From contig JAAEUB010000100.1 of NCBI GenBank assembly GCA_024227755.1, forward strand, positions 1 through 41,546: a stretch of DNA of 41,546 nt, written 5' to 3'. The stretch's first letter is position 1, and each line of letters begins with the position of its first letter. The notes beneath the pieces are model-generated. The model ran no database searches. It saw only the letters and a program-made list of their open reading frames with translations, and was not told the origin of the DNA. Source of the DNA: Paracoccaceae bacterium (GTDB taxonomy: Bacteria > Pseudomonadota > Alphaproteobacteria > Rhodobacterales > Rhodobacteraceae). The position numbers and the translations under genes were made by a program. Positions 1 to 41,546 of the stretch are shown piece by piece.

Positions 1-2
1 AG

Positions 3-446
3 CGTGACCGGCTGGAAGCGATGGTTGCGGACAGCAATCAGGAATGGCAAAAGGCCGACAGCGTTTATGAGATTGCCGTTGGCCTGACCACCAAGCCATC
101 CTCGGTGCTGAATAACTGGGGTTATTCCAAACTGACACGCGGCGATTATCCCGGTGCCGAAACGCTGTTTAGCGAAGCACTGACCTTTGACCGCAATTTG
201 TTCACCGCAAAAAACAACCTTGTTCTGGCCCGTGCGGCTCAGCGGCAATATGACATGCCGGTGATAACGATGACACAGGTTGAACGCGCCCAGCTTTTGC
301 ATACGGCCGCACTTTCAGCGATCAAACAGGGCGACGTTTCGATCGGCAAGGCGCTTTTAAAGGAAGCGATTGCCACCCATCCCCAACATTTCGAGGCCGC
401 TGTGCGCGCCCTTAGCGCTTTGGAAGACAATGTGAGCAACGGATGA
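3..446 (+). CDS. TPR-repeat protein of a Tad pilus locus, 5' end outside the window
   Basis: The reading frame is open from the first bases of the window, so the start codon lies upstream and only the last ~147 residues are visible. The visible part contains tetratricopeptide-like helical repeats: a segment around NNWGYSKLTRGDYPGAETLF with the A/G/Y spacing of a TPR helix pair, then FTAKNNLVLARAAQRQYD. TadD-type TPR proteins are outer-membrane or periplasmic scaffolds for Tad/Flp pilus assembly, and this gene sits directly before a Tad prepilin peptidase. The stop overlaps the next ATG by four bases (ATGA), so the two genes are almost certainly translationally coupled. The TadD-family assignment is inferred from repeat type and context; the N-terminal lipobox that would support it is not in the window. 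Confidence 0.7.
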   Translation, partial: RDRLEAMVADSNQEWQKADSVYEIAVGLTTKPSSVLNNWGYSKLTRGDYPGAETLFSEALTFDRNLFTAKNNLVLARAAQRQYDMPVITMTQVERAQLLHTAALSAIKQGDVSIGKALLKEAIATHPQHFEAAVRALSALEDNVSNG

Positions 447-943
447 ATCTGGACTTGACCGTGCAGGCGGCGTGGTGGTTTTTGCCACTCGTTACCCCTA
501 TCGCCATTTTTGTCGCCTGGAGCGACATGGCGTATATGAAAATTCCCAACAAGGCAGTTCTAGCCTTGATGTTGGTCTTTCTGGTGGTCGGTCTGGTGGC
601 TCTGCCATGGGCTGTCTATCCTTGGCGGCTGGTGCATTTTGTGGTGGTGCTGGTGGTTGGCTTTTTGATGAACGCGGTGGGGCTTTTGGGTGCGGGTGAC
701 GCCAAGTTTGCCGCTGCGATGGCACCGTTCATCGCGCTCCCTGATATAACCCCCTTTCTCTACATTCTGGCCCCTGTGGTGCTGGCTGCTTTCATTACCC
801 ACCGGCTTGTTCGTCGCATGGCGGTCATTCGGGCGCGATTTCCTGATTGGGAAAGCTGGGAAAGACGTGATTTTCCCATGGGGCTGGCATTGGGGCCATC
901 GCTGGTTTTTTACCTGCTGGCCGGGGTATTCTGGGGCAGCTAA
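443..943 (+). CDS. Prepilin peptidase, A24 family (TadV/CpaA type)
   Basis: A 166-residue polytopic membrane protein with the two catalytic aspartates of type IV prepilin peptidases: Asp28 in WSDMAYMKIPN and Asp86 in the GAGDAK (GxGD) motif. The length matches the short TadV/CpaA form, which lacks the N-terminal methyltransferase domain of PilD. It would cleave the leader of Flp pilin and pseudopilins at the inner membrane. The ATG overlaps the stop of the upstream TPR gene, which places it in a Tad pilus operon of which only the end is visible. The family call is secure. The TadV subtype rests on length and neighbours, and whether it also methylates its substrate cannot be judged here. Confidence 0.9.
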   Translation: MNLDLTVQAAWWFLPLVTPIAIFVAWSDMAYMKIPNKAVLALMLVFLVVGLVALPWAVYPWRLVHFVVVLVVGFLMNAVGLLGAGDAKFAAAMAPFIALPDITPFLYILAPVVLAAFITHRLVRRMAVIRARFPDWESWERRDFPMGLALGPSLVFYLLAGVFWGS

Positions 944-966
944 GGCCAAGCTTGGTGACAACATCA

Positions 967-1042
967 AATTTGTAAAAAGCCCGTTTCAGGGGTCAGGAAT
1001 TTACAAAAAGCCTTTTTTTAGACGGCGAAATTTGCAAATTTC
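967..1042. repeat. Three phased AATTT-RY-AAA motifs, 31-bp period
   Basis: Three related AT-rich motifs begin at 967 (AATTTGTAAAAAGCC), 998 (AATTTACAAAAAGCC) and 1029 (AATTTGCAAATTT). Starts are exactly 31 bp apart, about three helical turns. The first two match at 13 of 15 positions. The third lies in a perfect 16-bp palindrome at 1027-1042 (GAAATTTGCAAATTTC). The shared core TTTRYAAA is itself near-palindromic. They fill most of the 111-bp gap between two convergent genes, where no promoter is expected. Function unknown. Confidence 0.6.
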
Positions 1043-1054
1043 ACTCCAATTCGG

Positions 1055-2671
1055 TCATTTCTCGTACAATATGAACATCTCGTTGCGCCTGATTTCGACC
1101 AGTTCCACCCCGCTTTCAGATATCTCGGTCAGGATCATACCGCGCACGATGGTTGACATCGGGCAAAATGGGACGATCACATAATCCGCCGCCTCAAAAC
1201 CCGGCAGGCCACCATAGTACCAAGGTGATCCACCAGGCAGTGGTTCAAAGGCCCCAAACAGCCAAAAGCTCGATAATAAATCGGCGGTGAATACGGTCTT
1301 TCCCTCGACCAGACCTGATGCCCTAAGGTCCGCCGACATGGAAGAAAACCACGCGATCACGCCCAGCTCAATATAACAGTTCGGCAAAGTTTCTTCTTGA
1401 AAAACAAAGACTTCATCCCGCATTTCCGGATCAGTAAAAGCCTCAAAGGGCGTCCCTGCCCCATCCAGTGCCACGCGGGCATCGACCCGTTTGGCGCGTA
1501 CGCGTCTGGTTTGTAAATCCTCGTGTACGCCTGAGCCTTGCAAAAGTGGTACATGCTTTTCAGGGTCAATACGCATATGCCGAAACGGCGAATATGCAAG
1601 ATTGATAAAGCTGGGGGAGGCCATGGCCAACGCGCCAATTGCCGTCCATGTTACCGCCTTTTGCAGATCCCATCCCAACCCGTTGCGAATGTCGTGATTT
1701 GGCGCAATCACAAGAAGCATCACCCCAAAAAGCCCCAGCCACTGCGGGTCGTTCCCAGAGTTCTGAAAGGTCACATAGAAGAACCCCGGAGCCAGCAAAA
1801 GAAGCATTAACCCTTCCAGTCCGCGCCCAGCCTGTCGCAGGAAAATAACTCCTGCAATCAATAAGATAGAGCCACCCATATAGGCAGGGGAACCGATGAC
1901 ACCGATCAGCGGCAAGCTGGGCTGCGGGCGCACCTGGCTGGCCGAAACGGTCATCAGATCACCGAAATACGCCACCCAGAAACCCGTACCACCAGCCAGT
2001 GTCACCAGCGCCATCACCATCAGACCCGACAAAACCGCCCAGATCGTCGTCATCCCCGCCTTGCGCCCGATCAGCCCGACCAGCACAGGTGCTGCAAAAC
2101 CGGCAAAATACGTCACCTTGATCAACGCCATCACTGCCATACCCAATCCCAAAACCACCCCATCCGCAAACGGATGAGGTTTGTCTTCATTTGGCAGGAA
2201 AATGGTCGCGATCACCAAAAATGCCGCGGCCCAAGCCCAGCGGTTATAATGCATCGAAACTGACACCGCGCTGTCTTCTTCGCCATGCACCAGGGCAAGG
2301 ATCAAGACCAGTACCGCGGCCCCAAAAATGTAGGCTGTAACCCCCTTGAAGCGACTAAAAGACACCCACCAAATTGCTGGCAAAAACACAATAGCAACAA
2401 GTAGTTGCGAATATAGGAAGGCGTGGCCCACCCCAAAGCCAGCTTTCAGAAAAGCGACGATCGGCAGGAAGGCGAAAAGGCCAATTGGTGTGACAAAATC
2501 GAGATGCGGCCAGTCCCCTTGCGCCATGCGCAACACCATCTGCAACAGGTGCAGTGTATCACCCTCGTGCTTGCCAATGAAGAAACCGCCTTTACTCATC
2601 GCGGCACCCGCAAGGACAGCGGTAACCAGCACCAAAAAGCCCGTTAAAATCGCTTTGTTCACCCGATCCAT
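1055..2671 (-). CDS. Polytopic membrane protein, possible GT-C-type glycosyltransferase
   Basis: A 538-residue protein with a TM helix at residues 8-26 and about ten further hydrophobic segments to roughly residue 370, followed by a soluble C-terminal domain of about 160 residues. The first loop carries acidic residues (KHEGDTLH, then HLDFVTPIG), which resembles the arrangement in GT-C-fold lipid-linked-sugar transferases (acidic residues, then a D-x(3)-P-x-G turn after TM1). That likeness is by eye only. The C-terminal domain has two cysteines (PNCYIE, VPFCPMS) and would face the periplasm in a GT-C topology. It converges on the pilus genes and diverges from the AAA+ gene. A role in glycan or surface modification is a guess. 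Start: ATG after an AT-rich leader without a strong ribosome-binding site. Confidence 0.6.
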   Translation of the reverse strand: MDRVNKAILTGFLVLVTAVLAGAAMSKGGFFIGKHEGDTLHLLQMVLRMAQGDWPHLDFVTPIGLFAFLPIVAFLKAGFGVGHAFLYSQLLVAIVFLPAIWWVSFSRFKGVTAYIFGAAVLVLILALVHGEEDSAVSVSMHYNRWAWAAAFLVIATIFLPNEDKPHPFADGVVLGLGMAVMALIKVTYFAGFAAPVLVGLIGRKAGMTTIWAVLSGLMVMALVTLAGGTGFWVAYFGDLMTVSASQVRPQPSLPLIGVIGSPAYMGGSILLIAGVIFLRQAGRGLEGLMLLLLAPGFFYVTFQNSGNDPQWLGLFGVMLLVIAPNHDIRNGLGWDLQKAVTWTAIGALAMASPSFINLAYSPFRHMRIDPEKHVPLLQGSGVHEDLQTRRVRAKRVDARVALDGAGTPFEAFTDPEMRDEVFVFQEETLPNCYIELGVIAWFSSMSADLRASGLVEGKTVFTADLLSSFWLFGAFEPLPGGSPWYYGGLPGFEAADYVIVPFCPMSTIVRGMILTEISESGVELVEIRRNEMFILYEK

Positions 2672-2814
2672 ACCCGTCCCCCGTTAACTTTTTACCAAGT
2701 CTAACGCCGCTCAATTGCCGATGCAAAAGACCATTCGCAGTTTTTGTTGTCGAAACCACCCGTTGCGGTTAGAATCGCCTTAAAATAGACAAAAAAAACG
2801 AGCAGTCAGATAAA

Positions 2815-4125
2815 ATGAATATGCAGACCTCAGGCGTTATGGCGCCACCCCCGGCGCGCGACATGGCCGATACCGGGCTGAACGTTGTCATGATGCGTGA
2901 CATCATGCTCAAAACCATGTTCCGCACCAACAAGGAAGAAATCAGCGAACTTGTACGCGTCCTTTGCCTGCCCTCACGAGTGGTTCAGGAGCTTATTGAC
3001 GCCGCCCGCGATCAGGGATTGGTTGAGGCGACCGGGACCCTGCATGCGGGCTCCAGCGGCGAAATGGGGTTTCGTCTGACTGATGGCGGCAAGGCCCGTG
3101 CGCTGGATGCTCTTAGCCAGTCGGAATACTACGGTGCCATGCCGGTCCCGATGGAGGTCTACGCCAAACAGGTCAAGCGCCAGTCAATCCGCAACATCCA
3201 GATGACGCGCAACCAGTTGACCGGTGCCATGGGGCATCTCGTTTTGCCTGATGAGCTTCTGGATCACCTTGGCCCGGCCGTCGGGTCGGGGCGCTCAATC
3301 TTGATGTACGGACCACCGGGTAACGGTAAATCGTCTATTTCCAATGGTATACGCGACGCATTGGGCGACAAAATCTATGTGCCGCGGGCAATCGAGTATG
3401 CCGGGCAAGTAATCACAGTCTATGACCCGATCGTGCATTCGGCCGCAGAAGAACAGGTCGATGACCCTGACTCGTTACGTCGCACCTCGAACCGGTATGA
3501 CCTTCGCTATGTACTGTGTGAGCGGCCAACAGTGATCACCGGTGGTGAGTTGACGATCGACATGCTCAACCTGGTCTACAACGCCACTTCGCGGACCTAT
3601 CAGGCACCGCTGCAACTGAAATCTACTGGCGGCGTATTCATCGTCGACGACCTTGGACGCCAAGCCGAACCGCCACAGGCATTGATCAACCGATGGATCG
3701 TGCCGCTTGAGGAAAACAAAGATATCCTCGCCCTGCAATCGGGTGAAAAATTCGAAGTGCCGTTTGACACATTGGTCATTTTTTCAACCAACTTTCATCC
3801 AAACGAAATCTTCGACAAAGCGGCCCTGCGCCGGATTTTCTTCAAAATTAAAATTGACGGACCCTCTCAGGAGGATTTCCTAAAGATTTTTGCCATGGTA
3901 GCGCGTAAGAAAAATATCGCGCTTGATGAAGCAACTTTGGTTCATCTACTCAAGAAGAAATACCCGACCATTGATAACATCTATGCCAACTACCAGCCGA
4001 TTTTCCTTATAGATCAGATGCTTGCAATATGTGACTTCGAGGGTATTCAACCACAGATGACGCCCGAACTAATAGACCGTGCCTGGGCCAACATGTTTGT
4101 GCGCGAGGAACATATCGAACACTGA
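2815..4125 (+). CDS. AAA+ ATPase with N-terminal winged-helix-like region
   Basis: 436 residues. Residues 25-105 read like a winged-helix domain: helices, then a GFRLTDGGKARA wing typical of MarR-like folds. The AAA+ core follows, with Walker A GPPGNGKS at 166-173, Walker B FIVDD at 275-279, sensor-1 STN at 324-326, and paired arginines 339-340 (ALRRIFFKI) where arginine fingers are expected. Asp-Asp in place of the usual Asp-Glu in Walker B is unusual but can still support ATP use. Residues 360-436 look like the small helical lid. It is a soluble protein with no membrane segment. The gene lies just beyond the Tad pilus genes and 23 bp before the helicase, so it may be co-transcribed with either group. 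No named family recognised; substrate and partner unknown. Confidence 0.75.
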   Translation: MNMQTSGVMAPPPARDMADTGLNVVMMRDIMLKTMFRTNKEEISELVRVLCLPSRVVQELIDAARDQGLVEATGTLHAGSSGEMGFRLTDGGKARALDALSQSEYYGAMPVPMEVYAKQVKRQSIRNIQMTRNQLTGAMGHLVLPDELLDHLGPAVGSGRSILMYGPPGNGKSSISNGIRDALGDKIYVPRAIEYAGQVITVYDPIVHSAAEEQVDDPDSLRRTSNRYDLRYVLCERPTVITGGELTIDMLNLVYNATSRTYQAPLQLKSTGGVFIVDDLGRQAEPPQALINRWIVPLEENKDILALQSGEKFEVPFDTLVIFSTNFHPNEIFDKAALRRIFFKIKIDGPSQEDFLKIFAMVARKKNIALDEATLVHLLKKKYPTIDNIYANYQPIFLIDQMLAICDFEGIQPQMTPELIDRAWANMFVREEHIEH

Positions 4126-4148
4126 CAAAGCCTTCAGACCGGGGTAAA

Positions 4149-6551
4149 ATGGCCTGCATGACCGCCCTGCCCGCCCTTTTTCAAAGCTGGTTTGCTGAAC
4201 GCGACTGGCAACCGCATCCGCATCAGCTGGAAGTCCTGAACCGCGCTGACAGCTCCGCGATAATGCTGATTGCCCCGACGGGCGGCGGCAAGACGCTTGC
4301 AGGATTCCTACCTTCTTTTGTTGATTTAGGGGAAAGTCCCGCCCCAGGCTTGCACACTTTATACATTTCACCGTTGAAAGCCCTGGCTGCGGACATGCGC
4401 CGCAACCTTGGCAAACCAATCAACGACATGGGTTTGGCGATCCGGGTCGAGGACCGTTCAGGCGATACCAGCCAGACCCGCAAGAAGGCCCAACGTGCCG
4501 ATCCCCCACATATCCTGTTAACCACGCCCGAAAGTCTGGCCCTGTTGCTCAGTTACGAGGACGCGCCGCGGATATTCGCCAGCCTCAAACGCGTTGTTGT
4601 GGATGAATTGCATGCCCTGGCCGAAAGCAAACGGGGCGACCAGCTGATGCTCGGCCTGACGCGTCTTATGGCCCTTGCGCCGGACCTGAAACTGATCGGT
4701 CTTTCTGCCACGGTTGAGGACCCGCCAGCGCTGGCGCATTACCTGCACCATGAAACAGAAATCCTGATTGCCGATCCCGGACCCGATCCCAAAATAGCCA
4801 TGCTTACCACCGACACACCTCCGCCGTGGTCGGGGGGTGGTGGTCGCTATGCGATCCCCGAGGTTCTGGCCGCGGTGAAAGCGCACAAAACCACTTTGAT
4901 ATTCCACAACACACGTGCCCAGGCCGAGATCTTTTTTCACCATTTATGGCTGGCCAACGAAGAATTGCTTCCTATCGGTATCCATCATGGATCACTCAGC
5001 CGCGAGGCGCGGGGCAAGGTTGAACAGGCCATGGTTGGCGGCGAACTTAAGGCGGTTGTCTGCACCGGAAGCCTGGACCTCGGCCTTGATTGGGGCGACG
5101 TCGATCTTGTCATTCAGGTCGGTGCACCAAAGAATGTCAAACGTCTGGTGCAACGTATCGGACGGGCCAATCACCAGTATAATGCGCCTTCCAAAGCACT
5201 GTTATTGCCCGCAAATCGGTGGGAGATCATTGAGTGTCAGGCGGCAATAGAGGCAGCCCTTGCCCACGATCTTGACGGTGATCCACCTGGCCCGGGACCG
5301 CGCGATGTCCTTTGCCAGCACATCCTGATCCGCGCCTGCTCAGGGCCCTTTCAGGCCGACAAGCTTTACCGCGAGGTCAGAAATGCTGGTGCCTATGCAA
5401 AGCTGACCCGGTCTGAATTTGACGAATGCCTCAACTTTGTTGCCACAGGTGGTTATGCGCTCAGGGCCTATGACCGCTGGCAGCGGCTGCGCCAGTGCCC
5501 GGACGGTAACTGGCAACTTCGCGACCCTCGTGCAGCCCGGATGATACGCATGAATATAGGCACCATACAGGACACTGATACATTGAAAGTGCGCATGAAA
5601 GGACGCGGCGGCAAAGCCTTGGGCGAGGTTGAGGAGGGTTTTGCCGCCAGCCTTGTACCCGGTGATACTTTCCTGATGGGTGGTCAGATTGTACGCTTTG
5701 AAGCCCTGCGCGAAATGGTGGTGCAGGTAAGCCGCGACCGTGGCCGCCGCCCGAAAATCGCTGTCTTCATGGGCACCAAATTCTCAACCTCGACCCAGCT
5801 TTCGGCGCGTATTCTCAAGCTGATCCACCGTGACGATCTGTCTGCCCTGCCATCCCATACGCGCGAATGGATCACCCTGCAAAATACCGTCTCGCGCCTG
5901 CCGCGCACCGGACGTTTGCTTTTTGAAAGCTTCCCCCATGAAGGCCGGGCACATAGCTGCATTTACGGGTTTGCCGGACGGGGCGCGATGCAGACCCTTG
6001 GCCTTATGCTAACAAGGCGGATGGAGAGTGCCGGGTTGGGACCATTGGGATTTGTTGCCACCGATTATGCCACGTTGATCTGGTCGCTAACAGAAGTCAC
6101 TGATGTTGACACCCTTCTTGATCCAGATGGCTTAAGCGAGGGTCTGGACGGGTGGTTGGCGGAAAATGCCCTGATGAAGCGCAGCTTTCGTGCCAGCGCC
6201 ACCATCGCCGGGCTAATCCAACGCAACCTGCCGGGCCAGCGCAGCACGGGGCGTCAGGCGACATTCAGTTCAGACATCCTTTATGATACGCTTAGGAGAT
6301 ATGACCCAGATCATCTGCTTCTGACGATAACGCGTGAAGAGGCACTGCGAGGGTTAATCGGGTTTGACCGGGTCGAAAACCTTTTGAGGCGCTCAACGGG
6401 CCGGATAGACCATGTCAGGCTGGACCATGTCACACCATTTGCAGCGCCCTTGTTTCTGGAGGTTGGCAAAGTGCCACTTGATGGCGCGGGGGCCGAAACC
6501 TTAATGGCGAATGAGGCGGCAAAACTAATGGAGGCGGCCGGTCTGTCATAG
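4149..6551 (+). CDS. Lhr-like DEXH-box helicase (ligase-associated DNA damage response type)
   Basis: An 800-residue superfamily 2 helicase. Motif I APTGGGKT lies at 42-49, motif II DELH at 152-155 and motif III SAT at 186-188. A second RecA domain with the QRIGRANH motif VI follows, then a long C-terminal region (about 400-800) of the Lhr type. The length fits the bacterial Lhr-core family that occurs with an ATP-dependent DNA ligase, an exonuclease and PdeM. PdeM follows here after about 40 bp, which supports that subgroup over the ~1500-residue Lhr. It is expected to translocate 3'-5' on single-stranded DNA during repair. The ligase and exonuclease are not in this window. Start: ATG 4149 follows GGGGTAAA; ATG 4158 is an alternative. 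Confidence 0.9.
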   Translation: MACMTALPALFQSWFAERDWQPHPHQLEVLNRADSSAIMLIAPTGGGKTLAGFLPSFVDLGESPAPGLHTLYISPLKALAADMRRNLGKPINDMGLAIRVEDRSGDTSQTRKKAQRADPPHILLTTPESLALLLSYEDAPRIFASLKRVVVDELHALAESKRGDQLMLGLTRLMALAPDLKLIGLSATVEDPPALAHYLHHETEILIADPGPDPKIAMLTTDTPPPWSGGGGRYAIPEVLAAVKAHKTTLIFHNTRAQAEIFFHHLWLANEELLPIGIHHGSLSREARGKVEQAMVGGELKAVVCTGSLDLGLDWGDVDLVIQVGAPKNVKRLVQRIGRANHQYNAPSKALLLPANRWEIIECQAAIEAALAHDLDGDPPGPGPRDVLCQHILIRACSGPFQADKLYREVRNAGAYAKLTRSEFDECLNFVATGGYALRAYDRWQRLRQCPDGNWQLRDPRAARMIRMNIGTIQDTDTLKVRMKGRGGKALGEVEEGFAASLVPGDTFLMGGQIVRFEALREMVVQVSRDRGRRPKIAVFMGTKFSTSTQLSARILKLIHRDDLSALPSHTREWITLQNTVSRLPRTGRLLFESFPHEGRAHSCIYGFAGRGAMQTLGLMLTRRMESAGLGPLGFVATDYATLIWSLTEVTDVDTLLDPDGLSEGLDGWLAENALMKRSFRASATIAGLIQRNLPGQRSTGRQATFSSDILYDTLRRYDPDHLLLTITREEALRGLIGFDRVENLLRRSTGRIDHVRLDHVTPFAAPLFLEVGKVPLDGAGAETLMANEAAKLMEAAGLS

Positions 6552-6592
6552 GCAGGTCTGATCTTTGAAAGAAAACACGGTTGGAACAAAAA

Positions 6593-7264
6593 ATGAATGG
6601 ATACGAGTTCATCTTTGCCGGTGCGCGGCTGACCATGTTGCCCAGCGGGGCGCTTTGGTGGGGCGAGGCTAAAATGCTTACAGTTTCAGACCTGCATCTG
6701 GGCAAATCCGAGCGTATGGCGCGCCGTGGCGGTGCGATGCTGCCGCCTTATGAGATACGCGATACACTCACCCGTTTAGAACGTGACATTTCCACATCGG
6801 GCGCTGAAACCATAGTCTGCCTTGGCGACAGCTTTGACGATTTGGACGCGGCTGAGAACATGCATGAAACCGATGCATTGTGGCTGACGCGCCTGATGGC
6901 CGGGCGGCGCTGGGTCTGGATTGAGGGAAACCACGACCCTGGCCCGGTTGAGTTTGGTGGCACCCATTTGGCCGAACTTTATGCACCACCGCTAAACTTT
7001 CGCCACATCGCCAGACCGGGTGCCGCGGCGGAGATTTCCGGGCATTATCACCCTAAAGCAAGTCTTTCACTACGGGGTCGCAGCATCAGCCGTCGCTGTC
7101 TGTTATATGATGCTGACCGGGTAATCCTGCCTGCTTACGGCACCTATACGGGCGGACTACGCAGCGACCATGTTGTACTTGAAGGGCTTATGCGGCTCGA
7201 AACCATTGCTGTGCTGACCGGACCGGACCCGCAGCCAATTCCAATGCCGCGATCTTTAAAGTAA
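6593..7264 (+). CDS. pdeM: Ligase-associated DNA damage response endonuclease/phosphoesterase PdeM
   Basis: 223 residues with all metal-binding blocks of a calcineurin-like phosphoesterase in order: SDLHLGK, LGDSFDD, the GNHDPG block and GHYHPK. The sequence WWGEAKMLTVSDLHLGK near the N-terminus is characteristic of PdeM. Family members are Mn-dependent nucleases or phosphoesterases encoded beside the Lhr-like helicase, as here, and act in DNA repair. The ATG at 6593 was chosen; an in-frame TTG at 6581 would add four residues, and neither has a strong ribosome-binding site. The last nine bases overlap the 3' end of the convergent LytTR gene, so full-length transcripts of the two genes are complementary at their ends. 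Confidence 0.88.
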   Translation: MNGYEFIFAGARLTMLPSGALWWGEAKMLTVSDLHLGKSERMARRGGAMLPPYEIRDTLTRLERDISTSGAETIVCLGDSFDDLDAAENMHETDALWLTRLMAGRRWVWIEGNHDPGPVEFGGTHLAELYAPPLNFRHIARPGAAAEISGHYHPKASLSLRGRSISRRCLLYDADRVILPAYGTYTGGLRSDHVVLEGLMRLETIAVLTGPDPQPIPMPRSLK

Positions 7265-8014
7265 TCCGCGTGCCCTGACGTTATCAGCATATTTTTGGCT
7301 GACAGGCACTGTGGCTCCATCGCGTAAAAGCAGATATGGGCGGTTATCTTCCATGCCGTTACCGGTGACAGCCGAAACTGTCACCCAATGCGACCGGTGG
7401 ACAGACAGGCCTTCGATACCCTCCATTTCTGCAATTGCATCCTTCAGACGCAAGCGTATCTGACACAGGCCAAACTCAGTACGTACCTCAACCTGGTGAT
7501 CGCGGCCACATATGTGCAGAATGTCGCCCCTAATATGCGCAGGCAAGCGTTCTGATAGACGTGGCTCCACAGGTTTGACCCGCTCGACAATTTCTGCACT
7601 CACAGCACGGGTAATATAGTACCGCATCAGATCAACAAATAGCACCAGAAGAAATATCAGGACGGACAACCGCGCGTCCGGTCGGTACCCGTTAAAATTC
7701 GGGTCGATAAAAAAATGGCTAAATACAATAATCAGTGGGGTCAAAAGCATCGCAATTGCGAGGGCAACCAATACGCTTATCCATGCGTATTTCAATCTGG
7801 GGAAAAAACTTAGAAAAAGCACCCTTGCTGCTAGCACCAAAAGGATCGATGTGCCGACGATTACCGACCAGTACATAATTCGAACCGGAAAGTTGAATTC
7901 TGAAAAAGTGCCAAACGGCCCGGTTAAACCGGCAAACACAGAAATGCCCAGCCACATTACAAATCGCAGTGGAGACAACAAAGCAACCAAAAACTCAGAC
8001 CACAACTTGCTCAT
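7256..8014 (-). CDS. Membrane-anchored LytTR-type DNA-binding regulator
   Basis: 252 residues. The N-terminal ~130 contain four hydrophobic segments (about 9-31, 47-69, 77-103 and 113-131). After a linker, residues ~155-252 form a LytTR DNA-binding domain, with the conserved GLSVHRSHWV segment (the usual HRS/HWV signature) and the late basic VPVSQKYADNVRA helix. This is an inner-membrane protein with a cytoplasmic DNA-binding domain, not a two-component response regulator, because no receiver domain is present. LytTR proteins bind direct repeats, often near their own promoter. AAGGA lies about 11 bases before the ATG. The gene converges with pdeM and diverges from the crotonase gene, whose 218-bp shared upstream region is a plausible target. 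Signal and targets unknown. Confidence 0.85.
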   Translation of the reverse strand: MSKLWSEFLVALLSPLRFVMWLGISVFAGLTGPFGTFSEFNFPVRIMYWSVIVGTSILLVLAARVLFLSFFPRLKYAWISVLVALAIAMLLTPLIIVFSHFFIDPNFNGYRPDARLSVLIFLLVLFVDLMRYYITRAVSAEIVERVKPVEPRLSERLPAHIRGDILHICGRDHQVEVRTEFGLCQIRLRLKDAIAEMEGIEGLSVHRSHWVTVSAVTGNGMEDNRPYLLLRDGATVPVSQKYADNVRARGLL

Positions 8015-8232
8015 TCTTCGCAGATTCCTTTCTCATCTCGAGTTGGAATAGGAGGTTTATTTCATTTTTTCAACCAACAGGAATTCTTTCGGGCGCTGTC
8101 GGCGCTTGAAAACCAGTGCCATCACGCAGGCGTGAACGCCACGCCGAAGTTTCGCCGGGCAAATCCAACTCGGAACGGGCTTGGCTGCACCAAAAATATC
8201 GGCCAAACTGCACACAAAAGCGGAGGAAAATA

Positions 8233-9027
8233 ATGTCAGATCGCGTCCTGATTTCTGAGAACGACAACGTAGCTACGGTAAGCCTGAACCGGCCGGACAA
8301 GATGAATGCACTGGATCTGGAACTGATCGAGGCATTGGTAGCCGAGGGCAGTAAACTGGCATTGCGAAAGGACATTCGGGCTGTGATCCTGACCGGGGTC
8401 GGCGGGGTGTTTTGCGCTGGGCTTGATACCGCAGCCATGCCCAAGATAGCCGCGTTTGCCGCAAAAAGCGGCGGCATAATGCAACGTACGCACGGGACTT
8501 CCAACCTGTTTCAGGCCACCAGCACCGTTTGGTCCAGCCTGCCCATGCCAGTAATTGCTGCGGTCGAAGGATATGCCTTTGGTGGCGGTTTTCAGATCAT
8601 GTTAGGGGCGGATATCCGGATTGCAGCACCTGATACCAGGCTTTCGATCATGGAGGCGAAATGGGGGCTTGTGCCCGATATGGGCGGTATGGTGGCAATG
8701 CACCGGCTGGCGCGTGCAGACATAATTCGTCGCCTTACTTACACGGCGGAAGTTTTCAGCGCCGACGACGCCCTGAACTGGGGCTTTGTGACCGAACTAG
8801 CCGCCGATCCGTTGGCCCGCGCCACCGAACTGGCGCAAGCCATTGCCAGCCGCTCACCTGATGCTGTGCGGGCAGGCAAGGCGCTTATCAATGAAACCGC
8901 ATCACAGGACGAGGCCGAGGCCCTGCTGGCCGAAAGCCGAGCACAAGAAGCCCTTATCGGCAGCCCCAATCAAATGGAGGCAGTCATGGCGGGCTTTCAA
9001 AAACGCCCGCCAAATTTTAAAGATTAA
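8233..9027 (+). CDS. Crotonase (enoyl-CoA hydratase/isomerase) family protein
   Basis: 264 residues, the normal length of a soluble crotonase. Visible family motifs are [12 protein letters not shown] near the N-terminus, the first oxyanion-hole segment FCAGLD (about 60-65) and the second, YAFGGGFQ (114-121). At the two catalytic positions that are glutamates in rat enoyl-CoA hydratase (144 and 164, in GGGCE and PEI), this protein has Gln121 and Glu141, with the same spacing of 20. One catalytic acid is therefore replaced, which argues for an isomerase or another crotonase reaction, although close paralogues are often labelled hydratases. The start was set at ATG 8233, nine bases behind GGAGG; an upstream in-frame extension to 8116 has no such signal. 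The stop overlaps folD (convergent) by four bases. Confidence 0.88.
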
Positions 9028-9935
9028 GCAGTCAGGCCTTCAGGTTCTGGCAATCCGGCGGCGCGGCAACAGGCAGTGACGGTGTTTGCCAGCAATACTG
9101 CGATGGTCATCGGTCCGACCCCCCCCGGAACCGGAGTAATGGCCCCGGCCACCGCACTGGCGGTGGCGAAATCAACGTCCCCCACCAGCCGGGTTTTGCC
9201 TTCACCACGCTCGGGCGCATCCAGCCGGTTGATGCCTACATCAATTACCGTCGCGCCGGGTTTGATCCAGTCGCCTGGCACCATTTCTGGTCGGCCTACG
9301 GCAGCCACCACAATATCGGCGCGGCGCACGACATCAGGCAGATCCTTCGTGCGGCTGTGGGCGATGGTCACCGTGCAGCTATCGCCCAGCAAAAGTTGTG
9401 CCATAGGCTTACCAACGATGTTTGAGCGCCCGATCACCACAGCATCCAAGCCCGACAGCGATCCATGATGATCACGTAACATCATCAGGCAACCCAGTGG
9501 CGTGCAAGGCACCATGCTTTTCTGCCCGGTGGCCAGAAGACCCACATTCGAGATGTGAAACCCGTCCACGTCCTTGGCCGGATCAATCGAGTTGATAACC
9601 AGATCTTCGTTCAGATGTCCCGGCAGCGGCAATTGAACGAGGATCCCGTGCACATCGGCATCATTGTTTAGGCGCTCGATCAGCGCCAGCAAATCTGCCT
9701 CGGATGTGTCAATATCCAGCTTATGCTCATAGGAATTCATGCCGACTTCGACCGTCTGTTTTCCCTTTGAGCGTACATAGACCTGGCTTGCCGGATCTTC
9801 ACCAACCAAAACTACCGCCAGACCTGGCTTGATCCCATGATCAGCCATCAGGCGCGCAACATGCTCGCCCACCTTGCCGCGAACAACGGCTGCGAAAGCC
9901 TTACCATCAATAATGTCAGCGCCCATGAAACCCAT
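9024..9935 (-). CDS. folD: Bifunctional methylene-THF dehydrogenase / methenyl-THF cyclohydrolase
   Basis: 303 residues, typical of FolD. Visible signatures are [14 protein letters not shown] with the catalytic lysine, the [10 protein letters not shown] block, [23 protein letters not shown] of the NADP-binding fold, and the C-terminal PGGVGPMT. It interconverts 5,10-methylene-, methenyl- and 10-formyl-tetrahydrofolate in the cytoplasm. The gene follows fhs on the same strand, so the pair can feed formate into the C1 pool and run it in either direction. Two ATGs nine bases apart (9935 and 9926) are both possible; AAGAGGA precedes the first by only three bases and the second by a better distance, so the protein may be three residues shorter. 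Confidence 0.95.
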
Positions 9936-9969
9936 TTCCTCTTGCCATAAATATTCCTGCAGCAGGTCA

Positions 9970-10004
9970 GTCGCCGGACCGGGCTTGATGCCCGAACTGG
10001 CGAC
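9970..10004 (-). other. Hairpin between fhs and folD
   Basis: A 35-base imperfect inverted repeat with a five-base loop. The outer arms GTCGCC/GGCGAC and inner arms CGGGC/GCCCG pair, with a mismatch between them. It fills much of the 76-bp gap between fhs and folD. No run of T follows on the minus strand, so it is not a standard intrinsic terminator. It could stabilise the fhs mRNA end, partly attenuate folD, or be a processing site. Confidence 0.45.
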
Positions 10005-10011
10005 CCCCCGC

Positions 10012-11688
10012 TTAGAACAAGCCTTCTACTTCGCCGGCGTCGTTTAAGCCAATACCCAAAGCCGCTGGTTTGCGCGGCAGACCCGGCATGGTCATGATCT
10101 GCCCACAGATCACCACAACGAAACCAGCACCGGCCGACAGGCGTACCTCGCGGACCGGCACGGAATGACCCGAAGGCGCGCCGCGCAGGTTAGGGTCGGT
10201 CGAGAAAGAATACTGCGTTTTCGCCATACAAACCGGCAAATGGCCATACCCGGCCTCTTCCCATGCTCGCAATTGATCGCGTATCTTCTTGTCGGCCATA
10301 ACCTCATCAGCGTGGTAGATACGCTTGGCTACTACCTCGATTTTTTCGAAAAGGCTAAGGTCATCGCGGTAAAGGGGGGCAAACTGAGCCACCTGCGCAT
10401 CGGCAATTTCAGCAACGCGTTTCGCCAACTCCTCGGTGCCCTCGCCGCCAAGCTCCCAATGGCGGCACAGAATTGCCTCGGCCCCTTCGGCGGCAGCTGC
10501 ATCGCGGATAACCGCAACTTCGGCATCGGTGTCGGTGACGAAGTGGTTGATCGCCACCAATACCGGCACACCGAAGGCTTTAAGGTTGGAGATATGGCGC
10601 GCCAGATTGGGGCAGCCATCAGCCACCGCGGCCACGTTTTCGCCAGCCAGTTCAGCCTTGGACAGGCCACCGTTCATCTTCATAGCCCGCACCGTGGCCA
10701 CCAAAACTACAACATCGGGCGCAAGACCTGCCTTGCGGCATTTGATGTTCATAAATTTCTCGGCGCCAAGGTCAGCACCAAAACCAGCCTCGGTGACCAC
10801 ATAATCTGCCAGCTTCAACGCGGCTTTTGTCGAAGTGACCGAATTGCAGCCATGGGCGATATTGGCAAATGGGCCCCCGTGGACAAAGGCCGGGTTGTTT
10901 TCCAAAGTCTGAACCAGATTGGGCAGCATTGCATCGCGCAGCAGCACCGTCATCGCCCCATCTGCGCCAATGTCACGGGCGTAAATGGCTTTGCGATCAC
11001 GGGTATAGGCAACGATGATGTCGCCCAGGCGTTTTTGCAGGTCGCCCAGATCAGTTGCAAGGCACAAGATCGCCATAACCTCAGAGGCCACGGTGATGTC
11101 AAAGCCGGTTTGGCGGGCAAATCCGTTCGCAACTCCACCAAGGCTGATCACAGTATCGCGAAGGGCGCGGTCATTCATGTCCATGACCCGTTTCCAAACG
11201 ATCCGGCGCTCATCAATCTCCAGTTCATTGCCCCAATAGATGTGGTTATCAATCATCGCTGTCAGCAGGTTGTGGGCGCTGGTAATGGCGTGAAAATCAC
11301 CGGTAAAATGCAGGTTCATTTCTTCCATCGGCACCACTTGCGCGTACCCGCCACCTGCCGCCCCGCCCTTCATGCCAAAACACGGGCCAAGGCTGGCCTC
11401 GCGGATGCATACGGCGGTTTGCTTGCCGATCCGGTTCATACCGTCAGCAAGGCCTACGGTAGTTGTGGTTTTACCTTCACCCGCCGGAGTGGGCGTAATT
11501 GCGGTGACCAAAATCAGTCTGCCGTCCTCGCGATCCGAAAGCGAGTTGAGGAAGTCCTGACTGACCTTGGCCTTATCATGGCCATAAGGGACCAAATCGG
11601 CATCAGGAATACCCAGCTTCGCACCAATTTCCTGAATTGGCTTCTTGTTCGCCTCGCGGGCAATCTCGATATCGGTCTTATAGCTCAT
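10012..11688 (-). CDS. fhs: Formate-tetrahydrofolate ligase
   Basis: 558 residues, the usual size. The N-terminus [17 protein letters not shown], the nucleotide-binding loop [16 protein letters not shown] and the segment [18 protein letters not shown] are hallmark sequences of this enzyme. It couples ATP hydrolysis to formation of 10-formyl-THF from formate and THF in the cytoplasm. In marine Rhodobacterales the fhs/folD route handles formate and methyl carbon from compounds such as DMSP and methylamines; that link is general knowledge, not shown here. The start at 11688 is preceded by a perfect AGGAGG five bases upstream. The longer in-frame start at 11715 would bury that site, so it was rejected. 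Confidence 0.96.
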
Positions 11689-11790
11689 CTGGGCCTCCTG
11701 GCGCTCGTGCGACATGTTGTCGACGAACGTATACTGACTGATTCCAATCTGTACCGACTAGATTACGACATATTCTATGCTGAAAACGAT

Positions 11791-11898
11791 TTACACGCAG
11801 CTAGCATCAGGGTGTCCAGCTTGGATGAGGTCAATCTCAAACCCCGATTGGCGACAAAAATCTTTCACCAGCCCCTTTTGAAATGACGGGCACACCAT
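11791..11898 (-). CDS. Possible 35-residue small ORF upstream of fhs
   Basis: An ATG-started frame in the 223-bp gap between the MOSC gene and fhs encodes MVCPSFQKGLVKDFCRQSGF and 15 further residues ending in ASCV. GGAAAG lies two to three bases before the ATG, too close for a good ribosome-binding site. The amino-acid mix looks protein-like, with three cysteines, but no family is recognised. It may be a genuine small protein, a leader peptide in front of fhs, or the remnant of a lost gene. Confidence 0.2.
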   Translation of the reverse strand: MVCPSFQKGLVKDFCRQSGFEIDLIQAGHPDASCV

Positions 11899-11911
11899 AA
11901 CTTTCCACGGT

Positions 11912-12517
11912 TTATGGCGTTTCAGCCTGAAAGGCCCCTTGCGGATTCCAAGCAGGTTGATCGGGAACGAAAAGCGTCATTCGATTGCCCACCGCCAATG
12001 CCCCGGGCCGTTCCACCCAGGCCGTCACGCCGCGCAACCCCTTTGCCGCAAGCTTAAAGGCCGCACCTTTGCCCGGCATATCTTCTTCAATCACTTTTGC
12101 AGGCAGGTGGCAGGGGCGGTTTTCAACATCAATGGTCAGGGTGGTGCCGTTTGGTGCCTGCAAGCGCGACCCCGGCGGCAGATGGCTGAGATCCGCGATA
12201 CCTTCCAGGACCATCCCAGCACTGATCCAGACAGGATCGACAGCGTCAACGCCCATTTTCTCAGCGATGATTGCCAATTCCTCGGCCGAAACAATGCTGA
12301 TCTGGCGCGTATTTCTGATTTCAGTTCCACGTGGATAAAGGTCGACAACACGGCTGCATGAGGGTCGCGTCAAACCTGCACGGCTTTCGCCCTGAAAGCC
12401 ATCAAAACCGACCTCAACTGCTTCAGCCGACTGATTTCGCAGGGTTTTACCCCGGTCCGCATTTATTCCCAGAAAGGTGATGCGGGCAATGTGATCTGTC
12501 TGACGCAAAGCAGGCAT
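11912..12517 (-). CDS. MOSC-domain protein
   Basis: 201 residues. It resembles stand-alone MOSC (molybdenum cofactor sulfurase C-terminal) proteins of the YiiM/YuaD kind: VGFDGFQGESRAGLTRPSCS near the N-terminus, RNTRQISIVSAEELAII, and the family's reactive cysteine in ENRPCHLPAK, followed by GLRGVTAWVERPGALAVGN. MOSC domains bind or transfer sulfur to the molybdenum cofactor or act in molybdoenzyme-linked reductions; the substrate of this copy is unknown. The start was set at ATG 12517 (MPALRQTDHI) behind AAAAGGGA; a longer frame from 12586 adds a basic, low-quality N-terminus. It lies on the same strand as fhs and folD, but the 223-bp gap suggests separate transcription. Confidence 0.82.
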   Translation of the reverse strand: MPALRQTDHIARITFLGINADRGKTLRNQSAEAVEVGFDGFQGESRAGLTRPSCSRVVDLYPRGTEIRNTRQISIVSAEELAIIAEKMGVDAVDPVWISAGMVLEGIADLSHLPPGSRLQAPNGTTLTIDVENRPCHLPAKVIEEDMPGKGAAFKLAAKGLRGVTAWVERPGALAVGNRMTLFVPDQPAWNPQGAFQAETP

Positions 12518-12611
12518 AGGGATCCCTTTTCGCCATAACCTGCCCGGAAATTTTAACACCGACAAGCCCGATCCTGACCGTGGCATCAGGAGTGCAACCC
12601 GGCCCCGTGTC

Positions 12612-13400
12612 TCATGAGGGCAAGTTCAGGACGAAAAAAACACGACGGAAGGGAAACAGCACGCTGCCGTCATCTTCGACCGGATAAGGTGTGGCCAGGG
12701 CGACGTCATAGGCCGTGGTGAACAACAGTTTTTCGGCCTCGTCCATCTTGTCCACAAAGGGCCGCATTCCGGTTGACTGGGTGAAATGGCGCACTGGGTG
12801 GCCAGCCTCAACTGCAGAAAGGCGCTGAAGATATTGGGTTTCCCAGACCTTCACATCGCCCAGTGGGGACAGCATTCGGGCATAATCTGCGGGTGGGGCG
12901 ACCGGGGTTTGCCAGTTGCAAAACTCAAAGCGGTCCGGAAACATCTCCCATGCCAGCGACCTCAGCAATTTGTGCGAGGGCGCCATATACTGGCGCGGCA
13001 TTTGCACGGCAAGGGTGCCACCCGGAGCGATGAAACAGGCAAGCCGGTTGAAAAGCTGTGGGTGATCGGGCAACCAATGACAAAGCGCATTTGAAAAGAT
13101 CAGCGACGGTGGAGTGGTGGGTTGCCAGACCAGCGCATCAGCCTCGTACAACGCATCATAATCCTCGGCACCGGCGATTTTCAGCATGGCTGGCGAGTTA
13201 TCAACACCGATCAGGAGGTGATCCGGGAAACGCAAGCGCAGCGCAACGGCAGCCGGACCATTGCCACAGCCAAGGTCAACCACATCACCTGCGGGCAGAT
13301 CGTCCACCTGTGCCAGCAAGTCCATGGCAGGGCGCAAACGAAGACCCCGAAACCTGGCATAGGTTCCGGGGTCCCAGTCTTTCTCAGAAGTCACACTCAC
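12612..13400 (-). CDS. tam: Trans-aconitate 2-methyltransferase
   Basis: 262 residues. The N-terminal signature WDPGTYARFRGLRLRPAMDL, the SAM-binding motif VVDLGCGNGPAAVAL, and the downstream SNALCHWLPDHPQLFNRL and PGGTLAVQMP blocks match Tam. It transfers a methyl group from SAM to trans-aconitate, a spontaneous isomer of cis-aconitate that inhibits aconitase, so it is a metabolite-repair enzyme. The GTG start overlaps the ftsH stop (GTGA, four bases). Translation is therefore coupled to ftsH, an uncommon partner, and the gene probably has no promoter of its own. Confidence 0.9.
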   Translation of the reverse strand: MSVTSEKDWDPGTYARFRGLRLRPAMDLLAQVDDLPAGDVVDLGCGNGPAAVALRLRFPDHLLIGVDNSPAMLKIAGAEDYDALYEADALVWQPTTPPSLIFSNALCHWLPDHPQLFNRLACFIAPGGTLAVQMPRQYMAPSHKLLRSLAWEMFPDRFEFCNWQTPVAPPADYARMLSPLGDVKVWETQYLQRLSAVEAGHPVRHFTQSTGMRPFVDKMDEAEKLLFTTAYDVALATPYPVEDDGSVLFPFRRVFFVLNLPS

Positions 13401-15316
13401 GCAGTGGGTTCCGGCTCCAGCCCGCCATCATCCTTGGGTTTTGCGCGCGGCTTGGTTTTGGGAACCGCCGTCACCGAGGGCGCGCTGCCTTCATCCGGTT
13501 TATCCTCATCATCCTCGTCCACATGCGGTGGCTCGCCGCGCATCACACGTTCAATTTCCTCGCCGGTAAGGGTTTCAAATTCCAAAAGCCCCTGCGCCAA
13601 ACGCTCAAATTGTTCGTCGTTTTCGCTGATGATCTTAAAGGCGGCTTCATAGCCCTCATCAATGAAGCGCTTGACCTCATCTTCGATCATCTCTTTGGTA
13701 CTGGCCGAAACCGAAAATCCTGCTGTGCGACCTGAATAGCCCTCGGCAGCCTCGGCATAATCGATATTGCCGACCTTATCAGACATGCCGTAACGCATGA
13801 CCATCGAACGCGCCAAGGCGCTGGCCTGCTGGATGTCACCCACCGGGCCGGAGGAAACACTTGCGGCGCCGTATTTGTGGATCTCCGCAGCTTTCCCGGC
13901 CATGGTCATGGCGATGCGTTCTTCGGCTTCATCCTTGAACATCTGGAGCTTGTCCATCTCAGGCAAGCTCATCACCAGCCCAAGGGCAGCACCACGCGGA
14001 ATGATCGTTGCCTTATAGACCGGGTCGCATTTCGGCAGTTTGATACCAACCAACGCGTGGCCAGCCTCGTGATAGGCAGTTTTTTCCTTTTGATCGTCGG
14101 TCAAAACCATCGAGCGGCGCTCTGGCCCCATCATCACCTTGTCTTTTGCGTGTTCGAAATCATCCATGACGACGAAACGCCGACCAAGGCGGGCCCCTGT
14201 CAGGGCAGCCTCGTTCACCAGATTGGCCAGATCAGCGCCGGAAAAACCCGGTGTGCCGCGCGCAATGATGCGAAGGTCCACATCCGGTCCAAGCGGAACC
14301 TTGCGGGCGTGCACCCCAAGAATTTTCTCACGACCTTTGATGTCGGGATTCGGCACCTGAATTTGACGGTCAAAACGACCCGGACGAAGCAGGGCCGGGT
14401 CCAGTACATCCTTGCGGTTGGTGGCCGCGATGATGATCACGCCTTCGTTGGCCTCAAAGCCGTCCATCTCGACCAAAAGTTGGTTCAGGGTCTGCTCACG
14501 CTCATCATTACCACCGCCATAACCGGCACCACGCGAGCGACCAACTGCGTCAATTTCGTCGATAAACACAATACAAGGCGCATTCTTTTTCGCCTGTTCG
14601 AACATGTCACGCACCCGAGATGCACCGACACCGACAAACATCTCAACGAAATCTGAGCCTGAGATGCTGAAAAATGGCACCCCGGCTTCACCGGCAATGG
14701 CGCGCGCCAGAAGGGTTTTACCAGTGCCCGGAGGGCCAACCAGCAAAGCACCCTTGGGGATCTGTCCGCCAAGCCGCGAGAACTTTTGCGGGTTGCGCAA
14801 AAACTCGACAATTTCTTCCAGCTCTTCCTTTGCCTCGTCGATCCCGGCGACATCGTCAAAGGTCATGCGCCCCTCACGTTCGGTCAGCATCTTGGCCTTG
14901 GACTTGCCAAAGCCCATCGCCCCGCCTTTGCCGCCGCCTTGCATGCGGTTCATCATGAAAAACCAGAACCCGATCAGTATGATCACCGGCAACAGCAAAG
15001 ATAACAGCGAGAAGAAGCTTGACTGTTCTTGCGGTTCGGCCTCAACCGCAACGTGGTTTTCGATCAGCAAAGTTGAGACTTCGGCGTCACTTGGAATGAT
15101 GGTGAAATAGTCATTGCCATCCGAGCCGCGATAGGTGACCTTTTCGCCGTCCATGCTGGCTTGCGCCACATCGCCACCCTGAACCGTCGCCACAAATTGT
15201 GAATAGCTTACCTCCTGCGTCGACATGGTCGACTGCCCGTTTGAAAACAGGTTGAACAAGGCCAGGATCAGCAAAAAAAGCACAATCCAAAAAGCGAAAT
15301 TTCTCGCGTTACCCAC
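13397..15316 (-). CDS. ftsH: ATP-dependent zinc metalloprotease FtsH
   Basis: 639 residues. TM1 lies near residues 6-25, a small periplasmic domain follows, and TM2 is at about 100-120. The AAA core has Walker A GPPGTGKT at 194-201, Walker [11 protein letters not shown] and the second region of homology. The zinc site HEAGH is at 416-420. FtsH forms membrane hexamers that extract and degrade unassembled or regulatory proteins; HflK and HflC, encoded at 28241-30270, are its usual partners. The start was set at GTG 15316, six bases behind AAGGAG. The ATG at 15340 lies upstream of that site and would place it inside the gene. A heat-shock-like promoter is visible upstream. The C-terminal tail is acidic and proline-rich. 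Confidence 0.97.
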
Positions 15317-15378
15317 GTTTATCTCCTTTGAATGGCGCATATCGACCGTTGATCGGCCAAAGTGCGCGAGTTGTCCTT

Positions 15379-15406
15379 AAAATAGGGATCAATCGGATTA
15401 GTTCAA
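15379..15406 (-). promoter_or_regulatory. Probable ftsH promoter (sigma-32-like)
   Basis: On the minus strand TTGAAC (15401-15406) is followed after 16 bases by TATTTT (15379-15384). The -10 context CCCTATTTTAAG resembles the alphaproteobacterial RpoH pattern (TTGA near -35, CYTAT-T near -10) about as well as a sigma-70 site. The -35 box overlaps the tilS stop codon. ftsH is a classic heat-shock gene, which fits. Assignment by eye only. Confidence 0.4.
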
Positions 15407-16644
15407 TGCAATAAAATGGATGCGAAAAAATCACCCTTTGGTGGGGCGATTTCCGCTGACCAGTCACTTGCCAGCCCGGCAAGTGGTGCGCCAACCAAAA
15501 CTTCACCACGCCAAATGGCTGGTGAGGCCATCAGGGACATGCGTGGCAGCCCGGTTTCGCGCCAGTCCGGAACCTCGCATAACGCCTCTCCCAAGGCTCG
15601 TACTTGTATACCATCAGTCGGCCCAGTAATACGCCACCTGTTGTCCCAGACCTGTCCCGAAGCGCACATTTCATCCTTAACCGACTGATATTCGCGGGTA
15701 ATTCTGATTTTTTCGTCCTTGGGCAAGATCAGGCAACCATGCAGGCTGCGCCTTTCGCCGGAACGAACTGCCCCCAAAGTCTCCACCAAAGCGTCATAGC
15801 GTGGCCGATATGGTGCCGATGCGATCCACATCAGAGCATGGGCAAACAACCGGTGCAATGTCTCTTGCGGCAGTTTTTTCATTCCGCTGGCGATTAGCAC
15901 GTCACCAGATTGTGTCTCGCAAAGCTCGTGCGCGGCCTCGAATGTATATTGCTGCAACGCCTCACGCGCCAAGGTCATTTTTTCTGCCGTTCCGGCCAAC
16001 CGCCCGGTATTCAGTCCCAAAGGTGCAAGTGCTTCCAGCGCCCGGCGCGCCTTTACGCGGTCAAAACGCTCATCGTCGTTTGAGGGGTCTTCGACCCACC
16101 TGGCCGATTTCGCCGTCAGATATTCGCGCAATTCCTGCCGACATACACCCATCAAAGGCCTCAGCCATCGGGTACCTTCCACCTGCCAGTCACGCCGCAT
16201 CGCTGCCAGACCGTCAACTCCTGAACCACGCGCCAGCCGCATCAGGAATGTTTCGGCCTGATCGTCCTTCGTGTGGCCCAGTGCCACCGCATCCAATTGA
16301 TTTTCGCGCGCCCAGCTAGTCAGAAGAGCGTAACGCGCGCGCCGGGCGGCGTTTTGCAAATTGCCCCGCCGATCCCAGTCTTCCCAATGTAAAATGTCAT
16401 GTGAAAAGCCAAGCCCGGCGCAAATCTCGGCCACCATTTGTGCTTCATCCGCGGCCTCTGGCCTTAGCCCGTGATCTACAGTCGCGGCGGACAAACTGAC
16501 ATTGTTTGCCTTTGCCCAAGCGTGTGTCAGGTGCAACAAGGCCATGGAATCGCCGCCACCCGAGACCGCAATCCCAAGACGGGTCGGTTTTTCAGAGCCA
16601 AATGCACAGAACAAGAACTCCTCAAGGGCTGAATTCGGGTTCAA
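15403..16644 (-). CDS. tilS: tRNA(Ile)-lysidine synthetase
   Basis: 413 residues. The PP-loop IAVSGGGDSMALL (SGGGDS at 28-33) lies at the N-terminus, followed by AATVDHGLRPEA, ALGHTKDDQAETFLMRLARG and GLAAM, all typical of TilS. The C-terminal region is the tRNA-recognition part. The enzyme attaches lysine to the wobble cytidine of tRNA-Ile(CAU), changing its decoding from AUG to AUA, and is essential where studied. The start is taken as TTG 16644, whose TTGA overlaps the cpoB stop. The only upstream ATG in frame (16734) lies inside cpoB and gives an N-terminus unlike the family. Rare start plus coupling suggests low, cpoB-dependent expression. tilS next to ftsH is a common bacterial order. 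Confidence 0.93.
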   Translation of the reverse strand: MNPNSALEEFLFCAFGSEKPTRLGIAVSGGGDSMALLHLTHAWAKANNVSLSAATVDHGLRPEAADEAQMVAEICAGLGFSHDILHWEDWDRRGNLQNAARRARYALLTSWARENQLDAVALGHTKDDQAETFLMRLARGSGVDGLAAMRRDWQVEGTRWLRPLMGVCRQELREYLTAKSARWVEDPSNDDERFDRVKARRALEALAPLGLNTGRLAGTAEKMTLAREALQQYTFEAAHELCETQSGDVLIASGMKKLPQETLHRLFAHALMWIASAPYRPRYDALVETLGAVRSGERRSLHGCLILPKDEKIRITREYQSVKDEMCASGQVWDNRWRITGPTDGIQVRALGEALCEVPDWRETGLPRMSLMASPAIWRGEVLVGAPLAGLASDWSAEIAPPKGDFFASILLH

Positions 16645-17462
16645 TTGCAGCCCAGCGTCCGGCGTACAGCCTCGGCTTCTGCCACAACTGGCGACGTGGG
16701 AAAGCGTACCCCAACCTCGCCCAATGTTGCGCAAGCTTCAGAAGTCTGCCCCAGCTCGCCCAGCGCCTCGCCCAGTTTGAACAGGGCATCCGGCGCGCGC
16801 AAACCATCAGGCGAGCCGGAAAATGAGGTAAGATAGGCGCGTGCGGCGTCGGTAGTACGCCCCAAGCCCGACAGGGCTTCGCCCCGAAGGAAATGCGCCT
16901 GGCCACTTAAAGGCCCACCCGTGTACGTGTCTGTGAATGTCCCAAAACGGTTGACGGCATCCTCAAAATCTCCCTCGCCCAAAGCTGCGTAAGCGGCGTC
17001 AAAATCCGCCTGTTCACCCATCGCCATTTGGCCGGCATCGTCGGTGTTAGCCACCGCCGGGCCGGTCGGAGCCTCGCCGCCGCCAAGGGTCGTTGTCTGA
17101 CCCAGCTGGCTAAGGTCACCGCCTTCTAACTCAACCAACCTGAACTCAAGATCACCGATCCGGTTGGTGCCGTCGCGCACGATCCGGTCAATGCGAAACT
17201 CAAGCTCTTCCGTGCGCCCGATGAGCCCGCTCAATGCGGTTTCGATGGCATCGACGCGGTCAAGGACGGACCCGCCTGCACCAGAACCACTTGCGGCACC
17301 AGTGGTCGACAATTCACGTTTGAGGTTCTGGATTTCGACATAAAGCAGGGAAAGCTCCTGACGGATATCGGCCAAGGTCTGGGTGCGGTCCTGCGCCATA
17401 GACGCGCCCGCACCAAAAGCCATCATGGCAAAGACAATTCCGGCCCAAAGTAGCCTTGTCAT
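16641..17462 (-). CDS. cpoB: Cell division coordinator CpoB (YbgF), periplasmic
   Basis: 273 residues. A signal peptide (MTRLLWAGIVFAMMAFGAG, cleavage near ASMA-Q) is followed by a coiled-coil segment (about 25-100, heptad-like LADIRQELSLLYVEIQNLKR). After an alanine/glycine-rich linker come three C-terminal TPR-like repeats from about residue 150 (FDAAYAALGEGDFEDAVNRF, then GRTTDAARAYLTSF). This is the CpoB/YbgF layout; the protein links Tol-Pal function to peptidoglycan synthesis during division. The start at 17462 has GGGGGAGG six to eight bases upstream; the longer frame to 17558 has none. It follows pal by 35 bp and overlaps tilS. Confidence 0.93.
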   Translation of the reverse strand: MTRLLWAGIVFAMMAFGAGASMAQDRTQTLADIRQELSLLYVEIQNLKRELSTTGAASGSGAGGSVLDRVDAIETALSGLIGRTEELEFRIDRIVRDGTNRIGDLEFRLVELEGGDLSQLGQTTTLGGGEAPTGPAVANTDDAGQMAMGEQADFDAAYAALGEGDFEDAVNRFGTFTDTYTGGPLSGQAHFLRGEALSGLGRTTDAARAYLTSFSGSPDGLRAPDALFKLGEALGELGQTSEACATLGEVGVRFPTSPVVAEAEAVRRTLGCN

Positions 17463-17497
17463 TCGTTTTCCTCCCCCACAGCGGTATGAGTTGACCT

Positions 17498-18004
17498 TTA
17501 GCTGGTCAGACCACCTGCCGAAATCACCGTTACTGCACGGCGGTTCTGGCTGTAACAAGCTTCATCCGAGCATATTTCGATCGGCCGTTCTTTGCCGTAG
17601 CTGACAGTGCGCAGCCGGTTTGGAGCAACACCGCGGTCTATCAGGTAATTGAGCACCGCAGAAGCACGACGCGCGCCAAGGGCCAGGTTGTATTCGCGTG
17701 TCCCCTGCTCATCCGCGTGACCTTCAATTATGGCGGTGAAGTCCGGGTTCTCCATCAACCAGGCGGCCTGCTTAACCAGAAGGTCGCGCGCATCAGCACC
17801 CAGCGTGGACTGATCCACCTCAAAGAGGACCCGGTCGCCAACGGTTTGTTGAAAATAGACCGGGCTGCTGGGATCTGCGGCAGATCCGGGGACGATTGCG
17901 CCCCCTGCCCCTGCACCACCCATATTGTCAAACCGACCTGGATTGGTACAGGCAGAAGCACCCAGCGCTAGTACCAGAAAGGCTACTTTAGTAATCTGTT
18001 TCAT
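17498..18004 (-). CDS. pal: Peptidoglycan-associated lipoprotein Pal
   Basis: 168 residues. A lipoprotein signal peptide ends at LGASAC, with the lipidated cysteine at about residue 19. A glycine-rich linker follows, then an OmpA-like domain with VLFEVDQSTLGADARDLL, the peptidoglycan-binding signature IIEGHADEQGTREYNLALG and NRLRTVSYGKERP. The protein is anchored in the outer membrane and binds diaminopimelate of the cell wall, while TolB competes for it. A typical pair of late cysteines is present (EICSDEACYSQNRRA). ATG 18004 follows AAGGACAGGA; an upstream extension to 18064 is lysine-rich and would disrupt the signal peptide. Confidence 0.96.
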   Translation of the reverse strand: MKQITKVAFLVLALGASACTNPGRFDNMGGAGAGGAIVPGSAADPSSPVYFQQTVGDRVLFEVDQSTLGADARDLLVKQAAWLMENPDFTAIIEGHADEQGTREYNLALGARRASAVLNYLIDRGVAPNRLRTVSYGKERPIEICSDEACYSQNRRAVTVISAGGLTS

Positions 18005-18085
18005 ATTCCTGTCCTTGTTTTTTCTGTGTTTTTGTGTGCTCGTTTTTTTCATTCTAGCATTCACGCCCCATTTTGGAAACGTACC

Positions 18086-19423
18086 CTATTGCAGCGGCGA
18101 CCAAGAGGGGTCAGAGGCTGCTCCCTGTGTGGTCACACGACGTAGGTTTCGCCCAGTAATATCAACCATATACAAAGCCGCCGCGCCGCTGGCGCCCTGA
18201 CTTTCGCGGGTGAACATGATGACACGCCCGTTTGGCGACCATGTCGGACCCTCATCCAGAAAAGAAGCCGTCAGCAGGCGTTCTTCGCTGCCATCGGTGC
18301 GCATTACGCCAATATGAAAACGTCCGGCATTTTGCTTGGTGAAGGCGATCAGGTCGCCGCGCGGGGACCAGACCGGGGTATTGTAACGTCCGGCACCGTT
18401 GCTGATCCGCCTGGCCGCGCCACCATTTGCTGACATGACATAAAGCTGCGGCGTACCGGAGCGGTCCGAGGTAAAGACGATCTGACTGCCATCGGGCGAA
18501 AAGCTCGGACCGGTTTCAATCGACGGCGCACTTGTCAGCCGCTGGGCCCCGCCTCCGCCTACATTCATTCGGTAGATATCGGTGTTGCCGCCATTTTCCA
18601 GCGAAAACACTACCTCATTGCCGTCAGGACTAAAGCGTGGCGCGAAACTCATGTTGCCGTTTGGAGTTGGCAGTGCTGATCGGCCAACATTGGCAATCTC
18701 AAGCAGGAATATCTGAGGAAAGCCGGTTTCATAGGATGTGTAAAGCACGCGGTCGCCGGTTGGCGAGAAACGCGGCGAAAGCACCAGTGCCGAGCTATCG
18801 GTCAGGAATTGCAGGTTTGCGCCATCATAGTCCATGATCGCCAAACGCTTCTGGCGGGCGTTTTTGGGGCCGCTTTCGCTGACAAAAACCACGCGGCTAT
18901 CAAAATAGGCACTTTCCCCGGTGATCCGGCTGTATACGGCATCTGCCACTTTGTGCGCCATGCGCCGCCATGAACCCGCCGAGCCTGCAAATTGCAGCCC
19001 CTCACCCAATTGGCCCTGGCTGAAAACGTCGAATACGCGGAATTTAACTGTTATCTTGCCGTTCGTTCCCACCGAAACCGCCCCGGTGATCAGTGCTTGT
19101 GCATTGATTGCCTTCCAATCGGCATATTGAACCGGACTGGAAAAGCTTGTGACCGTAGAAATGAAAGCCGATGACGGGATTTCCCTAAAAAGGCCCGTGC
19201 CAGCCAGGTCCGCCGCCACCACCCTGGCAATGCTTTGCGCCATTTCGCCCGCGCTGGCATTTTCCGCCTGAAAATTCGGCACCGCGAAAGGCAAAGGCTC
19301 GATCACCCCTTCGGTGATTTCGATCCTCAGCGGCTCAGATTGTGCGGGCGCGGCGAATGCCAACCCGGCCAGGGCCACCAATAACAGCTTTCTCGCCAGA
19401 TTTAGGGTTTTATGCAAGCTCAT
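18086..19423 (-). CDS. tolB: Tol-Pal system beta-propeller protein TolB
   Basis: 445 residues. A signal peptide (hydrophobic [17 protein letters not shown], cleavage near PAQS-E) is followed by the N-terminal alpha/beta domain. A six-bladed propeller follows, with repeated [42 protein letters not shown] and [10 protein letters not shown] strands, each starting a blade. TolB is periplasmic and shuttles between TolA and Pal. The ATG overlaps the tolA stop by four bases. The gene order tolQ-tolR-tolA-tolB-pal-cpoB is the standard one. Confidence 0.97.
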
Positions 19424-20388
19424 TTGATCCTCATGTTCTCAGGATTAAAGGTCATTTCAATCTCCCGCCACTGCTCATATTTGGCACTCGGCAGATTATA
19501 GCCGGTCGCCCCACATCTGATTATCGCCCGGCGCGCAGTTTCATATGCGCGCCGCGCCGACGCCTCACTTCCACCTGAGAACGACACCATACGGATCGAG
19601 GCGATTTCAGGCCTGCCTTCCGGCGTCATCTCTACACCCACAACCACTGTGGTCCCCAAAGCTTCGGAAGACAAGGAGCCAACATTCCAACAATTCCCCA
19701 CAGATACCTGCAAAGCGCGCATTTCGCCCTGACTTAGCGGTGGGCCAGAGGGGACCGGGGAAGGCTCTGTGGCCTCAGCCACCGCCGTTGCAACCGCGTC
19801 AGCCAGCGGGTCGGTGGCCGCAGCTGTCTCAGTTTCAGGTTCAGGGTCAGGTTCGGGCTCAGGGGTGGGCGCGGTCCTGTTTGGACGTGCATGCGGGCGC
19901 GCGGATGTGGCCGGGGCCAATTCGGCTGTTTCTGTAACCTCGGTGACAATCTCGGTGGTTGCGGCCTCAGGCGCTGTTGCCTGGGTTTCTGGCTGGGTCA
20001 CGTCCCCGGCCTGATCCGGCGTAACCGGGTCGCGAACCACGGGTGCAACTTCAACCAGCGGCTCAGGCTCGGGTGCAGCCTCGGGTGCCACCCGGTCAAT
20101 GTCTGCCGGAGCGACCTCTGGCGTGGTGGGCGCTGGTTCTGGTTCTGGTTCGGGCTCAGGTTCGGGCGCAGGCGGCTGAGGGCGCGCCGGTGCGTTGGTC
20201 GAGGTAGCTGGTGCAACGCTAACCGGTTCTGGCGCGCTGAGGGCTGCAAATTCTGCCTCGGACAAGATCGAAACCTGGGAAACCTGCAATAAATCCTCGT
20301 TATCCCGGGCCAGGAAGAGGCTGCCAAACAGCAACCACAGGATCAGCGCCGCATGCGCCAGACCCGAAATATATAGCCCGGTTTTCAT
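19420..20388 (-). CDS. tolA: TolA-like energy-transducing protein with Pro/Glu-rich linker
   Basis: 322 residues. A single N-terminal TM helix (about 6-26, [20 protein letters not shown]) carries the SGLAHA motif that pairs with TolQ and TolR. Residues ~70-210 form a Pro/Glu/Ala-rich linker with [11 protein letters not shown] tracts. Residues ~225-322 form the periplasmic TolA/TonB C-terminal domain, with two cysteines ([15 protein letters not shown]) that could form a disulfide. E. coli TolA instead uses a long Ala/Lys-rich helix as its middle domain, so this copy would span the periplasm with an extended polyproline-like rod. Position between tolR and tolB makes the role secure. It begins three bases after the tolR stop. 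Confidence 0.92.
20132..20167. repeat. In-frame hexanucleotide repeat encoding Pro-Glu tract in tolA
   Basis: About six imperfect copies of a six-base unit (GGTTCT / GGTTCG / GGCTCA on the plus strand) encode alternating Glu and Pro. A shorter, similar tract lies near 19836-19863. Period six preserves the frame, so copy-number change would lengthen or shorten the TolA linker without a frameshift. Confidence 0.7.
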
Positions 20389-20391
20389 GCC

Positions 20392-20868
20392 CTAGCCGCC
20401 GGACCCGTCAAGCGCAGGTCCACCGGTTTCCGTCACTAGTCCGATATTGCCAAACCCTGCCGCATTCAGCGCGCCGAGTATCTGGGCGAACTCATTATAA
20501 GGCACCACCCCGTCAGCGCGCAAAAACACTTTGTCGTCCTGACGCTCGGCTGCGATGGCGGTCAGGCGTGCTATCAATTCCTCGCGCGCCACTTCGGTTT
20601 TTTGCAGTACCACCCGACCGTCTGCGGTCAGGGTAATGGTCAGCGGCTCTTCTTCGACCGCTGGCAAAGCCCCGGCGGCGGTTTTGGGTAATTCCACCGG
20701 CACACCAACCGTCAGCAAGGGTGCGGCGACCATGAAGATGATTAATAGCACCAGCATCACATCAACGAATGGCGTGATGTTGATCTCGGCCATTACCCGG
20801 CGATGCTTGCCGCGCCTGCGCCCGCGTCGGCTTCGGCGTTCAGCGCCGCCCTGAACTGCACCGCCCAT
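20392..20868 (-). CDS. tolR: ExbD/TolR family protein
   Basis: 158 residues. A strongly basic N-terminal tail (RRSRRGRRRGKHRR) precedes a single TM helix, with the conserved aspartate in INITPFVDVMLVLLIIFMV. A periplasmic domain follows (about 55-140, ITLTADGRVVLQKTEV, DKVFLRADGVVPYNEF). With TolQ it forms the proton-driven motor that energises TolA; the Asp in PFVD is the proton-carrying residue in studied homologues. Its ATG abuts the tolQ stop with no gap. The basic tail at the cytoplasmic side satisfies the positive-inside rule. Confidence 0.95.
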   Translation of the reverse strand: MGGAVQGGAERRSRRGRRRGKHRRVMAEINITPFVDVMLVLLIIFMVAAPLLTVGVPVELPKTAAGALPAVEEEPLTITLTADGRVVLQKTEVAREELIARLTAIAAERQDDKVFLRADGVVPYNEFAQILGALNAAGFGNIGLVTETGGPALDGSGG

Positions 20869-21564
20869 CTAGCTGTCCAACTGACGGCTGAGGATGGTGG
20901 CAAATTCGTCGGCAAATGCCTCCCATCCGGCGGTGATATTGTCACTGTCAACCGACAGCTTATTATAAAATATCAGCGCCGGGATCGCCGCCAACAGACC
21001 CAGACCAGTGGCCATCAAGGCCTCGGCAATGCCCGGTGCGACAACTGCCAGATTGGTGTTTTGTTGCTGGGCGATCTCAATGAACGCATTCATGATGCCC
21101 CAGACGGTGCCGAAAAGACCGACAAAAGGCGCGGTTGCGGCAACGGTGGCCAGAAAACTCAGGCCTTTGTTCAACCCCTCGGCCTCTTTAGCAATCGCCA
21201 CATCCATTGATCGGTCAATGCGTGCCTGTGCGCCCGCGATCAACCCGCCATCTTCACGGTGGCTGCGGCGCCATTCCAGCATACCGGCGGCAAATACCTT
21301 TTGTGCCGCTCCCTTGGGTGCCGCTCCGATTTGCTCATAAAGCCCATCAAGCGGTTCGCCTGACCAGAAAGCCCGGTCAAACCACCCAGCCTCGGCCCGG
21401 GTTTTGCGGTAGCTGATCAGCTTGGTAAAAACGATTGCCCATGACCAGAAAGATGCCATGATCAGCAAGATCATCACCAGTTTCACCACCAATGTTGCGC
21501 GAAGAAAAAGCGCCAGGAAAGAAAAATCGATCTCCTGCGCCAAAGCGAGAGTTTGCGTGTCCAT
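20869..21564 (-). CDS. tolQ: Tol-Pal motor protein TolQ
   Basis: 231 residues of the TolQ/ExbB/MotA family. TM1 lies near residues 15-40 (FLRATLVVKLVMILLIMASF). A large cytoplasmic loop follows, then TM2 and TM3 at about 130-155 and 175-200, with LATVAATAPFVGLFGTVWGI and GIAEALMATGLGLLAAIPAL, the two signature segments lining the proton channel. It forms a pentamer around a TolR dimer. The 149-bp gap upstream, before ybgC, is the largest inside this gene run and may contain a tol promoter, although none is clear by eye. Start: ATG behind AGAGGCAG. Confidence 0.96.
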   Translation of the reverse strand: MDTQTLALAQEIDFSFLALFLRATLVVKLVMILLIMASFWSWAIVFTKLISYRKTRAEAGWFDRAFWSGEPLDGLYEQIGAAPKGAAQKVFAAGMLEWRRSHREDGGLIAGAQARIDRSMDVAIAKEAEGLNKGLSFLATVAATAPFVGLFGTVWGIMNAFIEIAQQQNTNLAVVAPGIAEALMATGLGLLAAIPALIFYNKLSVDSDNITAGWEAFADEFATILSRQLDS

Positions 21565-21713
21565 ATGTCTGCCTCTGTACCGCCGCCTCTGTGGACAGCC
21601 TTATGGGGGTAAAACTAGAGTGTTTTCACGGGGAAAGCCAATAAAAGCGCGTCAGAGGCAACGTTTTGCCGGGTTTGTGAAGGCAATTGGCGGAAAATCG
21701 CTGTTAAACAAGG

Positions 21714-22103
21714 TCAATTCGGGGGCTGGAGCACTTCGATTTCTGCCGGGAGCCGCACCACCCGGCCTGCATCGTTCAAGCAGGCCACGGTGACCAGTGC
21801 TTCAAAAAGAGGCGCGCCGTCTTTCATTACCCTTTGCAGAAATACCATCCGGACCCCGGTCAGTTTCATTATCGAAGTTTCAACCACCAGATCATCCTCA
21901 AAGCGCGCAGGCACCAGATAATCCGCTTCAACCCGACGCACCACAAAAACCACGCCAGCCGCGCGCATGGCGTTTTGATCAACCCCGACTTCCCGCACCC
22001 AATGCGAGCGCGCGCGCTCGATATATCGCAGGTAATTGGCGTAATAGACGATACCGGCCATGTCCGTATCTTCATAATAAACGCGGATAGGAAAAATATG
22101 CAT
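21714..22103 (-). CDS. ybgC: Tol-Pal associated acyl-CoA thioesterase YbgC
   Basis: 129 residues of the hotdog fold. The N-terminus has the catalytic signature YYEDTDMAGIVYYANYLRYI (Asp in EDTD) followed by ERARSHWVREVG, which defines the YbgC/4-hydroxybenzoyl-CoA thioesterase group. It hydrolyses acyl-CoA thioesters in the cytoplasm, and in E. coli it is linked to phospholipid metabolism at the division site. It precedes tolQ, as in many proteobacteria. Start ATG lies behind GGGGTGGACG. Confidence 0.95.
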   Translation of the reverse strand: MHIFPIRVYYEDTDMAGIVYYANYLRYIERARSHWVREVGVDQNAMRAAGVVFVVRRVEADYLVPARFEDDLVVETSIMKLTGVRMVFLQRVMKDGAPLFEALVTVACLNDAGRVVRLPAEIEVLQPPN

Positions 22104-22133
22104 CGTCCACCCCTGTTATGCAGCTTGGCGAGC

Positions 22134-22781
22134 TTATGGTGCGTTCTTGTCCTGTGCAACCGCACGTTTTCTAAACACGCTGAGCTGGAAGTTTTGAACA
22201 TTACCCTTTGGGGTTATATGCTCGTGGCGCAACGCCTTGAGCGGTTCAAACCGACCCGGTGCTAGGCGGTCAATTTCGGCCGCTAAATCCGCGGGTGAAT
22301 AGCGCCTGACCGGCAGGCCCGAACATGTCATTGGCCCATCTTCGGCAAAGGTGGCGATGATGGCGATACCACCAGGTCCCAGTGCCTTTGTCATGGTCGC
22401 GACATAGCGTGCTCGATCGCTCTCACCGGTTAGAAAATGAAAGACAGCCCGGTCATGCCAGAGGGCATAGCGGCGCGCCGGACTCCAGTTCGTCACATCT
22501 GCCGCCTGCCATTCAACATCCTGCCTGTTCGCGCCCAGCCTTTCACGCGTTACCTCCAAGGCATGCGGGGACAAATCAACCAGCATCACCGGTCCAAAGC
22601 CTGCCTCCAACAAATGCTCCACCAAGCGCGATGCGCCGGCACCGACATCAACCAGTGCCTGCCCCTGGGAAAGATATTCGTTGATCAGTTCCAGCGATGG
22701 TCCGGGACTAGCCTCAAACCAAGTCAGCGCTTCCTCGTCACGCGCTTGATAAACCGCATCCCAATGACTTGCCTCTGCCAT
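22134..22781 (-). CDS. Class I SAM-dependent methyltransferase
   Basis: 215 residues with a Rossmann-type methyltransferase core. Motif I is LVDVGAGASRLVEHLL, motif II VMLVDLSPHALEVTRERL, and the post-core segment YALWHDRAVFHFLTGESDR carries the HDRAVFHFL pattern seen in thiopurine/TehB-like small-molecule methyltransferases. It is cytoplasmic. The substrate cannot be read from sequence. It lies between the unknown gene behind ruvB and ybgC, 24 and 30 bp away, so it is part of the same operon-like run. A GGTGGGGG sequence precedes the ATG. Confidence 0.8.
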   Translation of the reverse strand: MAEASHWDAVYQARDEEALTWFEASPGPSLELINEYLSQGQALVDVGAGASRLVEHLLEAGFGPVMLVDLSPHALEVTRERLGANRQDVEWQAADVTNWSPARRYALWHDRAVFHFLTGESDRARYVATMTKALGPGGIAIIATFAEDGPMTCSGLPVRRYSPADLAAEIDRLAPGRFEPLKALRHEHITPKGNVQNFQLSVFRKRAVAQDKNAP

Positions 22782-22805
22782 GCTGCCCCCACCCTTCTGC
22801 CTTTG

Positions 22806-23444
22806 TCAGCTCTCTTGCGAATATACCGCCATTCGCGCAGCCAGTCTAAGCGCATGTACCGGATCATCCGTCGCGACTGGCATTACCGGGTCATATGCGG
22901 CACGGATCAGTGATGCGATTTCCGCATGCAGGGTCGCATCACGCGTTTCAGGCAATGTTACCAGAGGGCTTTGGCCCTTAAACGCCCCATCAGCCCATGT
23001 CAGCATCGCCCCCAAAGCCTGCCCAAGTGCCTGTGTATCGGCCGGGATATCTGCCATGTCGCCAGACATGCAGACGAAGGAAAAACAGGCCTGAATGGCG
23101 TTATTGTCATCAAAACGAAAACCCCGGTACTGGCTGGCATCCGCTGCCTTCAGCCGCGCCACAAGTGGCACAAGGTCCGGCACCATTTCACCCAGCCGCG
23201 GCACGTCCAAAAGCTCATCCCACTCCGAGAAGAAAAACAGCATGAGATTGGCACCCAGTTCCGGGTCGGTTTCAGCCATTTTGTGTTCGGCCAGCACTAC
23301 CACAGCCTCAATCGCGCCCTTGACCACGCTCAGCGTCGCCTCGTCCACTCCAAAAACCACCGGTACAATGGGCCGCCCCCAGCGGGCAAAGGAATATTTG
23401 CCGCTTGCCCCTGTGAACAGCTTTTCAACATCCAAGGTTTCCAC
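22806..23444 (-). CDS. Conserved protein of unknown function downstream of ruvB; possible 5' frameshift
   Basis: From the GTG at 23444 (AGGGA nine bases upstream) the protein has 212 residues: ETLDVEKLFTGASGKYSFAR, then FGVDEATLSVVKGAIEAVVV, a stretch rich in aromatic and acidic residues (MLFFFSEWDELLDVP), and a C-terminal helical part. It is soluble with no signal peptide. I do not recognise the family, though it looks well kept. Upstream in the same frame there is no standard start before the ruvB stop. The +1-shifted frame from TTG 23512 encodes a plausible N-terminus, HFTLEDFMPLAQ, with GC-rich third positions that stop being so near 23470. Either the gene starts at GTG 23444, or a frameshift (real or sequencing error) splits off the first ~15-20 residues. 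Confidence 0.6.
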   Translation of the reverse strand: METLDVEKLFTGASGKYSFARWGRPIVPVVFGVDEATLSVVKGAIEAVVVLAEHKMAETDPELGANLMLFFFSEWDELLDVPRLGEMVPDLVPLVARLKAADASQYRGFRFDDNNAIQACFSFVCMSGDMADIPADTQALGQALGAMLTWADGAFKGQSPLVTLPETRDATLHAEIASLIRAAYDPVMPVATDDPVHALRLAARMAVYSQES

Positions 23445-23523
23445 GCGCGCATCCCTCGTCTTGATACAAATATCTGCGCCAGAGGCATAAAATCTTCCAG
23501 CGTGAAGTGCAATGCTAACGGAC

Positions 23524-24552
23524 CTAGTCCTCGAACAACTCCGGCTGCCCTGGCTGACGTGGAGGTGCCAGCCCCAGATGCGACCAGGCCCGCGCGCCCA
23601 GCATCCGCCCGCGCGGGGTGCGCTGGATAAGACCTTGCTGCAACAGGTATGGCTCGACCACATCCTCCAGCCCGTCGCGCGCTTCCGACAATGCCGCCGA
23701 CAGGGTCTCGATCCCAACCGGACCACCGGCATAATGCTCCGCCATCAGGCCGAGGTAACGCCGGTCGGCCCCATCCAGACCGAGATGGTCGACGCCTAGT
23801 CGGGTCAGGGCATTGTCGGCAATTTCACGGGTAATACGCCCGTCGCCTTCAACAACCGCGAAATCCAGCACCCGGCGCAAAAGCCGCCCGGCAATGCGCG
23901 GAGTGCCGCGCGCGCGTTTGGCTATTTCACGCGCTCCGTCGCTGTCGGCCGGCACCCCGAGTTTGACCGCGTTTCTTGTAACGATCTCGTGCAATTCATC
24001 CTCGGTATAAAACTGCAATCTTGTTGGGATGCCAAAACGATCACGCAGAGGCGTCGTCAAAAGACCCAGCCGCGTGGTTGCTCCAACCAAAGTAAAGGGC
24101 TGCAATTCAATGCGCACGGTGCGCGCAGCAGGTCCTTCGCCGATCACCAGATCAAGCTCATAATCCTCAAGCGCCGGGTAAAGCACCTCTTCAACCACCG
24201 GATTAAGTCGGTGAATTTCGTCAATGAACAAGACGTCGTTGCGCTCAAGATTGGTCAGGATCGCGGCCAAATCCCCGGCGCGCGCCAGCACCGGGCCGCT
24301 GGTCATGCGAAAGCTGACCCCCAGCTCGCGCGCAATGATCTGCGCCAATGTGGTCTTGCCCAGACCGGGCGGGCCATAAAACAGCGCATGGTCCATTGCC
24401 TCGCCACGTTTCTTGGCACTTTCGATGAAAATCCTGAGATTGGCGCGCGCTTCGGCCTGGCCGATGAACTCGGACAATGCTTGTGGGCGCAGGGCCCGGT
24501 CGTGGTCCTCGGGACGCGGATCAGGGCGCAGGGTCGGGTCGGGACTGGTCAT
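23524..24552 (-). CDS. ruvB: Holliday junction branch migration ATPase RuvB
   Basis: 342 residues. [13 protein letters not shown] lies at the N-terminus, Walker A GPPGLGKT at 60-67, Walker [10 protein letters not shown] around 109-116, and [19 protein letters not shown] carries sensor-1 and the arginine finger region. The C-terminal winged helix has [26 protein letters not shown] and the final [14 protein letters not shown]. RuvB hexamers drive branch migration on junctions held by RuvA. The ATG starts three bases after the ruvA stop and uses the AAGGGA at the ruvA 3' end as its ribosome-binding site. Confidence 0.98.
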
Positions 24553-24555
24553 GAC

Positions 24556-25233
24556 TTATCCCTTCGGGGCCAGCAATTTCAACGCGGCCCGGATCAGCCC
24601 GGGCGTGGTGACCTCGGGATCCGCAGTAATTGCTTCTGCCACCGCTGCCGCTGCCTCGGCGGGTGCGTATCCCAGATTGGTCAGGGCCGACAAGGCCTCG
24701 CTTTGGGCCGCCGGGTTGGATATTGACGGATTGGTGGCAGGTTCTTGCGTTACCTCTATGACTTCGCCCTCGGCTGGCGGTTCGGGGTTCGGCGCACCTG
24801 CCCGGGTCCCCACGCTGGCCATAGCCATCACCATCGGCGCTTTGTCCTTCAGCTCAAGCACTATTCTTTGCGCCGTCTTGGGTCCAACGCCCTTTGCCGC
24901 CTTCACGGCATTCATATCGCCCAGCGCAATCGCCCGACTGACCCCGTCAGCGCCCAGTGTGCCAAGGATCGCCATTGAAGCCTTGGCCCCAATGCCCTGC
25001 ACAGACATCAAAAGCCGGTGCCATTCCTTTTCAACCAGCGAGGTAAAGCCGAATAGCTGCAACAGATCTTCACGCACCAAAAGGTCGGTATACAACGCCG
25101 CCGCCTCTCCGGGTCCCGGCAATGTGGCCAAGGTCCGGGCAGAGACATAGACCAGATAGCCAACCCCGCCGACGTCTATCAGCACGTGATCCTCGCCCCG
25201 GTAATCAATCCGTCCGGCAATACGCCCGATCAT
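24556..25233 (-). CDS. ruvA: Holliday junction DNA helicase subunit RuvA
   Basis: 225 residues. Domain I begins [13 protein letters not shown] with the OB fold ([15 protein letters not shown]). Two helix-hairpin-helix motifs follow ([17 protein letters not shown] and [19 protein letters not shown]). A flexible acidic/proline linker then leads to the C-terminal RuvB-binding domain ([19 protein letters not shown]). The start at 25233 overlaps the ruvC stop (ATGA); a longer in-frame start at 25296 lies inside ruvC and was rejected. At 225 residues it is longer than the ~203 of E. coli because of the linker. Confidence 0.97.
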
Positions 25234-25736
25234 GCTGCACCCTTTCGTATTGCTGCCTGCAGCCGTCCGGAAGCAAGGCTGTGATGGGCGTGACAAAGTG
25301 CTATTGCCAGAGCGTCGGCAGCATCTGCACCGGCAATATCGACACCGGGCAATTGCAGGCGCACCATATGCTCGACCTGTTTTTTGTCGGCATGACCGAC
25401 ACCCACAACGGTTTTCTTGACTTTGTTGGGGGCATATTCACCGACCTCAAGCCCGGCCCGGGCTGGCACCAGCATCGCCACCCCGCGCGCCTGACCCAGC
25501 TTGAGGGTTCCAGCGCCATCCTTGTTAACAAAAGTCTGCTCAACCGCGGCTGTATCAGGTGCATATTGGCTGACTATGTCGCTCAAGGCCTCAAAAAGCG
25601 TCAAAAGCCGTTCAGCAAGTTCGCCAGATCCCGAACGGCAGATACCGTTCGCCACATGGCGGATATGCACACCATCCGCGTCGATCACCCCCCAGCCAAG
25701 GTTTCGAAGCCCCGGATCGATTCCCAACACTCGCAT
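25230..25736 (-). CDS. ruvC: Crossover junction endodeoxyribonuclease RuvC
   Basis: 168 residues with the four catalytic carboxylates of the RNase H-like fold: Asp7 in [13 protein letters not shown], Glu66 in [11 protein letters not shown], and Asp138 and Asp141 in [14 protein letters not shown]. It cuts Holliday junctions symmetrically as a dimer. It is the first gene of ruvCAB and of a 13-kb minus-strand run. The upstream 319-bp region presumably contains its promoter; I do not see an obvious LexA box there. Confidence 0.97.
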
Positions 25737-26055
25737 GCCACCTGCCCTTTTTGTTGCTTTTCAGGCACATTTAGCACGAAACGGGAACAAGTCTAGAAAT
25801 AACTCATTTTTGCTTTCGAACGGGTGCAAATAAAAATTAGACTGAAACCGACATTTCTTGGTCGGAATATTCTGAAAACGACACATTTGTCACACGAATT
25901 CCTTGTTTGTTAACCGGGTGTTACCCTAACTTCGACCCATGCAGTTTTTGCATAGGTGGTATGTATATTCAGCGATTGTCGGGGGGGGATTTTGAGCCTA
26001 CATGGCGATCAGATGCAATCACGTATCACACAGTTTAGCACAAAGGAAAAAAGCA
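25737..26055. other. 319-bp divergent intergenic region between ruvC and the DUF1127 gene
   Basis: No ORF worth calling. It is AT-richer than its flanks. Small inverted repeats are present: CCGAC-N8-GTCGG near 25848-25865 and ATGCA-GTTTT-TGCAT near 25939-25953. TATATT at about 25964 could be a -10 box for the DUF1127 gene, without a convincing -35. A run of eight G occupies 25981-25988, within the probable 5' leader. No riboswitch or known sRNA recognised. Confidence 0.5.
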
Positions 26056-26256
26056 ATGGCTGTACTCAATGACACTTTCCAATCGGCTCTCGGCCATAAT
26101 TTTTCTGACGGTATTTCGCGTACCGCTTACCGCATCGTCGCATCGTTGTCGGCATGGAACGACTCCCGCCTGACCCGCAATGCGCTGGGCAGGCTTTCGG
26201 ACCGCGAACTTGATGATATTGGCCTGTCACGCGGCGATATTATGGATATCCACTGA
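26056..26256 (+). CDS. DUF1127 small protein
   Basis: 66 residues. The C-terminus has the DUF1127 core: a tryptophan-containing helix (SLSAWNDSRLTRNALGRL) and LSDRELDDIGLSRGDI. The start at 26056 (MAVLNDTFQSA) lies seven bases after AAAGGA; the longer frame from 26002 lacks a ribosome-binding site. DUF1127 proteins are abundant, often stress-regulated small proteins of alphaproteobacteria; some in Rhodobacter and Agrobacterium have been linked to RNA binding or turnover. The gene is monocistronic, with a strong terminator close behind. Confidence 0.88.
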   Translation: MAVLNDTFQSALGHNFSDGISRTAYRIVASLSAWNDSRLTRNALGRLSDRELDDIGLSRGDIMDIH

Positions 26257-26259
26257 ATA

Positions 26260-26276
26260 GACCAACAATTTTGGTC
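26260..26276 (+). other. Small hairpin in the DUF1127 3' UTR
   Basis: GACCAA-CAATT-TTGGTC forms a perfect six-base stem with a five-base loop right behind the stop codon. With the terminator at 26307-26338 it makes a ~75-base structured 3' UTR, the architecture from which small RNAs are often processed. No sRNA family recognised. Confidence 0.4.
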
Positions 26277-26306
26277 CGCTCTGTTAAGGGACGGCCCACA
26301 AGATAG

Positions 26307-26338
26307 CCCCTGCCGATCGGCAGGGGTTTTTCTTTTTT
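26307..26338 (+). terminator. Intrinsic terminator of the DUF1127 gene
   Basis: A perfect 20-base palindrome CCCCTGCCGATCGGCAGGGG (26307-26326) is followed by TTTTTCTTTTTT. This is the clearest intrinsic terminator in the window. The minus side has no T run, so it is directional, although it lies only six bases beyond the degP stop. Confidence 0.95.
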
Positions 26339-26343
26339 CAGAC

Positions 26344-27816
26344 TTACTCCAACGACAATGCTACAAACCGCGGCTCGCCCGCGCGCCGCACCAAAAGCAG
26401 GATCGAACGACGTCCGCCGTTGCGAGCGCCCTCAATACGCTCTTCCAGATCAGCGATTGACATCACCTTCTGCTGCCCGGCCTCGGAAATCACATCATCA
26501 ACCTGCAGGCCTTTTTCGTCCGCTTGTGTGCCTTCGCCGACACCGAGAACCACCAGGCCCGAGGAATTTGGGCCAAGCCCAAGCTCTTCGCGCAACTCGT
26601 CGGTCAGTTCGCCCAACTCCAGCCCCAGAACGCTTTTTTGTACCGGTGCGTCCTCTTCAACCATCTCCTCGACCGCCGCGGCAACTGCGTCTTCGCGCCG
26701 TCCTAAAGTTACTTTGAGGGTCTGGGTCTGACCGTCGCGCAACACCGTCAGGCGAATAACTTTGCCAACCGGAGCATTACCGACCTGACGTACCAGATCG
26801 CGGGTATCAGAGACATCGCGACCATCAAAGGACAAGATCAGATCACCCGCTTCTACGCCCGCATCACTGGCCGGACCCGAGGGCACGTCGGTGACCAAAG
26901 CCCCTGCTGTGCTTTCAAGCTGCATTGCCTCGGCCACGTCGGGGGTCACGTCCTGGATACGAACCCCAAGCCAGCCACGACGGGTTTCGCCAAACTCGCG
27001 AAGCTGATCGACAACCCGGGTAACCACGTTTGATGCCATAGAAAAACCAATGCCGATCGAGCCCCCGTTGGGGGAAAGGATCGCGGTGTTCACCCCAATA
27101 ACCTCGCCGTCCATGTTAAACAGCGGGCCGCCGGAATTGCCTCGGTTAATGGCCGCATCTGTTTGGATGAAATCATCATATGTTCCGGAAAGTTCGCGGT
27201 TGCGGGCCGAAATAATGCCGGCCGAAACCGAAAAACCCTGTCCCAGCGGGTTGCCCACCGCCAACACCCAATCGCCGACACGCATCACATCGCTGTCGCC
27301 AAAACTGACAAAATCAAGCGGATGATCGGCCTCGACTTTCAGAACCGCAATATCGGTGTTGATATCGGTACCTACGACTGTCGCCGGCAGCACCCCGCCG
27401 CCGTTGAAAAACTCGATCAGGATCTCATCAGCCCCTTCAATCACGTGATTGTTGGTAACGATGAACCCGTCTTCCGAGACCACAAATCCTGATCCAAGCG
27501 CCTGAGAGCGTCGCTGGCGTGGGGTTTCACTGTCTTCGCTGTCACGGTCAAGGAAGTCGCGGAAAAAGTCTTCGAACGGGCTCCCTTCGGGAAGGATCGG
27601 CTGACTGTCTGTACCCTGTGCCACAAGGGTTGAGGTGGTGATATTAACCACGGCAGGGCTGGTTTGCTCCGCCAGATCCGCAAAGCTTTCCGGAGCACCA
27701 GCGGCGCGGGCCGGAATAGTGGAAATCAACGCTAAAGCCAGCGTCACAGTCAGTGCCAGCATCATCTGAAGGCTTTGTCTTGAATACTGAGGAATAGAAA
27801 TGGCCTGCGGTTTCAC
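26344..27816 (-). CDS. Do-like periplasmic serine protease (DegP/DegQ family)
   Basis: 490 residues. Signal peptide at the N-terminus (hydrophobic MMLALTVTLALALISTIPA, cleavage near ARA-A). The trypsin-like domain has His124 (TNNHVIEGA), Asp155 (NTDIAVLKV) and Ser228 (NRGNSGGPLF). Two PDZ domains follow (WLGVRIQDVTPDVAEAM from about 292, and VLGLELGELTDELREELG near 400). Two PDZ domains and this length place it with DegP/DegQ rather than DegS. It would degrade or chaperone misfolded envelope proteins. The start was set at GTG 27816, six bases behind AAAGGAG; the ATG 66 bases upstream would bury that site. The acidic insert between protease and PDZ2 (VEEMVEEDAPVQ) is unremarkable. Confidence 0.94.
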   Translation of the reverse strand: MKPQAISIPQYSRQSLQMMLALTVTLALALISTIPARAAGAPESFADLAEQTSPAVVNITTSTLVAQGTDSQPILPEGSPFEDFFRDFLDRDSEDSETPRQRRSQALGSGFVVSEDGFIVTNNHVIEGADEILIEFFNGGGVLPATVVGTDINTDIAVLKVEADHPLDFVSFGDSDVMRVGDWVLAVGNPLGQGFSVSAGIISARNRELSGTYDDFIQTDAAINRGNSGGPLFNMDGEVIGVNTAILSPNGGSIGIGFSMASNVVTRVVDQLREFGETRRGWLGVRIQDVTPDVAEAMQLESTAGALVTDVPSGPASDAGVEAGDLILSFDGRDVSDTRDLVRQVGNAPVGKVIRLTVLRDGQTQTLKVTLGRREDAVAAAVEEMVEEDAPVQKSVLGLELGELTDELREELGLGPNSSGLVVLGVGEGTQADEKGLQVDDVISEAGQQKVMSIADLEERIEGARNGGRRSILLLVRRAGEPRFVALSLE

Positions 27817-28052
27817 ACGGGTCTCCTTTGTGTTGCAACCGGGCACTCCCGGCAATTCATAACTTTCGCCCTGCTTTATCACGGCTGCGAAGTGAAGCGC
27901 TTTAGCTTAGTGTCTACATAATAACGAATTTGTACAATCCAAACTATGCGCACGCCCTTCACCCTATTGTGAAACGGCGCGATTTCGCCGGAAAAGCACA
28001 GGGCACAAAGTTTTGCGGGAAATTCAGGATGGAAAACTTGTCTGGAATACTG

Positions 28053-28241
28053 TCACCCCCCGCCTGAGAGCCAGACCAACCCAACCCCCAGCGTCAGTGC
28101 CACCAGCCCTATCATCCGCCTCTGGTCGCGACTTAGGGCATTCATCATCTGCACCAACTCATCCAAGCGCGAAGGGGCCAGTGCGAACACCAGCCCCTCG
28201 ATTATCAGTACCAGACCTATGCCCAGCGCCAGCGTTGCCAT
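28053..28241 (-). CDS. DUF2065 membrane protein
   Basis: 62 residues with two TM helices (ATLALGIGLVLIIEGLVFAL and MIGLVALTLGVGLVWL), separated by a short cytoplasmic loop with RDQRRM. This is the DUF2065 pattern, and the family usually follows hflC in proteobacteria, as here. The ATG overlaps the hflC stop by one base (TGATG); a GTG three bases earlier is also possible. Its function is unknown; context suggests a small partner of HflKC-FtsH. Confidence 0.85.
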   Translation of the reverse strand: MATLALGIGLVLIIEGLVFALAPSRLDELVQMMNALSRDQRRMIGLVALTLGVGLVWLSGGG

Positions 28242-29122
28242 CACTCGGCTTCTTGCACGCCAGTATTTGACTTGAGATAGTCAAAAAACTCGCTGTCCGG
28301 TGTTATCACCATGGTCGAGTTGCTGCCCTGAAGCGACCTCTCGTAAGCTGACAAAGACCGGTAGAAGGCAAAGAACTCCGGATCGCGCCCGAAAGCTTCG
28401 GCGAATACTGCGTTTCGCTTTGCATCCGCCTGACCACGGGTGATCTCGGCGTTCTTTTGCGCCTCGGACACGGTTTCAACCACGGTCCTGTCTGCCTGCG
28501 CGCGTACGCGTTGTGCCGCTTCATTACCGCGCGCAATCTCATCCGCCGCTTCACGCTCACGCTCGGCGCGCATACGTGCGAAGGTAGCTTCGAGGTTTTG
28601 CTCAGGCAAATCGGCGCGTTTGATGCGCACGTCAACAATCTCGACCCCCAGCGCCAGCGCCTGGGCGCGGGCCTTGTTGCGGATCTGGATCATCAATGCT
28701 GCCCGGTCTGCCGATAAGATAGCACCTGAATCGACCCCGCCCAGCACTTCGCGCAATTCAGCATTGAGGATGCGTTCAAGCCGTGGCCTCGCCCCAGCGA
28801 TCGAGCTTGCACCGACCGCTTTGCGGAACTGAGTTGGGTGCTTGATGCGCCAACGCGCGAAGGCGTCGACGATCAACCGCCGGTCATCGGCTGGCGTTAC
28901 TTCCAAGGCCGCAGTTTCCAGCGGCAAGATACGGTCATCATATTTGACGATCTCGTGGAAGAACGGAATTTTGAAATTAAGCCCTGGCTCTTCGATCACG
29001 GCCGTCACCTGTCCAAACCAAAGACGCAGCGCCTTTTCGCGTTCGTCAACGATGTAGACTGAACTCAGAAGTCCCGCCACTGCAAGGACCAGAACGCCAA
29101 TACCTATTTGGGATTTCCGCAT
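28241..29122 (-). CDS. hflC: Protease modulator HflC
   Basis: 293 residues. An N-terminal TM anchor (IGIGVLVLAVAGLLSSVYIV) is followed by VDEREKALRLWFGQV and an SPFH/prohibitin domain. A long charged helical segment (about 175-245, ARMRAEREREAADEIARGNE) is typical of the coiled coil that forms the HflKC cage. HflK and HflC assemble into a large membrane dome enclosing FtsH and control access of membrane substrates. The ATG overlaps the hflK stop by one base. Confidence 0.95.
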   Translation of the reverse strand: MRKSQIGIGVLVLAVAGLLSSVYIVDEREKALRLWFGQVTAVIEEPGLNFKIPFFHEIVKYDDRILPLETAALEVTPADDRRLIVDAFARWRIKHPTQFRKAVGASSIAGARPRLERILNAELREVLGGVDSGAILSADRAALMIQIRNKARAQALALGVEIVDVRIKRADLPEQNLEATFARMRAEREREAADEIARGNEAAQRVRAQADRTVVETVSEAQKNAEITRGQADAKRNAVFAEAFGRDPEFFAFYRSLSAYERSLQGSNSTMVITPDSEFFDYLKSNTGVQEAE

Positions 29123-30270
29123 CAGTTCGACCCCCCTGAATTAGAGCGCAGTTCGTTGAGCGGCAGGTATGGTACTACTCCGCTGTCGCCGCCCGCGGCT
29201 TCGTCGATGATGATCTTTTCAACACCGGCAAGTACGCGCTCCATTGTTTCGATATAAAGACGTTTGCGTGTCACCTCGGGGGCTTTGGCAAACTCTTCGT
29301 AGACCGCAATGAAGCGAGCGGCTTCACCCTCGGCCTGATTGACCACCTGGGCACGGTAACCTTCCGCTTCTTCCAAAAGCTGCGCGGCTTTACCGCGTGC
29401 CGCCGCTACTACCTGATTAGCATAGGCATCGGCCTGCTTTTGCAGCGTATCGCGGGTTTGTTCGGCTGCTTGCACTTCTCGGAAGCTGTCAATCACCTCA
29501 CGCGGCGGGTCAGCACGGTCAAAGTTGACCCGCACGATATTGACGCCACTTTCATAACTGTTCAGAGTTGTCTGAATAAGCTCTTCCAACTCTTGCGTAA
29601 TCACACCCCGGTCGCGGTTGAGGATTGGTGCAAGATTTGAGCGCGCGATAATTTCACGCATTGCTGATTCCGCAACCGCACGAATTGTCGGGCGCGGCTC
29701 GGCAAGGTTGAAAACGAACTCCTGCACATTGCCGATGTTCCAGACAACCTGAAAGTCGATGTCGACGATGTTTTCATCGCCAGTCAGCATCAGACCTTCA
29801 TCAAACCCAGCACCGATATCCTCGATGTTCTCGTGGGTGACCGCATAGATTTCCTTGGTCACAACAGGCCAGGGGGCAAAGTTCAGCCCCTCCTGTCCAA
29901 TGCCGTATTCTTTACCAAACAAAAGCTCGACCGATTGCTCGGAGGTATCCACCCGGTAGAAACTGGCGAAAACCCAGACAGCGATTGCCGCTAGCACAGC
30001 AAGAGCAATGGCACCTTTGCCAAAGCCCGGGCCGCTGCTTTCTCCTCCGTCGCCACCGTTTGTCCGGCCCTTACCGCCTCGCCCGCCCATCAGCACGCGC
30101 AGTTGCTCTTGGCCTTTTTTCATAATCTCGTCGATCTCGGGGATCTGCGGACCTTCACCGCCGGGACGTTTACCGCCACCGCCGCCGTTTTGCCCGCCAC
30201 CCTTGCCCTGATCGTCGCCACCACGGTTTCCACCGCCGCCGCCCCAGGGTCCGCCATTGTCACTGGCCAT
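29122..30270 (-). CDS. hflK: FtsH protease activity modulator HflK
   Basis: 382 residues. A Gly/Asn/Asp-rich disordered N-terminus (GGPWGGGGGNRGGDDQ) is usual for HflK. A TM helix at about 95-115 precedes the SPFH domain (FYRVDTSEQSVELLFGKEYG, then NIVDIDFQVVWNI), and a helical region with an alanine/glutamine-rich coiled coil (AAARGKAAQLLEEAEGYRAQ) follows. It pairs with HflC to regulate FtsH. ATG 30270 follows AAGGAAAG; an in-frame ATG at 30294 precedes that site, so the shorter form is preferred. Confidence 0.95.
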   Translation of the reverse strand: MASDNGGPWGGGGGNRGGDDQGKGGGQNGGGGGKRPGGEGPQIPEIDEIMKKGQEQLRVLMGGRGGKGRTNGGDGGESSGPGFGKGAIALAVLAAIAVWVFASFYRVDTSEQSVELLFGKEYGIGQEGLNFAPWPVVTKEIYAVTHENIEDIGAGFDEGLMLTGDENIVDIDFQVVWNIGNVQEFVFNLAEPRPTIRAVAESAMREIIARSNLAPILNRDRGVITQELEELIQTTLNSYESGVNIVRVNFDRADPPREVIDSFREVQAAEQTRDTLQKQADAYANQVVAAARGKAAQLLEEAEGYRAQVVNQAEGEAARFIAVYEEFAKAPEVTRKRLYIETMERVLAGVEKIIIDEAAGGDSGVVPYLPLNELRSNSGGSN

Positions 30271-30346
30271 CTGGTACTTTCCTTCCTCGTCCATGCAGGT
30301 AGCTTATAAACTGGCCCCGCCTGTCACTTTTTTCAACCCGTAGGGA

Positions 30347-31705
30347 TCATCCCGTACGGGTAGGTGTTTTCATCAATACAATCTCTTCGGCCATGGTGGG
30401 ATGCACAGCCATAGTCGCGTCAAAATCCGCCTTGGTCGCGCCCATTTTCACCGCCACCGCCGCAAACTGGATCATTTCGCCCGCACCATCGGCCACGATA
30501 TGGCACCCTAGCACGCGTTGTGTCGCCTGGCTGACCACCAGCTTGAACAAAACCCGGTCATGGCGGCCAATGAACGACCTTTGCATCGGTTTGAAGGTCG
30601 CGCAATAGACATCAACCGGCTCTTTCGCCCGCGCCGCTTCTTCGGTCATGCCAACCGTGCCGTATTCAGGAATGGTAAAGACCGCCGAGGCGACGTTGTC
30701 GTAATCCACCTTGGTCGGGTTACCGTTAAAAACGGTCTCGACAAAGGCCGCGCCTTCGCGGATCGCGACCGGGGTCAGATTGATGCGGTTTGTGACATCG
30801 CCCACGGCGTAAATCGAGGGTACCGAGGTCTGGCTGTAATCGTCCACAACCACCTCGCCCCAACGACCCAGTTTGACGCCGGCCTCTTCCAGCCCCAACC
30901 CCGAAGTGTTGGCTGCGCGTCCGGTGGCGAACAGCACCTGATCAAACACGTCCTCGCGCCCATCCGTCCCCTTGACCCAGATGCGGCCATCCCGGCGTTC
31001 CATGCGGCCAATCTCGGTGCCCAGATGCAAATCAACCCCGCGTTCGCAGATCAACTCGGACAGATGCCCGCGCACTTCGTCGTCAAAGCCGCGCAGGATT
31101 TGCGCGCCGCGATACCACTGCGCCACATATGCGCCAAGACCGTTGAAAATGCAGGCAAATTCGCACGCAATATAGCCCCCGCCTACGATCAAGATACGCT
31201 CGGGGAAAGCCTCAAGGTTGAATATCTCGTTCGAGGTGATGCCCAGTTCAGCGCCTTGGGTAGTTTCCGGAATGAACGGCGCGCCTCCAGTGGCAACAAG
31301 GATATGCTTGGCGGAAAAAACCTCGCCAGTCGAAAGCTCAATATGATGCGGGTCTTTCACCACCGCGCGAGCATTGAAGATATCTGCGCCCGCCTTGCCC
31401 AGATTGGTGCGATAGATGCCCTCCAGCCGGTCCAGTTCGGCGTGCATATTCGGCTGGAAACGGTCCCAGTTGAACTTGTCACCCTCAAAATCCCAACCGT
31501 AATCACGCGCCTGTGCCGCCGCCGGGCCGTACGAGGCCGCGAACACCATCAGTTTTTTCGGCACGCACCCACGAATGACGCAGGTGCCGCCCATACGAAA
31601 CTCCTCGGCCAAGCCAACCTTGGCACCGCCCTCGGCCGCAACGCGACCCGCGCGCACCCCACCCGAACCGCCGCCGATCACAAACAGATCATAGTCAAAC
31701 TTCAT
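30347..31705 (-). CDS. gor: Glutathione-disulfide reductase
   Basis: 452 residues. FAD-binding VIGGGSGGVRAGRVAA at the N-terminus, then the redox pair Cys42/Cys47 in GGTCVIRGCVPKK. The NAD(P)-binding motif is ILIVGGGYIACEFACI. The second FAD motif is IYAVGDVTNRINLTPVAI, and the C-terminal interface carries the catalytic His-Glu pair in HPTMAEE. CVIRGCVPKK is the form found in plant and cyanobacterial glutathione reductases, whereas E. coli Gor has CVNVGCVPKK. The enzyme keeps glutathione reduced. It starts 14 bp behind rpiA, so NADPH-linked sugar metabolism and its consumer may be co-expressed. GAGGACGAT precedes the ATG. Confidence 0.96.
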   Translation of the reverse strand: MKFDYDLFVIGGGSGGVRAGRVAAEGGAKVGLAEEFRMGGTCVIRGCVPKKLMVFAASYGPAAAQARDYGWDFEGDKFNWDRFQPNMHAELDRLEGIYRTNLGKAGADIFNARAVVKDPHHIELSTGEVFSAKHILVATGGAPFIPETTQGAELGITSNEIFNLEAFPERILIVGGGYIACEFACIFNGLGAYVAQWYRGAQILRGFDDEVRGHLSELICERGVDLHLGTEIGRMERRDGRIWVKGTDGREDVFDQVLFATGRAANTSGLGLEEAGVKLGRWGEVVVDDYSQTSVPSIYAVGDVTNRINLTPVAIREGAAFVETVFNGNPTKVDYDNVASAVFTIPEYGTVGMTEEAARAKEPVDVYCATFKPMQRSFIGRHDRVLFKLVVSQATQRVLGCHIVADGAGEMIQFAAVAVKMGATKADFDATMAVHPTMAEEIVLMKTPTRTG

Positions 31706-31719
31706 ATCGTCCTCGCGCC

Positions 31720-32502
31720 TTAGATATCGGCAAACATGTTTTCCGCATCGGCAAAGTTGATCTGGTCTTCTTCCAGCGTGCCTTCGTTGATGTCCAGCAC
31801 CTCAACCCGCCCGTCGGCATAGCCGGTGACGACCACATCGCAGATATCAATGAAAAGTCCGTTTTCAACCACCCCAGGCACCTGATTAAGCACAAGTGAC
31901 ATTTGGCGCGGATTACCAATGCGCGTCAGGTGCAAATCAACGATGTGATTGCCTTCGTCAGTGACAAAAGCTGCGTCGCCGTTCATGCGCAATGTTGCGC
32001 TCTGGCCTAAAACGTCCATCGATACCAGCATTTCTTCGATCAGGGCCTTGGTGGTCTGCCAGCCAAACGGGATCACTTCAACCGGAAGCGGGAATGCACC
32101 AAGATGCTCAACCTGCTTTGATGGATCGGCAATGACGATCATCTGATCCGATGCGGTGGCAACAATCTTTTCCTGCAACAGCGCCCCGCCACCGCCTTTT
32201 ATCAGGCAAAGGTCGGCGTCAAATTCGTCCGTGCCATCAATGGTAAGATCCAGCCAACGCGCCTCGTCCAGGGACACAACCTTGATCCCTACCTGACGCG
32301 CCAGTTCTGCGGTACGGGTCGATGTCGGAACTCCCGTAATCTTCAAGCCTTCATCGCGCACCAATTCGCCCAGGCACTTCACCATCCACGCAGCGGTGGA
32401 TCCGGTGCCCATACCAATGCGCATGCCGTCCTCGACGAACTCCACCGCACGTTTGGCGGCAACGAACTTGGCGGTATCAATCGGCGACAATTCTCCGGTC
32501 AT
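31720..32502 (-). CDS. rpiA: Ribose-5-phosphate isomerase A
   Basis: 260 residues, slightly longer than the E. coli enzyme (219). Conserved blocks are MRIGMGTGSTAAWMV, DLTIDGTDEFDADL with catalytic acid, and LIKGGGGALLQEKIVA. It interconverts ribose-5-phosphate and ribulose-5-phosphate in the pentose phosphate pathway. GAGGAG eight bases before the ATG is a strong ribosome-binding site. It is the first gene of an rpiA-gor pair and diverges from the DUF454 gene. Confidence 0.97.
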   Translation of the reverse strand: MTGELSPIDTAKFVAAKRAVEFVEDGMRIGMGTGSTAAWMVKCLGELVRDEGLKITGVPTSTRTAELARQVGIKVVSLDEARWLDLTIDGTDEFDADLCLIKGGGGALLQEKIVATASDQMIVIADPSKQVEHLGAFPLPVEVIPFGWQTTKALIEEMLVSMDVLGQSATLRMNGDAAFVTDEGNHIVDLHLTRIGNPRQMSLVLNQVPGVVENGLFIDICDVVVTGYADGRVEVLDINEGTLEEDQINFADAENMFADI

Positions 32503-32698
32503 GGCAGCGACTCCTCGGTTGGCTTGTCGCGCTTATAGGAAAGAAGCACGCAGAGGGCGAGGGGGAAATGCTTTTGACCGCTCTAGGGCGCGCACTGAAT
32601 TGCTTCTCTCCCGAACCGTGGCAAATCATTATTGCCTGGTTGACATCCCGCGCTAGAAAACCGATCTGCCACAGGGTTGGAACCTCGTTAGGTAGGAT

Positions 32699-33052
32699 AT
32701 GCGCAGAATACTTTATCTGACATTTGGCTGGATCGCAGTGGGCCTGGGGCTGATTGGCGTGGTGCTGCCGGGATTGCCGACAACACCGTTCATGCTTGTC
32801 GCCGCATTCGCCTTTTCCAAAGGATCGCCGCGTTTGCGGGCGTGGCTGGTTGACCACCGCCTTTTTGGCCCACCGATCCGCGACTGGGAAAACCGCGGTG
32901 CCATCTCTCGCCGTGCCAAGGTCACTGCTGTAAGCATGATGGCGCTGATTTTCGCGATCAGCCTGATGCTGGCCCTGCCAGGCTGGGCATTGTTGGCGCA
33001 GGCCTCTTGCCTTGCGGCGGTCGCCATATTCATCCTGACCCGCCCGGATTGA
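32699..33052 (+). CDS. DUF454 (YbaN-like) inner-membrane protein
   Basis: 117 residues. The DUF454 signature is clear: LTFGWIAVGLGLIGVVLPGLPTTPF at the N-terminus, then FAFSKGSPRLRAWLVDHRLFGPPIRDWE. About three to four TM segments are visible (7-30, 33-45, 78-96 and 98-113). The family has no assigned biochemical function. It is transcribed divergently from rpiA and 83 bp before sdaA, so it may share a transcript with sdaA. TAGGTAGGAT immediately precedes the ATG. Confidence 0.9.
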   Translation: MRRILYLTFGWIAVGLGLIGVVLPGLPTTPFMLVAAFAFSKGSPRLRAWLVDHRLFGPPIRDWENRGAISRRAKVTAVSMMALIFAISLMLALPGWALLAQASCLAAVAIFILTRPD

Positions 33053-33135
33053 CAGGGAAAGCGTCGTTTTCAGGCTCGCCGGAAACTAATATCCCGTGCA
33101 ATGTGCCTTGAGATTACGCGCGGGTTAGGTCGAAA

Positions 33136-34515
33136 ATGTTCCTCTCGGTCTTTGATATGTTCAAAGTGGGCGTCGGCCCCTCCTCGTCCCATACAATGGG
33201 GCCAATGGTGGCGGCGGGGCGGTTTCTGGACCTTTTGCGCACCTCACCGTTTGAACCCCACGGCCTGCGCGCAAGCCTTCACGGCAGCCTTGCCTTTACC
33301 GGTATTGGCCACGCAACGGATCGCGCAACCATTCTGGGACTTGCCGGGTTTAGCCCCGAAACCTATGACGCCGATCTGGCCGAGGCTGCCTTGTCCAGTA
33401 TCAGGGCACAAAAGATGGTGTCGCCGGATGACCTGCCACAAATGGTTTTCGATCCGGGCCGCGACCTGATCTTTGACTATGACCATCCCCTGCCCGGCCA
33501 CGCGAATGGAATGGTGCTGATGGCCACAGATGCACAAGGTGACGTGGTTACTCAGGAAACCTATTATTCCATCGGCGGCGGCTTCGTAGTGACCGAAGCC
33601 GAACAGGCACGTGTTGCCCAACTGGACAAACGTGACGCCGCCGACCACCCGTTTCCCTTTAACAATGCCGCCACGATGCTGGCCATGGCCACCGAGGCGG
33701 GAAAAACCATCGCCCAGATGAAACGCGCCAACGAAAAAAAGCATGGCGGAACGCTGGCTCTTGATGCCGGGCTGACAAGGCTGTGGGAGGTGATGAATGA
33801 CTGCATCAGCCGGGGTCTTTCGGCCGAGGGAGTTTTGCCCGGTGGGTTGAATGTCAAACGGCGCGCACGCGGCATTCATCAGCAGCTTCTGGCAGAGCAA
33901 GGGCTGAATATGACTGCCCCGCATACCATCAACGACTGGATGAGCGTCTATGCCATGGCGGTGAACGAAGAAAATGCCGCTGGCGGACAGGTTGTCACTG
34001 CGCCAACCAATGGTGCAGCCGGGGTGGTGCCTTCGGTGATCCGTTATTGGCTTGACCATGTGCCCGGGGCAACGCAGACCCGCGTGCCTGAATTTCTTCT
34101 GACAGCGGGTGCCATTGGCGGGCTGATCAAACACAACGCATCCATTTCGGGGGCTGAAGCCGGGTGTCAGGCCGAAATAGGCTCGGCCGCTGCCATGGCC
34201 GCCGCCGGGTTGACTGCGGTGCTTGGCGGCAGCCCTGAACAGGTGGAAAACGCTGCTGAGATTGCGCTTGAACATCATCTGGGCCTGACCTGCGACCCGA
34301 TCAAGGGGCTGGTACAGGTGCCGTGTATTGAACGCAACGGGCTGGGTGCCGTCAAAGCGGTGGCGGCAGCATCCCTGGCCCTGCGCGGCGATGGCAGCCA
34401 TTTTGTACCGCTGGATGCCTGCATCCGCACCATGTTCGAAACTGGCAAGGATATGAGCGAACGCTACAAAGAAACCTCGCTGGGTGGTCTGGCGGTTAAC
34501 GTACCTAACTGTTGA
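33136..34515 (+). CDS. sdaA: L-serine ammonia-lyase, iron-sulfur type
   Basis: 459 residues, the fused single-chain form. The N-terminal domain starts [22 protein letters not shown], and the C-terminal catalytic domain holds cysteines expected to ligate a 4Fe-4S cluster: [29 protein letters not shown] and [14 protein letters not shown]. It deaminates L-serine to pyruvate and is oxygen-sensitive in studied homologues. It lies upstream of a D-amino-acid-dehydrogenase-like gene, suggesting shared amino-acid catabolism, with a possible terminator between them. Confidence 0.97.
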
Positions 34516-34550
34516 AGGGGTGCCCTTTCACCCCTCTGGCCCAGTTTTTT
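34516..34550 (+). terminator. Possible terminator behind sdaA
   Basis: AGGGGTG-CCCTTT-CACCCCT (34516-34535) starts right after the sdaA stop codon. A run of six T begins about nine bases after the stem. That distance is longer than in an ideal intrinsic terminator, so termination may be partial. Confidence 0.45.
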
Positions 34551-34615
34551 CACCCAACCCGATCAGTTCAAGGTGGTGATTGCATATTCCGGCGTTCCAC
34601 GCCAAAGCTGTGGTC

Positions 34616-35773
34616 ATGAAACATGATGTGATCATATTGGGTGGTGGTATTATCGGCGTGACGCTGGGGTATTATCTGGCACGCGATGGGCTGAAGCCTC
34701 TGATTATTGAACCCGGCGAGATTGCCGGAGGCACCTCTGGTGCCAGTTTTGCCTGGGCCAATGCCTCTACCAAGACTTCGGACGCTGCTTATCACCGACT
34801 GAATGCTGACGGTATGGCGGGCTATCGCGGCCTTATGGCCGAATATGGCGGACCAGCTTTGGGCATCAACCCTTCCGGGGCCTTGCAGGTGGTCAGCCGC
34901 AGCGATGCGCCTGGTTTTGAAGCCATGGTGTCGGACGCCAAAAAGCTGAGCGGATTTGGCTACAGGGCGACGCTGGTGGACCACCAGACTTTGCGCGAGT
35001 TTGAGCCAGGGTTGAGTTTTACGGATGACGATGAAGCGCTTTACCTGCCAGACGACATGATCATCGATGCGCCGCGTTTTACACGTGAAATGGCCAGGTT
35101 GATGCAGTCCCATGGCGGCGCTATCCTGAAAGCCACGCCCACAGGCCTGATTGCCGATGACAACGGTGTAGTCAGCGGTGTCGAGACCAGCGACGGGCCG
35201 CATTACGCCGCCGCCGTGGTCACCGCCGCAGGTAAAGACACCGGAAAGCTTTTGGCCGACATTACCGGCTTTGCCCCCTTTGCCAGTCGCTTCCCTTTGC
35301 GCCAGGTGCCCGGCTTTTTGATGACGACGCCGCCAGTGCCGCCCGAGACCCTTCGTCACCTGATCTATACCTCAACTACGGATGAGCTGCATTTGCTGCC
35401 CGCACCCAATGGCGGTTTGAAAATCGGTTCGGACGATGTGGATGCTCTGATCTGGGAGGATCGCAGCCCGCAGGCCATGCAGGCGGCCGCACGCGCCCTT
35501 CTGACCCGCGCCAAGCGGTTCTTGCCGGATCTGGCCGCAATGGTGGATGTAAACACCTGCCGCTTACAGATCGGCATCCGCGCCTATCCCGAAGACGCTA
35601 AAAGCCTGATCGGTCCGCTGCCGGGTGCCACCGGGCTTTATGTCATCGCCACCCATAGCGGCATTACTCTGGCTCCGATAATTGGCTCTCTGATGGCGGG
35701 CTGGATCGCGTCGGGCAAGGCCCCGGGGCAGCTAACGCCCTATGCACTAAGCCGTTTTGCAGGTTTCGCCTAG
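34616..35773 (+). CDS. DadA-like FAD-dependent amino-acid oxidoreductase
   Basis: 385 residues. A Rossmann FAD-binding motif is at the N-terminus (VIILGGGIIGVTLGYYLARD), followed by EPGEIAGGTSGASFAWANAS, typical of the DadA/glycine oxidase group. The C-terminal FAD contact is GLYVIATHSGITLAPIIG. It is likely a membrane-associated or soluble D-amino acid dehydrogenase passing electrons to the respiratory chain; substrate unknown. Most homologues start at MKHDVIILGGG, so ATG 34616 was chosen although it lacks a ribosome-binding site. The in-frame TTG at 34580 has AAGGTGG at good distance and would add 12 residues, so the real start is open. Confidence 0.85.
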   Translation: MKHDVIILGGGIIGVTLGYYLARDGLKPLIIEPGEIAGGTSGASFAWANASTKTSDAAYHRLNADGMAGYRGLMAEYGGPALGINPSGALQVVSRSDAPGFEAMVSDAKKLSGFGYRATLVDHQTLREFEPGLSFTDDDEALYLPDDMIIDAPRFTREMARLMQSHGGAILKATPTGLIADDNGVVSGVETSDGPHYAAAVVTAAGKDTGKLLADITGFAPFASRFPLRQVPGFLMTTPPVPPETLRHLIYTSTTDELHLLPAPNGGLKIGSDDVDALIWEDRSPQAMQAAARALLTRAKRFLPDLAAMVDVNTCRLQIGIRAYPEDAKSLIGPLPGATGLYVIATHSGITLAPIIGSLMAGWIASGKAPGQLTPYALSRFAGFA

Positions 35774-35784
35774 GTTCAGGACCT

Positions 35785-35904
35785 ATGGACCAATTGGAAG
35801 CTTCAGGCGATTGTTCGGAACCCAAGGCCGATCACCTAGATCTGCCCGGCGTCGTATCAGGAACATTTTCTGACCGGCAAACATTTCAGGCAACACACCA
35901 GTAA
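35785..35904 (+). CDS. Possible 39-residue small ORF
   Basis: An ATG-started frame in the 172-bp gap between the oxidoreductase and the next (convergent) gene encodes MDQLEASGDCSEPKADHLDL and 19 more residues. CAGGA lies four bases upstream of the ATG. The sequence is hydrophilic, without recognisable family or TM segment. It may simply be a chance frame. Confidence 0.15.
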   Translation: MDQLEASGDCSEPKADHLDLPGVVSGTFSDRQTFQATHQ

Positions 35905-35945
35905 ATGATCAGACCCGACTATTAGCCAAAGACAAAAATTTTGAG

Positions 35946-36635
35946 CTACTGCCCTTTTCGCCACAACACCAACGTCAAGCCAACGGCCCAGATCGACAGC
36001 AGAACGATATTAGCGATTGATCCGACCGTTTCAAACGGAAGAAGGAAGGAAAGAAACGGCCTCAACCAAACTGTCCCGGCAATACCGCCGCCTATGCCGA
36101 CCCAGTTTAGCCAACCCGGTCCAATACCCGCCTTTAGGGCGTCATACGCGATCCAAACTACTGCAAGGCCGTAGGCAAGAAAGCTTCCAAAGAACCACAT
36201 GGGCTCCAAACCCGCATTGGCGACTTCAAGCGCTATAAGATAAGATGGTGCCAATTCCGGGTGCTCCAGAATATGAGGCAAAACATAGTAAACCGGTGCA
36301 AGTGCGGCGCCCATAAATGACACGGCGGTCATCAACGCCCCTATCGCACCTGCCAAAAATGCTATCCATTTTTCGCCGCCGCGCGAGGGTATCGCGCTGA
36401 CCATTGCAAACAAGTACGGAATTGTCAGAAGTGCGCCAAAAACCCCACCCCAGCCATAGATGAGGCTGCTATTCTTTCCTGCCTGCAGGGCAGCGAGGCG
36501 ATTAACCGGCTCGGAAATCGGCGGTAGCGAAGGATTCCCAGTTGAAACTACGATAAACAGAATCCAGCCAATCGTAGACCCGATTGCGCAAAAAAACGCC
36601 AGTTTGAACAAGGGTTTCGAAGCAAGATCAGTCAT
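35946..36635 (-). CDS. Hypothetical six- to seven-TM membrane protein (DUF4386-like)
   Basis: 229 residues with hydrophobic segments near 11-31, 58-80, 88-115, 145-167, 172-192 and 200-224. A polar, asparagine- and proline-containing loop (STGNPSLPPISEPVNRL) between TM1 and TM2 would face the periplasm. The overall look (short helical bundle, glycine-rich membrane segments) recalls DUF4386-type proteins, but I cannot confirm the family. It converges on the oxidoreductase gene and has no obvious operon partner. Confidence 0.65.
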   Translation of the reverse strand: MTDLASKPLFKLAFFCAIGSTIGWILFIVVSTGNPSLPPISEPVNRLAALQAGKNSSLIYGWGGVFGALLTIPYLFAMVSAIPSRGGEKWIAFLAGAIGALMTAVSFMGAALAPVYYVLPHILEHPELAPSYLIALEVANAGLEPMWFFGSFLAYGLAVVWIAYDALKAGIGPGWLNWVGIGGGIAGTVWLRPFLSFLLPFETVGSIANIVLLSIWAVGLTLVLWRKGQ

Positions 36636-36785
36636 TGTTGATTATCCCCTGAGCTTTCCTGATCCCATTGTACAACATTTGGGAGTGAACGGATAAAAAA
36701 AAGCCTCGAAACAGATGGGCCGCAAAGACCGGACGGGCCACAATGCTTTGTAGCAGCTTCAATTGCATATCAGGTTTTTGCACGT

Positions 36786-37478
36786 TCACGGACTTATGGG
36801 ACCCTTACCCCAAATCGTTTGCAGAGCTCTAAGCACCGCCGCCAACCCGGCACGCGGCGTAATGACCAACATTCCCGGTCGGTCAAATTCCAGGCTCACT
36901 TGACCACACGGCCCGACCTCGTTCGAGGTGCCAACGCGCCCCGAAGGGCTCATCTTCAGTGCCTCAACCGGATGTACCAACCCGGTAGCGTTCGCCACGA
37001 CCTCGGCCATGGGAAACAGTGACAGCCGGCTGCCGGGGGGCAAATCCAGCGACGCTTCTGCCGGAACATGAAAGCAAAGATCAACCTCGCCCACCAAAAC
37101 GCACCTTTTTCCCGGATAGCGGGCCAATGCATTCAGACAGGCAAGCTGATGATCCAGCCGCCCACCCATAAAACCCACGCCTAAAATGAGCGGCGCATCC
37201 ACCATACGCAGCGCTTTATCGAAATCGGTGCTGTCTTGTTCCGAAACCCGGTGTAGATTTTCCGCAGGCAAGGCCGCAATACTTGAGGCATCAAGCGAAT
37301 CCATATCGCCAATGACCAGTTGCGGCACTTTTCCCCAAGCCAAAGCCTGCTTTGCCCCGCCGTCCGCCGCAACCAGCGTGGGGGCATGTGTCAACGCTTG
37401 CTCCAGAATTTGCTGACTAGATTCTCCGCCACCGATTAAGGTCACATTGTTTCGAAATGGGAAATTTACGGTTTTCAT
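36786..37478 (-). CDS. Thiamine diphosphokinase (thiamine pyrophosphokinase)
   Basis: 230 residues. Visible family motifs are VTLIGGGESSQQIL at the N-terminus, LVAADGGAKQAL, VIGDMDSLD with the metal-binding aspartates, EQDSTDFDKAL and GFMGGRLDHQLACLNALA. The enzyme makes thiamine diphosphate from thiamine and ATP, typically where thiamine is salvaged rather than made from thiamine monophosphate. I see no TPP riboswitch in the 141-bp region upstream. The ATG at 37478 is the more family-like start; a 12-residue extension to ATG 37514 is possible, and neither has a good ribosome-binding site. Confidence 0.9.
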   Translation of the reverse strand: MKTVNFPFRNNVTLIGGGESSQQILEQALTHAPTLVAADGGAKQALAWGKVPQLVIGDMDSLDASSIAALPAENLHRVSEQDSTDFDKALRMVDAPLILGVGFMGGRLDHQLACLNALARYPGKRCVLVGEVDLCFHVPAEASLDLPPGSRLSLFPMAEVVANATGLVHPVEALKMSPSGRVGTSNEVGPCGQVSLEFDRPGMLVITPRAGLAAVLRALQTIWGKGPISP

Positions 37479-37619
37479 AGGTTCGATTGTACTCAAATTG
37501 GAAACTAAACACATTCCTGCCCCGAAAAAATACCGCCATTTTCGCGGAATTGTGCAATTTTATGACCCAATGCATGCTAAACACAACCTTGCTGGATCGG
37601 GGGAGAAAGCGAGTAGACG

Positions 37620-39632
37620 ATGGTTAATGGTAGTAAAATCCTTACGGTTTCGTATGGCACGTTCTCGTGCACACTTGAGGGTTTTGATGACCCATTTTCA
37701 ACCATGCGGTCAATCGCAGAGTACTTTCGGGACCTTGCAGCGGATGATCGCTATTTTGGGGCCGAACCACCAACACCGGATGCAGAAATGCTGCACCGGA
37801 TCGCCGAGCGTGAAAATAAGCGCAAGGTAGAGGCGCGCATTGAGGATAATAGTGTTGTCCTGCGCCAGGCCGACACCGAAATACCCGAAGGCAAGGCCAC
37901 CCAGGTTGCTGGTGAGGCATTGTTGTTATCGCCTGAAATCAAGTCCCCGGTCGCCGAAGCCGCCCCTGTTGCTGAGGTCACTCCAGCTGTTGAAGCTCCG
38001 ACCGAAACGGCGCAAGCGCCACAAGTGGCCAGTGCCGAACAACCTGCGCAACCGGTCAGCCCGCCTGCTGCCGATTTTTCGGACACCTCAATCGCTGCCA
38101 AATTGCGGCGTATCCGTTCAGTGGTGGACAACCGCGACGAGGATAAAAGCCGTGAGGATAGTGAAAACGGTTTGGCAGATGATTTTTATGCCGAAGCTTT
38201 GGCCGCCATGCATGACGAGGAAATTGGAGATCAATTTGAAGCAGATGAGCCTGCAAAATCCGAGCCAGCCGAATTCTTGGACACTACCGAAGAAGATTTC
38301 GTTGAAGAATTTGAAGATGAATTTGATGACGAAGATGAATTTGAAACCGACGAAGATGAAACGCCTGCTTTCGCCATGGCAGAAGAGACCAGATCATTAG
38401 AGGTCGAAACACCAGAAGACGAACAGGATCCCGCCACCGATACAGCCTCCGACTATCAAGAAGACGACACCACAAGCGACATTCGCCAGACCGGCGAGGG
38501 CAAGGCCGAAGTGGAATTTGATGCCGACGAAGCTGAGGCCGAGACGGACATTTATGAAGAGTTTGAGGAAGAGTTTGAGGAAGACGAAGAGGATGACGAA
38601 GAGTTCGAAGACGAAAATGTCTTTAGCGAGCAAAAGGCGCCGGAGCCGATGGCCATTGCGCGTGTCATTAAGGTGCGCCGCAACCAGGCGAAAGAGCCTG
38701 TAGCGCGACAAGTTAAAGTGGCGCAGGAAGCACCATTGGAAGACATGGGCGAAGGCGACACGATGTTGTCACCCGAGGACGAAGCCGCATTGATGGCTGA
38801 ATTGGCCGAGGTTGAAAGAGATGCTGAGGACGATAAAGCGGCGGGACCGGGGGCAAAAACAGGATCTATTCGCAGGCCTGTTGCTGACGCCGAGGATTCG
38901 TCTATACAAAACCGGACAGCGTTTGATGACGGAGATTTTGCCGGGACCGACGCGCTTGACCGGATAATGGCCGAAGCCAATACCAAGCTTGAAAGTGATG
39001 AGGCCAATCAAAAACGCGCCTCAATCGCCCACTTGCGTGCAGCGGTTCAAGCAAAACGCGCCGATGTTGAACAATGGGACCAGATCGAAAACGAGGATAC
39101 TTCTGAAGAATACCGCGATGATTTAGCGCGGGTCGTACGCCCGCGCCGCGTCCGCACCGCAAGCCCCAAAGACGCGCGGCGTCTGGCACCGCTGGTTTTG
39201 GTTACCGAGCAACGGGTGGATACGTCCACCGATGATAGCGCTCAGGTGGAAAGTGAAGCAACCGACGCCAGCCCGCGCCGGGTAAGCAAAGCTTCGGGCA
39301 AGGACGGGTCGGGGGCCAAGGCAGCCGGGCAAGACCTGATCGGGGATTTTACAGCATTTGCGGCCGAAGCCGGTGCCAAGGGAACTACTGAGCTGCTTGA
39401 AGCCGCAGCTGCATTCCGAACTTACGTTATTGGGCAAGATACTTTTTCCCGCCCACAAGTTATGAACCTGATCCTGAAAGCGAACCCAACCGGCAACCTG
39501 ACCCGCGAAGAAGGTCTGCGCGCCTTTGGTAAGCTGATCCGCGAAGGCGGAATCACCAAAATTCAGCGTGGTCGCTATTCAATCTCGGAAAGCAGCCGTT
39601 TTCGTCCGGGTCAAAAGCGCGCCAGCGCCTGA
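37620..39632 (+). CDS. Large acidic protein of unknown function with conserved ends
   Basis: 670 residues in three parts. The N-terminal ~83 (SKILTVSYGTFSCTLEGFDD, then SIAEYFRDLAADDRYFGAEP and LHRIAERENKRKVEARIED) look like a folded domain. Residues ~84-570 are low-complexity, with long Asp/Glu-rich tracts (about 220-250 and 313-335) and Pro/Ala-rich stretches, and are probably disordered. Residues ~572-670 look globular and helical, ending in a basic winged-helix-like segment (REEGLRAFGKLIREGGITKI, then GRYSISESSRF). Proteins with this N-terminus are widespread in Rhodobacterales to my knowledge, but their role is unknown to me. No signal peptide or TM helix. The gene is monocistronic with its own terminator. 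The upstream palindrome AATTGTGCAATT (37548-37559) could be an operator. Confidence 0.7.
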   Translation: MVNGSKILTVSYGTFSCTLEGFDDPFSTMRSIAEYFRDLAADDRYFGAEPPTPDAEMLHRIAERENKRKVEARIEDNSVVLRQADTEIPEGKATQVAGEALLLSPEIKSPVAEAAPVAEVTPAVEAPTETAQAPQVASAEQPAQPVSPPAADFSDTSIAAKLRRIRSVVDNRDEDKSREDSENGLADDFYAEALAAMHDEEIGDQFEADEPAKSEPAEFLDTTEEDFVEEFEDEFDDEDEFETDEDETPAFAMAEETRSLEVETPEDEQDPATDTASDYQEDDTTSDIRQTGEGKAEVEFDADEAEAETDIYEEFEEEFEEDEEDDEEFEDENVFSEQKAPEPMAIARVIKVRRNQAKEPVARQVKVAQEAPLEDMGEGDTMLSPEDEAALMAELAEVERDAEDDKAAGPGAKTGSIRRPVADAEDSSIQNRTAFDDGDFAGTDALDRIMAEANTKLESDEANQKRASIAHLRAAVQAKRADVEQWDQIENEDTSEEYRDDLARVVRPRRVRTASPKDARRLAPLVLVTEQRVDTSTDDSAQVESEATDASPRRVSKASGKDGSGAKAAGQDLIGDFTAFAAEAGAKGTTELLEAAAAFRTYVIGQDTFSRPQVMNLILKANPTGNLTREEGLRAFGKLIREGGITKIQRGRYSISESSRFRPGQKRASA

Positions 39633-39659
39633 GACAGACAAAATCTGAGCGTTAACAAG

Positions 39660-39690
39660 GCGGGGTGAGCAAAAGCTCACTCCGCTTTTT
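39660..39690 (+). terminator. Intrinsic terminator of the acidic-protein gene
   Basis: GCGGGGTGAGC (39660-39670), loop AAAA, GCTCACTCCGC (39675-39685), then TTTTT. The 11-base stem contains one G-T wobble pair. The right arm overlaps the last codons of the convergent DUF2842 gene, whose stop codon lies at 39677-39679. Confidence 0.9.
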
Positions 39691-39961
39691 CGTTGTCAGT
39701 GGTTTTGCCTGCGGGCGGCACCGGATCATGAGGGTAGCTATCCGGGTCGGCGTCAGGATCTGGCTGGCCGACGCCGCGGAAAATACCTTTGAACGGCAAG
39801 ATCCATAACACTCCCAGCCCCACATAAATCGCCAATTCCACCACGATTGAAGGGCGCTCAAACAAAGACACAATTTTTACCGCAACGATGATATATAACG
39901 GCAAACCCACCAAAAGTATAAGCAATGACAGACGCTTACGCGATTTGTAGGAGAGGGCCAT
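39677..39961 (-). CDS. DUF2842 membrane protein
   Basis: 94 residues with the DUF2842 hallmark: SYKSRKRLSLLILLVGLPLYIIVAV as a first TM segment, then a second TM segment (ELAIYVGLGVLWILPFKGIF). A hydrophilic C-terminal tail rich in Asp and Pro follows. It occurs behind purA in many Rhodobacterales, as here (four bases between the purA stop and this ATG), so it is surely co-transcribed. The ATG at 39961 lies behind GGAGAGGG. No function is known. Confidence 0.88.
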   Translation of the reverse strand: MALSYKSRKRLSLLILLVGLPLYIIVAVKIVSLFERPSIVVELAIYVGLGVLWILPFKGIFRGVGQPDPDADPDSYPHDPVPPAGKTTDNEKAE

Positions 39962-39965
39962 GAGA

Positions 39966-41258
39966 TCAATCCGCAAATGGATCTGTTACAAGAATGGTAT
40001 CTTCTCGCTCTGGTGAAGTCGAAAGCAGAGCCACCGGGCAATTGATCAGCTCTTCCACGCGGCGGACATATTTTATTGCCGCTGCGGGCAGATCGGCCCA
40101 ACTGCGCGCGCCTTCGGTGGTGTCCTGCCAGCCCTCAAGAGTTTCATAGACCGGAACAACACGTGCCTGCTTATCGGCCGCAGTGGGCAAATAATCCAGC
40201 ATTTCGCCGTCAAGCTCATAGCCGGTGCAGATCCTCAATTCGTCGAACCCGTCCAGCACGTCAAGCTTGGTCAGTGCAATGCCATTGACCCCCGAAGTCG
40301 CACAGGTTTGACGCACCAGAACCGCGTCGAACCAGCCACAACGCCGCTTGCGTCCCGTGGTTGTTCCAAATTCATGACCGCGCTCGCCCAGCATTTGCCC
40401 GTCGGCATCGTCAAGTTCGGTTGGGAACGGCCCCTCGCCTACCCGGGTGGTGTAGGCCTTCACTATCCCCAACACAAAATCAATGCTGCCCGGTCCGATG
40501 CCGGTTCCTGTCGCTGCCTGACCCGAGATGACATTGGATGAGGTCACAAATGGGTAGGTGCCGAAATCAATATCCAACAATGCCCCCTGAGCGCCCTCAA
40601 ACAGGATGCGTTTGCCAGCTTTTCGCTGTTCGTTCATCACTTTCCAAACAGGTCCGGCATATTCCAGTATGCCCGGTGCAACCTCCTCTAATTTGGCAAT
40701 CAAGGCGTCGCGGTCGATTGGTTCAAGCCCCAATCCCGAACGTAGCGCGTTGTGGTGAATCAATGCCCGGTCTACCCTGAGTGTAAGCGTCGCCCTATCC
40801 GCCAAATCCGCCACTCGGATCACCCTGCGTCCTACTTTGTCCTCGTAAGCAGGTCCAATTCCACGCCCAGTAGTGCCGATTTTGGCGACCGAGTTCTGCC
40901 CTTCACGCGCCCGGTCCAGTTCGCCGTGAAATGGCAAAATCAGGGGGGTGTTTTCAGCGATCATCAGGGTTTCGGGCGAAATTTCCACGCCTTGTTCACG
41001 AAGCCCCGCAATTTCACTCAGCAAGTGCCAGGGATCAAGAACCACCCCATTGCCGATGACGCTTAACTTACCGCCACGCACCACCCCGGATGGCAGCGCA
41101 TGCAGTTTGTAGACCTCGCCGTCGATGACCAGCGTATGGCCTGCATTATGTCCACCCTGAAAGCGGGCGATCACATCGGCGCGTTCAGAAAGCCAATCGA
41201 CAATCTTACCCTTGCCCTCGTCGCCCCATTGTGCGCCTACCACGACTACATTGGCCAT
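39966..41258 (-). CDS. purA: Adenylosuccinate synthetase
   Basis: 430 residues, the standard length. The GTP-binding N-terminus [20 protein letters not shown] and the [14 protein letters not shown] loop, the [15 protein letters not shown] segment, the [20 protein letters not shown] block and the [14 protein letters not shown] segment are all present. It catalyses the first committed step from IMP to AMP. Start: ATG behind GGAGCAGGA. The 288-bp region upstream to the window edge contains an AT-rich hairpin and must hold the purA promoter. Confidence 0.98.
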
Positions 41259-41389
41259 ATTCCTGCTCCGATTAATGAAAACCCGCGCCCATATAGCGGC
41301 AGGATTGCCGCGGTTAAACAGCTAATTCGCCACGGCACTGGACATGGACGGGCCATTTGGTGCATTTCTTTAAAAAAAATCATGTAAAA

Positions 41390-41401
41390 ACAATGCATTG
41401 T
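41390..41401. promoter_or_regulatory. 12-bp perfect palindrome upstream of purA
   Basis: ACAATGCATTGT is a perfect palindrome about 130 bp upstream of the purA ATG, just before the AT-rich segment. Size and symmetry fit an operator for a dimeric repressor, but the position is far from the start codon and no regulator is identified. Confidence 0.3.
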
Positions 41402-41436
41402 GAGTGCCTTAATATATTAAATATTATAAATATATA

Positions 41437-41509
41437 AAAACAACAACAGAGACAATTCTGAAATAATGTTTTTTTTGTACTGTCTCTTGTTGTTGTTTTC
41501 TTTTTTTTT
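41437..41509. terminator. Long AT-rich hairpin with T runs at the window edge
   Basis: The left arm AAAACAACAACAGAGACA (41437-41454) pairs with the right arm TGTCTCTTGTTGTTGTTTT (41481-41499) apart from one bulged base; the loop has 26 bases. A T run (41501-41509) follows on the plus strand, and the minus strand also continues into TTTTTATATATTT. It may terminate a gene that lies to the right and reads leftward, before purA, or terminate in both directions. The segment has about 20% GC. Confidence 0.5.
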
Positions 41510-41546
41510 AATTTTCTTTTCCAACCATCACCTAATCATAGGCATC

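Follow-up and report, generated by a model that had tools for sequence, protein, structure and literature searches.

What might a bacterial protein of 670 residues be for, when its two ends are conserved, its centre is acidic and largely disordered, and no characterised family accounts for either end? The question is raised by an open reading frame with an ATG start at 37620-39632, exactly where a preliminary description had placed it, in a 41,546-nucleotide stretch of DNA from a Paracoccaceae bacterium (by the window we mean this whole stretch, and features lie on its plus strand unless we say otherwise). Our answer, in brief, is that this is a real gene of the Rhodobacteraceae, that its product is by its alignments a well-conserved, lineage-specific orphan, and that there is a probability of roughly 40% that this product is a cytosolic nucleic-acid-anchored hub specific to the family.

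Is it a real gene, and where does it sit?

The ATG start is right, since the first residues align across relatives. In comparison with a relative of the same genus (L031), changes at codon positions 1, 2 and 3 number 9, 6 and 39 over 85 codons of the N-terminal part and 26, 21 and 53 over 101 codons of the C-terminal part, and this third-position excess supports its coding status. The gene is present in one copy in its own genome, which is 90% complete, and the protein has a pI of 4.2 and a net charge of -89. An octamer common to part of the family, AAAGCGAG (37606-37613), lies 14 nt before the start codon: AAAGYGAG occurs 38 times in the 40 nt ahead of the start across 80 named loci, 33 of these beginning exactly 14 nt upstream, and GAAAGCGA is found in 54 of 105 upstream regions, where base shuffling without regard to relatedness would give 0.2. 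In the same 105 regions no clear CtrA or CcrM signal emerged, the full CtrA site TTAA-N7-TTAA occurring once (0.2 in shuffles), the half-site AACCAT 12 times (5.9, so twice expectation) and the CcrM site GANTC 30 times (about 41); TTAACCAT, found twice (0.5), gave no clear signal either.

The divergent neighbour is a thiamine pyrophosphokinase gene (TPK; 36786-37514, minus strand; PF04263, 1.3e-18) and the convergent one encodes DUF2842 (39677-39976, minus strand; PF11003, 1.7e-18), beyond which lies a gene at 39966-41258 (minus strand) that we take, from its recognisable sequence, to be adenylosuccinate synthase purA, and that is syntenic in relatives. The gene had been called apparently monocistronic, and this is a reasonable reading because it is flanked by divergent and convergent genes and because an intrinsic-terminator-like hairpin of 14 pairs occupies the convergent gap (39657-39688), its stem being by far the longest of six terminator-like sites across the region (3.6 expected). 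Among 31 loci compared for synteny, the main gene can be recognised in 29; the remaining two are L060, with a diverged copy at the same place between the neighbours, and L037, with a stand-alone fragment elsewhere. The gene usually lies between TPK and DUF2842-purA: TPK adjoins it in 28 of the 29 loci, the other locus being cut by a contig end, and DUF2842 and purA fall within about 3 kb in 23, once in inverted order (L052).

Who carries it, and who has lost it?

A profile of the N-terminal domain matches 352 of 390 genomes of the order. Of 61 genomes searched by BLAST with the whole protein, 31 were positive, each of them belonging to the same genus or family, and the 24 from other families gave no match. 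In the wider class, eight of 385 genomes match the N-domain profile (five clearly, all of the same family, and three outside it at a borderline E of 0.006-0.01), and a profile of the C-terminal domain matches six of 289, four of the same family and two weak outsiders (G539 and G448). The G448 match, at E 4.6e-4, sits at a contig edge. A scan of named genomes returned at least 561 relatives, the best 80 of which carry labels of Rhodobacteraceae genera, Rhodobacterales or something broader, with Rhodobacter capsulatus, Celeribacter, Thioclava and Maritimibacter among them.

When 20 genomes with a weak N-profile match, or none, were searched again with the C-terminal region, seven proved positive, so some apparent absences are merely diverged copies. 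Short diverged copies at the same place, with ORF lengths as called, were found in L190 (230 aa), L060 (314), L189 (321), L191 (418) and L192 (425), and a diverged one of 656 aa in L188, while a 248-aa ORF in L181 that retains only scraps may be a copy in decay. In Paracoccus genomes, however, the gene is cleanly lost. We take genus g24 to be Paracoccus because two of its genomes have plasmid contigs with identical counterparts among the records of Paracoccus albus and Paracoccus aestuarii. The 14 g24 genomes listed in the scan of the order are all without the gene and no matching row is g24, the list leaving out 18 of the non-matching genomes; in six g24 genomes (L176-L180 and L193) TPK, DUF2842 and purA are consecutive, with no room for the gene. 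It is also missing from L183 and L186, where TPK lies beside DUF2842, and in L182, L184, L185 and L187 the neighbourhood is rearranged or cut. The process that the gene serves can thus be lost, as Paracoccus genomes and at least two others do without it. Neither MreB nor FliG explains the loss in Paracoccus, since both are kept there: MreB occurs in every one of the 44 genomes tested, including 14 of g24, and FliG in 37 of 41, again including all 14 (it is missing in G033, G065, G069 and G288).

Has it been named before?

The view of the protein as an orphan has held up. With the two ends searched separately and together, no Pfam or NCBIfam profile was found at cut-off, and PDB sequences gave nothing significant (hits at E 0.65 to 1.5 are taken as chance); the whole protein matched no PHROGs or PADLOC profile at cut-off. 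The strongest weak family match is to PADLOC AbiEi (E 0.0036, 14.9 bits, residues 601-664), and one to DUF6577 (E 0.24) lies below cut-off. Whole-protein matches to HlyD_3 (E 0.081) and phrog_15118 (E 0.046) involve low-complexity parts and were set aside as chance. Pfam profiles for PopZ (PF10691), SMC_ScpA (PF02616) and HARE-HTH/delta, reported up to E 1, did not match the protein.

The preliminary description had also called the protein unnamed, and this needs amending. Presumably a label similar to 'putative CheA' has been attached to this protein family in databases. Table 4A of Gupta and Mok (2007; PMC2241609) includes TM1040_1967 (YP_613961) as 'Putative CheA signal transduction', specific to Rhodobacterales and missing in Paracoccus denitrificans, and five other entries of that table share the Paracoccus footnote. 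The window family is probably this signature protein, a match made on that label and on the same unusual distribution, Rhodobacterales-specific and absent from Paracoccus, rather than on sequence. Taken at its word, that old annotation would make the protein a CheA-type chemotaxis histidine kinase, which is barely conceivable: the Hpt, dimerisation, HATPase and CheW-like domains of CheA are all absent in Pfam and NCBIfam searches up to E 1, so what the family probably has is a name that the window protein's domains do not bear out. Gupta and Mok is the only paper that we found for the tag TM1040_1967 and its label, and a literature search, with most subscription journals outside its scope, found no functional study of the family. 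What we add here are the gene's usual neighbourhood, its loss from Paracoccus, the motifs inside the centre, the conserved basic side of the winged helix, the small proteins distantly related to it and the probable identification with an entry of 2007.

How are the two ends built?

Our measure of conservation, the mean share, is the fraction of rows that have the most frequent residue of a column, averaged over columns in an alignment of 89 relatives. These form alignment A4, which comprises the window protein together with 60 loci from the named 80 (the best 80 of at least 561, from which 11 truncated entries, seven proteins of at least 960 aa and two doubles were left out) and 28 of the 31 loci L031-L061 (from which the stand-alone L037 and the loci L057 and L061, cut by contig ends, were left out); a further alignment, A6, holds 61 hand-picked rows. 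The two ends had been described as folded and conserved, and far from being poorly conserved among relatives they reach mean shares of 0.83 (residues 5-85, the best-conserved part) and 0.56 (residues 572-664), against 0.25 in residues 176-345.

The N-terminal domain (residues 1-85; 37620-37874) is predicted to be beta-beta-alpha-alpha-beta-beta, both in an AlphaFold2 model of the whole protein built from the 89 rows (pLDDT about 65-84) and when folded alone (mean pLDDT 79.7 in the best model, 60.7-79.7 over five). Compared with solved structures it has no clear neighbour (Foldseek best E 0.69; VIA best Z 5.0, for FtsQ), which does not in itself imply a new fold. Its near-invariance suggests a conserved partner. 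In one genome (G007) a stray stand-alone copy of the domain lies amid dynamin-like GTPase genes. We regard it as a single stray because plasmid dynamin clusters gave no counterpart: by eye, none of six small proteins translated from four plasmid clusters with dynamin-family pairs resembles the N-domain, and the dynamin cluster of Rhodobacter CZR27 has no small protein listed between its GTPases.

The C-terminal domain (residues 566-667; 39315-39620) had been likened to a winged helix, and the structure prediction agrees. AlphaFold2 gives a confident winged helix over residues 566-655, with pLDDT 90-98 in ten-residue blocks of 571-660, in which a helix bundle (589-604, 611-621 and 629-642) precedes a beta wing (strands 645-649 and 652-655), all at high pLDDT. 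Winged helices rank first among its solved-structure matches (best E 0.012), and VIA, given model residues 576-670, finds winged-helix neighbours at Z 7.3-8.5 and rmsd 1.6-5.4, where values of Z below 8 may reflect a mere common arrangement; by predicted fold, then, it is a generic winged helix.

In winged helices the last helix and the wing are the usual site of nucleic-acid contact. Lysine or arginine is found in at least 75% of the 89 relatives at seven columns (611, 629, 634, 641, 644, 647 and 650), every one of which falls within 611-650, on the last two helices or the wing, while 570-610 has none (Fisher p 0.005, with threshold and split chosen after inspection and rows that are not independent). 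The earlier suggestion of nucleic-acid binding is therefore plausible on the model, since conserved basic residues stand where such binding would place them. The 'basic tail' that accompanied it is partly local, for residues 566-667 of the window protein carry a net +6 but the aligned residues 570-664 of the 89 relatives have a median of -1. We rate DNA binding by the predicted domain as likely, and no more than that, because in most relatives the overall charge of the domain is not basic and because winged helices that bind proteins match its structure just as well.

The latter point brings in a rival reading, in which the winged helix is a protein-docking module in the style of a kleisin or a cullin WHB domain and the protein a scaffold that makes no contact with nucleic acid. 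The top VIA score does belong to a cullin WHB domain (Z 8.5, rmsd 2.2, 66 residues aligned), Scc1-C follows at 7.5 and MukE/MukF at 7.4-7.7, and the near-zero net charge of the domain in most relatives suits such a role; but replication and DNA-binding winged helices tie with these within 1 Z (ORC2 8.1, MCM 7.9, RosR 7.8), and the conserved basic face also speaks for nucleic acid. We think this rival unlikely, though worth keeping in mind. Kleisins have two folded ends with a flexible middle, as the window protein does, and the winged helices of Scc1-C and MukF share its general fold (Z about 7.5). The window protein, however, matches no kleisin profile, and it is not the kleisin, because all 11 genomes tested carry a separate ScpA, which rules it out as a replacement for ScpA.

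What is the acidic centre for?

The centre had been described as a long, disordered, acidic and low-complexity region, and much of this stands: in the whole-protein model 328 of 670 residues have pLDDT below 50 (mean 60.3, pTM 0.32). It is not featureless, however, as the model has five longer inner helices and the alignment reveals inner motifs that had been overlooked. After a variable linker (residues 86-156; 37875-38087; mean share 0.27) comes a conserved short helix, SIAAKLRRIRSVV... (157-175; 38088-38144), predicted by AlphaFold2, and then the acidic low-complexity stretch proper (176-345; 38145-38654), whose 170 residues are 45% D+E with a net charge of -69 and form the least conserved part of the protein. 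Beyond it lie a short basic motif around ARVIKVRR (346-356; 38655-38687), a conserved predicted helix LSPEDEAALMAELAEVE... (383-407; 38766-38840), further predicted helices including IAHLRAAVQAKRA and YRDDL (443-505; 38946-39134), a conserved linear motif RLAPLVLVTEQRVD (521-535; 39180-39224) that DSSP places outside predicted helix and strand, and a PRRV motif (552-555; 39273-39284). The conserved inner stretches (157-172, 346-356, 383-397, 443-489, 495-511, 521-535 and 549-556) score between 0.55 and 0.79 in mean share, the highest being 0.79 in 521-535, 0.74 in 549-556, and 0.66 in both 495-511 and 157-172. As loose patterns, QRxD is found in 86 of the 89 relatives, YRxDL in 84, APLxL in 82 and PRR[VI] in 81; of the stricter ones, I-x-x-LxAA is found in 53 and AAKLxRIR in 48. 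Judged by these alignments, the parts under selection would be the two ends and the short motifs.

An acidic stretch is thus the rule but is free to vary: the 89 proteins are between 314 and 1159 aa long, and their centres range in net charge between +5 and -206, with a median of -87. In the shortest relatives it nearly vanishes, the counterpart of residues 86-465 being 56 aa with a net +5 in L060 and 93 aa with a net -3 in L050. Two roles had been proposed for it, DNA mimic or flexible tether. We set the first aside as the main function, since this is the part with the lowest conservation and is all but gone from L060 and L050, whereas a spacer or tether, whose length may vary freely, fits better.

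The combination of a winged helix with a strongly acidic disordered region also recalls the delta subunit of Bacillus, in which a winged-helix-like domain is joined to a polyacidic disordered region that clears nucleic acid, and one might suppose that the window protein is a transcription factor that works in the same way on RNA polymerase. This is improbable, as HARE-HTH or delta profiles find no match up to E 1, the acidic part lies inside the chain and can all but disappear, and the N-domain would be left unexplained.

Does it have relatives elsewhere?

By profile comparison, the winged helix appears to be distantly related to small two-part proteins, represented by L146 (166 aa, from another alphaproteobacterial family) and L194 (165 aa, from a genome of the Rhodobacteraceae in which the main gene is found as well). 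With hhalign, the C-domain alignment A2 matches the two over 83 columns (probability 94.8, E 4.9e-8), and the full-length alignment matches them at probability 89.0 and E 2.3e-6, both comparisons being pairwise, uncorrected for database size and the first made with two small-protein rows. In addition, the C-domain profile found a protein of this type in a genome at E 7.3e-6, and BLAST with L146 reaches the window protein at E 0.002. The likeness concerns the C-terminal domain over its whole length. The small proteins lack the long acidic centre, and homology of their N-terminal segments to the N-domain is unsupported (hhalign probability 1.1), although a hairpin and a helix are possible by eye.

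L146 is the middle one of three short genes in a row, and the ORFs on either side of it are by eye winged-helix-like. Together with the hhalign match and the weak AbiEi hit at 601-664, this raises the thought that the window gene is anciently related to a small regulator of the defence or toxin-antitoxin kind. We consider that very improbable. The Rhodobacteraceae gene is widespread with fixed synteny, its neighbours are TPK and DUF2842 rather than a toxin, and no relatives were found in plasmids (for the window protein or L146), phages (with L146 as the only query) or viral contigs (for L146 or the C-domain). The AbiEi antitoxin itself differs too, as the window gene is a widespread single gene with no AbiEii toxin gene adjacent to it, and its product has a long acidic centre.

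Could it stand in for PopZ?

A bolder reading is that the protein does the work of the polar organiser PopZ (DUF2497) in its place, as an acidic, disordered, self-associating hub that would gather the chromosome origin and other factors at the pole. PopZ has conserved ends, an acidic disordered middle and C-terminal oligomerisation helices, and the likeness lies in this general layout, not in sequence. Paracoccus, the only genus that we found to lack the gene throughout, is coccoid. The PopZ profile PF10691 is absent from 11 of 11 Rhodobacteraceae genomes tested (seven with the gene, and three of Paracoccus plus G198 without it), and a Caulobacter control was positive. According to passages in the literature, PopZ is missing from many Rhodobacterales (PMC5182065), R. 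sphaeroides included (PMC6414705), while OriC1/ParB1 of R. sphaeroides is at the old pole (PMC6315104).

In its fullest form, this reading would make the protein the missing polar organiser of the Rhodobacteraceae, its winged helix or inner motifs holding the origin with ParB and its N-domain holding a polar or membrane partner, and coccoid Paracoccus would have discarded it because a fixed pole matters less there; if so, the stray N-domain amid dynamin-like GTPase genes would fit a membrane-remodelling partner. We regard this as a long shot. The PopZ profile is not matched by the protein up to E 1, and the ends of PopZ are helical, whereas the window protein has an alpha/beta N-domain and, where PopZ has its oligomerisation helices, a winged helix. 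PopZ is absent from the three tested Paracoccus genomes as well, and the link to Paracoccus is a single loss, with MreB and FliG kept.

What do we think it does, and why does it matter?

We return, then, to the nucleic-acid-anchored hub, which we hold tentatively. In such a protein the C-terminal winged helix would dock on DNA or nucleoprotein through its last helix and wing, and the N-terminal beta-beta-alpha-alpha-beta-beta domain would bind either a conserved partner protein or itself. The acidic disordered centre could serve as a long self-repelling spacer that holds the ends apart and off non-specific DNA, and the short conserved helices and motifs at 157-172, 383-397, 443-511 and 521-535 may be landing sites for further partners. 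What counts for it is the confidently predicted winged helix with its clustered basic columns, the near-invariant N-domain, an acidic part that drifts while the inner motifs persist, the synteny, and occurrence in 352 of 390 genomes. Against it count the winged helix that is not basic overall in most relatives, nearest folds that include protein-binding domains (cullin WHB, Scc1-C and MukE/MukF), the want of any convincing DNA-binding family profile, the hits to AbiEi and DUF6577 being too weak, and the genomes, those of Paracoccus examined and at least L183 and L186, that do without the gene.

About nine of ten sampled genomes of the order carry this gene, and yet no domain is annotated in it and the name under which it has been published, CheA, is probably misleading. 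The named motifs and basic residues furnish first targets for mutation. For Rhodobacteraceae without a recognisable PopZ, the gene is a concrete candidate for a part in origin positioning, and should its product prove to be no more than a nucleoid hub, that hub would still be peculiar to one lineage and have a defined anchor.

Immediately upstream of the gene for the 670-aa acidic protein (37620-39632, plus strand), the octamer AAAGCGAG lies at 37606-37613, 14 nt 5' of the start codon, and numerous relatives have it at this same spacing: among 80 named loci, the best of at least 561, it occurs 38 times, 33 of them at exactly this position. It could be a piece of the ribosome-binding region or an element for autoregulation. 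In one genome (G196), the place of this gene is occupied instead by a 248-aa ORF (L181:3186-3932) that retains mere scraps of its motifs and is possibly a copy in decay.

Among the other ORFs of the window, two sizeable ones adjoining the Lhr-type helicase (4149-6551), at 1055-2671 (minus strand) and 2815-4125 (plus strand), gave no Pfam match at 1e-5. At 10012-11886, two long ORFs overlap in antisense, and it is the 567-aa minus-strand ORF, adjoining the folate dehydrogenase/cyclohydrolase gene, that is more likely the true gene, rather than the 573-aa plus-strand ORF, for which a Pfam search found no match.

Both ends of the protein also have relatives elsewhere. A solitary 74-aa copy of the N-domain (residues 1-85) in G007 (L037:4962-5186) is flanked by two pairs of dynamin-like GTPase genes, all four carrying Dynamin_N (Pfam; L037:959-8998); plasmid clusters of Ruegeria and Leisingera are similar, but have different small proteins at that position. 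The winged-helix C-domain (predicted, residues 566-667) has a 166-aa relative, without convincing match in family searches, between ORFs for a preceding 173-aa and a following 260-aa protein (L199:6833-8601 in G539, the same place as L146:720-2488). This row looks like a small cassette, and perhaps, guessing by eye, one for defence.
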